Source: Ignavibacteria bacterium RIFOXYB12_FULL_35_14 (GTDB taxonomy: Bacteria; Bacteroidota; Ignavibacteria; Ignavibacteriales; Ignavibacteriaceae). From it: DNA of 48,102 bases. Below are positions 1 through 48,102 of the stretch, one piece after another; position 1 is the first letter of the stretch; the number at the start of each line of letters is the position of its first letter. The stretch is taken from the NCBI GenBank assembly GCA_001803045.1, contig MHAR01000038.1:1-48102 (forward strand), written 5' to 3'. The position numbers and the translations under genes are program-made. Under the pieces are notes generated by a model. That model was not told where the DNA came from. It made no database searches and worked only from the letters and a program-made list of their open reading frames with translations.

Positions 1-7
1 AATCTGA

Positions 8-432
8 GGATTGCCATTCTCTTCTTCAACGGCAAACTCAACTTATTTTCACACTATTAACGGTAGAACCAAATTGTTTATATGAATACTGCAGCGACAG
101 GGTTTGGTTCTGCAATTTCTAGTGATTTGGTAAATTGGACAAAAGAAGCGACTAACCCGATATTCAGAATTCAGAACACTTCTGGAAATTGGACTACGGA
201 AATCGCTTGTCCTTATTGGAGAAAATTTGGCACTGAATATCGAATTTATTATACCGGTTATAAAAATGGGCAATCATTGATAGGGCTGGCAAGAAAATTT
301 AATAAAAAAATTATAGACAATATTTTATTTGTATTATTTTATAAAAATTTACATCAAACTCTGAATACTCTTTGTTTGATTTCAACTGTCTACCCTTTAA
401 CAGATTGTAAGATTGTTATTAGAGGCAAATAA
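8..432 (+). pseudogene. Broken beta-propeller glycoside hydrolase-like remnant
   Basis: The frame starting at 82 encodes segments TGFGSAISSDLVNWTK and EYRIYYTGYKNGQSLIGLA. These resemble the blade motifs of five-bladed beta-propeller glycosidases of the GH32/GH43/GH130 type (substrate frame followed by 'YYTG...IGLA'). The matching upstream strand, ending NGRTKLFI, is in a different frame that stops at 83-85, so a frameshift near position 80 splits the domain. After about residue 72 the reading turns into low-complexity AT-rich sequence with no family resemblance and ends at 432. I read this as a decayed internal fragment of a secreted or lipoprotein glycosidase; no signal peptide or complete fold is present. 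The family assignment rests on motif shape only and could be wrong. Confidence 0.45.
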
Positions 433-565
433 AAATTATCTAACAACTCATCGCTTTATTATTTTCTCGTAGATATCTGATGAATTCTTCTCTTTTCATT
501 TATGTGAGTGAAATATAAATAATTATAGATATTTTTAATCGAGTAAAAAATTTTAATTTAATCCT

Positions 566-1534
566 ATGAAGAAAAAAGCTTTAATAATCGGCATATCAGG
601 GCAGGATGGATCATATCTTGCGGAATTTCTTTTAAATAAGGAGTACGAGGTTTACGGTACATCCCGCGATTCTGATCTATCAACATTTCATGGTTTGAGA
701 AAGCTCGGTATTGTTGATAAGGTTAAATTATACTCAATGTCTCTAATAGATTTTAGAAGCGTGATGCAGACAATTTTGCAAATTATGCCTGATGAAATTT
801 ATAATCTTGCCGGGCAATCATCGGTTGGACTATCATTTCTTCAGCCTGTGGAAACTTTAGAGAGCATCGGCATAGGAACATTGAATATACTGGAGGTTCT
901 AAGATTTCATAAGCTGCCGACGAGATTTTATAATGCCTCATCAAGCGAATGTTTTGGAGACATAAAAGGGAAAGCTGCAAATGAAGAAACACCTTTTATG
1001 CCGCGAAGCCCTTATGCAGTTGCTAAAGCAACAGCTTACTGGCAGGTAGCAAATTATCGCGATGCTTATAATTTATTCGCTTGCTCGGGAATTTTATTTA
1101 ATCATGAATCTCCGTTAAGACCTAAAAGATTTGTTACGAAGAAAATAATTGAGAGTGTGTGCAACATTGCAAAAGGAAAAAATGAAAACCTTGTGCTTGG
1201 TAATGTATCAATTAAGCGTGATTGGGGCTGGGCACCGGAATTTGTAGAAGCTATGTATTTAATTCTCCAGCAGGAAAAGCCGGGCGACTTTGTAATTGCA
1301 ACTGGAAAAAATTTATCGTTGGAAGAATTTGTAGATAAGGCTTTTCGATATTTCAATTTAGATTATAATGATTATACTAGTTACGATAATTCACTTTTTC
1401 GTCCGTCTGATATATCGGAGAGTCTCGGTGATCCGTTAAAAGCTGCGAGAATTTTGAAATGGAAAGCAAAATATCTGGCAGATGATGTGATTAAAATGAT
1501 GATCGAAGACCAACTAAAGGGGATGGAAAATTAG
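566..1534 (+). CDS. gmd: GDP-mannose 4,6-dehydratase
   Basis: Extended short-chain dehydrogenase that converts GDP-D-mannose to GDP-4-keto-6-deoxymannose, the precursor of fucose, rhamnose or perosamine units of surface glycans. The 322-residue protein opens with the NADP-binding motif GISGQDG (residues 9-15), which is the Gmd version of GxxGxxG. The active site shows the serines in NASSSE (125-127) and the YxxxK pair Y150 and K154 in SPYAVAK. The C-terminal part carries the family-typical NHESPLRP and RDWGWAPEFVEAM segments. Length is slightly short for Gmd (about 340-370). It heads a run of methyltransferase and glycosyltransferase genes, consistent with polysaccharide synthesis. No strong Shine-Dalgarno is visible before the ATG. 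An RMD-like reductase is a less likely alternative. Confidence 0.9.
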   Translation: MKKKALIIGISGQDGSYLAEFLLNKEYEVYGTSRDSDLSTFHGLRKLGIVDKVKLYSMSLIDFRSVMQTILQIMPDEIYNLAGQSSVGLSFLQPVETLESIGIGTLNILEVLRFHKLPTRFYNASSSECFGDIKGKAANEETPFMPRSPYAVAKATAYWQVANYRDAYNLFACSGILFNHESPLRPKRFVTKKIIESVCNIAKGKNENLVLGNVSIKRDWGWAPEFVEAMYLILQQEKPGDFVIATGKNLSLEEFVDKAFRYFNLDYNDYTSYDNSLFRPSDISESLGDPLKAARILKWKAKYLADDVIKMMIEDQLKGMEN

Positions 1535-1803
1535 TAGCTGTTTTGGGAACTCTAATTTTTACAATTCATTTTGGCCTTATTAAATTATTTAAAAATAGAG
1601 GATTAAAAGTTATTTACTCGTGCTTAATTATTTTAAATATTGCGAATATTTAATTAATCTGTCACAAAGACGCTATTCGTAATTGACGTACACAAAGCGG
1701 TACAAAAGCAAACTCAAGCAGCAATGTAATGATGATTAAGTTCTTAGTATTTACGATTCACGGACAAATAGGTTCGCTTAATATTAAATAAAACAAACAG
1801 CTA

Positions 1804-2475
1804 ATGTCAAACATAGATTCACCATTGCATAACGATAACAGAAATTACGATTACAGCAATACCTTTACCGAGGAGAGGGAAGAGTATAAACTGATTTGCG
1901 AAATGGTTGAACCGAATTCCAAGGCGCTCGATCTTGGGTGCGGTAATGGTTCTCTTCTTGAAAGATTAAGGAAGGAAAGAAATGTTACTGGTGAAGGTAT
2001 TGAATTATCTTCAAGCGGAGTTGAAGCTTGCAAGAAAAAGGGATTGAAAGTTAATCAAGGAAGGATTGATGAAAAGCTTCCTTTTGATGATAACTCTTTT
2101 GATTACTCAATTTGTAATGTTACGATTCAAATGGTAATGTACCCGGAAGTTTTATTAAATGAAATGAAACGCATTTCGAAATATCAGATAGTTTCATTCC
2201 CCAATTTTGCACATTACAAAAATCGTCTGGATTTATTGTTTAAAGGAAAAATGCCAAAACCAATGTTGTTTGGTTACAAATGGTATAATACCGGACATAT
2301 TCATCAGCTCTCAATTAAAGATTTTTACGAACTGGTGGATGATGTGGGAAATCTGAAGGTTTTGAAGATGAAAAATTTAATGGGACCAAATCCGATAAAA
2401 AGATTTATCTCTATGTTTATTCCGAATGTGTTTGTTCCTGAAACAATTTTCTTGTTGACTTCTTCAAATGATTAA
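1804..2475 (+). CDS. metW: MetW-like SAM-dependent methyltransferase
   Basis: Class I SAM methyltransferase fold of 223 residues. Motif I is LDLGCGNGSLL (D43-G48), followed by an acidic strand end in GEGIELS. The region IVSFPNFAHYKNRLDLLFKG with the later YKWYNTGHIHQLSIKDF is the signature of the MetW family (SFPNFGHW...WYDTPNIH in classical members). In Proteobacteria MetW works with MetX in methionine synthesis, but no metX is seen here and the neighbours are sugar-modifying genes, so the metabolic role is open. The 3' end overlaps the next methyltransferase gene by 8 bases, indicating translational coupling. The symbol reflects family resemblance, not proven function. Confidence 0.8.
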   Translation: MSNIDSPLHNDNRNYDYSNTFTEEREEYKLICEMVEPNSKALDLGCGNGSLLERLRKERNVTGEGIELSSSGVEACKKKGLKVNQGRIDEKLPFDDNSFDYSICNVTIQMVMYPEVLLNEMKRISKYQIVSFPNFAHYKNRLDLLFKGKMPKPMLFGYKWYNTGHIHQLSIKDFYELVDDVGNLKVLKMKNLMGPNPIKRFISMFIPNVFVPETIFLLTSSND

Positions 2476-3193
2476 AGCTATTGAAAATATTGTTGCTAAA
2501 GAGCAATTTGAGCCATCATTTATTGGAATTTTCTTAAATCCATTTTTCATTGCCCGACGTGGACTGCTAAAAAGCATTAAAGAACTTGGAAAAGAAATCA
2601 CAGGAAAAACTCTTGATGTTGGCTGCGGAACAAAACCTTATGAAAAGTTTTTTAACTGCCAGGAATATGTTGGATTAGAAATTGAAACAACTATAAATCG
2701 TGAAAAGAAACAAGCGGATTATTTTTATGATGGTAAGAAATTCCCATTTGAAAATGGAGGGTTTGATTCAGTGGTAACAAATCAAGTTCTCGAACATGTA
2801 TTTAATCCCGATGAGTTCCTGTCCGAAATTAATCGTGTATTGAAAAAAGATGGCAAGCTTCTTCTTACAGTTCCATTTGTTTGGGATGAACATGAGCAGC
2901 CCTACGATTATGCTAGGTATTCTTCATTCGGTTTGAAATCACTATTGGAAAAGCATGGGTTCGAATTAATTAAACATCACAAAAGTGTTAATAATTTTGG
3001 AGCAGTTATCCAGTTAATGAATGCATATCTATATAAAATTACTTACAGAATTCCACTTGTCAGGCAATTGACAACCATAACACTAGGTTCAATTATTAAC
3101 TTTCTGGGAATCATAATCTCTAAATTGCTACCAAAGAATAACGATCTTTATCTCGATAATATTATACTTGCTCGCAAATTGAATGGCATATAA
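2468..3193 (+). CDS. Class I SAM-dependent methyltransferase
   Basis: A 241-residue methyltransferase of the Methyltransf_11/UbiE-like group. Motif I is TLDVGCGTKPYEKF (D50-G54); later DGKKFPFENGGFDSVVTNQVLEHVFNPDEF holds the motif II acidic residue and the EHV hallmark, and NRVLKKDGKLLLTVPFVWDEHEQPYDYARY is the typical post-motif loop. The C-terminal third is more hydrophobic (around residues 180-220) and may contact the membrane. The start overlaps the MetW-like gene by 8 bases and the end overlaps the glycosyltransferase gene by 11 bases, so the three are almost certainly one operon. A role in methylating a sugar or lipid-linked glycan is inferred from neighbours; the substrate is unknown. 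Confidence 0.85.
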   Translation: MIKAIENIVAKEQFEPSFIGIFLNPFFIARRGLLKSIKELGKEITGKTLDVGCGTKPYEKFFNCQEYVGLEIETTINREKKQADYFYDGKKFPFENGGFDSVVTNQVLEHVFNPDEFLSEINRVLKKDGKLLLTVPFVWDEHEQPYDYARYSSFGLKSLLEKHGFELIKHHKSVNNFGAVIQLMNAYLYKITYRIPLVRQLTTITLGSIINFLGIIISKLLPKNNDLYLDNIILARKLNGI

Positions 3194-4172
3194 CTTTTCC
3201 ACACTCTTCGATTCTAATTATATAACTCGCGGACTTGCGCTTTATTACTCGTTAGAGAAACACTGCGCTGACTTCCATCTCTACATTGTTGCATTCGATG
3301 AAAAGTGTTACCAAGTATTAAAAAAAATAAATTTGAGTAAAGCCACAATTATTTCGCTCACCGAGTTCGAAGATGAGGAGCTTCTCAAAGTTAAACCCGC
3401 AAGAAATAAAGCCGAGTATTGCTGGACATCTACATCTTCTACTATTCTGTATGTGTTGGAAAAGTATAAAGTTGAAAGTTGCACATACATTGACTCCGAT
3501 ATTTATTTTTATTCTTCTCCCAAACCAATTTTTGATGAGCTGGGAAGTAAATCAATTCTTATAACCGAACATCGGTATTCGCCGCAATACAATAAAGAAG
3601 TAAAGAGCGGAAAGTATTGTGTTCAGCTCATTACTTTTAAGAACGATGAATATGGTTTGAAAGCATTGAAATGGTGGCGTGATCGAAGTATTGAATGGTG
3701 CTTTGCCCGTTATGAAGATGGGAAGTTTGGCGATCAACTTTATCTTGATGATTGGACGGAACGCTTTGGAGGAGTTCACGTTCTGCAGCATCTTGGCGGC
3801 GGCATTGCGTCATGGAATGTTCAACAATATAGTTTTATAAATGAAAACAATCGCTTAGTCGGAATAGAAAATAAAACAGGGAAGAAGTTTGATATAATAT
3901 TCTATCACTTTCATTATTTAAGATTTTTTACGAATGGAAAAGTAGAATTGGGAAGAAGACTTCTCTCAAAAGATGTGATCGATATTTTTTATAAGCCATA
4001 CATTCGTGAGCTTGAGCAATATAAAAAGCAGGTTCAATCTTTGGATAACACAGTAAATTCTAACGGGTTAAGTATTCGGCAAATTTCCTGGAAGACTCCA
4101 ATTTTGTATTTGTATCGAAAAGCTAAAGGCGTGTATAATATTTTTGATTATGAGGAGATGATTGCAGATTGA
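3183..4172 (+). CDS. GT8-like nucleotide-sugar glycosyltransferase
   Basis: The 329-residue protein has a GT-A type fold pattern. The N-terminus has FDSNYITRGLALYYSLEKH, a typical nucleotide-sugar transferase opening in which the donor domain faces a fixed-length loop. The metal-binding DxD motif appears as YIDSDIYF (D104, D106). The segment VQLITFKNDEYGLKALKWWRDR and the downstream GKFGDQLYLDDW resemble the acceptor part of GT8-like or 'nucleotide-diphospho-sugar transferase' proteins. No signal peptide or membrane segment is visible, so it should be cytosolic. The gene starts inside the preceding methyltransferase (11-base overlap) and ends 30 bases from the stop of the convergent glycosyltransferase. 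Donor and acceptor cannot be deduced. Confidence 0.78.
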   Translation: MAYNFSTLFDSNYITRGLALYYSLEKHCADFHLYIVAFDEKCYQVLKKINLSKATIISLTEFEDEELLKVKPARNKAEYCWTSTSSTILYVLEKYKVESCTYIDSDIYFYSSPKPIFDELGSKSILITEHRYSPQYNKEVKSGKYCVQLITFKNDEYGLKALKWWRDRSIEWCFARYEDGKFGDQLYLDDWTERFGGVHVLQHLGGGIASWNVQQYSFINENNRLVGIENKTGKKFDIIFYHFHYLRFFTNGKVELGRRLLSKDVIDIFYKPYIRELEQYKKQVQSLDNTVNSNGLSIRQISWKTPILYLYRKAKGVYNIFDYEEMIAD

Positions 4173-4202
4173 CAATCAGGAGGGAAGAGATTTTTTATCT
4201 GA

Positions 4203-5459
4203 TTAGATGTTATTCATAATTTCTGCCAGGTCTTTCGCAATATTTCTTCTGTCAAATTTTTTCACAAAAGAAATATCAGTCTTAAACTTCTGCACGTTAT
4301 CAAAAAATTCATGCCCGTCCTGTGAATAGCTGAAGAGCATTCCCGCATTTGCCTCTGATAAAATTTTATTCACTTCTTCGTTCTCATCACCAAAAGCTAT
4401 GATTGGTTTTCCGGTTCGTAAATATTCAAACAATTTTCCGGGAACATGCCTCGGTTCCGAGGCACAAACCATCAGGTAATTTGCTTTGTGCAATTCTGAA
4501 AGCATATCAGAATAATTTAAGAATCCAGCGTACTCGGTAATATCGTTTAAGCCAGCTTCTTCTATACTCTTCTTAATCTCTGGTCCGACAGTTCCAATAA
4601 ACTTAATCTTAAACTTTCTACCCTTAGCTTTTAACCGACTAATAAATTTCCACAGGACTTTTGGATTTTGGTAATCAAAAATGTTTCCAGCATGCAGAAG
4701 AATTTCCCCATCTAATTTTTTCTCGGTCTTAATATTTGTGAAACTCTTTTCATCATATCCCCAGTAAAGAACAACTGATTTATTTTTCAACCAATCATAT
4801 TTCTTAACATAATTGTTTTTCATTGTTTCAGTTACAAACACAACCTTTTTAGCGTTGAGCAAAACTCTTTTTTCCAGGTAGTTATCAATTGCCAAAGTCA
4901 GCTTATCTCTTTTAAAATTTTTGTAGTAAATAATATCTGTCCAGGGATCTATAAAGACAGGAATGTGAGGAATGCCGAACATTTTGCTTAACCTACTTGC
5001 AATTAAATGCGAAGTATGCGGCGGACCAATAGAAACCATTGCATCAAAATAATTTCCTGTGAGGAATATTCTGCCTTCAACAATTGAGGGAAAGTACCAG
5101 CCCATTCTTGCATCGGGAATGAATAAGTTCATCCTAATCCAAATTGCTATTTTATGCTTCAGGCTCTCATTTGTTTGAGAAATTGTCTCAGATGCAACGA
5201 GAGGTTCATTCTTATCCTTACTGAGAAATTTTTTATAAAAATTAAAAGGTTCGGGAGATTTGGTTTTTATTACAAGCAGGTTTGGATCGATCTCGTTTAA
5301 CAAGCTTTCATCTTTTTGCGAAAAAGTATCTTCGGCGGCAGTAAGAACAACAGGGTGCCAGTTGCTTTCGGGGAGATATTTTATCATGTCGAAGGGCCAA
5401 TGCAAAGATGCTTTTCCCGATGGAGGCCAAAAGTATGTTATGAATAAAACCTTTTTCAT
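4203..5459 (-). CDS. Glycosyltransferase family 4 (group 1)
   Basis: A 418-residue GT-B glycosyltransferase. The N-terminus MKKVLFITYFWPPSGKASLHW is the usual first strand and glycine-rich loop for this group; the middle has IPHIPVFIDPWTDI. The C-terminal donor-binding half contains EILLHAGNIFDYQNPKVLW, then EPRHVPGKLFEYLRTGKPIIAF, the position of the E-x7-E type motif of GT4 enzymes. It would transfer a sugar from a nucleotide donor to a lipid-linked or polysaccharide acceptor on the cytoplasmic side. It lies downstream of, and overlaps by 4 bases (ATGA), the methyltransferase at 5456-6055, so both are one minus-strand operon convergent with the plus-strand glycan genes. Confidence 0.85.
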   Translation of the reverse strand: MKKVLFITYFWPPSGKASLHWPFDMIKYLPESNWHPVVLTAAEDTFSQKDESLLNEIDPNLLVIKTKSPEPFNFYKKFLSKDKNEPLVASETISQTNESLKHKIAIWIRMNLFIPDARMGWYFPSIVEGRIFLTGNYFDAMVSIGPPHTSHLIASRLSKMFGIPHIPVFIDPWTDIIYYKNFKRDKLTLAIDNYLEKRVLLNAKKVVFVTETMKNNYVKKYDWLKNKSVVLYWGYDEKSFTNIKTEKKLDGEILLHAGNIFDYQNPKVLWKFISRLKAKGRKFKIKFIGTVGPEIKKSIEEAGLNDITEYAGFLNYSDMLSELHKANYLMVCASEPRHVPGKLFEYLRTGKPIIAFGDENEEVNKILSEANAGMLFSYSQDGHEFFDNVQKFKTDISFVKKFDRRNIAKDLAEIMNNI

Positions 5460-6055
5460 TTTATACCGACAAATCTTATAACAGATGCTTCACCCTGGTG
5501 AAATTCACCCTCTGACAATAAAATGTTTTCTTCCAGAAGCAATTCGTGATTAAATATCGAAAAGTTTTTACTAATTTGCTCAACAGAACAAAGCAGCTCC
5601 AAGTCTTGTGGCCCGCCGGATGACTTGCCAAGCTGGTTTTTTGAGAAAAGTTCTAAAATGATTTTTCCGCCTTTTTTCAAAGCTTTAGAACAATTCATAT
5701 AAAAGATTCCACATTCATATTCGTTCATGTGAAGAAAAATAATTCCCACAGCATCATATCTGTCTTTTGGAAAATTGTAAGAAAGAATATCACCAACTTG
5801 ATAGTTTATAGAAGCATGATTTTGTGCAGCCAACCTCAATGCTTTTTCTTTAGCTATTGTGCTTGAATCTATTGCATCAACCTGCCAGCCAAGCTTTGCT
5901 GCATAAACGGCATTTCTGCCCTCACCTTCACCAAGCATAAGAATTCTTCCAGCTTTCAGCTTCTCAATCTGCTCTTTGAAGAATTGATTAGGCGAAGTTC
6001 CGTAAACATAGTCTTTAATTGAGTATCTTTCGTCCCAAAAATTTTTCATTAACAT
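5456..6055 (-). CDS. TehB-like class I SAM methyltransferase
   Basis: A 199-residue methyltransferase beginning FWDERYSIKDYVYGTSPNQFF, the opening typical of small TehB/thiopurine-like methyltransferases in which 'FW..RY....YGT.PN.F' precedes the SAM fold. Motif I is ILMLGEGEGRNAVYAAKLG with an unusual GEGEGR loop, a well-known variant of this subgroup, followed by VDAIDSS. The later KALKKGGKIILELFSKNQLG matches the post-motif III strand. It overlaps the downstream glycosyltransferase gene by 4 bases. The substrate is unknown; tellurite resistance is only a family name and is not claimed here. It is divergent from the polyketide synthase gene across a 144-base gap that should hold both promoters. 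Confidence 0.82.
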   Translation of the reverse strand: MLMKNFWDERYSIKDYVYGTSPNQFFKEQIEKLKAGRILMLGEGEGRNAVYAAKLGWQVDAIDSSTIAKEKALRLAAQNHASINYQVGDILSYNFPKDRYDAVGIIFLHMNEYECGIFYMNCSKALKKGGKIILELFSKNQLGKSSGGPQDLELLCSVEQISKNFSIFNHELLLEENILLSEGEFHQGEASVIRFVGIK

Positions 6056-6199
6056 CTGATAATTGTTGCTAACCTTTTATTACAAAGTTAAAAATAAAAT
6101 TGAGCTAAGTGAAACTAAAACACAACAATTGTTTGTTTTTAATCTTAGATTTAATGTACAAAAACATTAATTGATTCAATTACTAAAAAAGGATAATAA

Positions 6200-7294
6200 A
6201 TGCTCATAGATATTGCAACGGCATCGCCGCCCTATAAAGTTTCTCAAACTGCTGCTTCAGAGGAACTTAAAAAAAGAATGGGAGCAAGACCTGCTGTTTC
6301 GAGAATGATAGATGCTGCTTCCGCTCACTCAGGAATTGAATCGCGTTATATTGTAATGCCGGATGCTGACCTAAATGCTGAGAATAAATTTTATTCAATT
6401 AACGGAGAATATATTAGTCCCGATACTCAAACGAGAATGAACGAGTACGAAAGCTGGTCTAAAAAACTTACTGTAAATGCTGTTGGTGAATTATTCAAAA
6501 AAAATAATGTTGATCCGAAGAGTATAGATCGTTTAATTACAATTTCGTGCACGGGGTTCTTTGCGCCGGGTCTTGATTATCATATTGTAAATGAGTTTCG
6601 AATTCCCAAAAGCGTTAAAAGAACAAACATTGGATTTATGGGTTGTGCAGCGTCTCTAATTGGTTTTAATTCTGTTTTAGAGTCAATGAATTCTGCCAAT
6701 AATAATGGCTCAATTGCATTATTAGTTTCGGTTGAGCTATGCAGTCTTCATCTACAAACCGAACCAACGCGGGATAATATTTTAGCCAATATGATTTTTG
6801 CCGATGGATGTGCAGCAGCTTTGTTCTCTAATGGTAAGTCAAATTCATTAAAGCCAAAATTTAAATTGCTAAGCACATCATCATACTTGTTTGATAACTC
6901 ATCAACATTTATGGGATGGAAGATTGGTAATTTTGGTTTTGAAATGTCTCTTTCTCCTGAACTTCCCAAAATAATTCTTGAATCGGCTGTTCCCACACTT
7001 GAAAATATTTTAAGGGAAAATAATATCAAGAAAGAAGACATAAAGCATTGGGCTTTGCATCCTGGCGGTCGGGCAATTTTGGACGCACTTCAAAAAGGAT
7101 TAAACTTAGCCGAGGAACAAATGCACCTATCAAGAAAAGTTTTAAGAAATTTTGGAAACATGTCTTCAGCATCAATACTTTTTGTGTTAAAGGAAATTAT
7201 CGATTCACAGACAGTTGAACCGGATGAATATTGCTGTGCAGTTGCTTTTGGACCTGGATTAACAATGGAAGCAGCCTTAATGAAGGGCATATAA
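6200..7294 (+). CDS. Type III polyketide synthase (chalcone/alkylresorcinol synthase family)
   Basis: Thiolase-fold homodimeric enzyme that extends an acyl-CoA starter with malonyl-CoA and cyclises the product. All three catalytic residues are visible: Cys117 in ISCTGFFAPGLD, His287 in WALHPGGRAIL and Asn320 in RNFGNMSSASILF. The ending AVAFGPGLTMEAALM is the normal GFGPG loop variant of the family. Length (364) is normal. The gene is directly coupled to a methyltransferase (TAATG overlap) and then an FAD oxidoreductase. This set equals the srsA-srsB-srsC organisation that makes methylated alkylresorcinols and quinones in Streptomyces griseus. A phenolic or pyrone membrane lipid is therefore the likely product (inference). 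Starter chain length cannot be read from the sequence. A Shine-Dalgarno-like AAAGGA precedes the start. Confidence 0.93.
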   Translation: MLIDIATASPPYKVSQTAASEELKKRMGARPAVSRMIDAASAHSGIESRYIVMPDADLNAENKFYSINGEYISPDTQTRMNEYESWSKKLTVNAVGELFKKNNVDPKSIDRLITISCTGFFAPGLDYHIVNEFRIPKSVKRTNIGFMGCAASLIGFNSVLESMNSANNNGSIALLVSVELCSLHLQTEPTRDNILANMIFADGCAAALFSNGKSNSLKPKFKLLSTSSYLFDNSSTFMGWKIGNFGFEMSLSPELPKIILESAVPTLENILRENNIKKEDIKHWALHPGGRAILDALQKGLNLAEEQMHLSRKVLRNFGNMSSASILFVLKEIIDSQTVEPDEYCCAVAFGPGLTMEAALMKGI

Positions 7295-7974
7295 TGTTTT
7301 TAAAAAAATATTCTCAGCCGGAATTAATGGATGACTTTTCTATCCAGGATGAAAGAGTAGATTTAGCATTACGCGAGCTACGGCTTATCAATTATTTTCT
7401 CGGTGGAAATAAAGGATCGAAGCGCGGTGTTTTAAAAATGATTTCAAACTTACCAAAGGATAAAATTTATCTTCTCGACGCAGGTTCAGGTTCTTCGGAT
7501 GTTTTGGACGACTTAAAAAAGAAGCATAAATCGGTTCGGGTTATTTCGCTTGATAGAAATAAAAGAGTCTGTAATTTTATAAAGAAGAACAATAATTTTA
7601 AGCCGATGGTTGTTTGTGCTGATGCCTTCAATTTACCGTTCAAGAATAAATCAATTGATATTATTCACACCTCGCTATTTCTTCATCATTTTAACTGTCA
7701 AAACTTAAAAAATATTTTGAGCAGGTTTAATGATGTGGCAAAGCAAGGAATAGTGATTAATGATCTCAGGCGATCTTTACTTGCATTCCTTGGCATCAAA
7801 ATTCTCACAATGCTATTTTCTAGAAGCGAATTGGTTAGGAGCGATGCACCGATATCGGTTAGAAAAGGATTTATCAAATCGGAGCTAACGGATTTATTGA
7901 AAGAAATGAATTTCGCCAATTATGAAATTGGAAGAAAATGGGCATTCCGGTGGGTAATTACCGCACATTTATAA
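7294..7974 (+). CDS. SAM methyltransferase of the polyketide operon (SrsB-like)
   Basis: A 226-residue class I methyltransferase. I place the start at the ATG at 7294, which shares one base with the stop of the polyketide synthase (TAATG) and has AAGGG just upstream; a longer reading from 7231 would lie inside the synthase gene. Motif I is LLDAGSGSSDVL (from D62), and HTSLFLHHFNCQNLKNIL replaces the usual 'LHH' motif. The middle NDLRRSLLAFLGIKILTMLFSRSELVRSDAPISVRKGF is typical of methyltransferases found beside type III polyketide synthases. It probably O- or C-methylates the aromatic product. Translational coupling argues for a dedicated partner enzyme. Confidence 0.85.
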   Translation: MFLKKYSQPELMDDFSIQDERVDLALRELRLINYFLGGNKGSKRGVLKMISNLPKDKIYLLDAGSGSSDVLDDLKKKHKSVRVISLDRNKRVCNFIKKNNNFKPMVVCADAFNLPFKNKSIDIIHTSLFLHHFNCQNLKNILSRFNDVAKQGIVINDLRRSLLAFLGIKILTMLFSRSELVRSDAPISVRKGFIKSELTDLLKEMNFANYEIGRKWAFRWVITAHL

Positions 7975-8001
7975 TCCCTACTATTCAAGCAAAACCAATT
8001 A

Positions 8002-9138
8002 ATGCAGCATGAAATAGCGGTCATTGGCGGTGGTCCCTCAGGTTCAACAGCGGCGATTTATCTTGCCGAATTTGGTTTTGATGTATGTCTCATCGAAAAG
8101 AAAATTTTTCCGCGTGAAGTTCTTTGCGGTGAATTCCTTTCTCGAGAGGTTGTAAATAATCTTAAAGAATTAAATATGTTCAGCGACTTCTTAAACCTGA
8201 ATCCAAATCCAATAAATTCTTTCGCGTTGTTTTACGATAAAAAAGAAATTTCCACACAATTGGATTTTCAAGCTTATGGATTAAAGAGATCTGCATTTGA
8301 TAATCTTCTTTTAATGAATGCTAAGGCAAAAGGGGTAAAAGTATATCAGCCGTATGAAGTTTCTGAAATTATTAAAAAAGATAGCGGGTATAAGTTGAGT
8401 TTGAAATCATCGGTTCAGTCCTCTCAAATAATTAATTCCAGATATGTTATAGCCGCTTATGGAAAAAGAAACCATCTCGATGCAAAGCTGAACAGAAAGT
8501 TCGTCTCGTATAAATCAAATCTGAATGGAATAAAATATCATGTTAACAAAAAGTTTTTAAGAAATGTTAAAGATGATCAAATTCAAATCTTTTCTGCTGA
8601 TGGAATTTATTGCGGCGTAAACTCTGTCAGCAATGAAGAGGTAACGTTTTGCTTTTTAGAAGATAGAGACGGTATATCAAGAACGCCGGTACAAAGTTTA
8701 GAGAGATTAGTAAACAGTAACAGCTCCTTCAAATCTCTCTTCAGTTTGGGAATAGGGAATGTGTTTTTATCAAATCGTGTATATGGTTCGGGAGATATAT
8801 TCTTCGGTCGAAGGGGTAGGGTTGAGAATGGAATATTTATGATTGGAGATGCTGCGCAAGTTATTACTCCACTTGCCGGAGACGGAATCAGCATGGCAAT
8901 GGATTCGGCTAAGCTGCTGGCAAATTTATTTAATAATAAAAAACAGAAGCATATTTCCGATGCTGGATTATACGAAATGTACAACGGTGAATGGCAAAAG
9001 TGTTTTGAGAGGAGATTAAAGACAGCACTATTCATTCAAAAAGTATTATTCAAGAAAGCCGGTAGAAGGATTGGTCTGAGCGGTTTACGATATTTTCCGC
9101 AAGCATTAAATTATTTTATAAAGAAAACGCGGGGATGA
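8002..9138 (+). CDS. FAD-dependent oxidoreductase, geranylgeranyl reductase/hydroxylase family (SrsC-like)
   Basis: A 378-residue flavoprotein with the N-terminal dinucleotide-binding loop IGGGPSGSTAA (G9-G14) and the second FAD motif GDAAQVITPLAGDGISMAM (G282-D283 onward), the ribityl-binding GD motif of the PHBH superfamily. Motif PREVLCGEFLS resembles the 'P.K.CGE' motif of geranylgeranyl-reductase-like proteins. It follows the methyltransferase by 27 bases and so belongs to the same operon. By analogy with SrsC it may hydroxylate the methylated phenolic lipid, giving a quinol or quinone; a reductase role on a lipid chain is also possible. There is no signal peptide. The gene ends about 90 bases before the GroES-like gene. 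Confidence 0.85.
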   Translation: MQHEIAVIGGGPSGSTAAIYLAEFGFDVCLIEKKIFPREVLCGEFLSREVVNNLKELNMFSDFLNLNPNPINSFALFYDKKEISTQLDFQAYGLKRSAFDNLLLMNAKAKGVKVYQPYEVSEIIKKDSGYKLSLKSSVQSSQIINSRYVIAAYGKRNHLDAKLNRKFVSYKSNLNGIKYHVNKKFLRNVKDDQIQIFSADGIYCGVNSVSNEEVTFCFLEDRDGISRTPVQSLERLVNSNSSFKSLFSLGIGNVFLSNRVYGSGDIFFGRRGRVENGIFMIGDAAQVITPLAGDGISMAMDSAKLLANLFNNKKQKHISDAGLYEMYNGEWQKCFERRLKTALFIQKVLFKKAGRRIGLSGLRYFPQALNYFIKKTRG

Positions 9139-9226
9139 ATTGTTTATACCTCTTGAATTACATTCAAAATCAGAATAAAGTTTGATATATTAAAACGAGT
9201 CATAAAATAATTTTTAACAAATAGCC

Positions 9227-9604
9227 GTGACTATAAAATTAAAAAACCTGGACAAATTCATCGTGGTAGGGGACCGCGTTTTGATCCGTCCTGAAGAAGA
9301 CAGCTCCAAAACAGCCAGTGGCTTATATCTTCCCCCTGGAGTTTCTGAAAAGGAAAAAATTCAAAGCGGGTACATTCTTAAAGTTGGGCCCGGTTATCCC
9401 ACAGCTTCTAACATGGATGAAGAACCGTGGAAGGAAGCAAAAGAAAAAGTAAAGTATATCCCGCTTCAAGCAAAAGAAGGTGATCTAGCAATTTTCCTTA
9501 GAAAAGAAGCTTTTGAAATTGAATTTGAAAAGGAAAAACTTCTTATTGTGCCTCAATCGTCTGTTTTGTTATTGATAAGAAACGATTTTCTTGATATGAT
9601 ATAA
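9227..9604 (+). CDS. GroES-like co-chaperonin (Cpn10 family)
   Basis: A 125-residue Cpn10-fold protein starting at GTG. FIVVGDRVLIRPEEDSSKTASGLYLPP is the standard GroES N-terminus, with the mobile-loop region SSKTASGLYLP, and GYILKVGPG matches the 'G.V.AVG.G' strand. Between them and the C-terminal ...EGDLAIFLRKEAFEIEFEKEKLLIVPQSSVLLLI there is an insertion of about 25 residues (YPTASNMDEEPWKEAKEKVK) not seen in ordinary GroES of about 95 residues. No groEL lies next to it. It may be a second, divergent co-chaperonin or a GroES-fold protein with another partner. A strong hairpin follows the stop directly. Confidence 0.85.
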   Translation: MTIKLKNLDKFIVVGDRVLIRPEEDSSKTASGLYLPPGVSEKEKIQSGYILKVGPGYPTASNMDEEPWKEAKEKVKYIPLQAKEGDLAIFLRKEAFEIEFEKEKLLIVPQSSVLLLIRNDFLDMI

Positions 9605-9605
9605 A

Positions 9606-9634
9606 AAAAGCCGCTCTTACAGCGGCTTTTAATT
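9606..9634. terminator. Bidirectional Rho-independent terminator
   Basis: Perfect 10-bp stem AAAAGCCGCT / AGCGGCTTTT (9606-9615 and 9621-9630) with a 5-base loop CTTAC. The A-run on one side and T-run on the other let it act on both strands. It ends the GroES-like gene on the plus strand and the small acidic gene on the minus strand. Confidence 0.9.
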
Positions 9635-9656
9635 TGGCGGTCCCTCTTCTGAAAAT

Positions 9657-9923
9657 TTACATAAAGAGCGAAACTAATTTTTCTAATACACTTGTCTTCT
9701 TTGCATCAGAATCCACATTAGTTTTTCTATCATCATCCAAACCTTTATCATTAAGTTCTAAATCATCAAAGTCATCATCGTGTGCCATATCAATGTACAT
9801 CTCTAATGTTTCTTCATCTTCATCTCCAACTACCGGCATGCCTATTTGTAGGCACTGATCGATAAGCTGGTCTCTTCTCGTTTGTCTAACTTTCTCATAC
9901 GTGTCTTTGCGTTTATCATTCAT
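9657..9923 (-). CDS. Small acidic hypothetical protein
   Basis: I do not recognise this protein. From the ATG at 9923 it has 88 residues; a TTG four codons upstream would give 92. The N-terminus is basic and helical (NDKRKDTYEKVRQTRRDQ), and the remainder is strongly acidic (GDEDEETLEMYIDMAHDDDFDDLEL), ending in a short amphipathic tail (VLEKLVSLFM). No signal peptide or membrane segment is seen. It starts 31 bases after the stop of the PilX-like gene, with no hairpin between, and is followed by the terminator at 9606-9634, so it may be the last gene of the pilin-like operon. An 8-base inverted repeat GGTCCCTC / GAGGGACC (9639-9646 and 9926-9933) brackets it. The opposite frame is a serine-rich shadow. 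Confidence 0.55.
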   Translation of the reverse strand: MNDKRKDTYEKVRQTRRDQLIDQCLQIGMPVVGDEDEETLEMYIDMAHDDDFDDLELNDKGLDDDRKTNVDSDAKKTSVLEKLVSLFM

Positions 9924-9953
9924 TTGAGGGACCAATATTTTTTATAACAATTT

Positions 9954-10964
9954 TTATTCCCACCAATCAACAATTTCGAATCTTGATGATTTAAGTTTTG
10001 CTTTAGCATTTGCTAATGCCTGAGAACTGTAGAAGAAACTTGCATTACCTGTTGATTGAATATCGACATTAGTTCCAGCCAATATTGTGCCACCATAAAT
10101 TCCACCGTTCCCAGTTACCTTGCATTCAATTGATGAATTTTTATAAACAAGAACTATACCTCTGAAAGTGGAATTACCGGCCATTGACAGATTTCCGTTC
10201 ACGATCATTATACCGTCACCCTGGAATCCGCCTGTGAGATTTACATTGCCAGTCACGTAAGTAATTTTAGGTTCACTTGGAGTGCCATATTCACCCGCTG
10301 AATTGTATGTACCAGATGGTATGGTTATGTCAGCTGCAAAGATTAGTGCTTCTGTTACTGCTAACCAATCAGTGGTGTCGGAAACGGATCTTATACTGGG
10401 CGTACCACCTGCCCCAAGAATGTCATTGAAAATTTTTGGCTTAATGTTATTTATAAAATAAGCACTATCTGCAGGACTGTCTAGTCCCACTCCCGGAACC
10501 GGAGGATTAGGACCAGGGCTTCCATCAGTGTTATGGTCATTCCCATCGATATCCATATTCCCATTTAAATTTAAATTTAAACTTGTTGCATTAATGTACA
10601 TCGCGGAATTTATTGTCGGCATTTTTACAGGGGTTCTTTTCGCAAAAACAAAACTTCTATGTTCAGTGCCATAAAATCTTGCAGAAGATATAATATTTAA
10701 TGAACTATCTGGTCCAGAAATATTAATATCATATTTTCCACCCATAACTGAATTATCTTCAAATTCTCCAGCTAAATTTTTATTTCTTCTTAATTTCTCC
10801 AAATAAATCTCAATGCCAGTATTGGCTATAAGTCTCGCCTGAGTTTTTTTGAAAAAATTTACCGAGTTATCTACTTCTTGTGATGAATTAGAACTTAGGT
10901 TTGCCTTTAATATTGAAAGTAAAGCAGCAACTCCTATTACAATAATTAATAATGCTTTTCCCAT
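9954..10964 (-). CDS. PilX-like membrane-anchored pilus assembly protein, copy 1
   Basis: A 336-residue protein with one N-terminal membrane helix (residues 4-20, ALLIIVIGVAALLSILK) directly at the start and no prepilin-peptidase G|FxxxE site. Residues 30-60 (FFKKTQARLIANTGIEIYLEKL) resemble the helical region of PilX N-terminal domains. The C-terminal half is glycine/asparagine-rich beta structure (GNVNLTGGFQGDGIMIVNGNLSMAG) like the bactofilin-like repeats seen at the end of long PilX proteins. It ends RFEIVDWWE, closely matched by its paralogue at 12272-13516. It is the third gene of a V-W-X-like cassette, 2 bases after the PilW-like gene. Assignment to the type IV pilus/type II secretion minor pilin group is by gene order and shape. 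Confidence 0.65.
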   Translation of the reverse strand: MGKALLIIVIGVAALLSILKANLSSNSSQEVDNSVNFFKKTQARLIANTGIEIYLEKLRRNKNLAGEFEDNSVMGGKYDINISGPDSSLNIISSARFYGTEHRSFVFAKRTPVKMPTINSAMYINATSLNLNLNGNMDIDGNDHNTDGSPGPNPPVPGVGLDSPADSAYFINNIKPKIFNDILGAGGTPSIRSVSDTTDWLAVTEALIFAADITIPSGTYNSAGEYGTPSEPKITYVTGNVNLTGGFQGDGIMIVNGNLSMAGNSTFRGIVLVYKNSSIECKVTGNGGIYGGTILAGTNVDIQSTGNASFFYSSQALANAKAKLKSSRFEIVDWWE

Positions 10965-10966
10965 TT

Positions 10967-11530
10967 TTAAATACTCCTTGGTTTAATTGTCAATTCCCAG
11001 TAGGTAAATAAATATCTATTGTTTCCTCTTGAATCCTTAACCATATCAGCTGATTCAACGAAAAATTCAGCATTAACATATTTTACACTATCTAAATTTG
11101 CGGTTGATATTCCTTTATCATTAAGATATTCGAAATTTATATCAACCAATCCTAATGAGGGACCTTTGGATGTATCATTATTCACAACTCGATATAAAAT
11201 TTTATCTCTAGGATTAGTAGTATTCAGAACAGCAAGGGAATCGCTTAATTGATAAGTAATGACATCAACCACACCGTTCAAATCAATGTCAGCATAGAAT
11301 GATATTTTTTTTGGTTGAGCTGTGATGACTGCGGTTTCAATCTTTCCAAAACCAATTTTTCTGAGATCAAAACTTATAATATCAGCAAGTGTTTTTGCAT
11401 TTTGCTGAAGGCGAAGCTCGGAATCTGAACTAAATTTTACATTTGAAGAGTAAATGTTCAAATTCAGCATAACCAGTATTACCATTGCGCCAATTACTGA
11501 GGCACCTAATAGATCTAATAAAGTACTCAT
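10967..11530 (-). CDS. PilW-like minor pseudopilin, copy 1
   Basis: A 187-residue protein with an N-terminal membrane helix (LLGASVIGAMVILVMLNLNI, residues 8-27) followed by LRLQQNAKTLADIISFDLRKIGFG. The latter is the pattern of PilW/GspJ-like minor pilins ('Q.....L...D.R..G'). The canonical prepilin leader with GFTLIE is missing. The later NPRDKILYRVVNNDTSKGPSLGLVDINF is almost repeated in the paralogue at 13528-14133. Spacing to both neighbours is 2 bases, so it is the middle gene of a tight operon. It should sit in the inner membrane with its globular part outside the cytoplasm. Function in a pilus, pseudopilus or another fibre is inference. Confidence 0.65.
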   Translation of the reverse strand: MSTLLDLLGASVIGAMVILVMLNLNIYSSNVKFSSDSELRLQQNAKTLADIISFDLRKIGFGKIETAVITAQPKKISFYADIDLNGVVDVITYQLSDSLAVLNTTNPRDKILYRVVNNDTSKGPSLGLVDINFEYLNDKGISTANLDSVKYVNAEFFVESADMVKDSRGNNRYLFTYWELTIKPRSI

Positions 11531-11532
11531 AA

Positions 11533-12018
11533 CTACTTCAATGTAAAAATGAATGATAGACTAATTTGATTTTTCATATAAGGGCTCGATACGGTGACGG
11601 TTGCCTTTTTATAAAAAGTTTGAGTTGTAACAACTTGATCTGGATTATCCCCATTTACATATTGAACACTACATGACACATTATAATTTTCAGCATGAGG
11701 TGCGCTTACAATCTTTGTGTAATTATTAAAATCATCTATATCATTAAAGTTTGGATATGTTTCCCATCCACCTGGTCCTAAGCTACCCGCAGGTGTTAAG
11801 CTTGCAGTATTAGTGGTTGGAAAATCAACTGTTGCTGCATCAAATGCCCGTACTTTCATTTCTTCAATTAAGTCATCAGCTAAAGAAAATGCAGTTAGAA
11901 CAACTTTATTTTCTATTTCGGTTGTTGAATTACTCAAAACCACCCCATTAAAGTTTAAAGCTGATAATGCCAGGATTAGCATTGCCCCAAATGACAAAAG
12001 CGATTGTACATTACCCAT
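11533..12018 (-). CDS. PilV-like minor pseudopilin, copy 1
   Basis: A 161-residue protein with an N-terminal hydrophobic helix (LLSFGAMLILALSALNFNGVVL). It continues with a helix ending in ADDLIEEMKVRAFDAATVDF, similar to the 'A..L..E..R' helix of PilV/GspI-like proteins. The block ETYPNFNDIDDFNNYTK is matched by YPYFNDFDDFNGFHK in the paralogue at 14146-14673, as are IEE, KAFD-like and VSSPYMK segments. No GFTLIE-type cleavage site is present. It is the first gene of the downstream cassette, preceded by a 253-base gap that should hold its promoter. The ATG is preceded by a purine-rich AAAGAGAGAGAAAAA run. Confidence 0.65.
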   Translation of the reverse strand: MGNVQSLLSFGAMLILALSALNFNGVVLSNSTTEIENKVVLTAFSLADDLIEEMKVRAFDAATVDFPTTNTASLTPAGSLGPGGWETYPNFNDIDDFNNYTKIVSAPHAENYNVSCSVQYVNGDNPDQVVTTQTFYKKATVTVSSPYMKNQISLSFIFTLK

Positions 12019-12271
12019 TTTTTCTCTCTCTTTTTTCTTTCATAGTGTGCCAGAGTTTTTCAATATCTATTCCGAGAAAAAAGTCTGAAAAATTTTTTTT
12101 ATTCAAGGAAAATCATTTTAAGATGGGTGAGACTGACAGATGTTATTCGGTAATTCTTACAAAAGATCTGTAAGTGAATAAAAGTGATACACAATTTTAA
12201 AGAGTGTCTCACATGCTCGTAATTGAGAAAGATGATGTAGTACAGAAGGCATAAAAATTTTAAATAAATTT
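12019..12271. promoter_or_regulatory. Spacer between the two pilin-like cassettes
   Basis: This 253-base AT-rich gap separates the two cassettes. It contains a hairpin CTTACA-AAAGATC-TGTAAG (12156-12174), nested between GTGAGAC (12127-12133) and GTCTCAC (12206-12212). The structure could terminate the upstream cassette or regulate the downstream one. No coding sequence is credible here. I could not identify a promoter consensus. Confidence 0.35.
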
Positions 12272-13516
12272 TTATTCCAACCACGAAACAATTTCAAAAG
12301 AACCTGTCCCTGGGTACATGGGAGGTGAACTGAACATTAACCGCTCATCGTAACGATAACGTTTTGAGAAACCATGGTTAATGGTTGAACCGCTGAAAGT
12401 ACCAACAGCTTGCCGTGTGTTTTGAATGATACCACCGAGAAGATTTATACTTCCACTTACAGGTCTTGTGCTGTAATTTTCTGCTCCAAATCCTTTTGAT
12501 TCGCTGTAAATTGAGCCGTGAATATCAATGCTGTTGTTGTTAACAGCATTATCGGTAACATAAATTTCGTTCTTTGCTATTATTCCAAGCATATCCTCAG
12601 AAGTTGGGTCTACCCTCGGATCTGTATCATAGGTTATGTTATCGTCAAGATAAATTCTTCCTTTACCGCTGCTGCCTGAAGCTACAACAGAATATTGCCC
12701 TTTAACTTTACCTTGTAATCTGACAACGGCATCTTTTGCAAAGATAACTCCATTTGGTGCAAAGCTGCTGGTAAGGTATGTTGTAACAGATCCATTAAAA
12801 GTATATTTAATTTTTATGCTGTCAACTGTAAAAGTCATGTAAACTGTATCCTGACCAGTAAATTTGTGACCGCCTGCATCTGCGGCATTTTCAATTGGTG
12901 TTAAGCCATCAGTTGGTAAAGGTAGATTAACACCCTTCTCGAATCCACCATAAAACTTTGGTTTACTGCTGCTTGGATTTTTAACAATATTTCTTTTTGT
13001 AGTTGCTTTTCCCCAATAAACAGGGTTCCCGCTTACTCTAAGGTAATCTTGTGTATGGAATGGACCCCAAACTGTATCGCCAGTTATCCACCAAATTGTA
13101 CCTCCCTCGCTAATTGAGTAATAAGCAAATTTTGAAAATTTGCTGGGTTGTAAGGTAACCACTACGGTGCTTGTAACATCTTCCAAAATACCGAGGTTTG
13201 ATAATCGTTTTACAGTTCCTGTAGAGGTAATTTGCCTTATATTTTTAATTACCGGAGGCAAAATTTCTACACTCACATTTAAAATGCCATTTTGATAACT
13301 AAGGTTATTATACCCCGCTGTCCAAGTGGGATCGAAGTATATTCGGTTCGAGGCCATATTTGCGCCCGCAGCAGCAATATCATGGGCTACCGTTTCTGCG
13401 TAGTAATCAGTAAGATTATCTACTGCACGGGTTGATAAACCGCCGAAATTTTTACCTATTGCTAGGAATATTAAGCTGAAACCAACAACTAAAAATAAAG
13501 CTGCTTTACCTGCCAT
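12272..13516 (-). CDS. PilX-like membrane-anchored pilus assembly protein, copy 2
   Basis: A 414-residue paralogue of the protein at 9954-10964. The N-terminal membrane helix is AALFLVVGFSLIFLAIG (residues 5-21), then a helical stretch DNLTDYYAETVAHDIAAAGANMASNRIYF. That stretch matches the T4P PilX N-terminal pattern of a helix preceding a beta domain. The C-terminal region has beta-rich repeats (GVIFAKDAVVRLQGKVKG, then NSIDIHGSIYSESKGFG) and ends SFEIVSWLE, the same tail seen in copy 1 (RFEIVDWWE). It is longer than copy 1 because of about 80 extra residues in the middle (HTQDYLRVSGNPVYWGK...). No prepilin-peptidase site is seen. It is 11 bases after the PilW-like gene. Confidence 0.65.
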   Translation of the reverse strand: MAGKAALFLVVGFSLIFLAIGKNFGGLSTRAVDNLTDYYAETVAHDIAAAGANMASNRIYFDPTWTAGYNNLSYQNGILNVSVEILPPVIKNIRQITSTGTVKRLSNLGILEDVTSTVVVTLQPSKFSKFAYYSISEGGTIWWITGDTVWGPFHTQDYLRVSGNPVYWGKATTKRNIVKNPSSSKPKFYGGFEKGVNLPLPTDGLTPIENAADAGGHKFTGQDTVYMTFTVDSIKIKYTFNGSVTTYLTSSFAPNGVIFAKDAVVRLQGKVKGQYSVVASGSSGKGRIYLDDNITYDTDPRVDPTSEDMLGIIAKNEIYVTDNAVNNNSIDIHGSIYSESKGFGAENYSTRPVSGSINLLGGIIQNTRQAVGTFSGSTINHGFSKRYRYDERLMFSSPPMYPGTGSFEIVSWLE

Positions 13517-13527
13517 CTCTTATTTCC

Positions 13528-14133
13528 TTACCTGTTTCTTAAATTGCGTGCAACTAAACGTATCTGCCGCCAAAAAGCGGATGAATATTGTTCATTATAT
13601 CCCGCCGTATTTTCAACTGTAAGATTAATTTCAATTGTATATACTTCACTTGGAACTATAATCGGCAAATTGATTGTGTCTCCAAGTGCATCAAAATATA
13701 TCAGCTTGAATTGTGTAACACCAAGGTTAATACCTGTAGGTGTTTCGTTGTTTACTACTCTGTATAAAAATCTGTCTCTCGGATTGGGTGTTTGCGTAAG
13801 TTCGGAAGTAGGACCCAAGTAATAATAAATACTATCGACATTTTCCAGACCATTTTCTGCAATATCGGTTAAAAATTTTATTCTAGTTGAATCTGCAAGT
13901 AAAATGGATTTTGAAGGATCGGGAATTTTTTTCCAATCGGCACAATAACCGATCTTTCTAAAATCATTTTCGAGTACTTTTGCAGTAACCGAAAGATTTT
14001 GCTGCAAGCTTAGCTCACCGCCGTTATTGTAAACATTTTCAACCGCTGAGCTATTCATTCTGAAAAGAATGAGCATTATTAATCCACCGATTAAAATCGA
14101 ACCTGCAAGGTCAATTATATCACTAAAACCCAT
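13528..14133 (-). CDS. PilW-like minor pseudopilin, copy 2
   Basis: A 201-residue paralogue of the protein at 10967-11530. The N-terminal membrane helix is IIDLAGSILIGGLIMLILFRM, followed by LSLQQNLSVTAKVLENDFRKIGYC, the conserved helix and 'D.RKIG' turn. The shared block NPRDRFLYRVVNNETPTGINLGVTQF is the strongest evidence that the two genes are duplicates. The C-terminal TIEINLTVENTAGY and FWRQIRLVARNLRN resemble the last strands of GspJ/PilW folds. There is no canonical leader peptide. It is 12 bases after the PilV-like gene and 11 bases before the PilX-like gene. Confidence 0.65.
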   Translation of the reverse strand: MGFSDIIDLAGSILIGGLIMLILFRMNSSAVENVYNNGGELSLQQNLSVTAKVLENDFRKIGYCADWKKIPDPSKSILLADSTRIKFLTDIAENGLENVDSIYYYLGPTSELTQTPNPRDRFLYRVVNNETPTGINLGVTQFKLIYFDALGDTINLPIIVPSEVYTIEINLTVENTAGYNEQYSSAFWRQIRLVARNLRNR

Positions 14134-14145
14134 TTCTTTACCTTA

Positions 14146-14673
14146 TTATCTAAAGTGAAAATAACTGTAAACAGATGATAACTTAACAGTATCTTGTTCA
14201 TTCGGATCCTTAGCACTTTTCATTGATGGACTAGTTACAGAAACATCAATTCTCTTATGCCATGTTCTAACACCTGAAACAACCGATGGATTTGTTTCGG
14301 AAACATACTTTACTGTGCAATCTATATCGAAGATGGCAAAGGCCTTGGAATCGATTTTAATCGTATCACGCTTATGAAATCCATTAAAATCATCAAAATC
14401 ATTAAAATATGGGTAATATTCTCCACTTGCTGCACCCAAGGGGGGAGGAGTAAGTTGAGTTAAACTTGTAATTGCATTTTCGGAACCGGCGAGGTCGAAT
14501 GCTTTACCGTTAGCTTCTTCGATAATAGATGTTCCGAGTGATATAGCAAGTACGCCAAATTTTGTGTTATAGAGAACACTGCTGGTATTCAAAAACTTAC
14601 CATTTATACCAAGTATCGTTATTGATAACAACAACATTGCGCCAGCAGCTAACATAGTATGGCCAGTACTCAT
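14146..14673 (-). CDS. PilV-like minor pseudopilin, copy 2
   Basis: A 175-residue paralogue of the protein at 11533-12018 and first gene of the upstream cassette. The hydrophobic N-terminal helix is MLAAGAMLLLSITILGINGKFL. The helix continuation includes GTSIIEEANGKAFDLAGSENA. The block YPYFNDFDDFNGFHK and the late VKYVSETNPSVV and VSVTSPSMK match copy 1. Its ATG is preceded by AGAAGGATGATGAATA, a reasonable Shine-Dalgarno. It faces the aconitase gene across a 554-base divergent intergenic region. No G|FxxxE cleavage site is visible, so export and assembly probably depend on the uncleaved helix (inference). Confidence 0.65.
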   Translation of the reverse strand: MSTGHTMLAAGAMLLLSITILGINGKFLNTSSVLYNTKFGVLAISLGTSIIEEANGKAFDLAGSENAITSLTQLTPPPLGAASGEYYPYFNDFDDFNGFHKRDTIKIDSKAFAIFDIDCTVKYVSETNPSVVSGVRTWHKRIDVSVTSPSMKSAKDPNEQDTVKLSSVYSYFHFR

Positions 14674-15227
14674 TATTCATCATCCTTCTAATTGTAGGCA
14701 ATTTTAAGTTTTATTTCAGCATGTAATTTTTTACTTCTTACTTGTAATTTTTTAGCATGCCAATTTTCCATACATTTATTCACTTAACTATGCAAATGTT
14801 ATGCAGATAATAATGAGATTTTGATTATTCATTTCAAGTAAAAACCAAATTTAAAATGAGACTGTCTTAGGATGTACCAAAAAATTGACTTATTAAAATG
14901 AATTAGTTACCTGCATGGTGTACCTTTTTTCCAAGATAAATTTTTTTCTAAAAATGATGCAGTTACATAATTACATCCACATCGACTTTTGTATGAAAGA
15001 AGATGATCGCATCAAATGATTTTCTTCGTTATGATATTACTAAACATCTTCATACATTTTATTAAACATTATTTAAAACTGATTATAGGGTGGGAAAAGT
15101 GGTCATAAGGGACATGGCTAAACTAAATGATTTCTAGGTATTAGGTAACTTTAATATGTTTTTATTAATTTTATCAATAATAAACATTGCGCATTTTTAT
15201 TTTTAACAGAAAAGTAAAGGTAAAAAC
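14674..15227. promoter_or_regulatory. Divergent intergenic region, pilin-like operon / aconitase
   Basis: This 554-base gap carries no credible gene. Near the pilin side, TGTAATTTTTTA occurs twice in direct orientation (14722-14733 and 14743-14754), framed by GCATG on one side and GCATGC on the other. This could be an operator, but no regulator is known. The rest is AT-rich sequence in which I recognise nothing. The aconitase start has GTAAAGG about 8 bases upstream. Confidence 0.3.
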
Positions 15228-17486
15228 ATGACATCTAATTTTGAAATGATAAAAAAGCATTACGCATCCTATCGGAGGAAACTACAGCATGTAAGAAAAG
15301 TGCTTAACCGCCCCTTAACTTACGCTGAAAAAATTCTTTACAGTCATTTGTGGGAAAAAGCTGATGAAGAATATAAGCGTGGAAAAGATTATGCTGAATT
15401 AGCTCCCGATAGAGTTGCAATGCAGGATGCAACAGCTCAAATGGCATTGCTTCAGTTTATGTCGGCCGGAAGAAAAACAACGGCAGTTCCTTCAACAGTT
15501 CACTGCGATCATCTAATTCAGGCTCAAGTTGGTGCTAAAAACGATTTGCTGAAAGCAAATGTAGAGAACAAAGAAGTTTATGATTTTCTTGAAAGCATTT
15601 CACGAAAATTTGGAGTTGGTTTTTGGAAACCCGGTGCAGGAATAATTCATCAAGTTGTTTTGGAGAATTATGCATTTCCCGGCGGAATGATGATCGGAAC
15701 TGATTCTCACACTCCAAATGCGGGCGGTCTCGGAATGATTGCAATTGGAGTAGGTGGTGCAGATGCTGTTGATGTTATGTCAGGTATGCCCTGGGAATTA
15801 AAATGGCCTAAAATTATTGGAGTGAAGTTAACTGGTAAAATGTTTGGCTGGACTTCTCCTAAAGATGTAATATTGAAGCTCGCAGGAATTCTTACTGTAA
15901 AAGGCGGCACCGGCGCAATCGTTGAATATTTTGGCGATGGAGCCGGAACAATATCTTGCACAGGCAAAGGAACCATATGTAACATGGGAGCCGAAATCGG
16001 CGCGACGACATCAGTATTTCCGTTTGATGAGAAAATGGCTGCTTACTTAAGAATAACTGGTCGGGTTGATGTTGCTGCTTTAGCTGAAGGTCTTGCTGAT
16101 GAACTGACGGCAGACAGAGAAGTTCTGATGAATCCTGAAAAATATTATGATCAGATTATTGAGATTGATTTGAACAAGCTTGAACCGCATCTCAACGGTC
16201 CATTCACCCCAGATAAAGCTTGGCCAATTTCTGAGCTTAAAAAAGCAGTGAGGGAAAATGATTATCCCGATACAATTAAAGTTGCGTTGATTGGAAGCTG
16301 TACAAATTCAAGTTATGAAGATATTGATCGCTCGGCATACATTGCAAAACAAGCTTTAGCAAAGGGATTAAAAGCAAAATCACAGTTCACAATTACCCCG
16401 GGATCCGAACAAGTTAGAGCAACAATTGAACGAGATGGACAGTTAAAAACTTTAGAAGAGTTTGGTGGAATGATTCTCGCCAACGCATGCGGACCATGTA
16501 TCGGAATGTGGAAGAGAATGGATGTTAAAACCGGTGAACGGAATACGATTGTAACTTCGTTCAACAGAAATTTTGCAAAGCGTAATGACGGTAATCCGGA
16601 AACTTTAGCGTTCGTTGCAAGTCCGGAAATTACAACTGCACTTGCAATTGCCGGAAGCTTATCATTTAATCCTTTAACCGATGAGCTGGTTAATGAAAAA
16701 GGTGAAAAAGTAAAACTCGAACCTCCGAAAGGCGAAGAACTTCCTCTTAATGGATTTGATAAAGGAGAAAGTGGTTTCATTCCGCCGTCAGAGGACAGTT
16801 CCAAAGTTGAAGTGAAAGTAAAGCCCGACAGCGACCGGCTTCAACTGCTTAAACCATTTGAGCCGTGGGATGGAAAAGATTTTGTTGATCTGCCGGTACT
16901 TTTGAAAGCAAAAGGAAAATGCACAACCGACCATATTTCAATGGCTGGACCGTGGCTCAAGTATCGAGGACATCTTGATAATATTTCCAACAATATGTTT
17001 ATTGGTGCTTTGAATGCCTACAACAATGAAACAGGAAAAGTAAAAAACATTTTCACCGGTGAATTAAAATCCGTTCCTGAAGTTGCAAGAGATTATAAAG
17101 CCGGAGGAATCGGCTGGGTGGTTGTTGGAGATGAAAATTATGGTGAAGGTTCGAGTCGTGAGCATGCTGCGATGGAGCCGAGATTTCTCGGCGGTAAAGC
17201 AATCATAGTTAAGAGCTTTGCGAGAATTCACGAAACAAACTTGAAGAAGCAGGGAATGCTGCCGCTTACATTTACAAATCCAGCTGATTATGAAAAGATA
17301 AAAGAAGATGATAGAGTGACTTTAAAAGTTTCGGAATTAGCTCCAGACAAACAAGTGAAAATGATTTTAAAACATGCAGATGGAACAAGTGAAGATATCC
17401 TTTTGAATCATACTTTCAATGAAGCTCAAATAAAATGGTTCAAAGCCGGCAGTGCGCTTAATTTAATTGCGGCATCCCAGAAATAA
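15228..17486 (+). CDS. acn: Aconitate hydratase, mitochondrial type
   Basis: Catalyses citrate to isocitrate through cis-aconitate in the TCA cycle, using a [4Fe-4S] cluster. The 752-residue length and the sequence pattern ([50 protein letters not shown]) are those of the mitochondrial aconitase subgroup rather than AcnA or AcnB. The three cluster cysteines are Cys358 in GSCTNS and Cys421 and Cys424 in ACGPC. The C-terminal swivel domain includes [11 protein letters not shown] and [14 protein letters not shown]. It is a single gene, with a hairpin terminator right after the stop, divergent from the pilin-like operon. Confidence 0.96.
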
Positions 17487-17498
17487 ATTTAATGTCAA

Positions 17499-17534
17499 GT
17501 GAGACTCACTTTTATGGTGAGTCCCACATTTTTT
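17499..17534 (+). terminator. Rho-independent terminator of aconitase
   Basis: An 11-bp stem GTGAGACTCAC (17499-17509) pairs with GTGAGTCCCAC (17517-17527) with a single A/C mismatch and a 7-base loop. It is followed by ATTTTTT. It starts 13 bases after the aconitase stop codon. Confidence 0.85.
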
Positions 17535-17669
17535 AACGAATGGACATACAGAAATACCTACCAGCCAAAGAGCATTTATTAGGTGGCAGGTTGATGTCCC
17601 ACCTATTCTCTTATTTTCCTCACTCAATAATTGTAAATTTAATTATCCATTTAATAATGTAATTTTTTA

Positions 17670-19778
17670 ATGACATTTCTTAACCCCGCAGTTCTATTTG
17701 GGCTTATCACCGCTTCGATCCCAATTCTGATTCATCTTTTTAATTTGCGAAAGCTGAAGAAGATTGAGTTCAGCACGCTTGCTTTTCTGAAAGAGCTTCA
17801 GAAGAATAAGATCCGGAAAGTCAAATTGAAGCAGTGGATTCTTCTTGCGCTTCGTGTTCTCATCATTTTGTTTCTTGTTATGGCTTTTGCTCGCCCAACT
17901 TTAAAGGGACTTGCGATAGGCGGAACAACTTCAGCAGCAAAAACCACCGCAGTGTTTATTATTGATGACACTTTCAGCATGAGCGTGATTGACAATCAAG
18001 GTTCGCTTCTGAATCAAGCAAAGTCGACAGCGAAAAATTTGCTAAGGAATTTTCAAGAAGGTGATGAGGCTGCTTTAATTTTAGTTTCGCAATCAGAAAG
18101 CAGCGAAATTAATATTTCTAAAAGTGTCGTTGATATTCAAAAATCAATTGATGCGATTGAACCATCTTATCAATCAGTCATTATACATAATGCAATGACA
18201 AAAGCCGTACAAATTCTTTCTCAATCAAAAAATTTCAATAAAGAAATTTATATTCTCTCAGATTTTCAATTCGGTCGCTTGGCTGATGAAAAAACTATAA
18301 GCGATTTCAGCCAAGTTTTAGATGAGAGAGTAAGAATTTATGCAGTAGGTTATTCTGGCAAGGAAATTCTTAATCTTGGAGTTGATCATATTAAAGTCAA
18401 CACTCAAATATTTGAAAAACAGAAGCCGATCAATTTTAGTGTTACGGTTACAAATTATTCGAACAAAAATGTTGATAATGTAATCGTTTCTCTTTTCATA
18501 AATAATGAAAGAAGCGCGCAGGTCAGCACTAATTTAAGTGCAGGCGAATCGAAATTGCTTAATGTTGAAGCAGCAATTAAATCTACCGGCTTTATCAGCG
18601 TGTTTGCCGAAATTGAAGATGATGAAATTCTTCAGGACAATCGAAGATATTCAAGCGTTTTTGTCCCCGATAACATTCCTATAATTATTTTCACCGACGA
18701 GCCAAGTGATTCGCGGTTTGTTGAACTTGCATTAACTGCCATTGAAAATCGGAGCACATTTGTTATCTCAAAGAAAAATTTGAACGAACTATCTGCATAT
18801 GATTTGAAAAAGTATGAAGTGGTGATTGTAATTGGTTCTCAAAACTTAAACACTGTTGATAAGTTGAGGAACTATCTGTATGAAGGAGGAAGCTTATTCA
18901 TAGCGCCGGGGTCAAAATCTAACTTAATCACGTATCAGAAAGTACTGAATGAAGTTGGTTTGCCTTCTCCAGGTGCTGCTGTTGGGAAAATTGGTGAGCA
19001 GACAAATTTATTTTTATTTGAAAATACCGACCTCGATCATCCTGTATTTCAGGATATTTTCACTAATAAGGAGAAAACGAAAATTGAATCGCCTGAAATT
19101 TATTCTTACTTTAAAATTAATACTCAAGGCAAAGGACGAAGCATCATCACTCTGCAAGATGGCTCTTCATTTTTAGGCGAATATAAAATTAAAAATGGAA
19201 AAATATTTTTACTGAGCTCATCTCCGATCCTAAGCTGTAACAATTTTCCGCTCAAAAGTATTTTTGTTCCGTTGATGAATAAATCAGTTCTCTACCTTGC
19301 TTCAAAAGATAAGAATGAGACAAGCGTTCTTGCTGGAGAGGACATAAGAATTGATGTTCGAGGAAAAAGCATTTCGCAATTAAAATTGCTAAAGCCGGAT
19401 AACGTTGAAGATTTTCTTACCTTAAATCAAAGCGATGGAAATGCCTTTGTTAAGTATGATAAGGCAAATCTAGTGGGTAATTATAAAATTGCTTCAGGTA
19501 CTAAGATAATTGATGAAGTTTCCGTTAATGCCGATCCTCTCGAATCAAAAGTAAAATATCTTGATAAAGCTGAGATTGATTCCTACATGAGTGAAATAAA
19601 TTTCAAAGGAAACTTCTTCTGGTTGAACAAGGAAGAGAACATCGGCGATGCAATATTAAAAGCAAGATTTGGTTCCGAGCTTTGGAAATATTTTTTGCTT
19701 GCAGCACTACTGCTTGCATTTGTAGAAATGCTGGTTGCACGCAATGCCAAAAAGGAATTGGTTGAAGTGAGTAAATGA
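17670..19778 (+). CDS. BatA-like membrane protein with von Willebrand factor A domain
   Basis: A 702-residue protein that opens with the N-terminal double-membrane-segment domain (TIGR02226-like): PAVLFGLITASIPILIHLFNLRKLKKIEFSTLAFLKEL, then WILLALRVLIILFLVMAFARP. This domain is typical of BatA-type proteins in Bacteroidota. A von Willebrand A domain follows (about residues 93-270); its metal-site motif reads DDTFSMS, a variant of DxSxS. A further large beta domain and a C-terminal helix (YFLLAALLLAFVEMLVA, about 675-692) complete it. Such proteins usually sit with MoxR ATPase, DUF58, DUF4159 and DUF4175 genes. Here only the last two are present, 6 kb away. The function is likely envelope-related; no exact role is established. 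Confidence 0.8.
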   Translation: MTFLNPAVLFGLITASIPILIHLFNLRKLKKIEFSTLAFLKELQKNKIRKVKLKQWILLALRVLIILFLVMAFARPTLKGLAIGGTTSAAKTTAVFIIDDTFSMSVIDNQGSLLNQAKSTAKNLLRNFQEGDEAALILVSQSESSEINISKSVVDIQKSIDAIEPSYQSVIIHNAMTKAVQILSQSKNFNKEIYILSDFQFGRLADEKTISDFSQVLDERVRIYAVGYSGKEILNLGVDHIKVNTQIFEKQKPINFSVTVTNYSNKNVDNVIVSLFINNERSAQVSTNLSAGESKLLNVEAAIKSTGFISVFAEIEDDEILQDNRRYSSVFVPDNIPIIIFTDEPSDSRFVELALTAIENRSTFVISKKNLNELSAYDLKKYEVVIVIGSQNLNTVDKLRNYLYEGGSLFIAPGSKSNLITYQKVLNEVGLPSPGAAVGKIGEQTNLFLFENTDLDHPVFQDIFTNKEKTKIESPEIYSYFKINTQGKGRSIITLQDGSSFLGEYKIKNGKIFLLSSSPILSCNNFPLKSIFVPLMNKSVLYLASKDKNETSVLAGEDIRIDVRGKSISQLKLLKPDNVEDFLTLNQSDGNAFVKYDKANLVGNYKIASGTKIIDEVSVNADPLESKVKYLDKAEIDSYMSEINFKGNFFWLNKEENIGDAILKARFGSELWKYFLLAALLLAFVEMLVARNAKKELVEVSK

Positions 19779-19789
19779 ATGGTTTTTTT

Positions 19790-19876
19790 GTCATGCTGAA
19801 TTTATTTCTCCGAAGGAGTCCTTCGGACAGCATCTAAGGTTTTGTTTTATAGATCCCGAAACAAGTTCGGGATGAC
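19790..19876. repeat. REP-like composite hairpin with an inserted palindrome
   Basis: Unit 1 is GTCATGCTGAATTTATTTC ... CAGCATCT, and unit 2 is AGATCCCGAAACAAGTTCGGGATGAC in inverted orientation, 15 bases apart. Unit 1 is interrupted at its 3' arm by a perfect 19-base palindrome TCCGAAGGAGTCCTTCGGA (19809-19827). The same two-unit layout recurs at 24696-24760. The element lies between the BatA-like gene and hflX and may end the former's transcript. Confidence 0.75.
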
Positions 19877-19918
19877 TAATATATAATTTTTCAAATTCAG
19901 ACAGATGAAATTTTTTTA

Positions 19919-21184
19919 ATGATTGAGATTCAAAAGAAAAATATAGAGAGAACAATTTTAGTTGCTCTGAATACGAAAGAAATCAAGCGTGAGATAGTGG
20001 AAGAGCATCTTGATGAGCTTGAGGAATTAGCACGCACCGCAGGTGCTGAAACGATAATTAAAATCATACAAGATAAATACTCTGCTGATCCGGCATTCTA
20101 CATTGGCAAAGGAAAAGCCGAAGAACTATCCTCTCTCGTAGAAATAAATAATATAGATCTCGTAATTTTTGATGATGATCTTTCGGCAGTGCAGGTTAGA
20201 AATCTTGAACGGCTCATCAACAGAAAAATTGTTGATAGAAGCGGGCTGATCCTCGATATTTTTGCTTCTCGTGCCAAAACCAAAGAGGCAAAAACACAAG
20301 TAGAGCTTGCACAGCTTCAATATTTGTTGCCAAGATTAACACGTGCATGGACTCACCTATCGAAACAATACGGTGGAATTGGAACTAAAGGTCCCGGTGA
20401 AACACAGATTGAAACTGACCGAAGAATTATTAGAAACCGAATTAGTCATCTAAAAGAAAAACTGCAAAAAATTGAATCCGAGAGAGAAATTCAAAGCAGA
20501 GGCAGAGCAGATTTAATTAGAATCTCATTGGTTGGTTATACTAACGCCGGTAAATCCACGCTGTTTAACCTGCTTACAAAATCTGATGTGTTCGCTGAGG
20601 ATAAGCTGTTTGCGACTTTGGATTCTACAACACGGATTTACAATCTTAACAAACAAAAATTATTACTGAGCGATACGGTCGGCTTCATTCGAAAGCTTCC
20701 CCATCATTTAGTTGCATCATTTAAGAGCACGTTAAATGAAGTGCGAAGTGCCGATGTAATTCTTCATATAATCGATTTTGCTCATCCTTACTTTGCTGAT
20801 CACATCGATGTAGTTGAAGAAACTTTGGCCGAGCTTGGCTGCAAAGACAAAGCTGCTTTGAAAGTATTTAACAAGGTTGACATTGTAAAAGATAAAAGTA
20901 AAATTGATTTTGTAAAAAACAGATACGAGAATTCAGTCATTATTTCTGCAGAGCGGGGAATTAACATCTCATCATTAGAAAAAAAACTGCTTGAAATGAT
21001 TGAGCATTGTTTTGTTCATGATACGATTGAGATAGATATTCAAAATTCAAAGCTGGCATCAAAAATTCATTCCATAGCAAAAGTGTTATCAACGAAATAC
21101 TTTGACAGCATAATGAAAATCACGTACAAAGCAAATAAAGAAAATGCTGAAAAGATTAGGAACATAGTTCAAAGTCAAAAATAA
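19919..21184 (+). CDS. hflX: GTPase HflX (ribosome-splitting factor)
   Basis: Obg-HflX superfamily GTPase that binds the 50S subunit and splits stalled ribosomes. The N-terminal HflX domain has GKGKAEELSSLV and VIFDDDLSAVQVRNLE. The family signature YGGIGTKGPGETQIETDRR (about 151-169) is followed by the coiled linker. The G domain shows G1 GYTNAGKS (206-213), G3 DTVG (252-255) and G4 NKVD (318-321). The 421-residue length is normal. The gene stands alone between repeat-rich intergenic regions. The start ATG is not preceded by a clear Shine-Dalgarno, as is common in this window. Confidence 0.96.
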   Translation: MIEIQKKNIERTILVALNTKEIKREIVEEHLDELEELARTAGAETIIKIIQDKYSADPAFYIGKGKAEELSSLVEINNIDLVIFDDDLSAVQVRNLERLINRKIVDRSGLILDIFASRAKTKEAKTQVELAQLQYLLPRLTRAWTHLSKQYGGIGTKGPGETQIETDRRIIRNRISHLKEKLQKIESEREIQSRGRADLIRISLVGYTNAGKSTLFNLLTKSDVFAEDKLFATLDSTTRIYNLNKQKLLLSDTVGFIRKLPHHLVASFKSTLNEVRSADVILHIIDFAHPYFADHIDVVEETLAELGCKDKAALKVFNKVDIVKDKSKIDFVKNRYENSVIISAERGINISSLEKKLLEMIEHCFVHDTIEIDIQNSKLASKIHSIAKVLSTKYFDSIMKITYKANKENAEKIRNIVQSQK

Positions 21185-21189
21185 TTTTA

Positions 21190-21290
21190 TCTAGCGTCTG
21201 GTATCAAACTCTGCATTTTGCGGAGTAAACATCCAGTCTGCCTGAGGTGGACAAGCGCCCAGTATCTAGCATCCAACTTCCTATATATCA
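21190..21290. repeat. Repeat-rich spacer with two palindromic inserts
   Basis: The spacer consists of short degenerate repeats of the type TCTAGCGTCTGGTATC and CCAGTATCTAGCATCC. Two palindromes interrupt them: CTCTGC-ATTTT-GCGGAG and TCTGCCTGAGGTGGA (21237-21251). The latter belongs to the TCCGCC/GGCGGA palindrome family found at four other places. It carries no gene. Confidence 0.6.
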
Positions 21291-21345
21291 CCGTTAATTC
21301 TTAAATTTAACCTCACAATATTTCATTTCTTTTTGGAGAACTTTA

Positions 21346-22869
21346 ATGTCGATCATTTTAGATGGCTCAAACCTCACAGTTGAAAAGCTCGTTCAAATTG
21401 CCCGTCACAAGGAAAAAGTAGAATTAAGTAAAGAAGCATTTGAGAGAATAAAAATCTGCCGCGCAATGCTTGAACAAAAGCTCGCAGCTAAGGAAATTAT
21501 GTATGGTACAAACACAGGTATCGGTGAATTTTCAGAAGTAGTTCTTAATGATGAGCAAGTAAAAGATTTTCAGAAATATCTTATTTACAATCACGCTGCC
21601 GGAATTGGCGAACCAATGCCGCTAGAGTATGTGAGAGGAGCAATTGCAGGCAGAATAAATGTACATGCGCACGGAAACTCTGGATGCAGACCGGAGATCA
21701 CTTTGACTTTAGTTGAAATGCTGAACAAAGATGTAATCCCTGTCGTTTGTGAAAAAGGATCAGTCGGTGCATGCGGTGATTTAGCTCCAATGGCACAGCT
21801 TGCTCTGACACTGATGGGCGAAGGAGAAGCTTTTTACAAGGGTGAAAGACTACCTGGGAAAAATGCTTTTGTAAAAGCTGGAATTAAAATTCCCGGACTT
21901 CAAGCACGAGATGGACTTGCAACAATTAACGGCTCAAATTTTATAACTGCAATGAGCGCTTTGCATCTTTACGATATAAATCGTTGGTTGAAACAGGCAG
22001 AGATTGCAGCAGCGATGACTCTCGAAGCTCTTCATGCAAATATGAAACCTTATGATGTGCGGCTTCATAAGCTGCGCGGATTTGCCGGTGCAGAAAGAAG
22101 CTCTATCGCAATTAAAAAATGTATTGAGGGAAGCGATCTTCTCACAGGAAAGATAAAACAGAAAATTCAGGATGCATACTCGATGCGTTCAACTCCTCAA
22201 GTAATCGGCGCTGCGCATGATGCGGTCGCCTTCGCCAAGCAGCAAATCGAAATCGAGTTGAATGGCGTTGGAGATAATCCTATTTTTATTCCCGAAGATA
22301 AGCTCACATTAACAGGCGCCAACTTTCAAGGAAGTCCTGTCTCTTTACCGATGGACATGGTCGGAGCGGCAGTAACCATGGTCAGTGTTCTTTCAGAAAG
22401 AAGAATGAACAGATTGAATAATCCGGCATTGAGTGTCGGCTTGCCCGCATTTCTTACAAAAGGTGCGGGAATGTTTTCCGGTTTGATGCTTAGTCAGTAC
22501 ACGGCCGATATGATGATCGTGGAGCAAAGAATTTTATCTATGCCGGCTTCGATACAATCGATTCCCGCTGCCGCCGATCAAGAAGATTTTGTTTCTATGG
22601 GAATGAATACAGCGATTAAGAATGCTCAGATACTTGATAACGCATACGGAATTTTGGGAATTGAATTTATGGCTGCTGCTCAAGCACTTGATTTTCGAGA
22701 TCACAAAACTGGCGAAGGAGTTGCAAAAGCCAAAGAAGTTATTCGTAAGCACGTTGAATTCCTTGATGTTGATCGACCATTGTACCCCGACCATAACAAA
22801 ATGAAGGAGCTTGTGGAATCTTGCGGGATACTTGAGGAAGTTGAAAATTTAGTGGGAAAGTTGGAGTAA
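21346..22869 (+). CDS. hutH: Histidine/aromatic amino acid ammonia-lyase (HAL/PAL family)
   Basis: Removes ammonia from histidine or an aromatic amino acid to give the acrylate. The 507-residue protein is full length and collinear with Pseudomonas putida HAL: catalytic Tyr53 (IMYGTNTG), His83 (NHAAGIG) and Asn195 (INGSNF) fall at the same numbers. The MIO tripeptide is Ala142-Cys143-Gly144 (GSVGACGDLAP) instead of Ala-Ser-Gly. Mutational work on HAL has shown that Cys at this position can still form MIO, so activity is plausible. Other residues (NFQGSPVSLPMDM, AADQEDFVSMG with E413) differ from classical HAL (FHGEP, QEDHVSM). The substrate is therefore uncertain: histidine is suggested by His83, but a related aromatic substrate is possible. 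No other hut gene is in the window. A purine-rich TGGAGAACTTTA precedes the ATG. Confidence 0.82.
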   Translation: MSIILDGSNLTVEKLVQIARHKEKVELSKEAFERIKICRAMLEQKLAAKEIMYGTNTGIGEFSEVVLNDEQVKDFQKYLIYNHAAGIGEPMPLEYVRGAIAGRINVHAHGNSGCRPEITLTLVEMLNKDVIPVVCEKGSVGACGDLAPMAQLALTLMGEGEAFYKGERLPGKNAFVKAGIKIPGLQARDGLATINGSNFITAMSALHLYDINRWLKQAEIAAAMTLEALHANMKPYDVRLHKLRGFAGAERSSIAIKKCIEGSDLLTGKIKQKIQDAYSMRSTPQVIGAAHDAVAFAKQQIEIELNGVGDNPIFIPEDKLTLTGANFQGSPVSLPMDMVGAAVTMVSVLSERRMNRLNNPALSVGLPAFLTKGAGMFSGLMLSQYTADMMIVEQRILSMPASIQSIPAAADQEDFVSMGMNTAIKNAQILDNAYGILGIEFMAAAQALDFRDHKTGEGVAKAKEVIRKHVEFLDVDRPLYPDHNKMKELVESCGILEEVENLVGKLE

Positions 22870-22879
22870 GATATTTTCT

Positions 22880-22902
22880 CGCAAAGACGCTAAGTCGCAA
22901 AG
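22880..22902 (+). repeat. Left inverted repeat of the GxxExxY cassette
   Basis: The 23-base sequence CGCAAAGACGC-TAAGTCGCAAAG is matched in inverted orientation by 23316-23338 with 20 of 23 positions identical. It lies between hutH and the GxxExxY gene. Further partial copies (CTCGCTAAGACG) follow the gene. Confidence 0.7.
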
Positions 22903-22910
22903 AATTACAA

Positions 22911-23288
22911 ATGAATGAAAATGAAATAGCAAAAATAATAGTTGACTGTTGCTTTAAAGTGCATATGGAGATTGGACCTGGATTGTTAGAGTCTGTTTAT
23001 GAAGAAATTCTAGCTTTTGAGTTAAGTAAACGAAACTTAAAAATTGAGCGTCAAAAAGGAATTCCCGTTATTTATAATGAACTGAAAATGGATTTGGGAT
23101 TTAGGGCAGATTTAATAGTGGAGAATAAAGTCATTATTGAATTAAAATCTATAGAGGCAATTGCGCCAGTCCACAAGAAACAATTACTAACTTATTTAAA
23201 AATCGCAAATCTAAAACTCGGGCTATTAATAAATTTTAATGAGGCTCTAATTAAGGATGGGATACATCGTATCGTAAATAATTTGTAA
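22911..23288 (+). CDS. GxxExxY family protein (PD-(D/E)XK nuclease-like)
   Basis: A 125-residue protein whose N-terminus holds the family motif GPGLLESVYEE, i.e. G-x-x-E-x-x-Y. The core has ERQKGIPVIYNELKMDLGFRADLIVENKVIIELKSIEAI. The acidic RADLIVE and IELKS parts fit the D...(D/E)xK active-site layout of the PD-(D/E)XK superfamily. Length is normal for the family. Its biochemical role is not settled. The gene is enclosed by a near-perfect inverted repeat (22880-22902 and 23316-23338), starts 41 bases after the hutH stop and is unrelated to its neighbours in function. This suggests it arrived as a small repeat-bounded cassette. Confidence 0.85.
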   Translation: MNENEIAKIIVDCCFKVHMEIGPGLLESVYEEILAFELSKRNLKIERQKGIPVIYNELKMDLGFRADLIVENKVIIELKSIEAIAPVHKKQLLTYLKIANLKLGLLINFNEALIKDGIHRIVNNL

Positions 23289-23315
23289 TATCTCGCTAAG
23301 ACGTTTAGTAAATTA

Positions 23316-23338
23316 CTTTGCGGCTTTGCGTCTTAGCG
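23316..23338 (-). repeat. Right inverted repeat of the GxxExxY cassette
   Basis: The reverse complement reads CGCTAAGACGC-AAAGCCGCAAAG and differs from the left copy (22880-22902) at only three positions. A partial extra copy, CTCGCTAAGACG (23292-23303), lies just after the stop codon of the enclosed gene. Confidence 0.7.
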
Positions 23339-23373
23339 CGAAATTGTTTTTCTAACCAATATGAGTTGATTTT

Positions 23374-24672
23374 ATGGAAATAGTATATTTAGTCATAGCT
23401 CTAGTAACCGGCTTCATTCTTTCATGGTTCATAAGTTCGTCAAAAATAAAAACTCTGGGCAATGAAAACAGCAAGCTGCTTGAGAGAAGTGGTTTGTTGG
23501 AAAAAGAGAAGGAAGCTCAGTCAGCAGAACTTAAAAGTGAGCGAGGGAAAGTAATTGAGTTAAATAGTTCTCTTGCGTCACTTAATTCTGATTATTCAAA
23601 CCTTCAACAAAAGTTAAGTGAACAAAAAGCAGAAATTGAACAGCTTCAAGAAAAATTCACGAAGGAGTTTGAAAATCTTGCCAATAAAATCTTTGAGGAA
23701 AAAGGAAAAGCGTTTACTGAAACAAACAAAGTGAATCTAACACAAATTCTTGATCCGCTTAAAGAAAGAATTAAAGATTTTGAAAAGCGAGTCGAAGAGA
23801 GCAACAAAGATAATATTGATAGACATGCTTCACTTAGGCAGCAGCTTCAGATGTTAAAGGATATGAATCAGGAGATAACTAAAGAAGCAAAAAATTTAAC
23901 AGAAGCATTAAAAATGCAACCTAAAGCTCAAGGTAATTGGGGTGAAATCATCCTAGAAAGCATTCTTGAAAAATCCGGTTTGGTGAAAGGAAGGGAGTAC
24001 GTAATTCAGGAAAGTATGACAACTGAAACGGGAAAGAGATTTCAACTCGATGTTATAATTAATCTCCCTGAGAATAAAAATATAGTTATTGATTCAAAAG
24101 TTTCGCTGATTGGGTATGAAAAGTTTATTTCGTCAGAAGATGAAATTGAAAAACAAGCAGGTTTGCGTGACCATTTAGGTTCAATTCGTTCGCACATTAA
24201 AAACTTAGGTTCGAAGAACTATCAAAACTTATATCAGCTTGAGAGCTTAGATTTTGTTTTAATGTTTATGCCGATTGAACCGGCTTTTGCATTAGCTGTT
24301 CAGCAGGATCCCAAAATTTTTAACGATGCTTTTGAACAAAATATTGTAATTGTAAGTCCCTCAACTTTACTAGCTACCTTGAGAACAATTGCAAGCATTT
24401 GGCGCCAGGAAAAACAAAATAGAAATGCATTTGAAATTGCACGGCAAAGCGGAGAGCTTCTCGATAAGTTTACTGCTTTTGTAGATGATTTAATTTCGGT
24501 TGGTAAAGGATTGATTTCAGTAAAAGAAAATTATGATAAAGCAATGAATAAGCTTACTGATGGGAGAGGTAATCTAATAAGCAGAACAGAAAAAATTAAA
24601 CAGCTCGGAGCGAAAGCAACGAAGTCACTTCCCCCATCACTATTAAATCGCGCTGATGATTCGGAAAGTTAA
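23374..24672 (+). CDS. rmuC: DNA recombination protein RmuC
   Basis: A 432-residue RmuC-family protein. It has an N-terminal membrane anchor (VYLVIALVTGFILSWFI), a long coiled coil (about residues 25-105, KSERGKVIELNSSLASLNSD and QQKLSEQKAEIEQLQEKF) and the conserved C-terminal domain. That domain includes PKAQGNWGEIILESILEKSGL, FQLDVIINLPENKNIVIDSKVSLIGYE and PSTLLATLRTIASIWRQEKQ. The last two contain the D-x(n)-DSK pattern of the PD-(D/E)XK fold. RmuC in Escherichia coli limits recombination at inverted repeats; here it sits beside repeat-rich DNA, which may be coincidence. Length is normal. Confidence 0.95.
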   Translation: MEIVYLVIALVTGFILSWFISSSKIKTLGNENSKLLERSGLLEKEKEAQSAELKSERGKVIELNSSLASLNSDYSNLQQKLSEQKAEIEQLQEKFTKEFENLANKIFEEKGKAFTETNKVNLTQILDPLKERIKDFEKRVEESNKDNIDRHASLRQQLQMLKDMNQEITKEAKNLTEALKMQPKAQGNWGEIILESILEKSGLVKGREYVIQESMTTETGKRFQLDVIINLPENKNIVIDSKVSLIGYEKFISSEDEIEKQAGLRDHLGSIRSHIKNLGSKNYQNLYQLESLDFVLMFMPIEPAFALAVQQDPKIFNDAFEQNIVIVSPSTLLATLRTIASIWRQEKQNRNAFEIARQSGELLDKFTAFVDDLISVGKGLISVKENYDKAMNKLTDGRGNLISRTEKIKQLGAKATKSLPPSLLNRADDSES

Positions 24673-24695
24673 AAAATAATTAAATTTCAACAGAT

Positions 24696-24760
24696 GTCAT
24701 TCCGAATTTATTTCGGAATCTTTTTTTTAACTTTAGATGTTGAAATGAATTCAGCATGAC
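24696..24760. repeat. REP-like composite hairpin, intact copy
   Basis: Unit 1 GTCATTCCGAATTTATTTCGGAATCT forms a stem with AATTTATT as the apex and is followed by a T-run, so it can also terminate rmuC. Unit 2 AGATGTTGAAATGAATTCAGCATGAC is inverted and 12 bases downstream. The layout equals 19790-19876. Stem positions differ between copies in a paired manner (TCCGAA..TTCGGA versus GCTGAA..TTCAGC). Confidence 0.75.
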
Positions 24761-24790
24761 AGAAATAAAGTTTTTTGATTAAAAAATTAG

Positions 24791-24886
24791 TGGAGCTGAT
24801 TGGGATCGAACCGACGGTCTGTTCGTTGCGAATCCCACTGAGACTCTCCAAATTTATCCGCCTCTGGCGGAATGAGCTACAGCCCC
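24791..24886 (-). tRNA. tRNA-Ala-like gene or remnant with a D-loop insertion
   Basis: Reading the minus strand, acceptor strands GGGGCTG (24880-24886) and CAGCTCC (24792-24798) pair, including the G3-U70 wobble characteristic of tRNA-Ala. They are followed by TAGCTCA, a D-loop, GGAGAG and a T-loop TTCGATC. The D-loop carries an insertion of about 19 bases centred on a palindrome TCCGCC-AGA-GGCGGA. The anticodon loop region reads TTCGCAA (anticodon CGC), but the flanking strands do not pair properly, and the T-stem has a mismatch. I conclude it is a degenerate or pseudo-tRNA, not a confident functional gene. A second 5' half is at 25303-25348. Confidence 0.4.
24857..24871. repeat. 15-bp palindromic insert, copy in tRNA-Ala remnant
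   Basis: TCCGCC-TCT-GGCGGA is a perfect 6-bp stem with a 3-base loop. An identical copy is at 25319-25333, and diverged copies are at 21237, 31939 and 33843. It sits exactly in the D-loop of the tRNA-like sequence. Confidence 0.7.
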
Positions 24887-24948
24887 AATCTTCAGTTATC
24901 CTAAATTACTTACTTAAAATTCAATGAACTAAGTTAGTGTCGAGCTGA

Positions 24949-25305
24949 TCCCGACTTCGTCGCATAGGCGTCAACTTAACAACCAGGTTTTCTATCGAAC
25001 ATTGGTTCAGTTGTTTTGATTTTAAAACAAATTAAAGCATTATATATCATCCCTAAAGGGATTCGGTTTACTGTTTTTAACAATATATCTATAAATATTT
25101 AATCCCTATCGGGATTTATTTTTCTTCATCCCAGAGGGATGGAATATTTATAGAAATCGAAAATAATGTAGAATAAAATGCCGTAGGTATGACATATTAT
25201 TAATGCTTAATTAAATCAGAAATAAAACAATTAGCCAATATTTAATCCATCAGCTAAAGGAGAATTAGATTCTCTTAGGTTGACGCCTATGCGACACAGT
25301 CGGGA
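24949..25305. mobile_element. MITE-like element, 357 bp, with 31-bp terminal inverted repeats
   Basis: The left end (24949-24979) and the inverted right end (25275-25305) share 31 positions with three mismatches; the core is GTCGCATAGGCGTCAAC, and the outer end is TCCCGACT on both sides. The interior has no coding sequence. It contains three small palindromes: ATCCCTAAAGGGAT (25049-25062), AATCCCTATCGGGATT (25101-25116) and CATCCCAGAGGGATG (25127-25141). The element separates two copies of a tRNA-like and gene-end sequence. No transposase is in the window, so it would be non-autonomous. Target-site duplication could not be confirmed. Confidence 0.7.
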
Positions 25306-25348
25306 CTCTCCCAATTTATCCGCCTCTGGCGGAATGAGCTACAGCCCC
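25303..25348 (-). pseudogene. tRNA-Ala-like 5' half, truncated by the MITE-like element
   Basis: The minus strand reads GGGGCTGTAGCTCA from 25348, then the palindromic insert and TGGGAGAGTCCC, where the sequence runs into the inverted end of the 357-bp element. It duplicates the 5' half of the sequence at 24791-24886 with only single-base differences. The flanking gene-end sequence (CTTCAG...TATCCTAAATTAC) is also duplicated. The complementary 3' acceptor, GATCAGCTCGAC, appears on the far side of the element (24940-24950). Confidence 0.5.
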
Positions 25349-25357
25349 AAACTTCAG

Positions 25358-25828
25358 CTATCCTAAATTACCCATTTTTAGTATTTCTTCGAACTCATCC
25401 TTTATAACCGGCATAACGGATAATCTGTTTCCTCTCTGCACCAATCTCATCTTAGATAGCTTTGGATTTGCTTTTATATCCTCAAGCGAAACTGGCTTCT
25501 TGAATTTCTTTTCAAGCCTTATATCAACCATAAACCATGGTGGATTTTTCTTCTCTGCTTTTGGATCGTAATGCACATTTTTAGAATCAAATTGGGTATG
25601 GTCGGGATAAGTTCCCTTTACAATCTCGCAGATTCCAACAACAGCATTTGGTTCTGTGTTGCTGTGATAGAATAATACTTTATCACCAATTTTCATCTCA
25701 TCCCGGATGAAATTTCTTGCTTGGTAATTCCTCACACCGTCCCAATAAGTGGTCTGATTTTTAGATTTTTCCAAATCGTCAATTGAGAATTCCGAAGGTT
25801 CTGATTTAATGAGCCAAAATTTTGACAT
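25358..25828 (-). CDS. EVE domain-containing protein (ThyN1-like)
   Basis: A 156-residue single-domain protein that starts KFWLIKSEPSEFSIDDL, the invariant opening of EVE (PUA-like) proteins. It continues with TTYWDGVRNYQARNFI, MKIGDKVLFYHSN and VVGICEIVKGTYPD. These form the pocket that, in the YTH/ASCH-related superfamily, reads modified bases. EVE proteins are proposed binders of modified DNA or RNA. It is not next to any restriction or modification gene here. Length and start are normal. Its last six codons plus stop, and the following bases, are duplicated at 24892-24912. Confidence 0.9.
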   Translation of the reverse strand: MSKFWLIKSEPSEFSIDDLEKSKNQTTYWDGVRNYQARNFIRDEMKIGDKVLFYHSNTEPNAVVGICEIVKGTYPDHTQFDSKNVHYDPKAEKKNPPWFMVDIRLEKKFKKPVSLEDIKANPKLSKMRLVQRGNRLSVMPVIKDEFEEILKMGNLG

Positions 25829-25899
25829 TTGAATTGCTCCAAATAATTCGTTCTAATTTTCTAAATTGCTATTCGCTTTACGTGTAAATATATTAAAAC

Positions 25900-26565
25900 A
25901 TGAATATTAATAGTAAAATATCGGTAGTTCTCTTTCTCCTGCTTTTTATGAATGCGAAAGGACAGAATGAGTCCGCATTTCAAATTGCCCGTCTAAAGTA
26001 TAACGGCGGCGGTGATTGGTACAACGATCCATCTGCAGAAGTGAACTTGCTGAGGTTCGTTAGTCAAAATACTAACATTAAAGTGAAAGCGGAATATAAA
26101 TTCGTTGATATTTCTTCTGAAGAAATATTTTCTTATCCGTTTTTGTTTATGACTGGTCATGGTAATGTTGTGTTCTCAAAAGACGATGCAATAAGACTCA
26201 GAAAATATTTGGAGAATGGCGGCTTTCTCTATATCGATGACGATTACAGTCTTGACAAAGCCGTGCGTCGGGAGATGAAAAAAGTTTTTCCGGAAAAAGA
26301 TTTTGTTGAGCTGCCTTTTAGTCACGGCATTTACAACATCTTGTATGATTTTTCAGCCGGTCCGCCCAAAACACATAAACACGATGAAAATGTTCCACAA
26401 GGATTTGGAATTTTTATTGATAAAAGATTAGCTGTGTTCTACACATACGAGTCAAATCCAAGCGATGGCTGGGCAGATCCGGAGGTTCACCAAGATCCTC
26501 AAAACAAAAGAGAAGAAGCTTTGAGGTTTGGAACTAACGTAGTTCTTTGGGCATTATCTAATTAA
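25900..26565 (+). CDS. DUF4159 domain-containing secreted protein
   Basis: A 221-residue protein with a signal peptide (ISVVLFLLLFMNAKGQN, residues 7-23) and the DUF4159 fold. FQIARLKYNGGGDWYNDPSAEVNLLRFV is the signature opening, followed by FLFMTGHG and LRKYLENGGFLYIDDDYS. The HGIYNILYDF and AVFYTYESNPSDGW segments complete the Rossmann-like glutamine-amidotransferase-like shape. It precedes the DUF4175 gene by 5 bases, the arrangement usual in Bacteroidota, where these two accompany BatA-like proteins. It is likely periplasmic; the role is unknown. Confidence 0.88.
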   Translation: MNINSKISVVLFLLLFMNAKGQNESAFQIARLKYNGGGDWYNDPSAEVNLLRFVSQNTNIKVKAEYKFVDISSEEIFSYPFLFMTGHGNVVFSKDDAIRLRKYLENGGFLYIDDDYSLDKAVRREMKKVFPEKDFVELPFSHGIYNILYDFSAGPPKTHKHDENVPQGFGIFIDKRLAVFYTYESNPSDGWADPEVHQDPQNKREEALRFGTNVVLWALSN

Positions 26566-26570
26566 AGTTT

Positions 26571-29500
26571 ATGGGAATTGAATCTGCATATAATGAAATC
26601 ATAAAAAAGCTTGAGCGCTTCTATCAAAAAGAGTTCAAAGTCATTGCAGCAATTGGAATTCAAATTGCATTTCTCCTGGCGCTGTCTTCTTTTTTCATTT
26701 TTACATTGATTGAGGTTTTTGCTAATTCAAATTCAACTGTAAGAACTATTTTTTTCGTGTTGTTTCTGATTGTTGCGATTGCCGCACTTGTTGTTCTTTT
26801 CATTCTCCCTCTGCTTAAATATTTCAAGATACTCGGAAAACCGGATTACGATAGTGTGGCAAGAAAAGTCGGCTCAAATTTTCCCGAAGTAAAAGATGAG
26901 CTGCTCAATGCTTTGCAATTAAACTCAATTCATGACAAGCAGCTTTACTCTTCTGGCTTAATCGGAGCCGCATTCATCAGGATTTATGAGAAAGTTAAGA
27001 ACATATCATTCGATTCGGCGATTAGTTTTGAAAAAGTAAAAAAGCTGCTTTACTATGTTACCGGCGTATCAGTTTTCATTGTACTTCTTTTTTGGGCAAT
27101 ACCGGGCTTAAAAGCTGCATCCGGCAGATTACTCAACTTCAACCAGGAATTTATCCCCCCTCAGAAATTTTATTTTGAAATTTCTCCCGGCAATGCTCAA
27201 GTAACAAAAGGACAGAATGTTATAATCAAAGTTCAAGTGAAAGGAGAAAAGCCCAAAGAAGTTTTTCTTGCTTTCAAGGATATTGACCAAACTAATTTCA
27301 ATCTTCAAAAACTATCGGCAGATTCATTAGGCAATTACAATTTTGAGAGACATCTGATCAGAAACACTTTTATATACTTTGCAACTGCTGAAAACATATC
27401 TGGTGATGAATACAAAATTGAAGTAATTGATAGACCGGTTATAAAAAGTTTGGAAATAACGATTAACTCGCCAAATTATTCCAAGATTCCGACAGTTCAG
27501 CAAAAAGATAATGGCAACATTACTGCACTAAATGGCAGTACGGTTAATCTTGAAGTTGCTTCTTCAAAAGAGTTATCCAAAGCAAAATTATTTTTTGGCG
27601 ATTCAATTTCAGCGGAGATGAAAACTTCTGACTCGAAGGCAAGTTTAAGTTTCAGAGTGCGGAAGGATAACAGCTACCAAATTATTTTAGCTGATGAAAA
27701 GGAAAATCAAAATCTTTCGCCTATTACCTACACTATCAAAACTCTTTTTGATGCTTATCCTTCAATTGAAATGATAACTCCAAATCGTGATGTGTCATTG
27801 GCAAATGACAATCGTCTTCCAATTCTTGTCAAGATTACAGATGATTACGGATTCACAAAACTTAATCTTAATTACAGATTGTCTGCATCAAGGTATGAAC
27901 CGGAGCAAATGCAATTCTCATCAATTGAGATTCCGATCAACAAAAATGAGAGGGAGGTTGATCTTCCTTATGTTTGGAATTTATCAAGAATGACTCTCGG
28001 AACCGATGATGTTGTTACTTACTATCTTGAACTATTTGATAACGATAATGTCAGCGGACCAAAATCTACCAAATCACCGGAGTTCAAAATAAGAGTTCCT
28101 TCGTTAGATGAAATTCTTGCCAAAGTAGAAGACACCCAGCAAAAAGCGCAAGAGGAATTAATTAAAACTCTGAAAGAAGCGGAGGAACTGAAAGAGAATT
28201 TAGAGAAGCTGAACCAGGAAATGAAGCAGGATAAGAAGGAACTAACCTGGGAGGAAAAAGAAAAAATTGAAAATGCTCTCAACAAGTTTGAGGAGCTTCA
28301 AAATAAAGTTGATGAAGTTAGCAAGCAGCTTGGCAAAATGCAGAATGAGCTTCAACAGAATAATTTGTTATCCAAAGAAACACTTGAAAAGTATATGGAG
28401 CTGCAGGAGCTTTTCCAGGAGTTGACAAGCGATGAAATGAAAAAGGCAATGGAGCAATTGCGGAACCGGCTGAATGAAATGAATCGGCAGCAAGCTCAGC
28501 AGGATATGCAGAACTTGAAAATTGATGAGGAAATGTTCCAAAAAAGTATCGAGCGAACGATCAATCTTCTGAAACGAATTCAAGTTGAACAAAAAATTGA
28601 TGAAATGCTTAAGCGAACGGAACAGCTTGCTGAAAATCTTGAAAAGCTTGAAAAACAAACCGGTGAAAGCGATTTATCAAAACAGCAGGACAAGAAGGAG
28701 CTAGCAGATAAGCAGAATCAAGCCGGCAAAGAAATGGAAAAGCTTGAAAAGGAAATGAAGGAGCTTTCTGATAAAATGAAATCTTTGGAAGATATGCCGA
28801 ATGAGCAGATGGATAAAGCGATGGAAGAAATGGAGAACCAGGATAATCAAGAGTTGTCTGAAGAAGCGATGAAAAACTTGATGCAGAATCAAAAGCAGAT
28901 GGCACAGAACAATCAGTCGCAGATGTCTAAAAATATGAAGCAGATGAATCAGATGATGAAGCAGCTTCAGCAGGCAATGCAGCAGATGAACCAAATGCAG
29001 ACATTCACCGACATGATGAAGATACTTGACAATCTGCTAACACTTTCAAAGAAACAGGAAGAGCTGAAGAAAGAATCACAGAATCTTAATCCCAATTCAT
29101 CTCAGTTTAATGAGAACGCGCAGCAGCAAAATAATCTCTCTCGAAGTCTGGATAATATTTTAAGTCAGATGTCTGAACTTTCGCAAAAAACATTTGCAAT
29201 TACTCCTGAAATGGGAAAGGCGATGGGAGATGCAAATAGAAAAATGCAAGAATCAATTCAAGCAATGCAAAATCGAAATGGAAACATGGCGGCGAACAAT
29301 CAAGGCGAAGCTATGAAATCGCTGAATGAAGCTGCGACAATGATGAAAAGTTCAATGGAAGCAATGATGCAAGGTGGCGGACAGGGCGGGATGATGTCGT
29401 TGATGCAGCAGCTTCAGAAAATGAGCGGTATGCAAATGAGCTTGAATAATCTAACACAAATGCTTCAGCAGGGAATGCAAGGGAAGTTATCTCCACAGCA

Positions 29501-29951
29501 GCAAGCAGAATTACAGCGTCTTGGACAGCAGCAGGAGTTAATAAGGAAATCTCTTGAGCAATTGCAGAATGAAGCAAAGCAAACAGGGCAGTCCAAAAAA
29601 ATGCCTGCTAATCTTGAAAACATTTTGAAGCAGATGCAGGAAGTTGTATCGGATATGCAAACCGAGCGGCTTAACGATGAGCTTGTGCAGAAGCAGGAAA
29701 GAATTTTATCACGACTGCTTGATGCACAGCGTTCTATAAATGAAAGAGATTATGAAAAGGAGAGAGAATCGTTTACTGGAGAAAATATGAATCGTAAATC
29801 TCCGGCAGAACTGAACTTGTCTTCTGAAAGAGGAAAAGATTTGATTAAAGATGAACTGAACAAAGCCGGACGCGAAGGTTACTCGAAAGACTACGAAAAT
29901 TTAATCCGCAAGTATTTTGAAGCGCTGCAGAGTGAAAAGATAAAGAATTGA
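26571..29951 (+). CDS. DUF4175 family membrane-anchored coiled-coil protein
   Basis: A 1126-residue protein. The N-terminal region has two hydrophobic segments around 24-45 and 56-80 and a third at about 161-177 (LYYVTGVSVFIVLLFWAI). A beta-rich stretch follows to about 505 (segments such as KPKEVFLAFKDIDQTNF and PSIEMITPNRDVSLANDN). The rest, from about 510, is a long Gln/Met/Lys/Glu-rich coiled coil (KEAEELKENLEKLNQEMKQD), with repeated MMKQLQQAMQQMNQMQ type runs around 790-815. This is the layout of DUF4175 proteins. It is linked to DUF4159 by a 5-base gap. The long coil and membrane anchors suggest an envelope scaffold (inference). Confidence 0.85.
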   Translation: MGIESAYNEIIKKLERFYQKEFKVIAAIGIQIAFLLALSSFFIFTLIEVFANSNSTVRTIFFVLFLIVAIAALVVLFILPLLKYFKILGKPDYDSVARKVGSNFPEVKDELLNALQLNSIHDKQLYSSGLIGAAFIRIYEKVKNISFDSAISFEKVKKLLYYVTGVSVFIVLLFWAIPGLKAASGRLLNFNQEFIPPQKFYFEISPGNAQVTKGQNVIIKVQVKGEKPKEVFLAFKDIDQTNFNLQKLSADSLGNYNFERHLIRNTFIYFATAENISGDEYKIEVIDRPVIKSLEITINSPNYSKIPTVQQKDNGNITALNGSTVNLEVASSKELSKAKLFFGDSISAEMKTSDSKASLSFRVRKDNSYQIILADEKENQNLSPITYTIKTLFDAYPSIEMITPNRDVSLANDNRLPILVKITDDYGFTKLNLNYRLSASRYEPEQMQFSSIEIPINKNEREVDLPYVWNLSRMTLGTDDVVTYYLELFDNDNVSGPKSTKSPEFKIRVPSLDEILAKVEDTQQKAQEELIKTLKEAEELKENLEKLNQEMKQDKKELTWEEKEKIENALNKFEELQNKVDEVSKQLGKMQNELQQNNLLSKETLEKYMELQELFQELTSDEMKKAMEQLRNRLNEMNRQQAQQDMQNLKIDEEMFQKSIERTINLLKRIQVEQKIDEMLKRTEQLAENLEKLEKQTGESDLSKQQDKKELADKQNQAGKEMEKLEKEMKELSDKMKSLEDMPNEQMDKAMEEMENQDNQELSEEAMKNLMQNQKQMAQNNQSQMSKNMKQMNQMMKQLQQAMQQMNQMQTFTDMMKILDNLLTLSKKQEELKKESQNLNPNSSQFNENAQQQNNLSRSLDNILSQMSELSQKTFAITPEMGKAMGDANRKMQESIQAMQNRNGNMAANNQGEAMKSLNEAATMMKSSMEAMMQGGGQGGMMSLMQQLQKMSGMQMSLNNLTQMLQQGMQGKLSPQQQAELQRLGQQQELIRKSLEQLQNEAKQTGQSKKMPANLENILKQMQEVVSDMQTERLNDELVQKQERILSRLLDAQRSINERDYEKERESFTGENMNRKSPAELNLSSERGKDLIKDELNKAGREGYSKDYENLIRKYFEALQSEKIKN

Positions 29952-30055
29952 TTTCTCGTCTATCATTGTTTTATCATGACCGAGAGCAAGGCGAACTCAT
30001 TCTTACTGTTAGACCGTGACAACCTAATGAATTCCGAACTATGCTTTTGTTAAAT

Positions 30056-30073
30056 AATCCCTATCTAGGGTTT
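30056..30073. repeat. Short palindrome after the DUF4175 gene
   Basis: AATCCCTATCTAGGGTTT is an imperfect palindrome similar to AATCCCTATCGGGATT inside the MITE-like element (25101-25116). It lies between the convergent DUF4175 and NTF2-like genes and could be a weak terminator or the same class of mini-repeat. Confidence 0.35.
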
Positions 30074-30106
30074 CTACTTCTAAAAAGATGGTTCAACTTA
30101 CTGCAA

Positions 30107-30568
30107 TTATTCTGCCTGGACAATGGAATAGTGGCAGTGAACCATACTCCATTTACCGTCTTTCCAGTTATACACCGAAGTTGCTTTCCAACTTGGTATT
30201 GGCTGGCCATCTGGCGTGGAAGCATTCCAATGATAAGTGAGAATTGCAGTATTGCCATAGAGCTGCACTTTCGGATTCGCAAGGGCGTATTTGTGAGGAG
30301 GAATCTCCTTGCCCATAGGTTCTAAGAAGTTGCGAATTGCCTCGATGCCCTCTATTCTCAATTGTTTACCTGGTGTGAAGTCAAACCAGGTAACATCATC
30401 TGCACTGATATCAATGTACCCATGTGTATCGCTCTGCGACCACTTGTCCAGAGCACTACGCTCGAGGGCAATGATTTCTTTATCGGCGTTCTGGTGTGTA
30501 GTATCCGTATTACACCCGCCCAAGACTAACAATGACAAGATTGCTACAAGAATTGCTGTTCGTGACAT
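30107..30568 (-). CDS. NTF2-like (SnoaL/DUF4440) lipoprotein
   Basis: A 153-residue lipoprotein. The signal peptide ends in the lipobox LVLGGC (Cys19). The mature part, IIALERSALDKWSQSDTHGYIDISADDVTWFDF, is the usual start of nuclear transport factor 2-like domains. It closes with AILTYHWNASTPDGQPIPSWKATSVYNWKDGKWSMVHCHYS. Such domains bind small ligands in a cone-shaped pocket; members include hydrolases, isomerases and non-enzymatic binders. It is a single gene with the ribosome site GAAAGGAGCTAAT before the ATG. Its exact role is unknown. Confidence 0.85.
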   Translation of the reverse strand: MSRTAILVAILSLLVLGGCNTDTTHQNADKEIIALERSALDKWSQSDTHGYIDISADDVTWFDFTPGKQLRIEGIEAIRNFLEPMGKEIPPHKYALANPKVQLYGNTAILTYHWNASTPDGQPIPSWKATSVYNWKDGKWSMVHCHYSIVQAE

Positions 30569-31012
30569 ATTAGCTCCTTTCGCTTGATGAGATTATTCCG
30601 CAAAGCCAGGAAAAAATTCTGAAATTATTTTATTATTATTTTCTTTTTAATGAACCTTCGGCAGGTCTCATATATAAAAATATTCTGGAGAAAAACATTT
30701 AATCGGTTGGTAAGCATAGTTTGCAAGTCCCTACAACCTGCTCGCTTAAAATATAAATAAATTTTGGGAGGAGGGCAAGGGGGGAATAAGAGAAAGAGTA
30801 CGATTAAGAGAAAGATGAAGATTAGGGGTCAGATGATTTCTTACACAATTGTAACTTACAAAGTTGTATGCTGCAAAAATGTAGGATTCTTTTAACTAAA
30901 TCTATATAGGACCGAAAAAGTATTAACCGAGCTATATTAACAATGTCAGCATAGGTGCTTTTCCTGTAATGGTTTCGTTGGTTTGTGACACTATTAATTA
31001 TTGTTCGTCGTT
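30569..31012. other. Intergenic region with direct repeat A
   Basis: The 444 bases hold no credible gene. At 30737-30784 there is a repeat CTCGCTTAAAATATAAATAA followed by a G-rich GGAGGAGGGCAAGGGG tail and then GATTAAGAGAAAGATGAAGATT purine-rich sequence. The same order recurs at 31853-31972, on the other side of the DUF4386 gene. Confidence 0.6.
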
Positions 31013-31732
31013 TTATGTCTGAGTGACTGCGCTATTCACTGCCGGCAATTTTGCACCCTTTATCAAAAGCCACAGCATAAAAGCAACCTCTCCGAGCTCT
31101 ACCGGCAATGCGAACACACTATTAAGGACCATATCTTTGTATTGAGGCAGCATTATGCTGGTAAAGCTCAAGCCAAGATAAAAGAATCCTGTGATGATCA
31201 GCCAAATGCCCAGAAAGCGCGGGAAGAAGCGGGACTTGTAAATCAGGATCGCTAAGGGGAAGAGCCAGAGCCCCCAGAATGCTTCTAATGTCAAAACTCC
31301 ATAATCGTTAATTCTAAGGAAGAGCATTGCCAAATCTTGTCTCTGATTAAGTTCAAATGTTTTCAATATTTCGCCTTTGAATATCATGAGCGAAGTAATA
31401 TTAAATGCCTCCATAAAAAAAACGGTAGGAATTTGGACGAGAACCAATGCAACTAAAAGTTTGGCTTGTCGCACGTCAACGTGTTTAAACATTCGATAAA
31501 ATACCAGTACCAGAAACACCCAAATGATACAGCTGATTACATCATTGATCACGCTGGTGCGAAACAAAAATTCATTGGACAAGACATTATGGGCAGTGGT
31601 AACTGCATCACCACTCGTGTTGATTTTTGATGGTATATAAAACATTGCATAGAGACCTGTTATTATCCAAATAAGATATAACAGCCCGGCAAATCTTGCT
31701 GTCTTATTGAGTGAGCTCGCATTCATTTCCAT
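31013..31732 (-). CDS. DUF4386 family integral membrane protein
   Basis: A 239-residue protein with about six membrane segments. The N-terminal block TARFAGLLYLIWIITGLYAMFYIPSKI is the family signature, and FLFRTSVINDVISCIIWVFLVLVFYRMF, LLVALVLVQIPTVFF and LTLEAFWGLWLFPLAILIYKS follow in the known order. The closing segment includes FLGIWLIITGFFYLGL. No catalytic residues are evident and the role is unknown. The gene lies alone between two copies of a direct repeat (30737-30784 and 31853-31898) and is unrelated to its neighbours, suggesting accessory or transferred DNA. Confidence 0.85.
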   Translation of the reverse strand: MEMNASSLNKTARFAGLLYLIWIITGLYAMFYIPSKINTSGDAVTTAHNVLSNEFLFRTSVINDVISCIIWVFLVLVFYRMFKHVDVRQAKLLVALVLVQIPTVFFMEAFNITSLMIFKGEILKTFELNQRQDLAMLFLRINDYGVLTLEAFWGLWLFPLAILIYKSRFFPRFLGIWLIITGFFYLGLSFTSIMLPQYKDMVLNSVFALPVELGEVAFMLWLLIKGAKLPAVNSAVTQT

Positions 31733-32421
31733 ACTATTCGATCCTAAAGGTTGTTTATAGTAAATGGTATTTTAAGTACACAGCCAATATAAAATTATAT
31801 TGTTTAAATATCATTCGTTCATTTTGTAATCATAGGATTCGAATCTTTGCAATCTGCTTGAGTAAAACATAAATAAATTTTTGAAGGGGGGCAAGGGGAG
31901 CCGTAGATTAAGATAAAGACAAAGATGAAGACAAAGATTCCACCCGAGGCGGACAGGAAAGATGAAGATTAAGAACTATACGCTGTTTGAGCGAATAGCA
32001 GACAGCCTTTTGGTTTAGGGATTTCTGGTTCTAATTGTTCAGTGTTCTCAAACCATTCTTATGCACCAACTTCAATATTCTTCAAGGCATAAGAATAAGT
32101 GGCTCCATCAGCAGCACAATCTAGAAGTTCCAGGGTTTCCGCGATAGAAGTTTTGTCGTCTTCACCCACGTATTTAATTACTTCGTATTTATTTATTCTT
32201 TTTATTTGTAAATCTGCTTGTGAAGGATTTACTTTCTTACTTGAAGAATTTCTCAGCTACCACACCAACACCACTTGGTGGTAAAAACTATCTTCTTGAA
32301 TTACGCACGAAACATTTTTATATTTTATCGAAATAGAATTCTCAATTACAATATGTGCAATTCTGTCTTTAAACAATGTACATTCAATGTATGTTTTCCA
32401 CATTAAAAGGAGGAATTAAAC
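31733..32421. other. Intergenic region with direct repeat B and a palindromic insert
   Basis: This 689-base region starts with the promoter side of the DUF4386 gene. It has the second copy of the direct repeat (31853-31898) and then purine-rich GATTAAGATAAAGACAAAGA. That run is interrupted by a TCCACC-CGA-GGCGGA palindrome (31939-31953) of the 15-base family. A short open stretch on the minus strand (32059-32256) is listed separately. The end holds the leader of the lipoprotein gene at 32422 with the ribosome site AAAGGAGGAATTAAAC. Confidence 0.55.
32059..32256 (-). pseudogene. Possible gene fragment, 65 codons, no start codon
   Basis: The minus strand is open between stops for 65 codons and encodes sequence with normal protein composition, for example KYEVIKYVGEDDKTSIAET and LELLDCAADGATYSYALKN. 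There is no ATG or GTG near its beginning. I do not recognise the family. It could be a remnant of a deleted gene or a chance open frame; the charged and hydrophobic alternation makes the first more likely. Confidence 0.3.
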
Positions 32422-33801
32422 ATGAAAGCCATAATATCTTTTCTAATTTTCACTTCTTTATTTTTCTTTAGTTGTACGGAAACAATTATTGAGTATCAAG
32501 TTCCAAAAGAATTTACGAATGATCTTCTTCATGCCGATCTCGTGGGAAAAGTTGTTCAAAAAGGCAGCAAAGCAAAAGTTATTATTAGCCAGGTTGCACC
32601 GATTGACTCCACTGAAATAAATCCCATAGATGGATCGTTTTCATTTCAGGGTCTCCGAATTGGTAATTATGATGTTACCATTCGTGCAGAAAATTTCCGC
32701 ATTTATAATAGAGCGAACGTTATGCTCACGGGCGGCAGCATAACATATCTTGGTGAAATAGATCTTTCCACAGTACCTGATCTGGTTGATTCACATTATC
32801 CTGAAAATAATGGTGAGATAGTCTACGATTGGAGATATGGCAGAATTACTATTTCAATTTTGTTTACTCATCCAATGGATAGAGAAAGTGTTGAGCATGC
32901 TTTTTCAACCAATCCACCTTCTGAGGGAATATTTTATTGGGGAAATTACACCAACGCACCAATGTATGGTTGGTTCGCAGATGCATTAAGCGGTTTTGAA
33001 CGAGGAGCTACAATAACAACCTTCAGCAAAGTCACTTCAATGACTTATTCATTTGCAAGGAAAGATTCATATACTGATACAACATACACAGTAACTTTAG
33101 CAACTTCGGCAAAAGATACTTCAGGAAATCATTTGCGTTTCCCTCTTCAATTTAAATTTAGTACTGTCCAATCATATTCGACGCAAAACGGAATTCAAAC
33201 AGATCCTGTTCATGGTGATATTGAGGTTTCGCCGATATATTACAATGGAATCACAATAACTTTTCCAAGACGGATGAATAAGCAATCAGTGGAAATGTCG
33301 ACACATATCACTCCGCAAATGAATACAATCTTTCTTTGGCCGGAGGAAAATGTATTGCGTATTTATACAGGCGGACCATTCTTATCCGATACGACAATTA
33401 CAGTTAAGATTGATGAAACCGCGAAAGATAAAGATGGAAATGCACTGGGTCATACTTTCACGTTTTCATTTAGAACCGCTGCACTTAGTATTGTGAACAC
33501 CTTTCCGGATAACGGGCAATTGTTTGTCTCTCCCTCAGAGCCAATTACAATTGACTTTAATAATTACGTAACTCTTTCTTCGGCGCAATCGGCAATTACA
33601 ATTTCTCCTCCTGTGAATGGAACATTTTCTTACGGCGGCTATTCACCTTACGAGCAGAAAAACCAAATCAAGTTTACACCAAATACATGGCTTCAAGCAA
33701 ATACTAAATATACTGTTACCGTTTCTACAAATATTACAAATATGTATGGAACGAAAATGAAATTGCCATATTCATTTTCATTTGTTACACGACCAAACTG
33801 A
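32422..33801 (+). CDS. Lipoprotein with carboxypeptidase-regulatory and Ig-like (SbsA) domains
   Basis: A 459-residue surface lipoprotein. The signal peptide ends in FFFSC (Cys18). Residues about 37-95 (GKVVQKGSKAKVIIS, PIDGSFSFQGLRIGNYDVTI) look like a carboxypeptidase-regulatory-like beta domain. Three Ig-like domains of the SbsA (Big_5) type follow, recognisable by the repeated pattern FTHPMDRESVE, FPRRMNKQSVEMSTHITPQ and IDFNNYVTLSSAQ. Each is followed by strands closing in YTVTLATSAKDTSGN, ITVKIDETAKDKDGNALG and YTVTVSTNITNMYG. It likely sits on the outer membrane as an adhesive or structural protein. A strong ribosome site, AAAGGAGG, precedes the ATG. Confidence 0.82.
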   Translation: MKAIISFLIFTSLFFFSCTETIIEYQVPKEFTNDLLHADLVGKVVQKGSKAKVIISQVAPIDSTEINPIDGSFSFQGLRIGNYDVTIRAENFRIYNRANVMLTGGSITYLGEIDLSTVPDLVDSHYPENNGEIVYDWRYGRITISILFTHPMDRESVEHAFSTNPPSEGIFYWGNYTNAPMYGWFADALSGFERGATITTFSKVTSMTYSFARKDSYTDTTYTVTLATSAKDTSGNHLRFPLQFKFSTVQSYSTQNGIQTDPVHGDIEVSPIYYNGITITFPRRMNKQSVEMSTHITPQMNTIFLWPEENVLRIYTGGPFLSDTTITVKIDETAKDKDGNALGHTFTFSFRTAALSIVNTFPDNGQLFVSPSEPITIDFNNYVTLSSAQSAITISPPVNGTFSYGGYSPYEQKNQIKFTPNTWLQANTKYTVTVSTNITNMYGTKMKLPYSFSFVTRPN

Positions 33802-33833
33802 TTTGTTCATAGGTGCGAGTTTGTCCGAATAAT

Positions 33834-33870
33834 GTCATTCCGTCTGGCTGAGGCGGATTATTTCGGAATC
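33834..33870. repeat. REP-like unit interrupted by a palindromic insert
   Basis: GTCATTCCG and TTATTTCGGAATC are the two arms of the unit seen intact at 24696-24720, but a 15-base TCTGGCTGAGGCGGA (33843-33857) takes the place of the apex bases AAT. It lies between two lipoprotein genes. Confidence 0.65.
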
Positions 33871-34012
33871 CCATGTGTTGAAATTGAATTGATTTTTAAG
33901 ACTTTAAACCGAGTTCATAGTGACAAGAAATAGTTCTTGGACAGACTCCGCACCATGATGGAAACTAATTGATTTCGTACATTGATATAGTTTCATAATG
34001 TATAAGGGACAA

Positions 34013-34930
34013 ATGATGTTAAAACATATCAGATCTATCTTTAATGTACTACACTGCATTTTAATTATAATTGCATCACTTCTTGTATTAAGCTGCAAAG
34101 ATAAGATAGTGGATCCACCGCAGGAAAAACAGTTATACTCGCCTATGCTTAGAGGAAAAGTTATTATAGAAAACCAAACTGAGTATAGCAATGCCCTTAT
34201 TTATATTGACAGTCTCAATAGGGGAGTCAGTACAGATTCAAGTGGCAATTTTACAATTTACTTTTCTGAAAAAGATTCTGTTTACAGCGAGGTATTTAAG
34301 GTTGTTTATTTTCTTAACGATTACGATATCCCTGACGAAAAATTTGATAACAAATTTTCGTTAAGGTACTCAGCAAAGATTATGCTGGTTAAAGGAAAAT
34401 TGAAGCTTGATACATTGGATGTTGACAGCGAAGGAAACATAAAAACCAAAGTAATGAAACAGATTGTACGCGTGGAAGGATGGACTGATAAATATGAGTA
34501 TAGAGTTGGAGATACAATAACCTTTACAGCAAGAGTAACTAATTTATCCGACAGAACAATACACATTGTAACTACAATTTGTGGTGGATCATTAGGCCGT
34601 AATGATTTTTTATATAATGATAAATATATAGCATTTCGCTTAAATGGATACCTACCTCCTTTTAATGCTGAGTGTAATATAGATGTGCAATCCGGACAAT
34701 ATTATGAAGGAACAGTTAGTGATTTAATTTTTGGATCCCAATCCTTAATTCCTGATGAATATATTGTTGCAACACCTTTTCAAATAGAGGGCAGAACATT
34801 AAATCATTTGGAAAGTAAATTTTATAAATATATAGTAGAAGAATGGGATAAAATTCATCGAGGCGCATCTCCTAAGCTAGACTTATTTCCAAATAAATAT
34901 AAATTCCCTCACATAAAAATAATTAAATAA
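34013..34930 (+). CDS. Hypothetical lipoprotein
   Basis: I prefer the ATG at 34013, which follows AAGGGAC at the right distance, over the first in-frame ATG at 33998; this gives 305 residues. The signal peptide ends in the lipobox LLVLSC. After a proline-rich linker (DPPQEKQLYSP), a short beta domain with MLRGKVIIENQTEYSNALIYIDSLNRG resembles carboxypeptidase-regulatory-like folds. The second half, YEYRVGDTITFTARVTNLSDRTIHI, looks like a BsuPI-type or other Ig-like domain. It stands 22 bases before the subtilase gene and may be co-transcribed with it. I do not recognise a specific function. Confidence 0.7.
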   Translation: MMLKHIRSIFNVLHCILIIIASLLVLSCKDKIVDPPQEKQLYSPMLRGKVIIENQTEYSNALIYIDSLNRGVSTDSSGNFTIYFSEKDSVYSEVFKVVYFLNDYDIPDEKFDNKFSLRYSAKIMLVKGKLKLDTLDVDSEGNIKTKVMKQIVRVEGWTDKYEYRVGDTITFTARVTNLSDRTIHIVTTICGGSLGRNDFLYNDKYIAFRLNGYLPPFNAECNIDVQSGQYYEGTVSDLIFGSQSLIPDEYIVATPFQIEGRTLNHLESKFYKYIVEEWDKIHRGASPKLDLFPNKYKFPHIKIIK

Positions 34931-34952
34931 ACAATTTAAAGAGATAATAAAA

Positions 34953-37013
34953 ATGAAACCTTTTATATTCTTGCTTCTTTTGGTGTGTGTGTTCTTATCT
35001 CATCCTCCTTTAAGAGCACAGATTTTCTCTGAAGCACCGGTAACAATTTCAGAAAACGGCGAGAGATTATCAAATATGATTTATGTAAAATTTGAACCTA
35101 AAGATTTGATTGAAATTCCGGATGGGGAAAATTATGTCGATGGAAATTCCATATCAATTAAATATCCTAATATCCGAAAAATCATTCAAGATTTTTGTAC
35201 AAACAAGCAGCTCGGTTTGACCGATTTAAGGATTAGTAAAGCTATACAGGCCGCAAAAGAGGAGGACACTCTATTTACAGACGTTTATACAGGCGAAATA
35301 AGAAAGTTGCCTAACCTTGCCAGAGTTTATATCATTAAGTTTCCCAAACAAGTTGAGATAGAAACAATTGCTTCCGAACTTGACAATTATGAAGAGGTAG
35401 AGTATTCTCATGGACCAGTTCAATTAGTAGATTGTGCAGAATATCCGAATGATTACTATTATACAAATGGCAGTCAGTGGTATTTAAATGCTATAAGCGC
35501 CCCTGAAGCATGGGAAATAACAAAAGGCGGTTCCGAAGTTAAAATAGCTTTAATTGATTGGGAAGGCGTGGAACTTACACATTCTGATTTGCATTCAAAA
35601 ATTGTCGGAGGAGATAATAATCCTGCTGGTATTTTAGGTGGACATGGTACCCGTGTTGCTGGGCTTGCAGGGGCAATTACTAATAATACAATCGGTGTTG
35701 CCTCACTAGAGTGGAATATAAAACTAATAACTTATCAGCCCTATTATGATGAAGTTAACAGTGCGAGCTTAGCTCAAAAAATAAAAGATGCTTCAGATGC
35801 ATGTGCAAATGTAATAAATTTAAGCTTAAAAACTATCAAAACTGGATTCATTACTTGTGGGGTTTTAATGAGTAACGATAATATTAACTCAACTCTTGCA
35901 TATAACTATTATTATAATTGGGACTACTCTTTAGTAAGAGACGCAATTAACTATGCAGTTGGAAAAAACTCAGTTATTGTAGCTTCCGCAGGTAATACTA
36001 ACAATGCAATTAGTGACTTTATTCTTCCCTGTGAAAGCATTCCTTATTCCTGTTATCCTGCATATTATTCTAATGTAATTGCAGTAAGCGGTTCGCAACA
36101 CAATGGTTGGTTTGTTAATGAATGGAATCGCGGTTCTTTTGTAGATGTAAACGCGCCCGGCAGAACTGATGCAACTTACGGATTATGGTCGACCGATTTA
36201 AATAACAACTATACAAATGCAATTAACAAGACAAGCGGGACATCTTTTTCAGCACCGCAGGTTTCTGCTTTAGCCGCTTTAATAAAATCTCTAAATGCTT
36301 CCCTTTCGCCCGCTCAAGTTAAAATAATCATGGAAAACACAGCAGATAAGGAGGGACAATATTCATACACAAACGGAAGGAATGATTATTTTGGTTATGG
36401 AAGAATAAATGCATATAAAGCAGTGCAGCCGCCATCGGCTCCGCAAAATCTTTCCTATACAGTTGTAAACGGACATCCCCGTTTATCTTGGTCTGCAGGG
36501 GAGTGGGATGTGAAGTTGTATGAAATCTGGCGGGATTTAGGTCAAGGTTATGTTAAAATATCCGAAGTTAATGCGCCAGCAACAACATACGACGACTATG
36601 ATCTTATTATCAGCGCTAGTAATCCTTACAGTGCCTGGTATTATGTAAAAGCAAAAGACCTTACAAATTTAACTTCCGTAGCATCATCCTCACTAAGAGT
36701 GCGCTATTCAGGATTACAAAAAGATGCATTGGAAATTATCCAGTTACCTTCGGACCCGACTCTCTATCAGAACTTTCCTAACCCTTTTAATCCGACAACA
36801 ACAATAAAGTATTCTGTTCCTAATGAACAATTAGTTTCTATTAAATTATATAATTCTCTTGGACAGGAGATAGTAACAATTGTAGAAGGAGTGAAACAAC
36901 ATGGTTTTTATCAAATTAATGTTGATGCTTCATACTTATCCAGCGGTATTTATTTATGCACGATGCGATCAGGAAATGTAGTTGCTACACAAAAAATAAT
37001 TTTGCAGAAGTAA
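34953..37013 (+). CDS. Secreted subtilisin-like serine protease (S8) with T9SS sorting domain
   Basis: A 686-residue protease. Signal peptide FIFLLLLVCVFLSHPPLRAQ (residues 4-23) is followed by a propeptide-like region with ARVYIIKFPKQVEIETI. The catalytic triad is visible: Asp202 in ALIDWEG, His231 in GGHGTRVAG and Ser431 in SGTSFSAPQ. A fibronectin-type III-like domain (SAPQNLSYTVVNGHPRLSWS) follows. The C-terminal about 80 residues carry the type A sorting domain with LYQNFPNPFNPTTTIKYS and SSGIYLCTMRSG, which directs export through the type IX system and anchoring at the surface. The protease probably acts on extracellular proteins. A hairpin terminator follows. Confidence 0.93.
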   Translation: MKPFIFLLLLVCVFLSHPPLRAQIFSEAPVTISENGERLSNMIYVKFEPKDLIEIPDGENYVDGNSISIKYPNIRKIIQDFCTNKQLGLTDLRISKAIQAAKEEDTLFTDVYTGEIRKLPNLARVYIIKFPKQVEIETIASELDNYEEVEYSHGPVQLVDCAEYPNDYYYTNGSQWYLNAISAPEAWEITKGGSEVKIALIDWEGVELTHSDLHSKIVGGDNNPAGILGGHGTRVAGLAGAITNNTIGVASLEWNIKLITYQPYYDEVNSASLAQKIKDASDACANVINLSLKTIKTGFITCGVLMSNDNINSTLAYNYYYNWDYSLVRDAINYAVGKNSVIVASAGNTNNAISDFILPCESIPYSCYPAYYSNVIAVSGSQHNGWFVNEWNRGSFVDVNAPGRTDATYGLWSTDLNNNYTNAINKTSGTSFSAPQVSALAALIKSLNASLSPAQVKIIMENTADKEGQYSYTNGRNDYFGYGRINAYKAVQPPSAPQNLSYTVVNGHPRLSWSAGEWDVKLYEIWRDLGQGYVKISEVNAPATTYDDYDLIISASNPYSAWYYVKAKDLTNLTSVASSSLRVRYSGLQKDALEIIQLPSDPTLYQNFPNPFNPTTTIKYSVPNEQLVSIKLYNSLGQEIVTIVEGVKQHGFYQINVDASYLSSGIYLCTMRSGNVVATQKIILQK

Positions 37014-37028
37014 ATACAAAACAAAATT

Positions 37029-37057
37029 AAAGCGGTCCACGGACCGCTTTCTTTTTT
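37029..37057 (+). terminator. Rho-independent terminator after the subtilase
   Basis: AAAGCGGTCC (37029-37038) pairs with GGACCGCTTT (37041-37050) with almost no loop (AC plus fraying), followed by CTTTTTT. It starts 16 bases after the protease stop codon. Confidence 0.88.
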
Positions 37058-37134
37058 GAATTCCACACAAAACATTTCTATTTTTAACCACAATAAAAAT
37101 AACAGTTCAATTCGTTTGAATATATTTTTCAAAC

Positions 37135-38355
37135 ATGCCTTTAACCAAAAATTTATATAAAGCTGCTACGGATATAATAAGTTCTAAAATATTAACCGAA
37201 TCCTTCGAGGAAAAATTTAACCTTCTGCTTGAGACGGTTGAAGATTTTATTTTCATTCTTGATGCAGACGGCTGCTTTGAAAATGTAAGCTACAAAGGGG
37301 CAATCAGTTTAGGTTATCTTCCGAATGAGCTTCGCAAAAAGCATGTAACTGAAATAATTGTGGATAAAAATAAACCCGCGTTAATTAACTCATTTCGCCA
37401 GGTATTATCCTCTCAAAAGCAGATTAGTTTCAATTCGGTTTTTCTCACTAAATCTTCGGAAGAAATAAAACATCAGGTAATTATTCGTCCAATTATATTA
37501 GATAATGCTGTAACCGGATTGATAGGTGCATGTAAAAACCTAAGCAAGGAGTCGGTCCTTCAGGAAAAAATTACCGCACTAAAAACTAATCAACTTGAGT
37601 TAAACAGACTATTAGCCGTAGAAAGACAAAGGTCGGGCAGACAAAAAGTTGTTCTCGAAGAACTGAATCGATTAAAAAATGAATTCATTTCTCAATTCTC
37701 ACATGAAATGCGAACTCCGCTTTCAACAATCATTGGATTTTCTGAAGCTATTTGTTCCGATGATCAATTATCTGAGGCGATGAAAAGTGAATTTCAATTG
37801 GAAATACTGAATGAAGCTAAAAGACTTGCGAAAATGATCAATGAGGCGCTTGAATTAACGATTATTGAATCCGGGAAAGGATTCTTAGTAAAATCAGAGT
37901 TGGATTGTTTAGAATTGCTTAAAGATGTAATAATTTCAAATAAATCTTTAGCAAGAAATAAAAATATCAATTTAGAATTTGAGCTTCCCGATGAAAAGTT
38001 TTCAGTTAGTGCTGATAAAGATAAGATTTCAGACGTTTTTAATTCGCTGATTAAAAACTCTGTAAAGCATACACCTAAGGGCGGAAAGATTAAAATATTC
38101 GGTCAAATTTTTCCTCAGGAAATCGAAATAATTTTAACAGATACCGGCAAAGGTATTTCTCAAAATGACTCTAAAAAGCTACTAAATCATTCAAATTCCT
38201 TCAAAATTATCAGTAAAGCTAAATCTGAGACAGGTATTGGCTTGGATTTTGCTAAGAAGATAGTGGAATTACACAACGGATACATGGATATCCAAAGTGA
38301 AATTGATAAAGGCACAACCTTTATCATTAAGTTACCACGAAATTTAACTGACTAA
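37135..38355 (+). CDS. PAS-domain sensor histidine kinase
   Basis: A 406-residue soluble kinase with no membrane segment. An N-terminal PAS domain (about residues 30-140) has LLETVEDFIFILDADGCF and VSYKGAISLGYLPNEL. A coiled linker of about 40 residues follows (QEKITALKTNQLELNRLL). The dimerisation helix has the H-box SHEMRTPLSTI with His190. The ATPase domain shows the N-box NSLIKNSVKHTPKGG, the G1 box DTGKGIS and G2 GIGLDFAKKIVELHNG. It senses a cytoplasmic signal (unknown) and should phosphorylate the NtrC-type regulator whose gene starts 17 bases downstream. Confidence 0.92.
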   Translation: MPLTKNLYKAATDIISSKILTESFEEKFNLLLETVEDFIFILDADGCFENVSYKGAISLGYLPNELRKKHVTEIIVDKNKPALINSFRQVLSSQKQISFNSVFLTKSSEEIKHQVIIRPIILDNAVTGLIGACKNLSKESVLQEKITALKTNQLELNRLLAVERQRSGRQKVVLEELNRLKNEFISQFSHEMRTPLSTIIGFSEAICSDDQLSEAMKSEFQLEILNEAKRLAKMINEALELTIIESGKGFLVKSELDCLELLKDVIISNKSLARNKNINLEFELPDEKFSVSADKDKISDVFNSLIKNSVKHTPKGGKIKIFGQIFPQEIEIILTDTGKGISQNDSKKLLNHSNSFKIISKAKSETGIGLDFAKKIVELHNGYMDIQSEIDKGTTFIIKLPRNLTD

Positions 38356-38372
38356 AATAGAAGGTATACATA

Positions 38373-39755
38373 GTGAATAAATTAATTTTTATCGTTGATG
38401 ACGAACAGGCTATTTCCAAACTTCTTTCCTATTGGTTAAAAGATAAATGGGGATATGATATCGAAGTTTTTGCAAGCGGTGAAGAAGTTCTAAAGCGTTT
38501 ATATCAAAAGCCCGATTTAATTCTTCTTGATATTATGCTTCCAGGAATGGATGGTATGGAAGTTCTACAAAGGATAAGACAAGTTGATGAGAATTTGCCT
38601 ATCATAATGCTTTCAGCTCAGGGTAAAGTTGAAGTTGCTCTGGAATCATTAAAGTTTGGTGCGTATGATTACTTTCCTAAACCAATCGACCTTCAAAAAT
38701 TAGAACCTGCCATTAAAAATGCTATTAAAGGTTATGACCTTTCTAAAGAAATTGAAAACCTTAGAGAAAATATTAAAAAGGAATACAGCTTTTCTAATAT
38801 TGTTTCTGCTGATAGCCGAATGCAGGATGTTTTTAAGCTCGTTACAAAAGTCTTGAATAATGACATCACAGTTCTGATTTATGGAGAAAGCGGGACCGGT
38901 AAAGAATTAGTAGCCCGTGCAATACACTATAATGGAAATAGAAAAGACAATCCATTCGTAGTTGTAAATTGTGCTTCTATTCCAAGAGAGCTTCTCGAAA
39001 GCGAATTATTCGGTCATGAGAAAGGATCATTTACAGGTGCACATCAAAGAAAGCTTGGAAAATTTGAAGTAGCTAATGGTGGAACAATTTTTCTTGACGA
39101 AGTTGGTGAACTGGAAATGCTGCTTCAAGCAAAACTCCTCCGAGTAATTCAAGAGAAAGCTTTTGACAGAGTTGGCGGAACAGAACTGATAAAAACAGAT
39201 GTGAGAATTATATCTGCAACTAATCGCGATCTTAAAGATGCGGTTGAGAAGAAAGAATTTAGAGAAGATTTATTTTATCGTTTGAATTCATTTCCAATTT
39301 TTATTCCTCCACTTCGACACAGAAAAGGTGATATACTTGTCTTAGCTCAACACTTCCTTGAATCGCTCAGTAAAAAATTAGGAAAGGAAATTAAGGGATT
39401 TTCTAAAAAAGCTCTTAAACTTATTTACGATTATCCTTGGCCCGGAAATATCAGGGAAATGGAAAATACAATTGAACGTTGCATGATAATTGCCGAAAGG
39501 GATATTATTGATATAGATGATCTTCCAACTCATTTAAAGACCTCAGATTCAATTATTGCATCTGACTTTACAGGAAACATTTTCAACGATGACACAATCA
39601 TTCCATTTGAAAAGCTTAAGGAAGAATCAATAAGGCATGCTCTAAAAGTTACCAAAGGCAATATTGTTGAAGCTGCCAAAAAACTTCACCTCGGAAGAGC
39701 TACAATCTATAGATTGATGGAAAGATATAATATTGAACATAAAGTTTTTGCTTAA
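38373..39755 (+). CDS. NtrC-family sigma-54-dependent response regulator
   Basis: A 460-residue three-domain regulator starting at GTG. The receiver domain has Asp53 in LILLDIMLPG. The AAA+ domain shows Walker A GESGTGKE, the sigma-54 contact loop GSFTGA (a natural variant of GAFTGA) and the Walker B segment GGTIFLDEVGEL. The C-terminal Fis-type helix-turn-helix is KGNIVEAAKKLHLGRATIYRLMERY. It activates transcription from sigma-54 promoters once phosphorylated. It follows the kinase by 17 bases and precedes the STAS gene by 26 bases, so the three are one operon. I did not find a convincing -24/-12 site in the nearby spacers. Confidence 0.93.
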   Translation: MNKLIFIVDDEQAISKLLSYWLKDKWGYDIEVFASGEEVLKRLYQKPDLILLDIMLPGMDGMEVLQRIRQVDENLPIIMLSAQGKVEVALESLKFGAYDYFPKPIDLQKLEPAIKNAIKGYDLSKEIENLRENIKKEYSFSNIVSADSRMQDVFKLVTKVLNNDITVLIYGESGTGKELVARAIHYNGNRKDNPFVVVNCASIPRELLESELFGHEKGSFTGAHQRKLGKFEVANGGTIFLDEVGELEMLLQAKLLRVIQEKAFDRVGGTELIKTDVRIISATNRDLKDAVEKKEFREDLFYRLNSFPIFIPPLRHRKGDILVLAQHFLESLSKKLGKEIKGFSKKALKLIYDYPWPGNIREMENTIERCMIIAERDIIDIDDLPTHLKTSDSIIASDFTGNIFNDDTIIPFEKLKEESIRHALKVTKGNIVEAAKKLHLGRATIYRLMERYNIEHKVFA

Positions 39756-39781
39756 ACTCTCAAATCTGGAAAAGGCATAAA

Positions 39782-40123
39782 ATGGATTACTTGCAGGAAA
39801 CATACGAAGACGTCGTAGTTCAAGTTGTTGATCTAACACGAGCAACACTTAAGGAAGCTGAGGAATTAAAGTATACACTCACGAAAAGTATCGAACAAGG
39901 CTATCGCAAAATTGTGGTAGATCTTTCATCTTGTGAATTCATAGATTCATCATTTCTTGGTGCCTTAGTGGTATCACTGAAAAAAGTTACAACAATGGGA
40001 GGGGATCTAAGATTAGTTGGATTTCATCCTGCTGTTCATTCAATGATGGAACTAACAAGAATGCATAGAGTGTTTGAATCATTCCCAACTAAAGAGGCAG
40101 CCATTAGAAGTTTTGATCAATAA
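39782..40123 (+). CDS. STAS-domain anti-sigma factor antagonist
   Basis: A 113-residue single STAS domain of the SpoIIAA/RsbV type. The pattern KIVVDLSSCEFIDSSFLGALVVSLK contains the phosphorylatable serine region (D55-S56-S57) at the usual site. VTTMGGDLRLVGFHPAVHSMMELTRMHRVFESF is the conserved second half. In partner-switching systems an anti-sigma kinase phosphorylates such a protein and a PP2C phosphatase removes the phosphate. The next gene encodes such a phosphatase, but no recognisable SpoIIAB/RsbW kinase is in the window. Confidence 0.9.
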   Translation: MDYLQETYEDVVVQVVDLTRATLKEAEELKYTLTKSIEQGYRKIVVDLSSCEFIDSSFLGALVVSLKKVTTMGGDLRLVGFHPAVHSMMELTRMHRVFESFPTKEAAIRSFDQ

Positions 40124-40253
40124 CTGTTTGGTAATTTTTGCAACTCATGTGATAGATCAAAGTTGTGTTAGGATAGACTTTTTATTTTGAAAGAATTTAT
40201 AAAGGTAATCTTCTGCGTGTTACTTATTGGACTGTTAGAAATAGTGATATCAA

Positions 40254-41819
40254 ATGTTACCTGATGAGAAAAAGAAAATACTTGTTATAGATGACGATCT
40301 GACTATCCGAAAGCTAATTAAACATCATTTGCTAAATAAGAATTATGAGGTTTCTGAGGCAACCAATGCAATTGATGGCTATGAACAGCTAAGCAAAGCT
40401 AATATAGATCTTGTCCTTTGCGATGTAACTATGGAAGGCATCGACGGGTTTACATTCTGTAAAAATGTTAGACAGGATGAGAAATATAAAGTCTTACCCT
40501 TTATATTTGTTACAGCTAGAAATAGTCGTGAAGATAAATCAAAAGCGCTTGAAGTGGGTGGTGATGAGCTAATTACCAAACCTTTTGACATGAAAGATCT
40601 CATACTCAGAATTCAAACATTATTACGGAGGGCAGAGATATTTAGAATTCATGGAACTAAGAAAAATTTATCCGAATCCTTTTCAAAACAAATCCCCAAA
40701 ATCCTTTTGGTTGATGATGATCTTTCGCTCACCAAATTGTTTTCGCATTCCTTAAATAAAGAAAATTATAATTGCATTGTTGCAAACTCAGCCGAAGAAG
40801 GTTTTAATATTGCCAAAAGTATATCTCCCGATATAATCATATCCGATATAATGATGCCAAATATTGACGGCTTTACTTTTCGTAAAATGGTGCTCGATGA
40901 TTTTCAGTTAAAATCAATTCCTTTCGTTTTTCTTACAGCCAAAAACAATGAGAAAGATATTCTGGATGGATATAACCTGGATATTACAGATTATGTTATA
41001 AAAACATCCGGAACTAAAGTTGTTGTTGCTAAAGTTTCTGCAATCCTAAAAAGTCTAGGAAAAGAAAGACAAAAAATAGTTTCGGAATTGAATTCTGCCG
41101 TTGATAATCTGCGAGTTAAAGTTGTTCCGGATAAAAGTCCTGAATTTGGAAATTTTATAATTAATCAATGGCATCAACCTTTTCAAGGAATACCTGGTGG
41201 CGATTTCATCGATTATTTTTTATTGAACGAGGATAACCTTGCCATCATTCTAGGTGATGTAATGGGAAAAAAATGGGGAGCATGGTATTTTACCTTTGCT
41301 TATACCGGTTATGTTAGAAGTTCGGTTAGAATGGTTCTTCAAAATATAGAAGACTTTGTCCCAAGTAAAATTTTACAGCAAGTAAATAAATCAGTTTATC
41401 AGGATTCAAAAATATCAGAGGTATTTACTACACTTTCAATTGTAATTCTGAATAAGCAAAATATGATGTTAAAATATTCCGGCGCCGGGGATATTCCGTT
41501 GATGTTTAAAGATAGTCAGACAGGGCAAATTGAAAGAATTTGCTCTCAAGGTTCATTATTAGGCTTTACTGAAGATGGAAAATTTGAAGACACATTTGTT
41601 AATTTAAAAAATGGCGATTCTATTTTCATGGTAACAGATGGAATTATGGAATCAAGAAATAAAGATGGAGAAGCTTTCGGTGTGCAGAAATTTAATCAAA
41701 TTTTAAGTGAAACTAATTCTCATAAAGATGATTTTAACAAGATTAAACTAGATTTTGAGTCATTTACCGACGGGCAATTCGAAGATGACATTAGCATGAT
41801 CAACATTAAGCTTCCGTAA
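40254..41819 (+). CDS. Double-receiver SpoIIE-type PP2C phosphatase
   Basis: A 521-residue protein. Receiver 1 has Asp57 (LVLCDVTMEG) and the switch Lys109-Pro (ITKPFD). Receiver 2 has Asp198 (IIISDIMMPN), but Lys250 is followed by Thr in place of the usual Pro (VIKTSG). The PP2C domain (about 295-521) has the metal-binding motifs GGDFIDYF (G315-D320) and GDVMGK (334-339), then MVTDGIMESRN and, at the end, FEDDISMINIKL (D511-D512). It should dephosphorylate the STAS protein upstream, under control of one or two kinases. The 130-base gap to the STAS gene suggests a secondary promoter. Overall this is an RsbU-like output with two phospho-inputs. Confidence 0.92.
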   Translation: MLPDEKKKILVIDDDLTIRKLIKHHLLNKNYEVSEATNAIDGYEQLSKANIDLVLCDVTMEGIDGFTFCKNVRQDEKYKVLPFIFVTARNSREDKSKALEVGGDELITKPFDMKDLILRIQTLLRRAEIFRIHGTKKNLSESFSKQIPKILLVDDDLSLTKLFSHSLNKENYNCIVANSAEEGFNIAKSISPDIIISDIMMPNIDGFTFRKMVLDDFQLKSIPFVFLTAKNNEKDILDGYNLDITDYVIKTSGTKVVVAKVSAILKSLGKERQKIVSELNSAVDNLRVKVVPDKSPEFGNFIINQWHQPFQGIPGGDFIDYFLLNEDNLAIILGDVMGKKWGAWYFTFAYTGYVRSSVRMVLQNIEDFVPSKILQQVNKSVYQDSKISEVFTTLSIVILNKQNMMLKYSGAGDIPLMFKDSQTGQIERICSQGSLLGFTEDGKFEDTFVNLKNGDSIFMVTDGIMESRNKDGEAFGVQKFNQILSETNSHKDDFNKIKLDFESFTDGQFEDDISMINIKLP

Positions 41820-41934
41820 TTTCATCAATTTATTTCTTTCTATCTGTAACAATTTTTATCATGCTTTGTGAGTCAAAGCACAGTAATTACATTATGTTTT
41901 AACTATATTTCCATTCAATAAATTGGAGGGTGGG

Positions 41935-42207
41935 TTGAAAGAGGTTATTAACACAATACGATCGATAAATAGATTTATTTTCTTTAGGGATAAATCTTTG
42001 GGCGTTGTATTATTGGCTTCTATCTTGAAAGGATTGACTGCTTTTGTGCTTTTGATAATATCCTTAGGATTCTTCGAATATGTTCAGGGTATAATTTTTG
42101 AAAAGCCAGCAGTAATTCTTGACGAGATACATTTCGCAATTGCAGTTCTTGGATTTTTATTAATGTTCGCGGGAAAACTTTTAGAAAGGTTATACGGGAA
42201 ATATTAA
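41935..42207 (+). CDS. Small two-helix membrane protein
   Basis: I place the start at the TTG at 41935, five bases after an ideal GGAGG (41925-41929). A reading from the TTG at 41923 would put the ribosome site inside the gene. The 90-residue protein is basic at the start (KEVINTIRSINRFIFFRDKS), with two membrane segments (VVLLASILKGLTAFVLLIIS and HFAIAVLGFLLMFAGKLL) and a basic tail (LERLYGKY). I do not recognise the family. It follows the phosphatase gene by about 115 bases and is convergent with the release factor gene. Confidence 0.6.
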   Translation: MKEVINTIRSINRFIFFRDKSLGVVLLASILKGLTAFVLLIISLGFFEYVQGIIFEKPAVILDEIHFAIAVLGFLLMFAGKLLERLYGKY

Positions 42208-42218
42208 CTGATCAAACA

Positions 42219-43304
42219 TTATCGTTCAAGCTCGGCATTCGCCTGAAGTTTGTCGGTCCTGTCGGCTAATTTTAGCTGCTCAACAAGCTCACTTAAATCT
42301 CCTTCAATAATATTTGCAAGATTGTAGAGAGTTAACCCAATTCGATGATCTGTAACTCTGTTTTGTGGGAAATTGTATGTTCTAATTTTATCGCTTCTAT
42401 CACCGCTTCCAACCATATTCTTTCGCTTCGCAGACATTTCGTCGTTCTGTTGTTTCACTTTAATGTCGAATAGTCTTGCACGCAATACCTTCATTGCTTT
42501 TTGCCTGTTCTTTAGTTGAGATCTCTCGTCTTGACATTGAACAACTAGACCTGTTGGCAGATGTGTAATCCTGATTGCAGTTTCAACTTTGTTCACATTT
42601 TGTCCGCCTGCGCCTCCGGAACGAAACACATCAATTTTAAGCTCACTGGGGTTTATGTCTATTTGAACATCCTCAACTTCAGGTAAAACAGCAACTGTAG
42701 CCGCTGAAGTATGTACTCTTCCGCTTCCTTCAGTCTCCGGCACGCGTTGTACACGGTGAACTCCGCTTTCGTATTTGAGATCGCTAAAAACTCTTTCGCC
42801 TGTAACCGATAAAACGACTTCCTTAATTCCGCCAAGACCGGTTTCGCTGATATCAACTAATTCAACTCTCCATCCACGAACTTCGGCATAACGAGTATAC
42901 ATGCGAAATAAATCGCCGGCAAAAAGTGCTGCTTCTTCACCGCCGGTTCCGGCTCGTATTTCCATTATAACATTTTTATCATCGTTTGGATCTTTGGGAA
43001 TTAAAAGAATTTTTATTTCTTCTTCCATAGATTCTTTTTTAGAGATCAGCTCTTTTAACTCTGCATTGGCAAGGTCAGTCAATTCTTTATCGGATGAAGT
43101 ATCAATTATTTCCTTATTCCCTTCGATATTTGAGAGGAGCTGCCTATAATTTTCATAAGCAGAAACAATTTCGGTAAGATTTATCCTCTCTCGGCTTAAA
43201 TTAATCACCTTCTCGCGGTTACTTTGATTTGCTGGATCTGACAACTCTTCATTTACCTGATCAAATCTCTCTTTAATTTTTCTAAGTTTTTCTAAAAGAT
43301 TCAT
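42219..43304 (-). CDS. prfA: Peptide chain release factor 1
   Basis: Recognises UAA and UAG stop codons and triggers peptide release on the ribosome. The 361-residue protein is full length. The codon-recognition tripeptide reads P-E-T (RVPETEG, residues 189-191) in place of the P-A-T or P-V-T seen in many RF1; the middle residue is variable. The catalytic GGQ is present in [16 protein letters not shown] (G233-G234-Q235). The N-terminal [22 protein letters not shown] is normal. It overlaps no other gene and is the only gene on its strand in this stretch. Confidence 0.96.
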
Positions 43305-43396
43305 TGTATTTCATAAAATTCGAGAGCAAATATACTAAAGCAGGGATAGATATTCTAAGCAGTTTGTTATAGGGGAATATTTCTGATAGAAAAGAC

Positions 43397-43428
43397 AGAG
43401 CCCGACAGGGGGAACATTGCCGGGCTCT
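43397..43428 (-). terminator. Hairpin after the CHRD protein gene
   Basis: AGAGCCCG (43397-43404) and CGGGCTCT (43421-43428) form an 8-bp stem with a 16-base loop, partly closed by further pairs. On the minus strand it lies just after the stop at 43444 and runs into GTCTTTTCT, consistent with termination of the CHRD gene. Confidence 0.65.
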
Positions 43429-43443
43429 AAGAATCGGGAAGTT

Positions 43444-45519
43444 CTATTTTAGCAGAGTCATCTTTCTACTTATTTCCTTCCCGCTTCCGGTTGAAATTTT
43501 ATAGATATAAATACCGCTTGATAATCCTTCCGCTTTAAAATTGACTGAGTATATACCAGCATCTTTAATTTCATTTAGCAATACTGCAACTTGGCTTCCT
43601 AGAATATTGTATACCTTTAAACTAACATTTGTTTTTTCAGGCAATGTGAAATTTATTTTTGTCGTCGGGTTAAATGGGTTCGGATAGTTCTGGCTTAATT
43701 CAAAAGATAAGGGATAACCGATATTAACATTCACTACATTTGAATATTCAAATCTTTCATCAAAATCAATCTGTTTCAATCTATAAGAATATTTTCCTGA
43801 AGTTAGGTTTTCATCAATGAATGAATAAGATTGAACTTCTGTTGCAGTTCCTTTGCCTTGAACAAAACCAATTGTCAGCCAGGTATTGTTTTCATTCCGT
43901 CTTTGAATTTCAAATCCCCGGTTATTTATTTCGGTTGCGGTCGTCCAGCTTAATGTTATAGAATTATTTTTTATTGATGCACTGAATGAAATTAGCTCAA
44001 CCGGAATGTTTCCGCTGACTACATTGGAAAAAATAATTTGTCCGCGGATTTCGCCGCCAGGATTATTTGTAGTGTGTACGTTGAAATAAAGCCTGTTTTT
44101 AAGAAGTTCAGTAATGATATTTTGAGCAAAACCTGTCCATGTTCCATTTGAATTGCTGTCTGAAAAAGCAATTGGATTAACAACTCCACCTCCAACTCCA
44201 GCAGGTGCGTTATGAAAATGAGCAGCAGTAAAATTACTCGAGAGCCCGGCAATGGTTATATCATATTCAATATTTTTTGCAGTATCTGTTAAGACCGCCC
44301 ATCCGGTTCCTTTAGCATTAGTTGACACAGGATTTGGCGCTTCCTGGCTGCCATCTAACAAGGCAGTAAATCCAATTCCTCCAACATTATGCAATTGATC
44401 TCTTATTTCGCCTCCAGGATATTTCTGGGAATGAATATTCACGTAAATATGCTCTTTAATCAGTTTGGCTAAAATGCTGTCAGCAAAACCTGTCCATTGC
44501 CCTGATGCAGAGTTTCCTATAAATGAAATTGGATGAACGACACCTCCGCCTACTCCTTCCGGTGCAAGATGTAAATGCGCAGCAGTAAATGGGCTATCTA
44601 ACTGAGCATAAGTTACATTATAAGTTAAAGCTGATTTATCAGCGCTCAAAACTGCCCAGGCAGTTCCTTTTCCGTTTGTAACTACAGGATTAGGAGTTTC
44701 ATTATTTCCCTCCAACCTCGCATTAAACATAATTTCTCCTTGCTGAATTAATTGCCCCCGTATCTCACCGCCAGGATTATTAGCAGAATGCACATTGAAG
44801 TAGAGCCTATTTTTTATTAGTTCAGAGATAATATTTTCTGAAAAACCTGTCCATGAACCTGTAGATGTGCTATCTGTAAATGTAATGGATTGAACTACGC
44901 CTCCCCCAATTCCAGCAGGTGCATTATGAAAATGGGATCCGGTAAGATTACTTGATAATCCTGCAATGGTGACACTATATTCCATCTCACCGCCATCATC
45001 TCTTAAAATAGCCCAACCGGTTCCTTTTGCATTTGTTACAACAGGGTTTAGTGTTTCCTGACTTCCATCAAGCATTGCTGTAAAACCGATTCCATCATCA
45101 ACAGGTATAAGTTGACCTCTTATTTCACCAGATGGATTCGTTGCCGAATGAATGTTTATGTAAATTTCCTGCTTTAAAAGTTTTGCAAGAATACTGTCAG
45201 CAAAACCTGTCCATTGTCCTGAAGCAGTATTTCCGTTAAATGTAATTGCTTGAATTACTCCACCCCCAACTCCCGCAGGGGCAAGGTGAAAATGAGCTGC
45301 TGTAAAAGTGCTGCTAAGTTGTGCATAGGTAATTTGGTAGGTTAAGGTAGTCATGTCCGGACTTAAGACAACCCATGCCGTTCCAGTTGCAGATGTTGTT
45401 ACAGGATTTGGTGCTTCCTGGCTGCCATCAAGTTTGGCTGTGAAAAGAATTTGAGAAAAGGATGGAATGGAGAACAATAGTACTAACACAACTAAGATGC
45501 AGAAGAATTTTTTGAACAT
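43444..45519 (-). CDS. Secreted four-CHRD-domain protein with T9SS sorting domain
   Basis: I choose the ATG at 45519, preceded by a perfect AAGGAGG six bases upstream. An earlier in-frame start at 45627 would add 36 residues that do not fit a secreted protein. The 691-residue product has a signal peptide (KFFCILVVLVLLFSIPSFSQ). Four CHRD domains of about 118 residues follow, each with AxHxHxAPAGVGGGV-like and NIHS/NVHSxxNPGGEIRGQL motifs. Domains 1 and 3 resemble each other most (YAQL, SGQWTGFADSILAKL), as do 2 and 4 (IAGLSSN, NRLYFNVH). A fibronectin III-like domain and a type A sorting domain (NYPNPFNPTTKINFTLPEK) close the protein. CHRD domains are found in chordin and bacterial surface proteins; the role here is unknown. 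Confidence 0.88.
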   Translation of the reverse strand: MFKKFFCILVVLVLLFSIPSFSQILFTAKLDGSQEAPNPVTTSATGTAWVVLSPDMTTLTYQITYAQLSSTFTAAHFHLAPAGVGGGVIQAITFNGNTASGQWTGFADSILAKLLKQEIYINIHSATNPSGEIRGQLIPVDDGIGFTAMLDGSQETLNPVVTNAKGTGWAILRDDGGEMEYSVTIAGLSSNLTGSHFHNAPAGIGGGVVQSITFTDSTSTGSWTGFSENIISELIKNRLYFNVHSANNPGGEIRGQLIQQGEIMFNARLEGNNETPNPVVTNGKGTAWAVLSADKSALTYNVTYAQLDSPFTAAHLHLAPEGVGGGVVHPISFIGNSASGQWTGFADSILAKLIKEHIYVNIHSQKYPGGEIRDQLHNVGGIGFTALLDGSQEAPNPVSTNAKGTGWAVLTDTAKNIEYDITIAGLSSNFTAAHFHNAPAGVGGGVVNPIAFSDSNSNGTWTGFAQNIITELLKNRLYFNVHTTNNPGGEIRGQIIFSNVVSGNIPVELISFSASIKNNSITLSWTTATEINNRGFEIQRRNENNTWLTIGFVQGKGTATEVQSYSFIDENLTSGKYSYRLKQIDFDERFEYSNVVNVNIGYPLSFELSQNYPNPFNPTTKINFTLPEKTNVSLKVYNILGSQVAVLLNEIKDAGIYSVNFKAEGLSSGIYIYKISTGSGKEISRKMTLLK

Positions 45520-45772
45520 AGAGCCTCCTTGTGATTTGTTGGATATTTTGATATTAGTTTCAAAGCTTTCGTTTGTAGTATAAATAATAATAATTTTGGG
45601 ACATGAGGTTTGTCCATTATTACTCAATTTCCCATTAGTGTGATACAGAGCATATTATTTGGAATTTATTGGGCGGGAAAGATAGATGATGAATTAAATT
45701 CAAAGTTGACGCAATTTTGAGAGTATAAATCACTAATTATCTGGTACCTTATTAACCAACTGAAAATGAATT

Positions 45773-46825
45773 ATGAGAATTTTATCAACAATTATTTTTA
45801 TCATTATGTTATTAGTCAATCTCAATGCTCAAATTGAAAATGTAGATGATCTTTTTTCGGAATTCAGTAATGATGAATGTCCGGGCACGTCTGTTCTTGT
45901 ATCTATAAACGGACAAATAGTTTTTGAAAAATCTTATGGCTTTGCAAACCTTGAGGAGAAGAAAAGAGTTGAAACAAAAACCAACTTTCGTTTAGCATCC
46001 GTAACAAAGCAATTCACTGCTGCATCAATCCTTATTTTAATTCAGAAAGAATTGCTTAAGCTCGATACAAAGCTAACGGATATATTTGAAGAATTCCCTG
46101 ACTACGGTAAGAAAATTACGATTAAGAATTTACTGAATCATACGTCCGGGTTGATTGATTATGAAGATTTAATCCCGGATACAGCAACAATCCAGGTAAA
46201 AGATGCCGATGTTTTGTTAATGATGTATCAGCAGAGTTCAACTTACTTTGAACCGGGAAATCAATTCAAATACAGCAATACAGGTTATGCTTTACTTGCA
46301 CTAATAGTTGAAAGAATAAGCGGGCAAAAATTTGCTCAATTCTTAAGTGAAAATATCTTCCAACCCTTGGAGATGAATAGTACAGTTGCGCATGAAGAAG
46401 GAATATCAATCGTTGAGAACAGAGCGTACGGTTATTCAAGAGCAGACTCTGGCTGGGCACGTAAAGATCAAAGTATAACAAGTGCAGTTCTCGGCGATGG
46501 AGGGATTTATTCAAATGTTGAGGATTTGTTCAAATGGGACCAATCGCATTACACAAATAAAATTCTTTCCGATGAAATTCGTAATGAAGCCATGACCCGG
46601 GCAGTTCTTAACGGCGGAGAAAAAATTTATTATGGCTACGGATGGCACTTAAAAAACTATAAGGATAATGAAGTTGTTTATCATACTGGAAGCACTGAAG
46701 GATTTAGAAATGTTGTTTATCGAGTCCCATCAAAAAAATTCTCCGTAATCATTTTGACCAATCGAAATGAAGGCGAACCCGAAAAATTAGCCGATAAGAT
46801 TTTCGGGATTTATTGTGAAGAATAA
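45773..46825 (+). CDS. Serine beta-lactamase-like hydrolase (class C / AmpC-type fold)
   Basis: A 350-residue secreted enzyme. The signal peptide is LSTIIFIIMLLVNLNAQ. The penicillin-binding-like active site is complete: SxxK as Ser76-Val-Thr-Lys79 (LASVTKQF), YxN as Tyr167-Ser-Asn169 (KYSNTGY), and the third motif as His304-Thr-Gly (YHTGSTEGF), the KTG position. This fold serves beta-lactamases, D-amino-acid peptidases and esterases. Given the lack of resistance genes nearby, a peptidase or esterase role on the cell wall or small substrates is as likely as drug hydrolysis. The gene stands alone and ends just before a shared terminator. Confidence 0.9.
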   Translation: MRILSTIIFIIMLLVNLNAQIENVDDLFSEFSNDECPGTSVLVSINGQIVFEKSYGFANLEEKKRVETKTNFRLASVTKQFTAASILILIQKELLKLDTKLTDIFEEFPDYGKKITIKNLLNHTSGLIDYEDLIPDTATIQVKDADVLLMMYQQSSTYFEPGNQFKYSNTGYALLALIVERISGQKFAQFLSENIFQPLEMNSTVAHEEGISIVENRAYGYSRADSGWARKDQSITSAVLGDGGIYSNVEDLFKWDQSHYTNKILSDEIRNEAMTRAVLNGGEKIYYGYGWHLKNYKDNEVVYHTGSTEGFRNVVYRVPSKKFSVIILTNRNEGEPEKLADKIFGIYCEE

Positions 46826-46852
46826 AGAATAAAAATTTTTCTAAAAAAATAA

Positions 46853-46884
46853 AAGGCGATCCTAAATAGGACCGCCTTACTTTA
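46853..46884. terminator. Bidirectional Rho-independent terminator
   Basis: AAGGCGATCCT (46853-46863) pairs with AGGACCGCCTT (46868-46878), an 11-bp stem with one A/C mismatch and loop AAAT. An A-run precedes it and T-rich sequence follows, so it serves the hydrolase gene on the plus strand and the T9SS protein on the minus strand. Confidence 0.85.
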
Positions 46885-46899
46885 TTCTTAAATATAATT

Positions 46900-48102
46900 T
46901 TACTTTACCACCATCATCTTCATAGTTTTTACAAAATCATTAATGCTTATTCTGTACAAATAAACGCCGCTTGAAAGACTACTGGCATCGAACTCTACTT
47001 CGTATTTTCCGGCTTGCTTTTCTTCGTTGACAAGAATTGCAACTTCCCTTCCTAGTAAATCGTATATTTTTAATGTCACTTGTGCCTTATTTGGAAGCTG
47101 GTAGCTGATTTTAGTTGTTGGATTAAAGGGATTGGGATAATTGCCAACTAATTCATATTCATCTGGTATTTCTACAAAATTACTTTCTATACTTATTTTT
47201 GGTAATGAAATTTTACTATTAATTATATTCAGTTCGCTTGCTGCTAGTTCATACCATGGCGAATCTTTTGAACTACTTTTTACTATTTCTTCAAATATGG
47301 TTTTACCTTTTTCTGTTTCTTTCAAATCATAAATATATACCATTGCTTTTAGGGATAATACACGATCTTCTTGTTCTTCATCAAGTTTAAGTCTTAACGC
47401 TTCATCCAATTTTTCTATCGCTTTTTCACTTTGTTGTATTATTGAAAGTTTTAATGATAATCCCGTTAGTAACTCATATTGTACCGAATTATCATATTTT
47501 TCACTTAATGTTCTTTCTATCTCTTCTACTACTGCTTTTGGTTCAAGATAACAACTTAAGCTTTTTATGTGCTGTTCTGCTGAATATGAATTGTACTTAC
47601 TCTCTTTGTTCTCTGTAAAATGTTTCTTATATCTATCTGCTGAAGATTCATACTCTGATATATTTTGCTCAAAGTTTGCTATCTGTAAATCTTCAGGTAA
47701 TGCCGATTCTTCATCATAAGCATAAACAGGGTTGCTTAAATTTGACTTCTGCTGCGGATTCGGATCACTTGTTAAATATGGTATCCAGCGAACCAAACCA
47801 TACAAAGTGCTTGTACCCAATCCTTCATCATCCCCCCACCAATTATTACATGCAAATATCATTTGACTTGTAGAATTATATACTTCATATCCCGTGTTAT
47901 TTAGTATTGAATTATACCCTCCGAGACTCGCTGGCGGTTCTCCAAGATTTGGAAATGATGAACCGATTATTCTTATCGCTCTATTTGAATAGTTATTCCC
48001 GGTAACTATGTTGTACCCGCCGAAGTTATAACTTGAGTTATAGTTTAGATTAGGACTTGCCGAACCATAACATGCTAAACCATAAGAACTATTGTTGTTA
48101 AA
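46900..48102 (-). CDS. T9SS-exported protein with parallel beta-helix-like repeats, 5' end outside window
   Basis: The minus-strand frame stays open from 46900 to the window edge, so the visible 400 residues are a C-terminal part and the ATG at 47862 is internal. The first visible part (GYNIVTGNNYSNRAIRIIG, GGYNSILNNTGYEVYNSTS, then FACNNWWGDDEG) shows Asn-rich repeats of the parallel beta-helix type, with the usual closing NNWWG. A helical region of about 150 residues follows (VEEIERTLSEKYDNS, EKAIEKLDEALRLKLDEEQEDRV), TPR-like in character. The end is a type A sorting domain (YELVGNYPNPFNPTTKISYQ, SSGVYLYRISINDF). The protein is likely cell-surface. The domain upstream is unknown. Confidence 0.85.
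   Translation of the reverse strand, partial: FNNNSSYGLACYGSASPNLNYNSSYNFGGYNIVTGNNYSNRAIRIIGSSFPNLGEPPASLGGYNSILNNTGYEVYNSTSQMIFACNNWWGDDEGLGTSTLYGLVRWIPYLTSDPNPQQKSNLSNPVYAYDEESALPEDLQIANFEQNISEYESSADRYKKHFTENKESKYNSYSAEQHIKSLSCYLEPKAVVEEIERTLSEKYDNSVQYELLTGLSLKLSIIQQSEKAIEKLDEALRLKLDEEQEDRVLSLKAMVYIYDLKETEKGKTIFEEIVKSSSKDSPWYELAASELNIINSKISLPKISIESNFVEIPDEYELVGNYPNPFNPTTKISYQLPNKAQVTLKIYDLLGREVAILVNEEKQAGKYEVEFDASSLSSGVYLYRISINDFVKTMKMMVVK

Follow-up and report, generated by a model that had tools for sequence, protein, structure and literature searches.

Leaderless minor-pilin-like cassettes and a type IV filament machine without a detected prepilin peptidase in Ignavibacteria

The window analysed here is a stretch of 48,102 nucleotides from Ignavibacteria bacterium RIFOXYB12_FULL_35_14 (contig MHAR01000038.1). 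It contains six open reading frames, all on the minus strand, that form two operon-like groups, V2-W2-X2 and V1-W1-X1, with 253 bp between them (Table 1). These coordinates match the initial annotation, which had described two adjacent operons repeating the order V, W, X. The conserved blocks it had listed are also found as claimed: FNDxDDFN in the V pair, NPRD..LYRVVNN in the W pair and FEIVxWxE at the end of the X pair, where the last eight residues are alike (FEIVDWWE and FEIVSWLE). A third V-W-X set lies on a separate contig of the same genome.

Table 1. Features of the two V-W-X cassettes, in positions of the window
Feature	Position	Strand	Assignment	N-terminus	Basis
V2	14146..14673	-	Candidate minor pilin in GspI/PilV position, 175 aa, leaderless	MSTGHTMLAAGAM	ORF, family A4
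W2	13528..14133	-	Predicted GspJ/PilW-type minor pilin, 201 aa, leaderless	MGFSDIIDLAGS	AF2 model
X2	12272..13516	-	Predicted tip pilin in GspK/ComZ position, 414 aa, leaderless	MAGKAALFLVVG	AF2 model
V1	11533..12018	-	V2 paralogue, 161 aa	MGNVQSLLSFGAM	BLASTP
W1	10967..11530	-	W2 paralogue, 187 aa	MSTLLDLLGAS	BLASTP, tree
X1	9954..10964	-	X2 paralogue, 336 aa	MGKALLIIVIG	BLASTP
Intergenic, between cassettes, upstream of V1	12019..12271	no strand
Intergenic, upstream of V2	14674..15227	no strand

BLASTP among the six proteins pairs V1 with V2 (E 3e-28, 36% over 154 aa) and W1 with W2 (E 7e-26, 33% over 190 columns). The match between X1 and X2 (E 4e-5, 33% over 49 aa) is N-terminal, with the remaining pieces at E 0.26 or worse; the two are alike in the N-terminal helix region and the last strand, and the middle has diverged. 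In a midpoint-rooted tree of the W family, which has several long branches, W1 groups with L042/L043 in a clade of its own (support 100/100). A recent tandem duplication is rejected by this tree. The duplication proposed at first holds as paralogy, with a correction of its age: judged from the W tree, the V-W-X sets are old paralogues.

The six proteins had been noted to lack a G|FxxxE prepilin site, and the reading frames agree: each starts at the hydrophobic helix with an in-frame stop nearby. From this stop to the start there are 1 (V2), 3 (W2), 1 (X2), 7 (V1), 10 (W1) and 6 (X1) codons, and none of them is ATG, GTG or TTG. The stretch upstream of W1 contains ATC/ATT codons.

We extended this analysis to families of V, W, X and of the pilA-like genes described below. 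Members are BLAST matches to proteins of the source genome (E 1e-4), so that diverged members are missing, and were deduplicated by identical protein only. No ATG, GTG or TTG lies between the upstream stop and the family start in 43/44 pilA, 61/67 V, 63/68 W and 70/73 X genes; one V and one X gene, both truncated at the edge of a contig or locus and without a start in the family's start column, are left out of these counts (67 of 68 and 73 of 74 used). The stop-to-start distance is five codons or fewer in 32/44 pilA, 43/67 V, 44/68 W and 47/73 X. For these genes, about two thirds of the total, a six-residue leader is therefore impossible with any start codon. Pilins including the major candidates (MGQQQLLLI) begin directly at the hydrophobic helix, which establishes at the gene level that they are leaderless. 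The class III signal peptide that defines prepilins of the type IV filament superfamily is absent from them, and N_methyl was found in only 2/59 genomes. Leadered pilins do occur in some members of the order (G039, G053), which counts against the explanation that we favour, and PMC7399161 reports PilFind-supported pilins in one Ignavibacteriales genome.

All 44 pilA proteins start with MGQQQ and 55/68 W proteins have Gly at residue 2, while the commonest starts are MNTGQ in V and MGGKA in X. With Met as residue 1 and the mature pilin consensus as register, position 5 of the major-pilin candidates is Gln, not Glu (44/44); two MANKE pilins have Glu5 in register. Acidic residues near the N-terminus are D5 and D8 in W2 and D6 in W1. 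The residue-2 rule of Met-aminopeptidase predicts loss of the initiator Met in 44/44 pilA, 61/68 W, 65/73 X and 22/67 V proteins. The mature register is uncertain because V, unlike pilA, W and X, would mostly keep its Met.

A Gly close before the helix, as seen in most members, could mark the end of an ultra-short leader (MG|, MNTG| or MGG|) that is cut by an unrelated new peptidase, the original enzyme having been replaced. W1 (MSTLLD), however, has no Gly there and V1 (MGNVQS) has none directly before the helix, and we regard such a replacement as quite unlikely.

None of the six proteins matches a Pfam or NCBIfam model above cut-off. W2 scores 13.8 bits against PRK10557 (prepilin peptidase-dependent protein; cut-off 120), a model matched by 13/23 members of the W family (best 1.2e-5). 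X1 has a weak, below cut-off match to the GspK model over residues 6-62 (E 0.0012), this model being matched by 1/24 members of the X family, and 5/22 members of V family A4 weakly match the PilV model TIGR02523 (best E 0.011). Matches of V1 to an MCR-type transferase (E 0.004, residues 83-127), of W1 to FtcD and of X2 to DUF4900 (E 0.0012, below cut-off) were set aside as due to chance. Profiles of W, V and pilA searched against PDB sequences gave nothing significant; the pilA helix aligned with a Geobacter pilin at E 0.99. When profiles of pilA, W and V were compared with those of canonical pilins from this phylum, and pilA with V, no comparison was significant. In a local control run, the best unrelated pair (pilA and pilO) reached E 0.046, a value beaten only by pilA with A9 (0.005), V with A8 (0.02) and pilA with A10 (0.027).

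AF2 models were obtained for W2 (pLDDT 81.6) and X2 (pLDDT 90.1). Foldseek against the PDB gave no match at E <= 0.001 for either model, and the matches to pilins were obtained by running a second aligner on the Foldseek candidate lists. In this way W2 matches ten entries at Z 12.1-9.9, all of them type IV pilin-like or minor pseudopilin, and the next row falls to Z 3.2. X2 is modelled as a pilin head (residues ~1-126 and the last strand, 403-413) and a beta-solenoid (~124-392). It aligns with ComZ (6qvi) at Z 16.9 over 321 residues with an rmsd of 9.8, with ice-binding beta-solenoids at Z 14.9-12.8 over residues ~124-392 and with minor pilins at Z 9.0 and 8.7. EpsI/EpsJ and XcpV/W/X chains also appear in its match list (Z 7.3-5.4), and no GspK row was found among 50 entries. 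Both models resemble pilins or minor pseudopilins, in keeping with the first assignment to minor pilins; they support W as a GspJ/PilW-type minor pilin and X as having a ComZ-like tip pilin fold.

The observation that no major pilin, PilB or PilQ is nearby stands as far as pilins in the window are concerned, where a pattern scan for MGQQQ-type pilins and class III-like motifs found neither. A pilus machine nevertheless exists on another contig (C90) of the source genome: this contig carries three leaderless pilA-like genes, pilC, pilB and a second PilT/PilB-type ATPase gene, together with a fused pilM/N-like gene, a pilO-like gene, a secretin gene and a response regulator. In locus L077, the PilC platform matches T2SSF (E 3e-28), the ATPases match T2SSE (E 6e-104, the second at 1.4e-33) and the secretin matches PF00263 (E 6e-25). 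Profiles of the M/N-like and O-like genes match PilN and PilO of 3jc8 (1.5e-7 and 4e-4, respectively), and no PilM match was found for the N-terminal part of the former. The pilA-like proteins have only scattered weak matches (1/21 members to TIGR02596, E 4e-4; 2/21 to ComP_DUS, best 0.041). From their position and N-terminal pattern we infer that they are the major pilin.

W homologues and PilC are each present in 56/59 genomes, and the same three genomes lack both. The V-W-X genes lie beside or inside the machine operon in 11 loci (L078-L088) that were chosen for linkage, with only genes matching the reference set listed in the neighbourhoods. W and PilC are within ~10 kb of each other in 12/56 genomes, as judged by eye. 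Of 17 pilC loci in more distant regions, which were selected through pilA or PilC, nine contain V, W or X genes, and in all nine these genes are found between pilB and the second ATPase.

The prepilin peptidase domain PF01478 was detected in 3/59 genomes and 12/14 controls, and not in the source genome. That Pfam had missed PilD was rejected with a second profile, built from 14 PilDs of the phylum including reduced ones and run on the same 59 genomes, which was strong in the same three only (G039, G040 and G053). This profile matched 13/59 genomes at E <= 1, the non-strong ones at E 4e-4 or worse. Some of the weak matches contain internal stops. Neither search detected a prepilin peptidase in 56/59 genomes, the source genome among them. 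According to its 2013 genome paper, M. roseus (Melioribacter roseus) has pilT, pilQ, pilB and pilC and lacks pilA and pilD; we find two MGQQQ pilins directly adjoining its pilC. Archaeal pilus-like gene clusters without prepilin peptidase are also mentioned in PMC9563170.

A divergent PilD acting on these proteins could still have gone unnoticed: the reduced 159-160 aa PilDs of family f25 score weakly with PF01478 (E 8.5e-5 and 5.7e-6), and very reduced forms can therefore drop below the line. We consider this highly unlikely given the restriction of strong matches to three genomes, the lack of room for a six-residue leader in most genes and the reported absence of pilD from M. roseus.

In a sample of 247 genomes of the phylum, searched with PF01478, a leaderless pilin is found in 87, every one with PilC, and 77 of these 87 have no detected peptidase. 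The other ten carry four or more PilC domain matches each, and therefore at least a second PilC. Against the explanation that we favour, ten of the 77 peptidase-negative genomes also have more than two PilC domain matches, and in these a peptidase may have been overlooked by the search.

The system shares with the type IV filament superfamily (T4aP, T2SS, Com) PilC, PilB/PilT-type ATPases, a secretin, PilN/PilO-like proteins, the I-J-K order of minor pilins and the pilin folds of W and X. It differs in that neither class III leader nor, in 56/59 genomes, peptidase is detected and Gln5 replaces Glu5 in the major-pilin candidates. The closest counterpart of X2 is ComZ of the Thermus thermophilus ComZ-PilA2 pair, in which a beta-solenoid likewise interrupts the pilin head ahead of its last strand. 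In the ComZ paper, ComZ is a proposed tip pilin with a predicted hydrophobic helix at residues 5 to 27, PilFind failed to recognise it as a pilin, and a signal sequence is mentioned for other Thermus pilins. Here, by contrast, the whole set is leaderless, major candidates included; the control genome Thermus composti has a PF01478 peptidase.

With GspI-GspJ-GspK the cassettes share the gene order and the W fold, and they differ in the solenoid on X, in the match of X to ComZ and in the missing leaders. This order, the GspJ-like fold and the secretin would also suit a short, T2SS-like secretion pseudopilus rather than a surface pilus. A precedent for such naming is the so-called T2SS of Cytophaga, likewise a Bacteroidetes T4F machine, which is described as clustering with T4aP and as having a very divergent major pilin. 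Two PilB/PilT-kind ATPases, tandem pilA genes in many loci and a ComZ-like X argue instead for a pilus, and we think a pseudopilus rather improbable. The pilins inspected from families f25 and f16 (L137, L138, L139), families which at a guess are Cytophaga relatives, differ from the leaderless pilins here: they carry class III-like leaders, and a reduced PilD of 155-160 aa is encoded nearby.

The resemblance of X2 to ComZ, which binds DNA according to the same paper, raises the possibility that the fibre serves DNA uptake (competence), X being the DNA receptor, as proposed for ComZ. ComEC is present in 56/59 genomes. However, its presence does not track W/PilC and is uninformative on function: G016 and G025 have ComEC although neither W nor PilC was detected in them, and G005 and G019 have W and PilC although no ComEC was detected. 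The solenoid is similar to ice-binding proteins and tapirins as well, and polymer adhesion is therefore as likely as DNA binding. A competence role, which would be compatible with our favoured explanation, is tentative, with somewhat less than an even chance.

Based on these data, V-W-X very probably form the minor-pilin tip complex of a type IV filament machine, and the pilins of this machine are made with no class III leader. Of the possibilities first raised, a PilD-independent fibre with these proteins in its tip or initiation complex is supported by the pilin folds, the leaderless starts and the lack of a detected peptidase; the position at the tip, the assembly and the function are what we infer. 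With its start codon directly before the helix, each protein would already leave translation in the state that prepilin peptidase usually produces. Prepilins are inserted N-in, and here the helix would serve as an N-in membrane anchor that is not cleaved. V-W-X would start the fibre with X as its cap, PilC/PilB would add pilA below, the fibre would exit through the secretin and the second ATPase would retract it. The cassettes, two or three in each genome, may be alternative tips, because X1 and X2 are alike in the putative docking parts and different in the middle, and X would probably touch DNA or a surface polymer through its solenoid.

We further consider it likely, with less confidence, that a phylum-wide type IV filament lineage has abolished prepilin processing altogether, its subunits being translated mature-like. 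The initiator Met would occupy the place of the processed first residue, and there would be no peptidase and no N-methylation. Assembly would proceed without a leader and with a neutral residue 5 in the major pilin, while exchangeable V-W-X cassettes would specialise one fibre for several targets.

In a 2023 review, the class III leader defines prepilins, the peptidase is one of five ancestral parts of the superfamily and the significance of N-methylation is called a mystery. Other papers drawn on here are PMC6668835, PMC3534657, PMC10191384 and PMC6561018. Open-access literature, searched mostly within this phylum, yielded no report of leaderless pilins or peptidase-less systems. Our results suggest that type IV filaments can do without a processing step thought to be universal. 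If true, this would provide a natural system in which to ask directly what purpose the leader, N-methylation and the Glu5 salt bridge serve. Usual searches, which target N_methyl pilins and pilD, may then account for the broken pilus set reported in this group.

The six open reading frames lie in the order V-W-X (PilV-/GspI-like, PilW-/GspJ-like and GspK-/ComZ-position proteins) twice, as described in the initial annotation, and the tandem duplication that it proposed holds: the corresponding members are paralogous pairs (V1/V2, E 3e-28; W1/W2, E 7e-26; X1/X2, E 4e-5). For X1/X2, the significant match is limited to 49 N-terminal residues, and the final eight residues are similar again. A tree built from 79 W proteins places W1 with those of loci L042/L043 (support 100/100) and W2 in another starred clade of 8 rows (98/95). 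The two cassettes are therefore old paralogues that are now neighbouring. Among named relatives, an Ignavibacteriaceae MAG (L021) comes closest, with a W2 identity of 85%. A further V-W-X cassette, the third in this genome, lies on another contig, with no pil machine gene in the stretch read (see table).

None of the six proteins scores above a model cut-off in Pfam or NCBIfam. Below this level, X1 matches the GspK model (E 0.0012), 5 of 22 V members match the PilV model (best 0.011) and 13 of 23 W members match PRK10557, a prepilin peptidase-dependent protein (best 1.2e-5). These weak matches point one way, and structure models were compared with known folds by a second aligner, VIA, applied to Foldseek candidates. 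The W2 model (pLDDT 81.6; helix 4-59 followed by beta-strands) retrieves ten entries at Z 12.1-9.9, namely the type IV-like pilin TTHA1219 and the minor pseudopilins EpsI/EpsJ, XcpV/W/X and GspIJK; where the chain is named, it is XcpW or GspJ. Below the top ten come FimA, also a pilin, at Z 3.2 and then unrelated proteins. The X2 model (pLDDT 90.1) is best matched by Thermus ComZ (Z 16.9 over 321 residues), and the large rmsd of 9.8 suggests that the two domains differ in mutual orientation. Ice-binding beta-solenoids come second (residues about 124-392, Z 14.9-12.8) and minor pilins third (head region, Z 9.0 and 8.7).

The absence of a leader is a property of the gene starts. In all six window genes an in-frame stop lies 1 to 10 codons before the start, with no intervening ATG, GTG or TTG. 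Across the families, none of these codons occurs in the interval that leads from the preceding stop to the family start in 43/44 major-pilin candidates (pilA), 61/67 V, 63/68 W and 70/73 X, and this interval is at most 5 codons in 32/44, 43/67, 44/68 and 47/73, respectively. All 44 gathered pilA proteins have MGQQQ at the family start, and in every member of the four family alignments the first strongly hydrophobic 15-residue window starts at residue 1 to 6. Among 33 pilA-like genes from distant loci, MGQQQ stands at the first possible start in 29; the exceptions are two MANKE, one MGTQQ and one MFMGQ with MGQQQ two codons later. For V, W and X genes of distant loci, the upstream interval is longer in some cases, up to 37 codons.

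With Met numbered 1, position 5 holds Gln in 44/44 pilA and 57/67 V proteins and Glu in the MANKE pilins. W has an acidic residue at position 8 or 6 in 66/68. In all 73 X proteins, the first eight residues include exactly one Lys/Arg and the first ten are free of acidic residues. This pattern looks like the canonical pilin E5 pattern with a neutral substitute, a register and meaning that we infer.

A machine is encoded elsewhere in the genome, on contig C90 (L077), in the order three tandem pilA-like genes, pilC, pilB, a second T2SSE ATPase, fused M/N-like, O-like, secretin and response regulator genes (called by Pfam, with PilN and PilO likeness by profile). Of 20 pilC surroundings fetched in the genome set, 11 (L078-L088) were picked for a nearby W. 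In nine of these linkage-selected loci, V-W-X and the pilA-pilC operon are transcribed divergently. In L086 the cassette comes before the operon in the same orientation, and in L081 it lies within the operon, with pilB on one side and the second ATPase on the other. The other nine stretches, including that of the window's genome, contain no V-W-X. Judged by eye, 12 of 56 genomes have W and PilC no more than about 10 kb apart. A more distant set of 18 regions was selected solely on pilA or PilC. Of these, 17 have pilC, each together with pilA; nine of these 17 contain V, W or X genes, always in the interval between pilB and the second ATPase, and L118 and L134 hold two cassettes each in this interval. 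The family profiles did not find W in L120 or X in L126 and L127. In L117, L119, L122 and L124, a gap of ~660-680 bp separates pilB from the second ATPase, the V-W-X site elsewhere, with no match to the families used. The PilB reading frames of L126, L127 and L133 are 1161, 1127 and 1128 aa, nearly double the usual length.

Prepilin peptidase is rarely detected in these genomes. In a set of 59 genomes, made up of 58 relatives and the genome that contains the window, PF01478 was found in three (G039, G040, G053) versus 12 of 14 controls, a second PilD profile again gave strong matches in just these three, and N_methyl was found in two (G039, G053) versus 8 of 14 controls. In both, N_methyl marks an additional, canonical cluster with PilD and leadered pilins (L136 and L147), in genomes that also carry the leaderless system; these clusters would be useful internal controls. 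In L136, PilD adjoins pilins with leaders (GFTLIELM, GFSLTELM, GYTLIETL), so that both kinds occur in one genome. In G040, a 7,568-base contig carries PilD together with an additional PilB, and this genome has one PilC and no N_methyl match. W and PilC are both missing from G016, G025 and G036, the last a fragmented assembly still containing one ATPase. G002, in which PF01478 was not found, has extra high-scoring PilC pieces, one with an internal stop codon, possibly a decayed canonical system.

Across 247 genomes of the phylum, 87 have a leaderless pilin, 123 PilC and 35 PF01478. All 87 leaderless-pilin genomes have PilC, and PF01478 is undetected in 77; the remaining 10 have at least 4 PilC domain matches each. 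PF01478 is present in 25 and absent from 11 of the 36 PilC-positive genomes without a leaderless pilin, and no genome in the sample has PF01478 without PilC. Nonetheless, 10 of the 77 PF01478-negative genomes have more than 2 PilC domain matches, and the reduced PilD of phylum family f25 scores weakly with Pfam. Among these PF01478-negative genomes, G100 (C50) and G215 (C4) have a high-scoring second PilC, so that either a peptidase was missed there or a further system works without one. The PilD-like proteins of L137-L140 are only 153-160 aa long, which leaves no space for a methyltransferase half at the N-terminus; they are perhaps peptidases without methylation. Leadered pilins accompany them in L137-L139, where pilins were scanned. 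A 2023 review knows such peptidases from T4cP.

Coordinates of features in the window, its genome and other loci
Feature	Location	Coordinates	Remark
Type III polyketide synthase-like, methyltransferase-like and flavoprotein-like genes	window	6200-9138	consecutive; judged by eye
Third V-W-X cassette	C47, L059	6974-9283	
Extra PilC pieces	G002, C1	2518637-2519617	
Short PilD-like protein	L137	5466-5948	
Short PilD-like protein	L138	4152-4631	
Short PilD-like protein	L139	2477-2944	
Short PilD-like protein	L140	2011-2472	

Searches of open-access papers, most of them narrowed to this phylum, listed no description of type IV pilins that lack a leader. In G056, which we take as Melioribacter roseus, two MGQQQ pilins adjoin pilC and neither PF01478 nor the second profile detected PilD; a 2013 description of this species lists pilT, pilQ, pilB and pilC but neither pilA nor pilD. 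A 2019 superfamily survey describes MSH loci without a peptidase in genomes encoding one in another system, and calls the Bacteroidetes T2SS peculiar. According to PMC7399161, an Ignavibacteriales genome has PilFind-supported type IV pilins; the group thus does include leadered pilins, as in G039 and G053.

Most likely, each pilin would be inserted into the membrane through its own uncleaved helix, losing at most the initiator Met, and assembly would resemble that of other type IV filaments, with V-W-X first. For canonical systems, the 2023 review describes minor pilins as a tip complex with a capping subunit lacking Glu5, with which the proposed cap X agrees. The same review describes a salt bridge between Glu5 and the neighbour's N-terminal amine, proposed either to neutralise the two charges or to promote docking; in the major-pilin candidate this Glu5 is replaced by Gln5. 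The presence of ComEC does not discriminate on function. Two cassettes would give two tips. As for the function of the filament, the analogy with ComZ would suggest DNA uptake, and that with solenoid binders adhesion.
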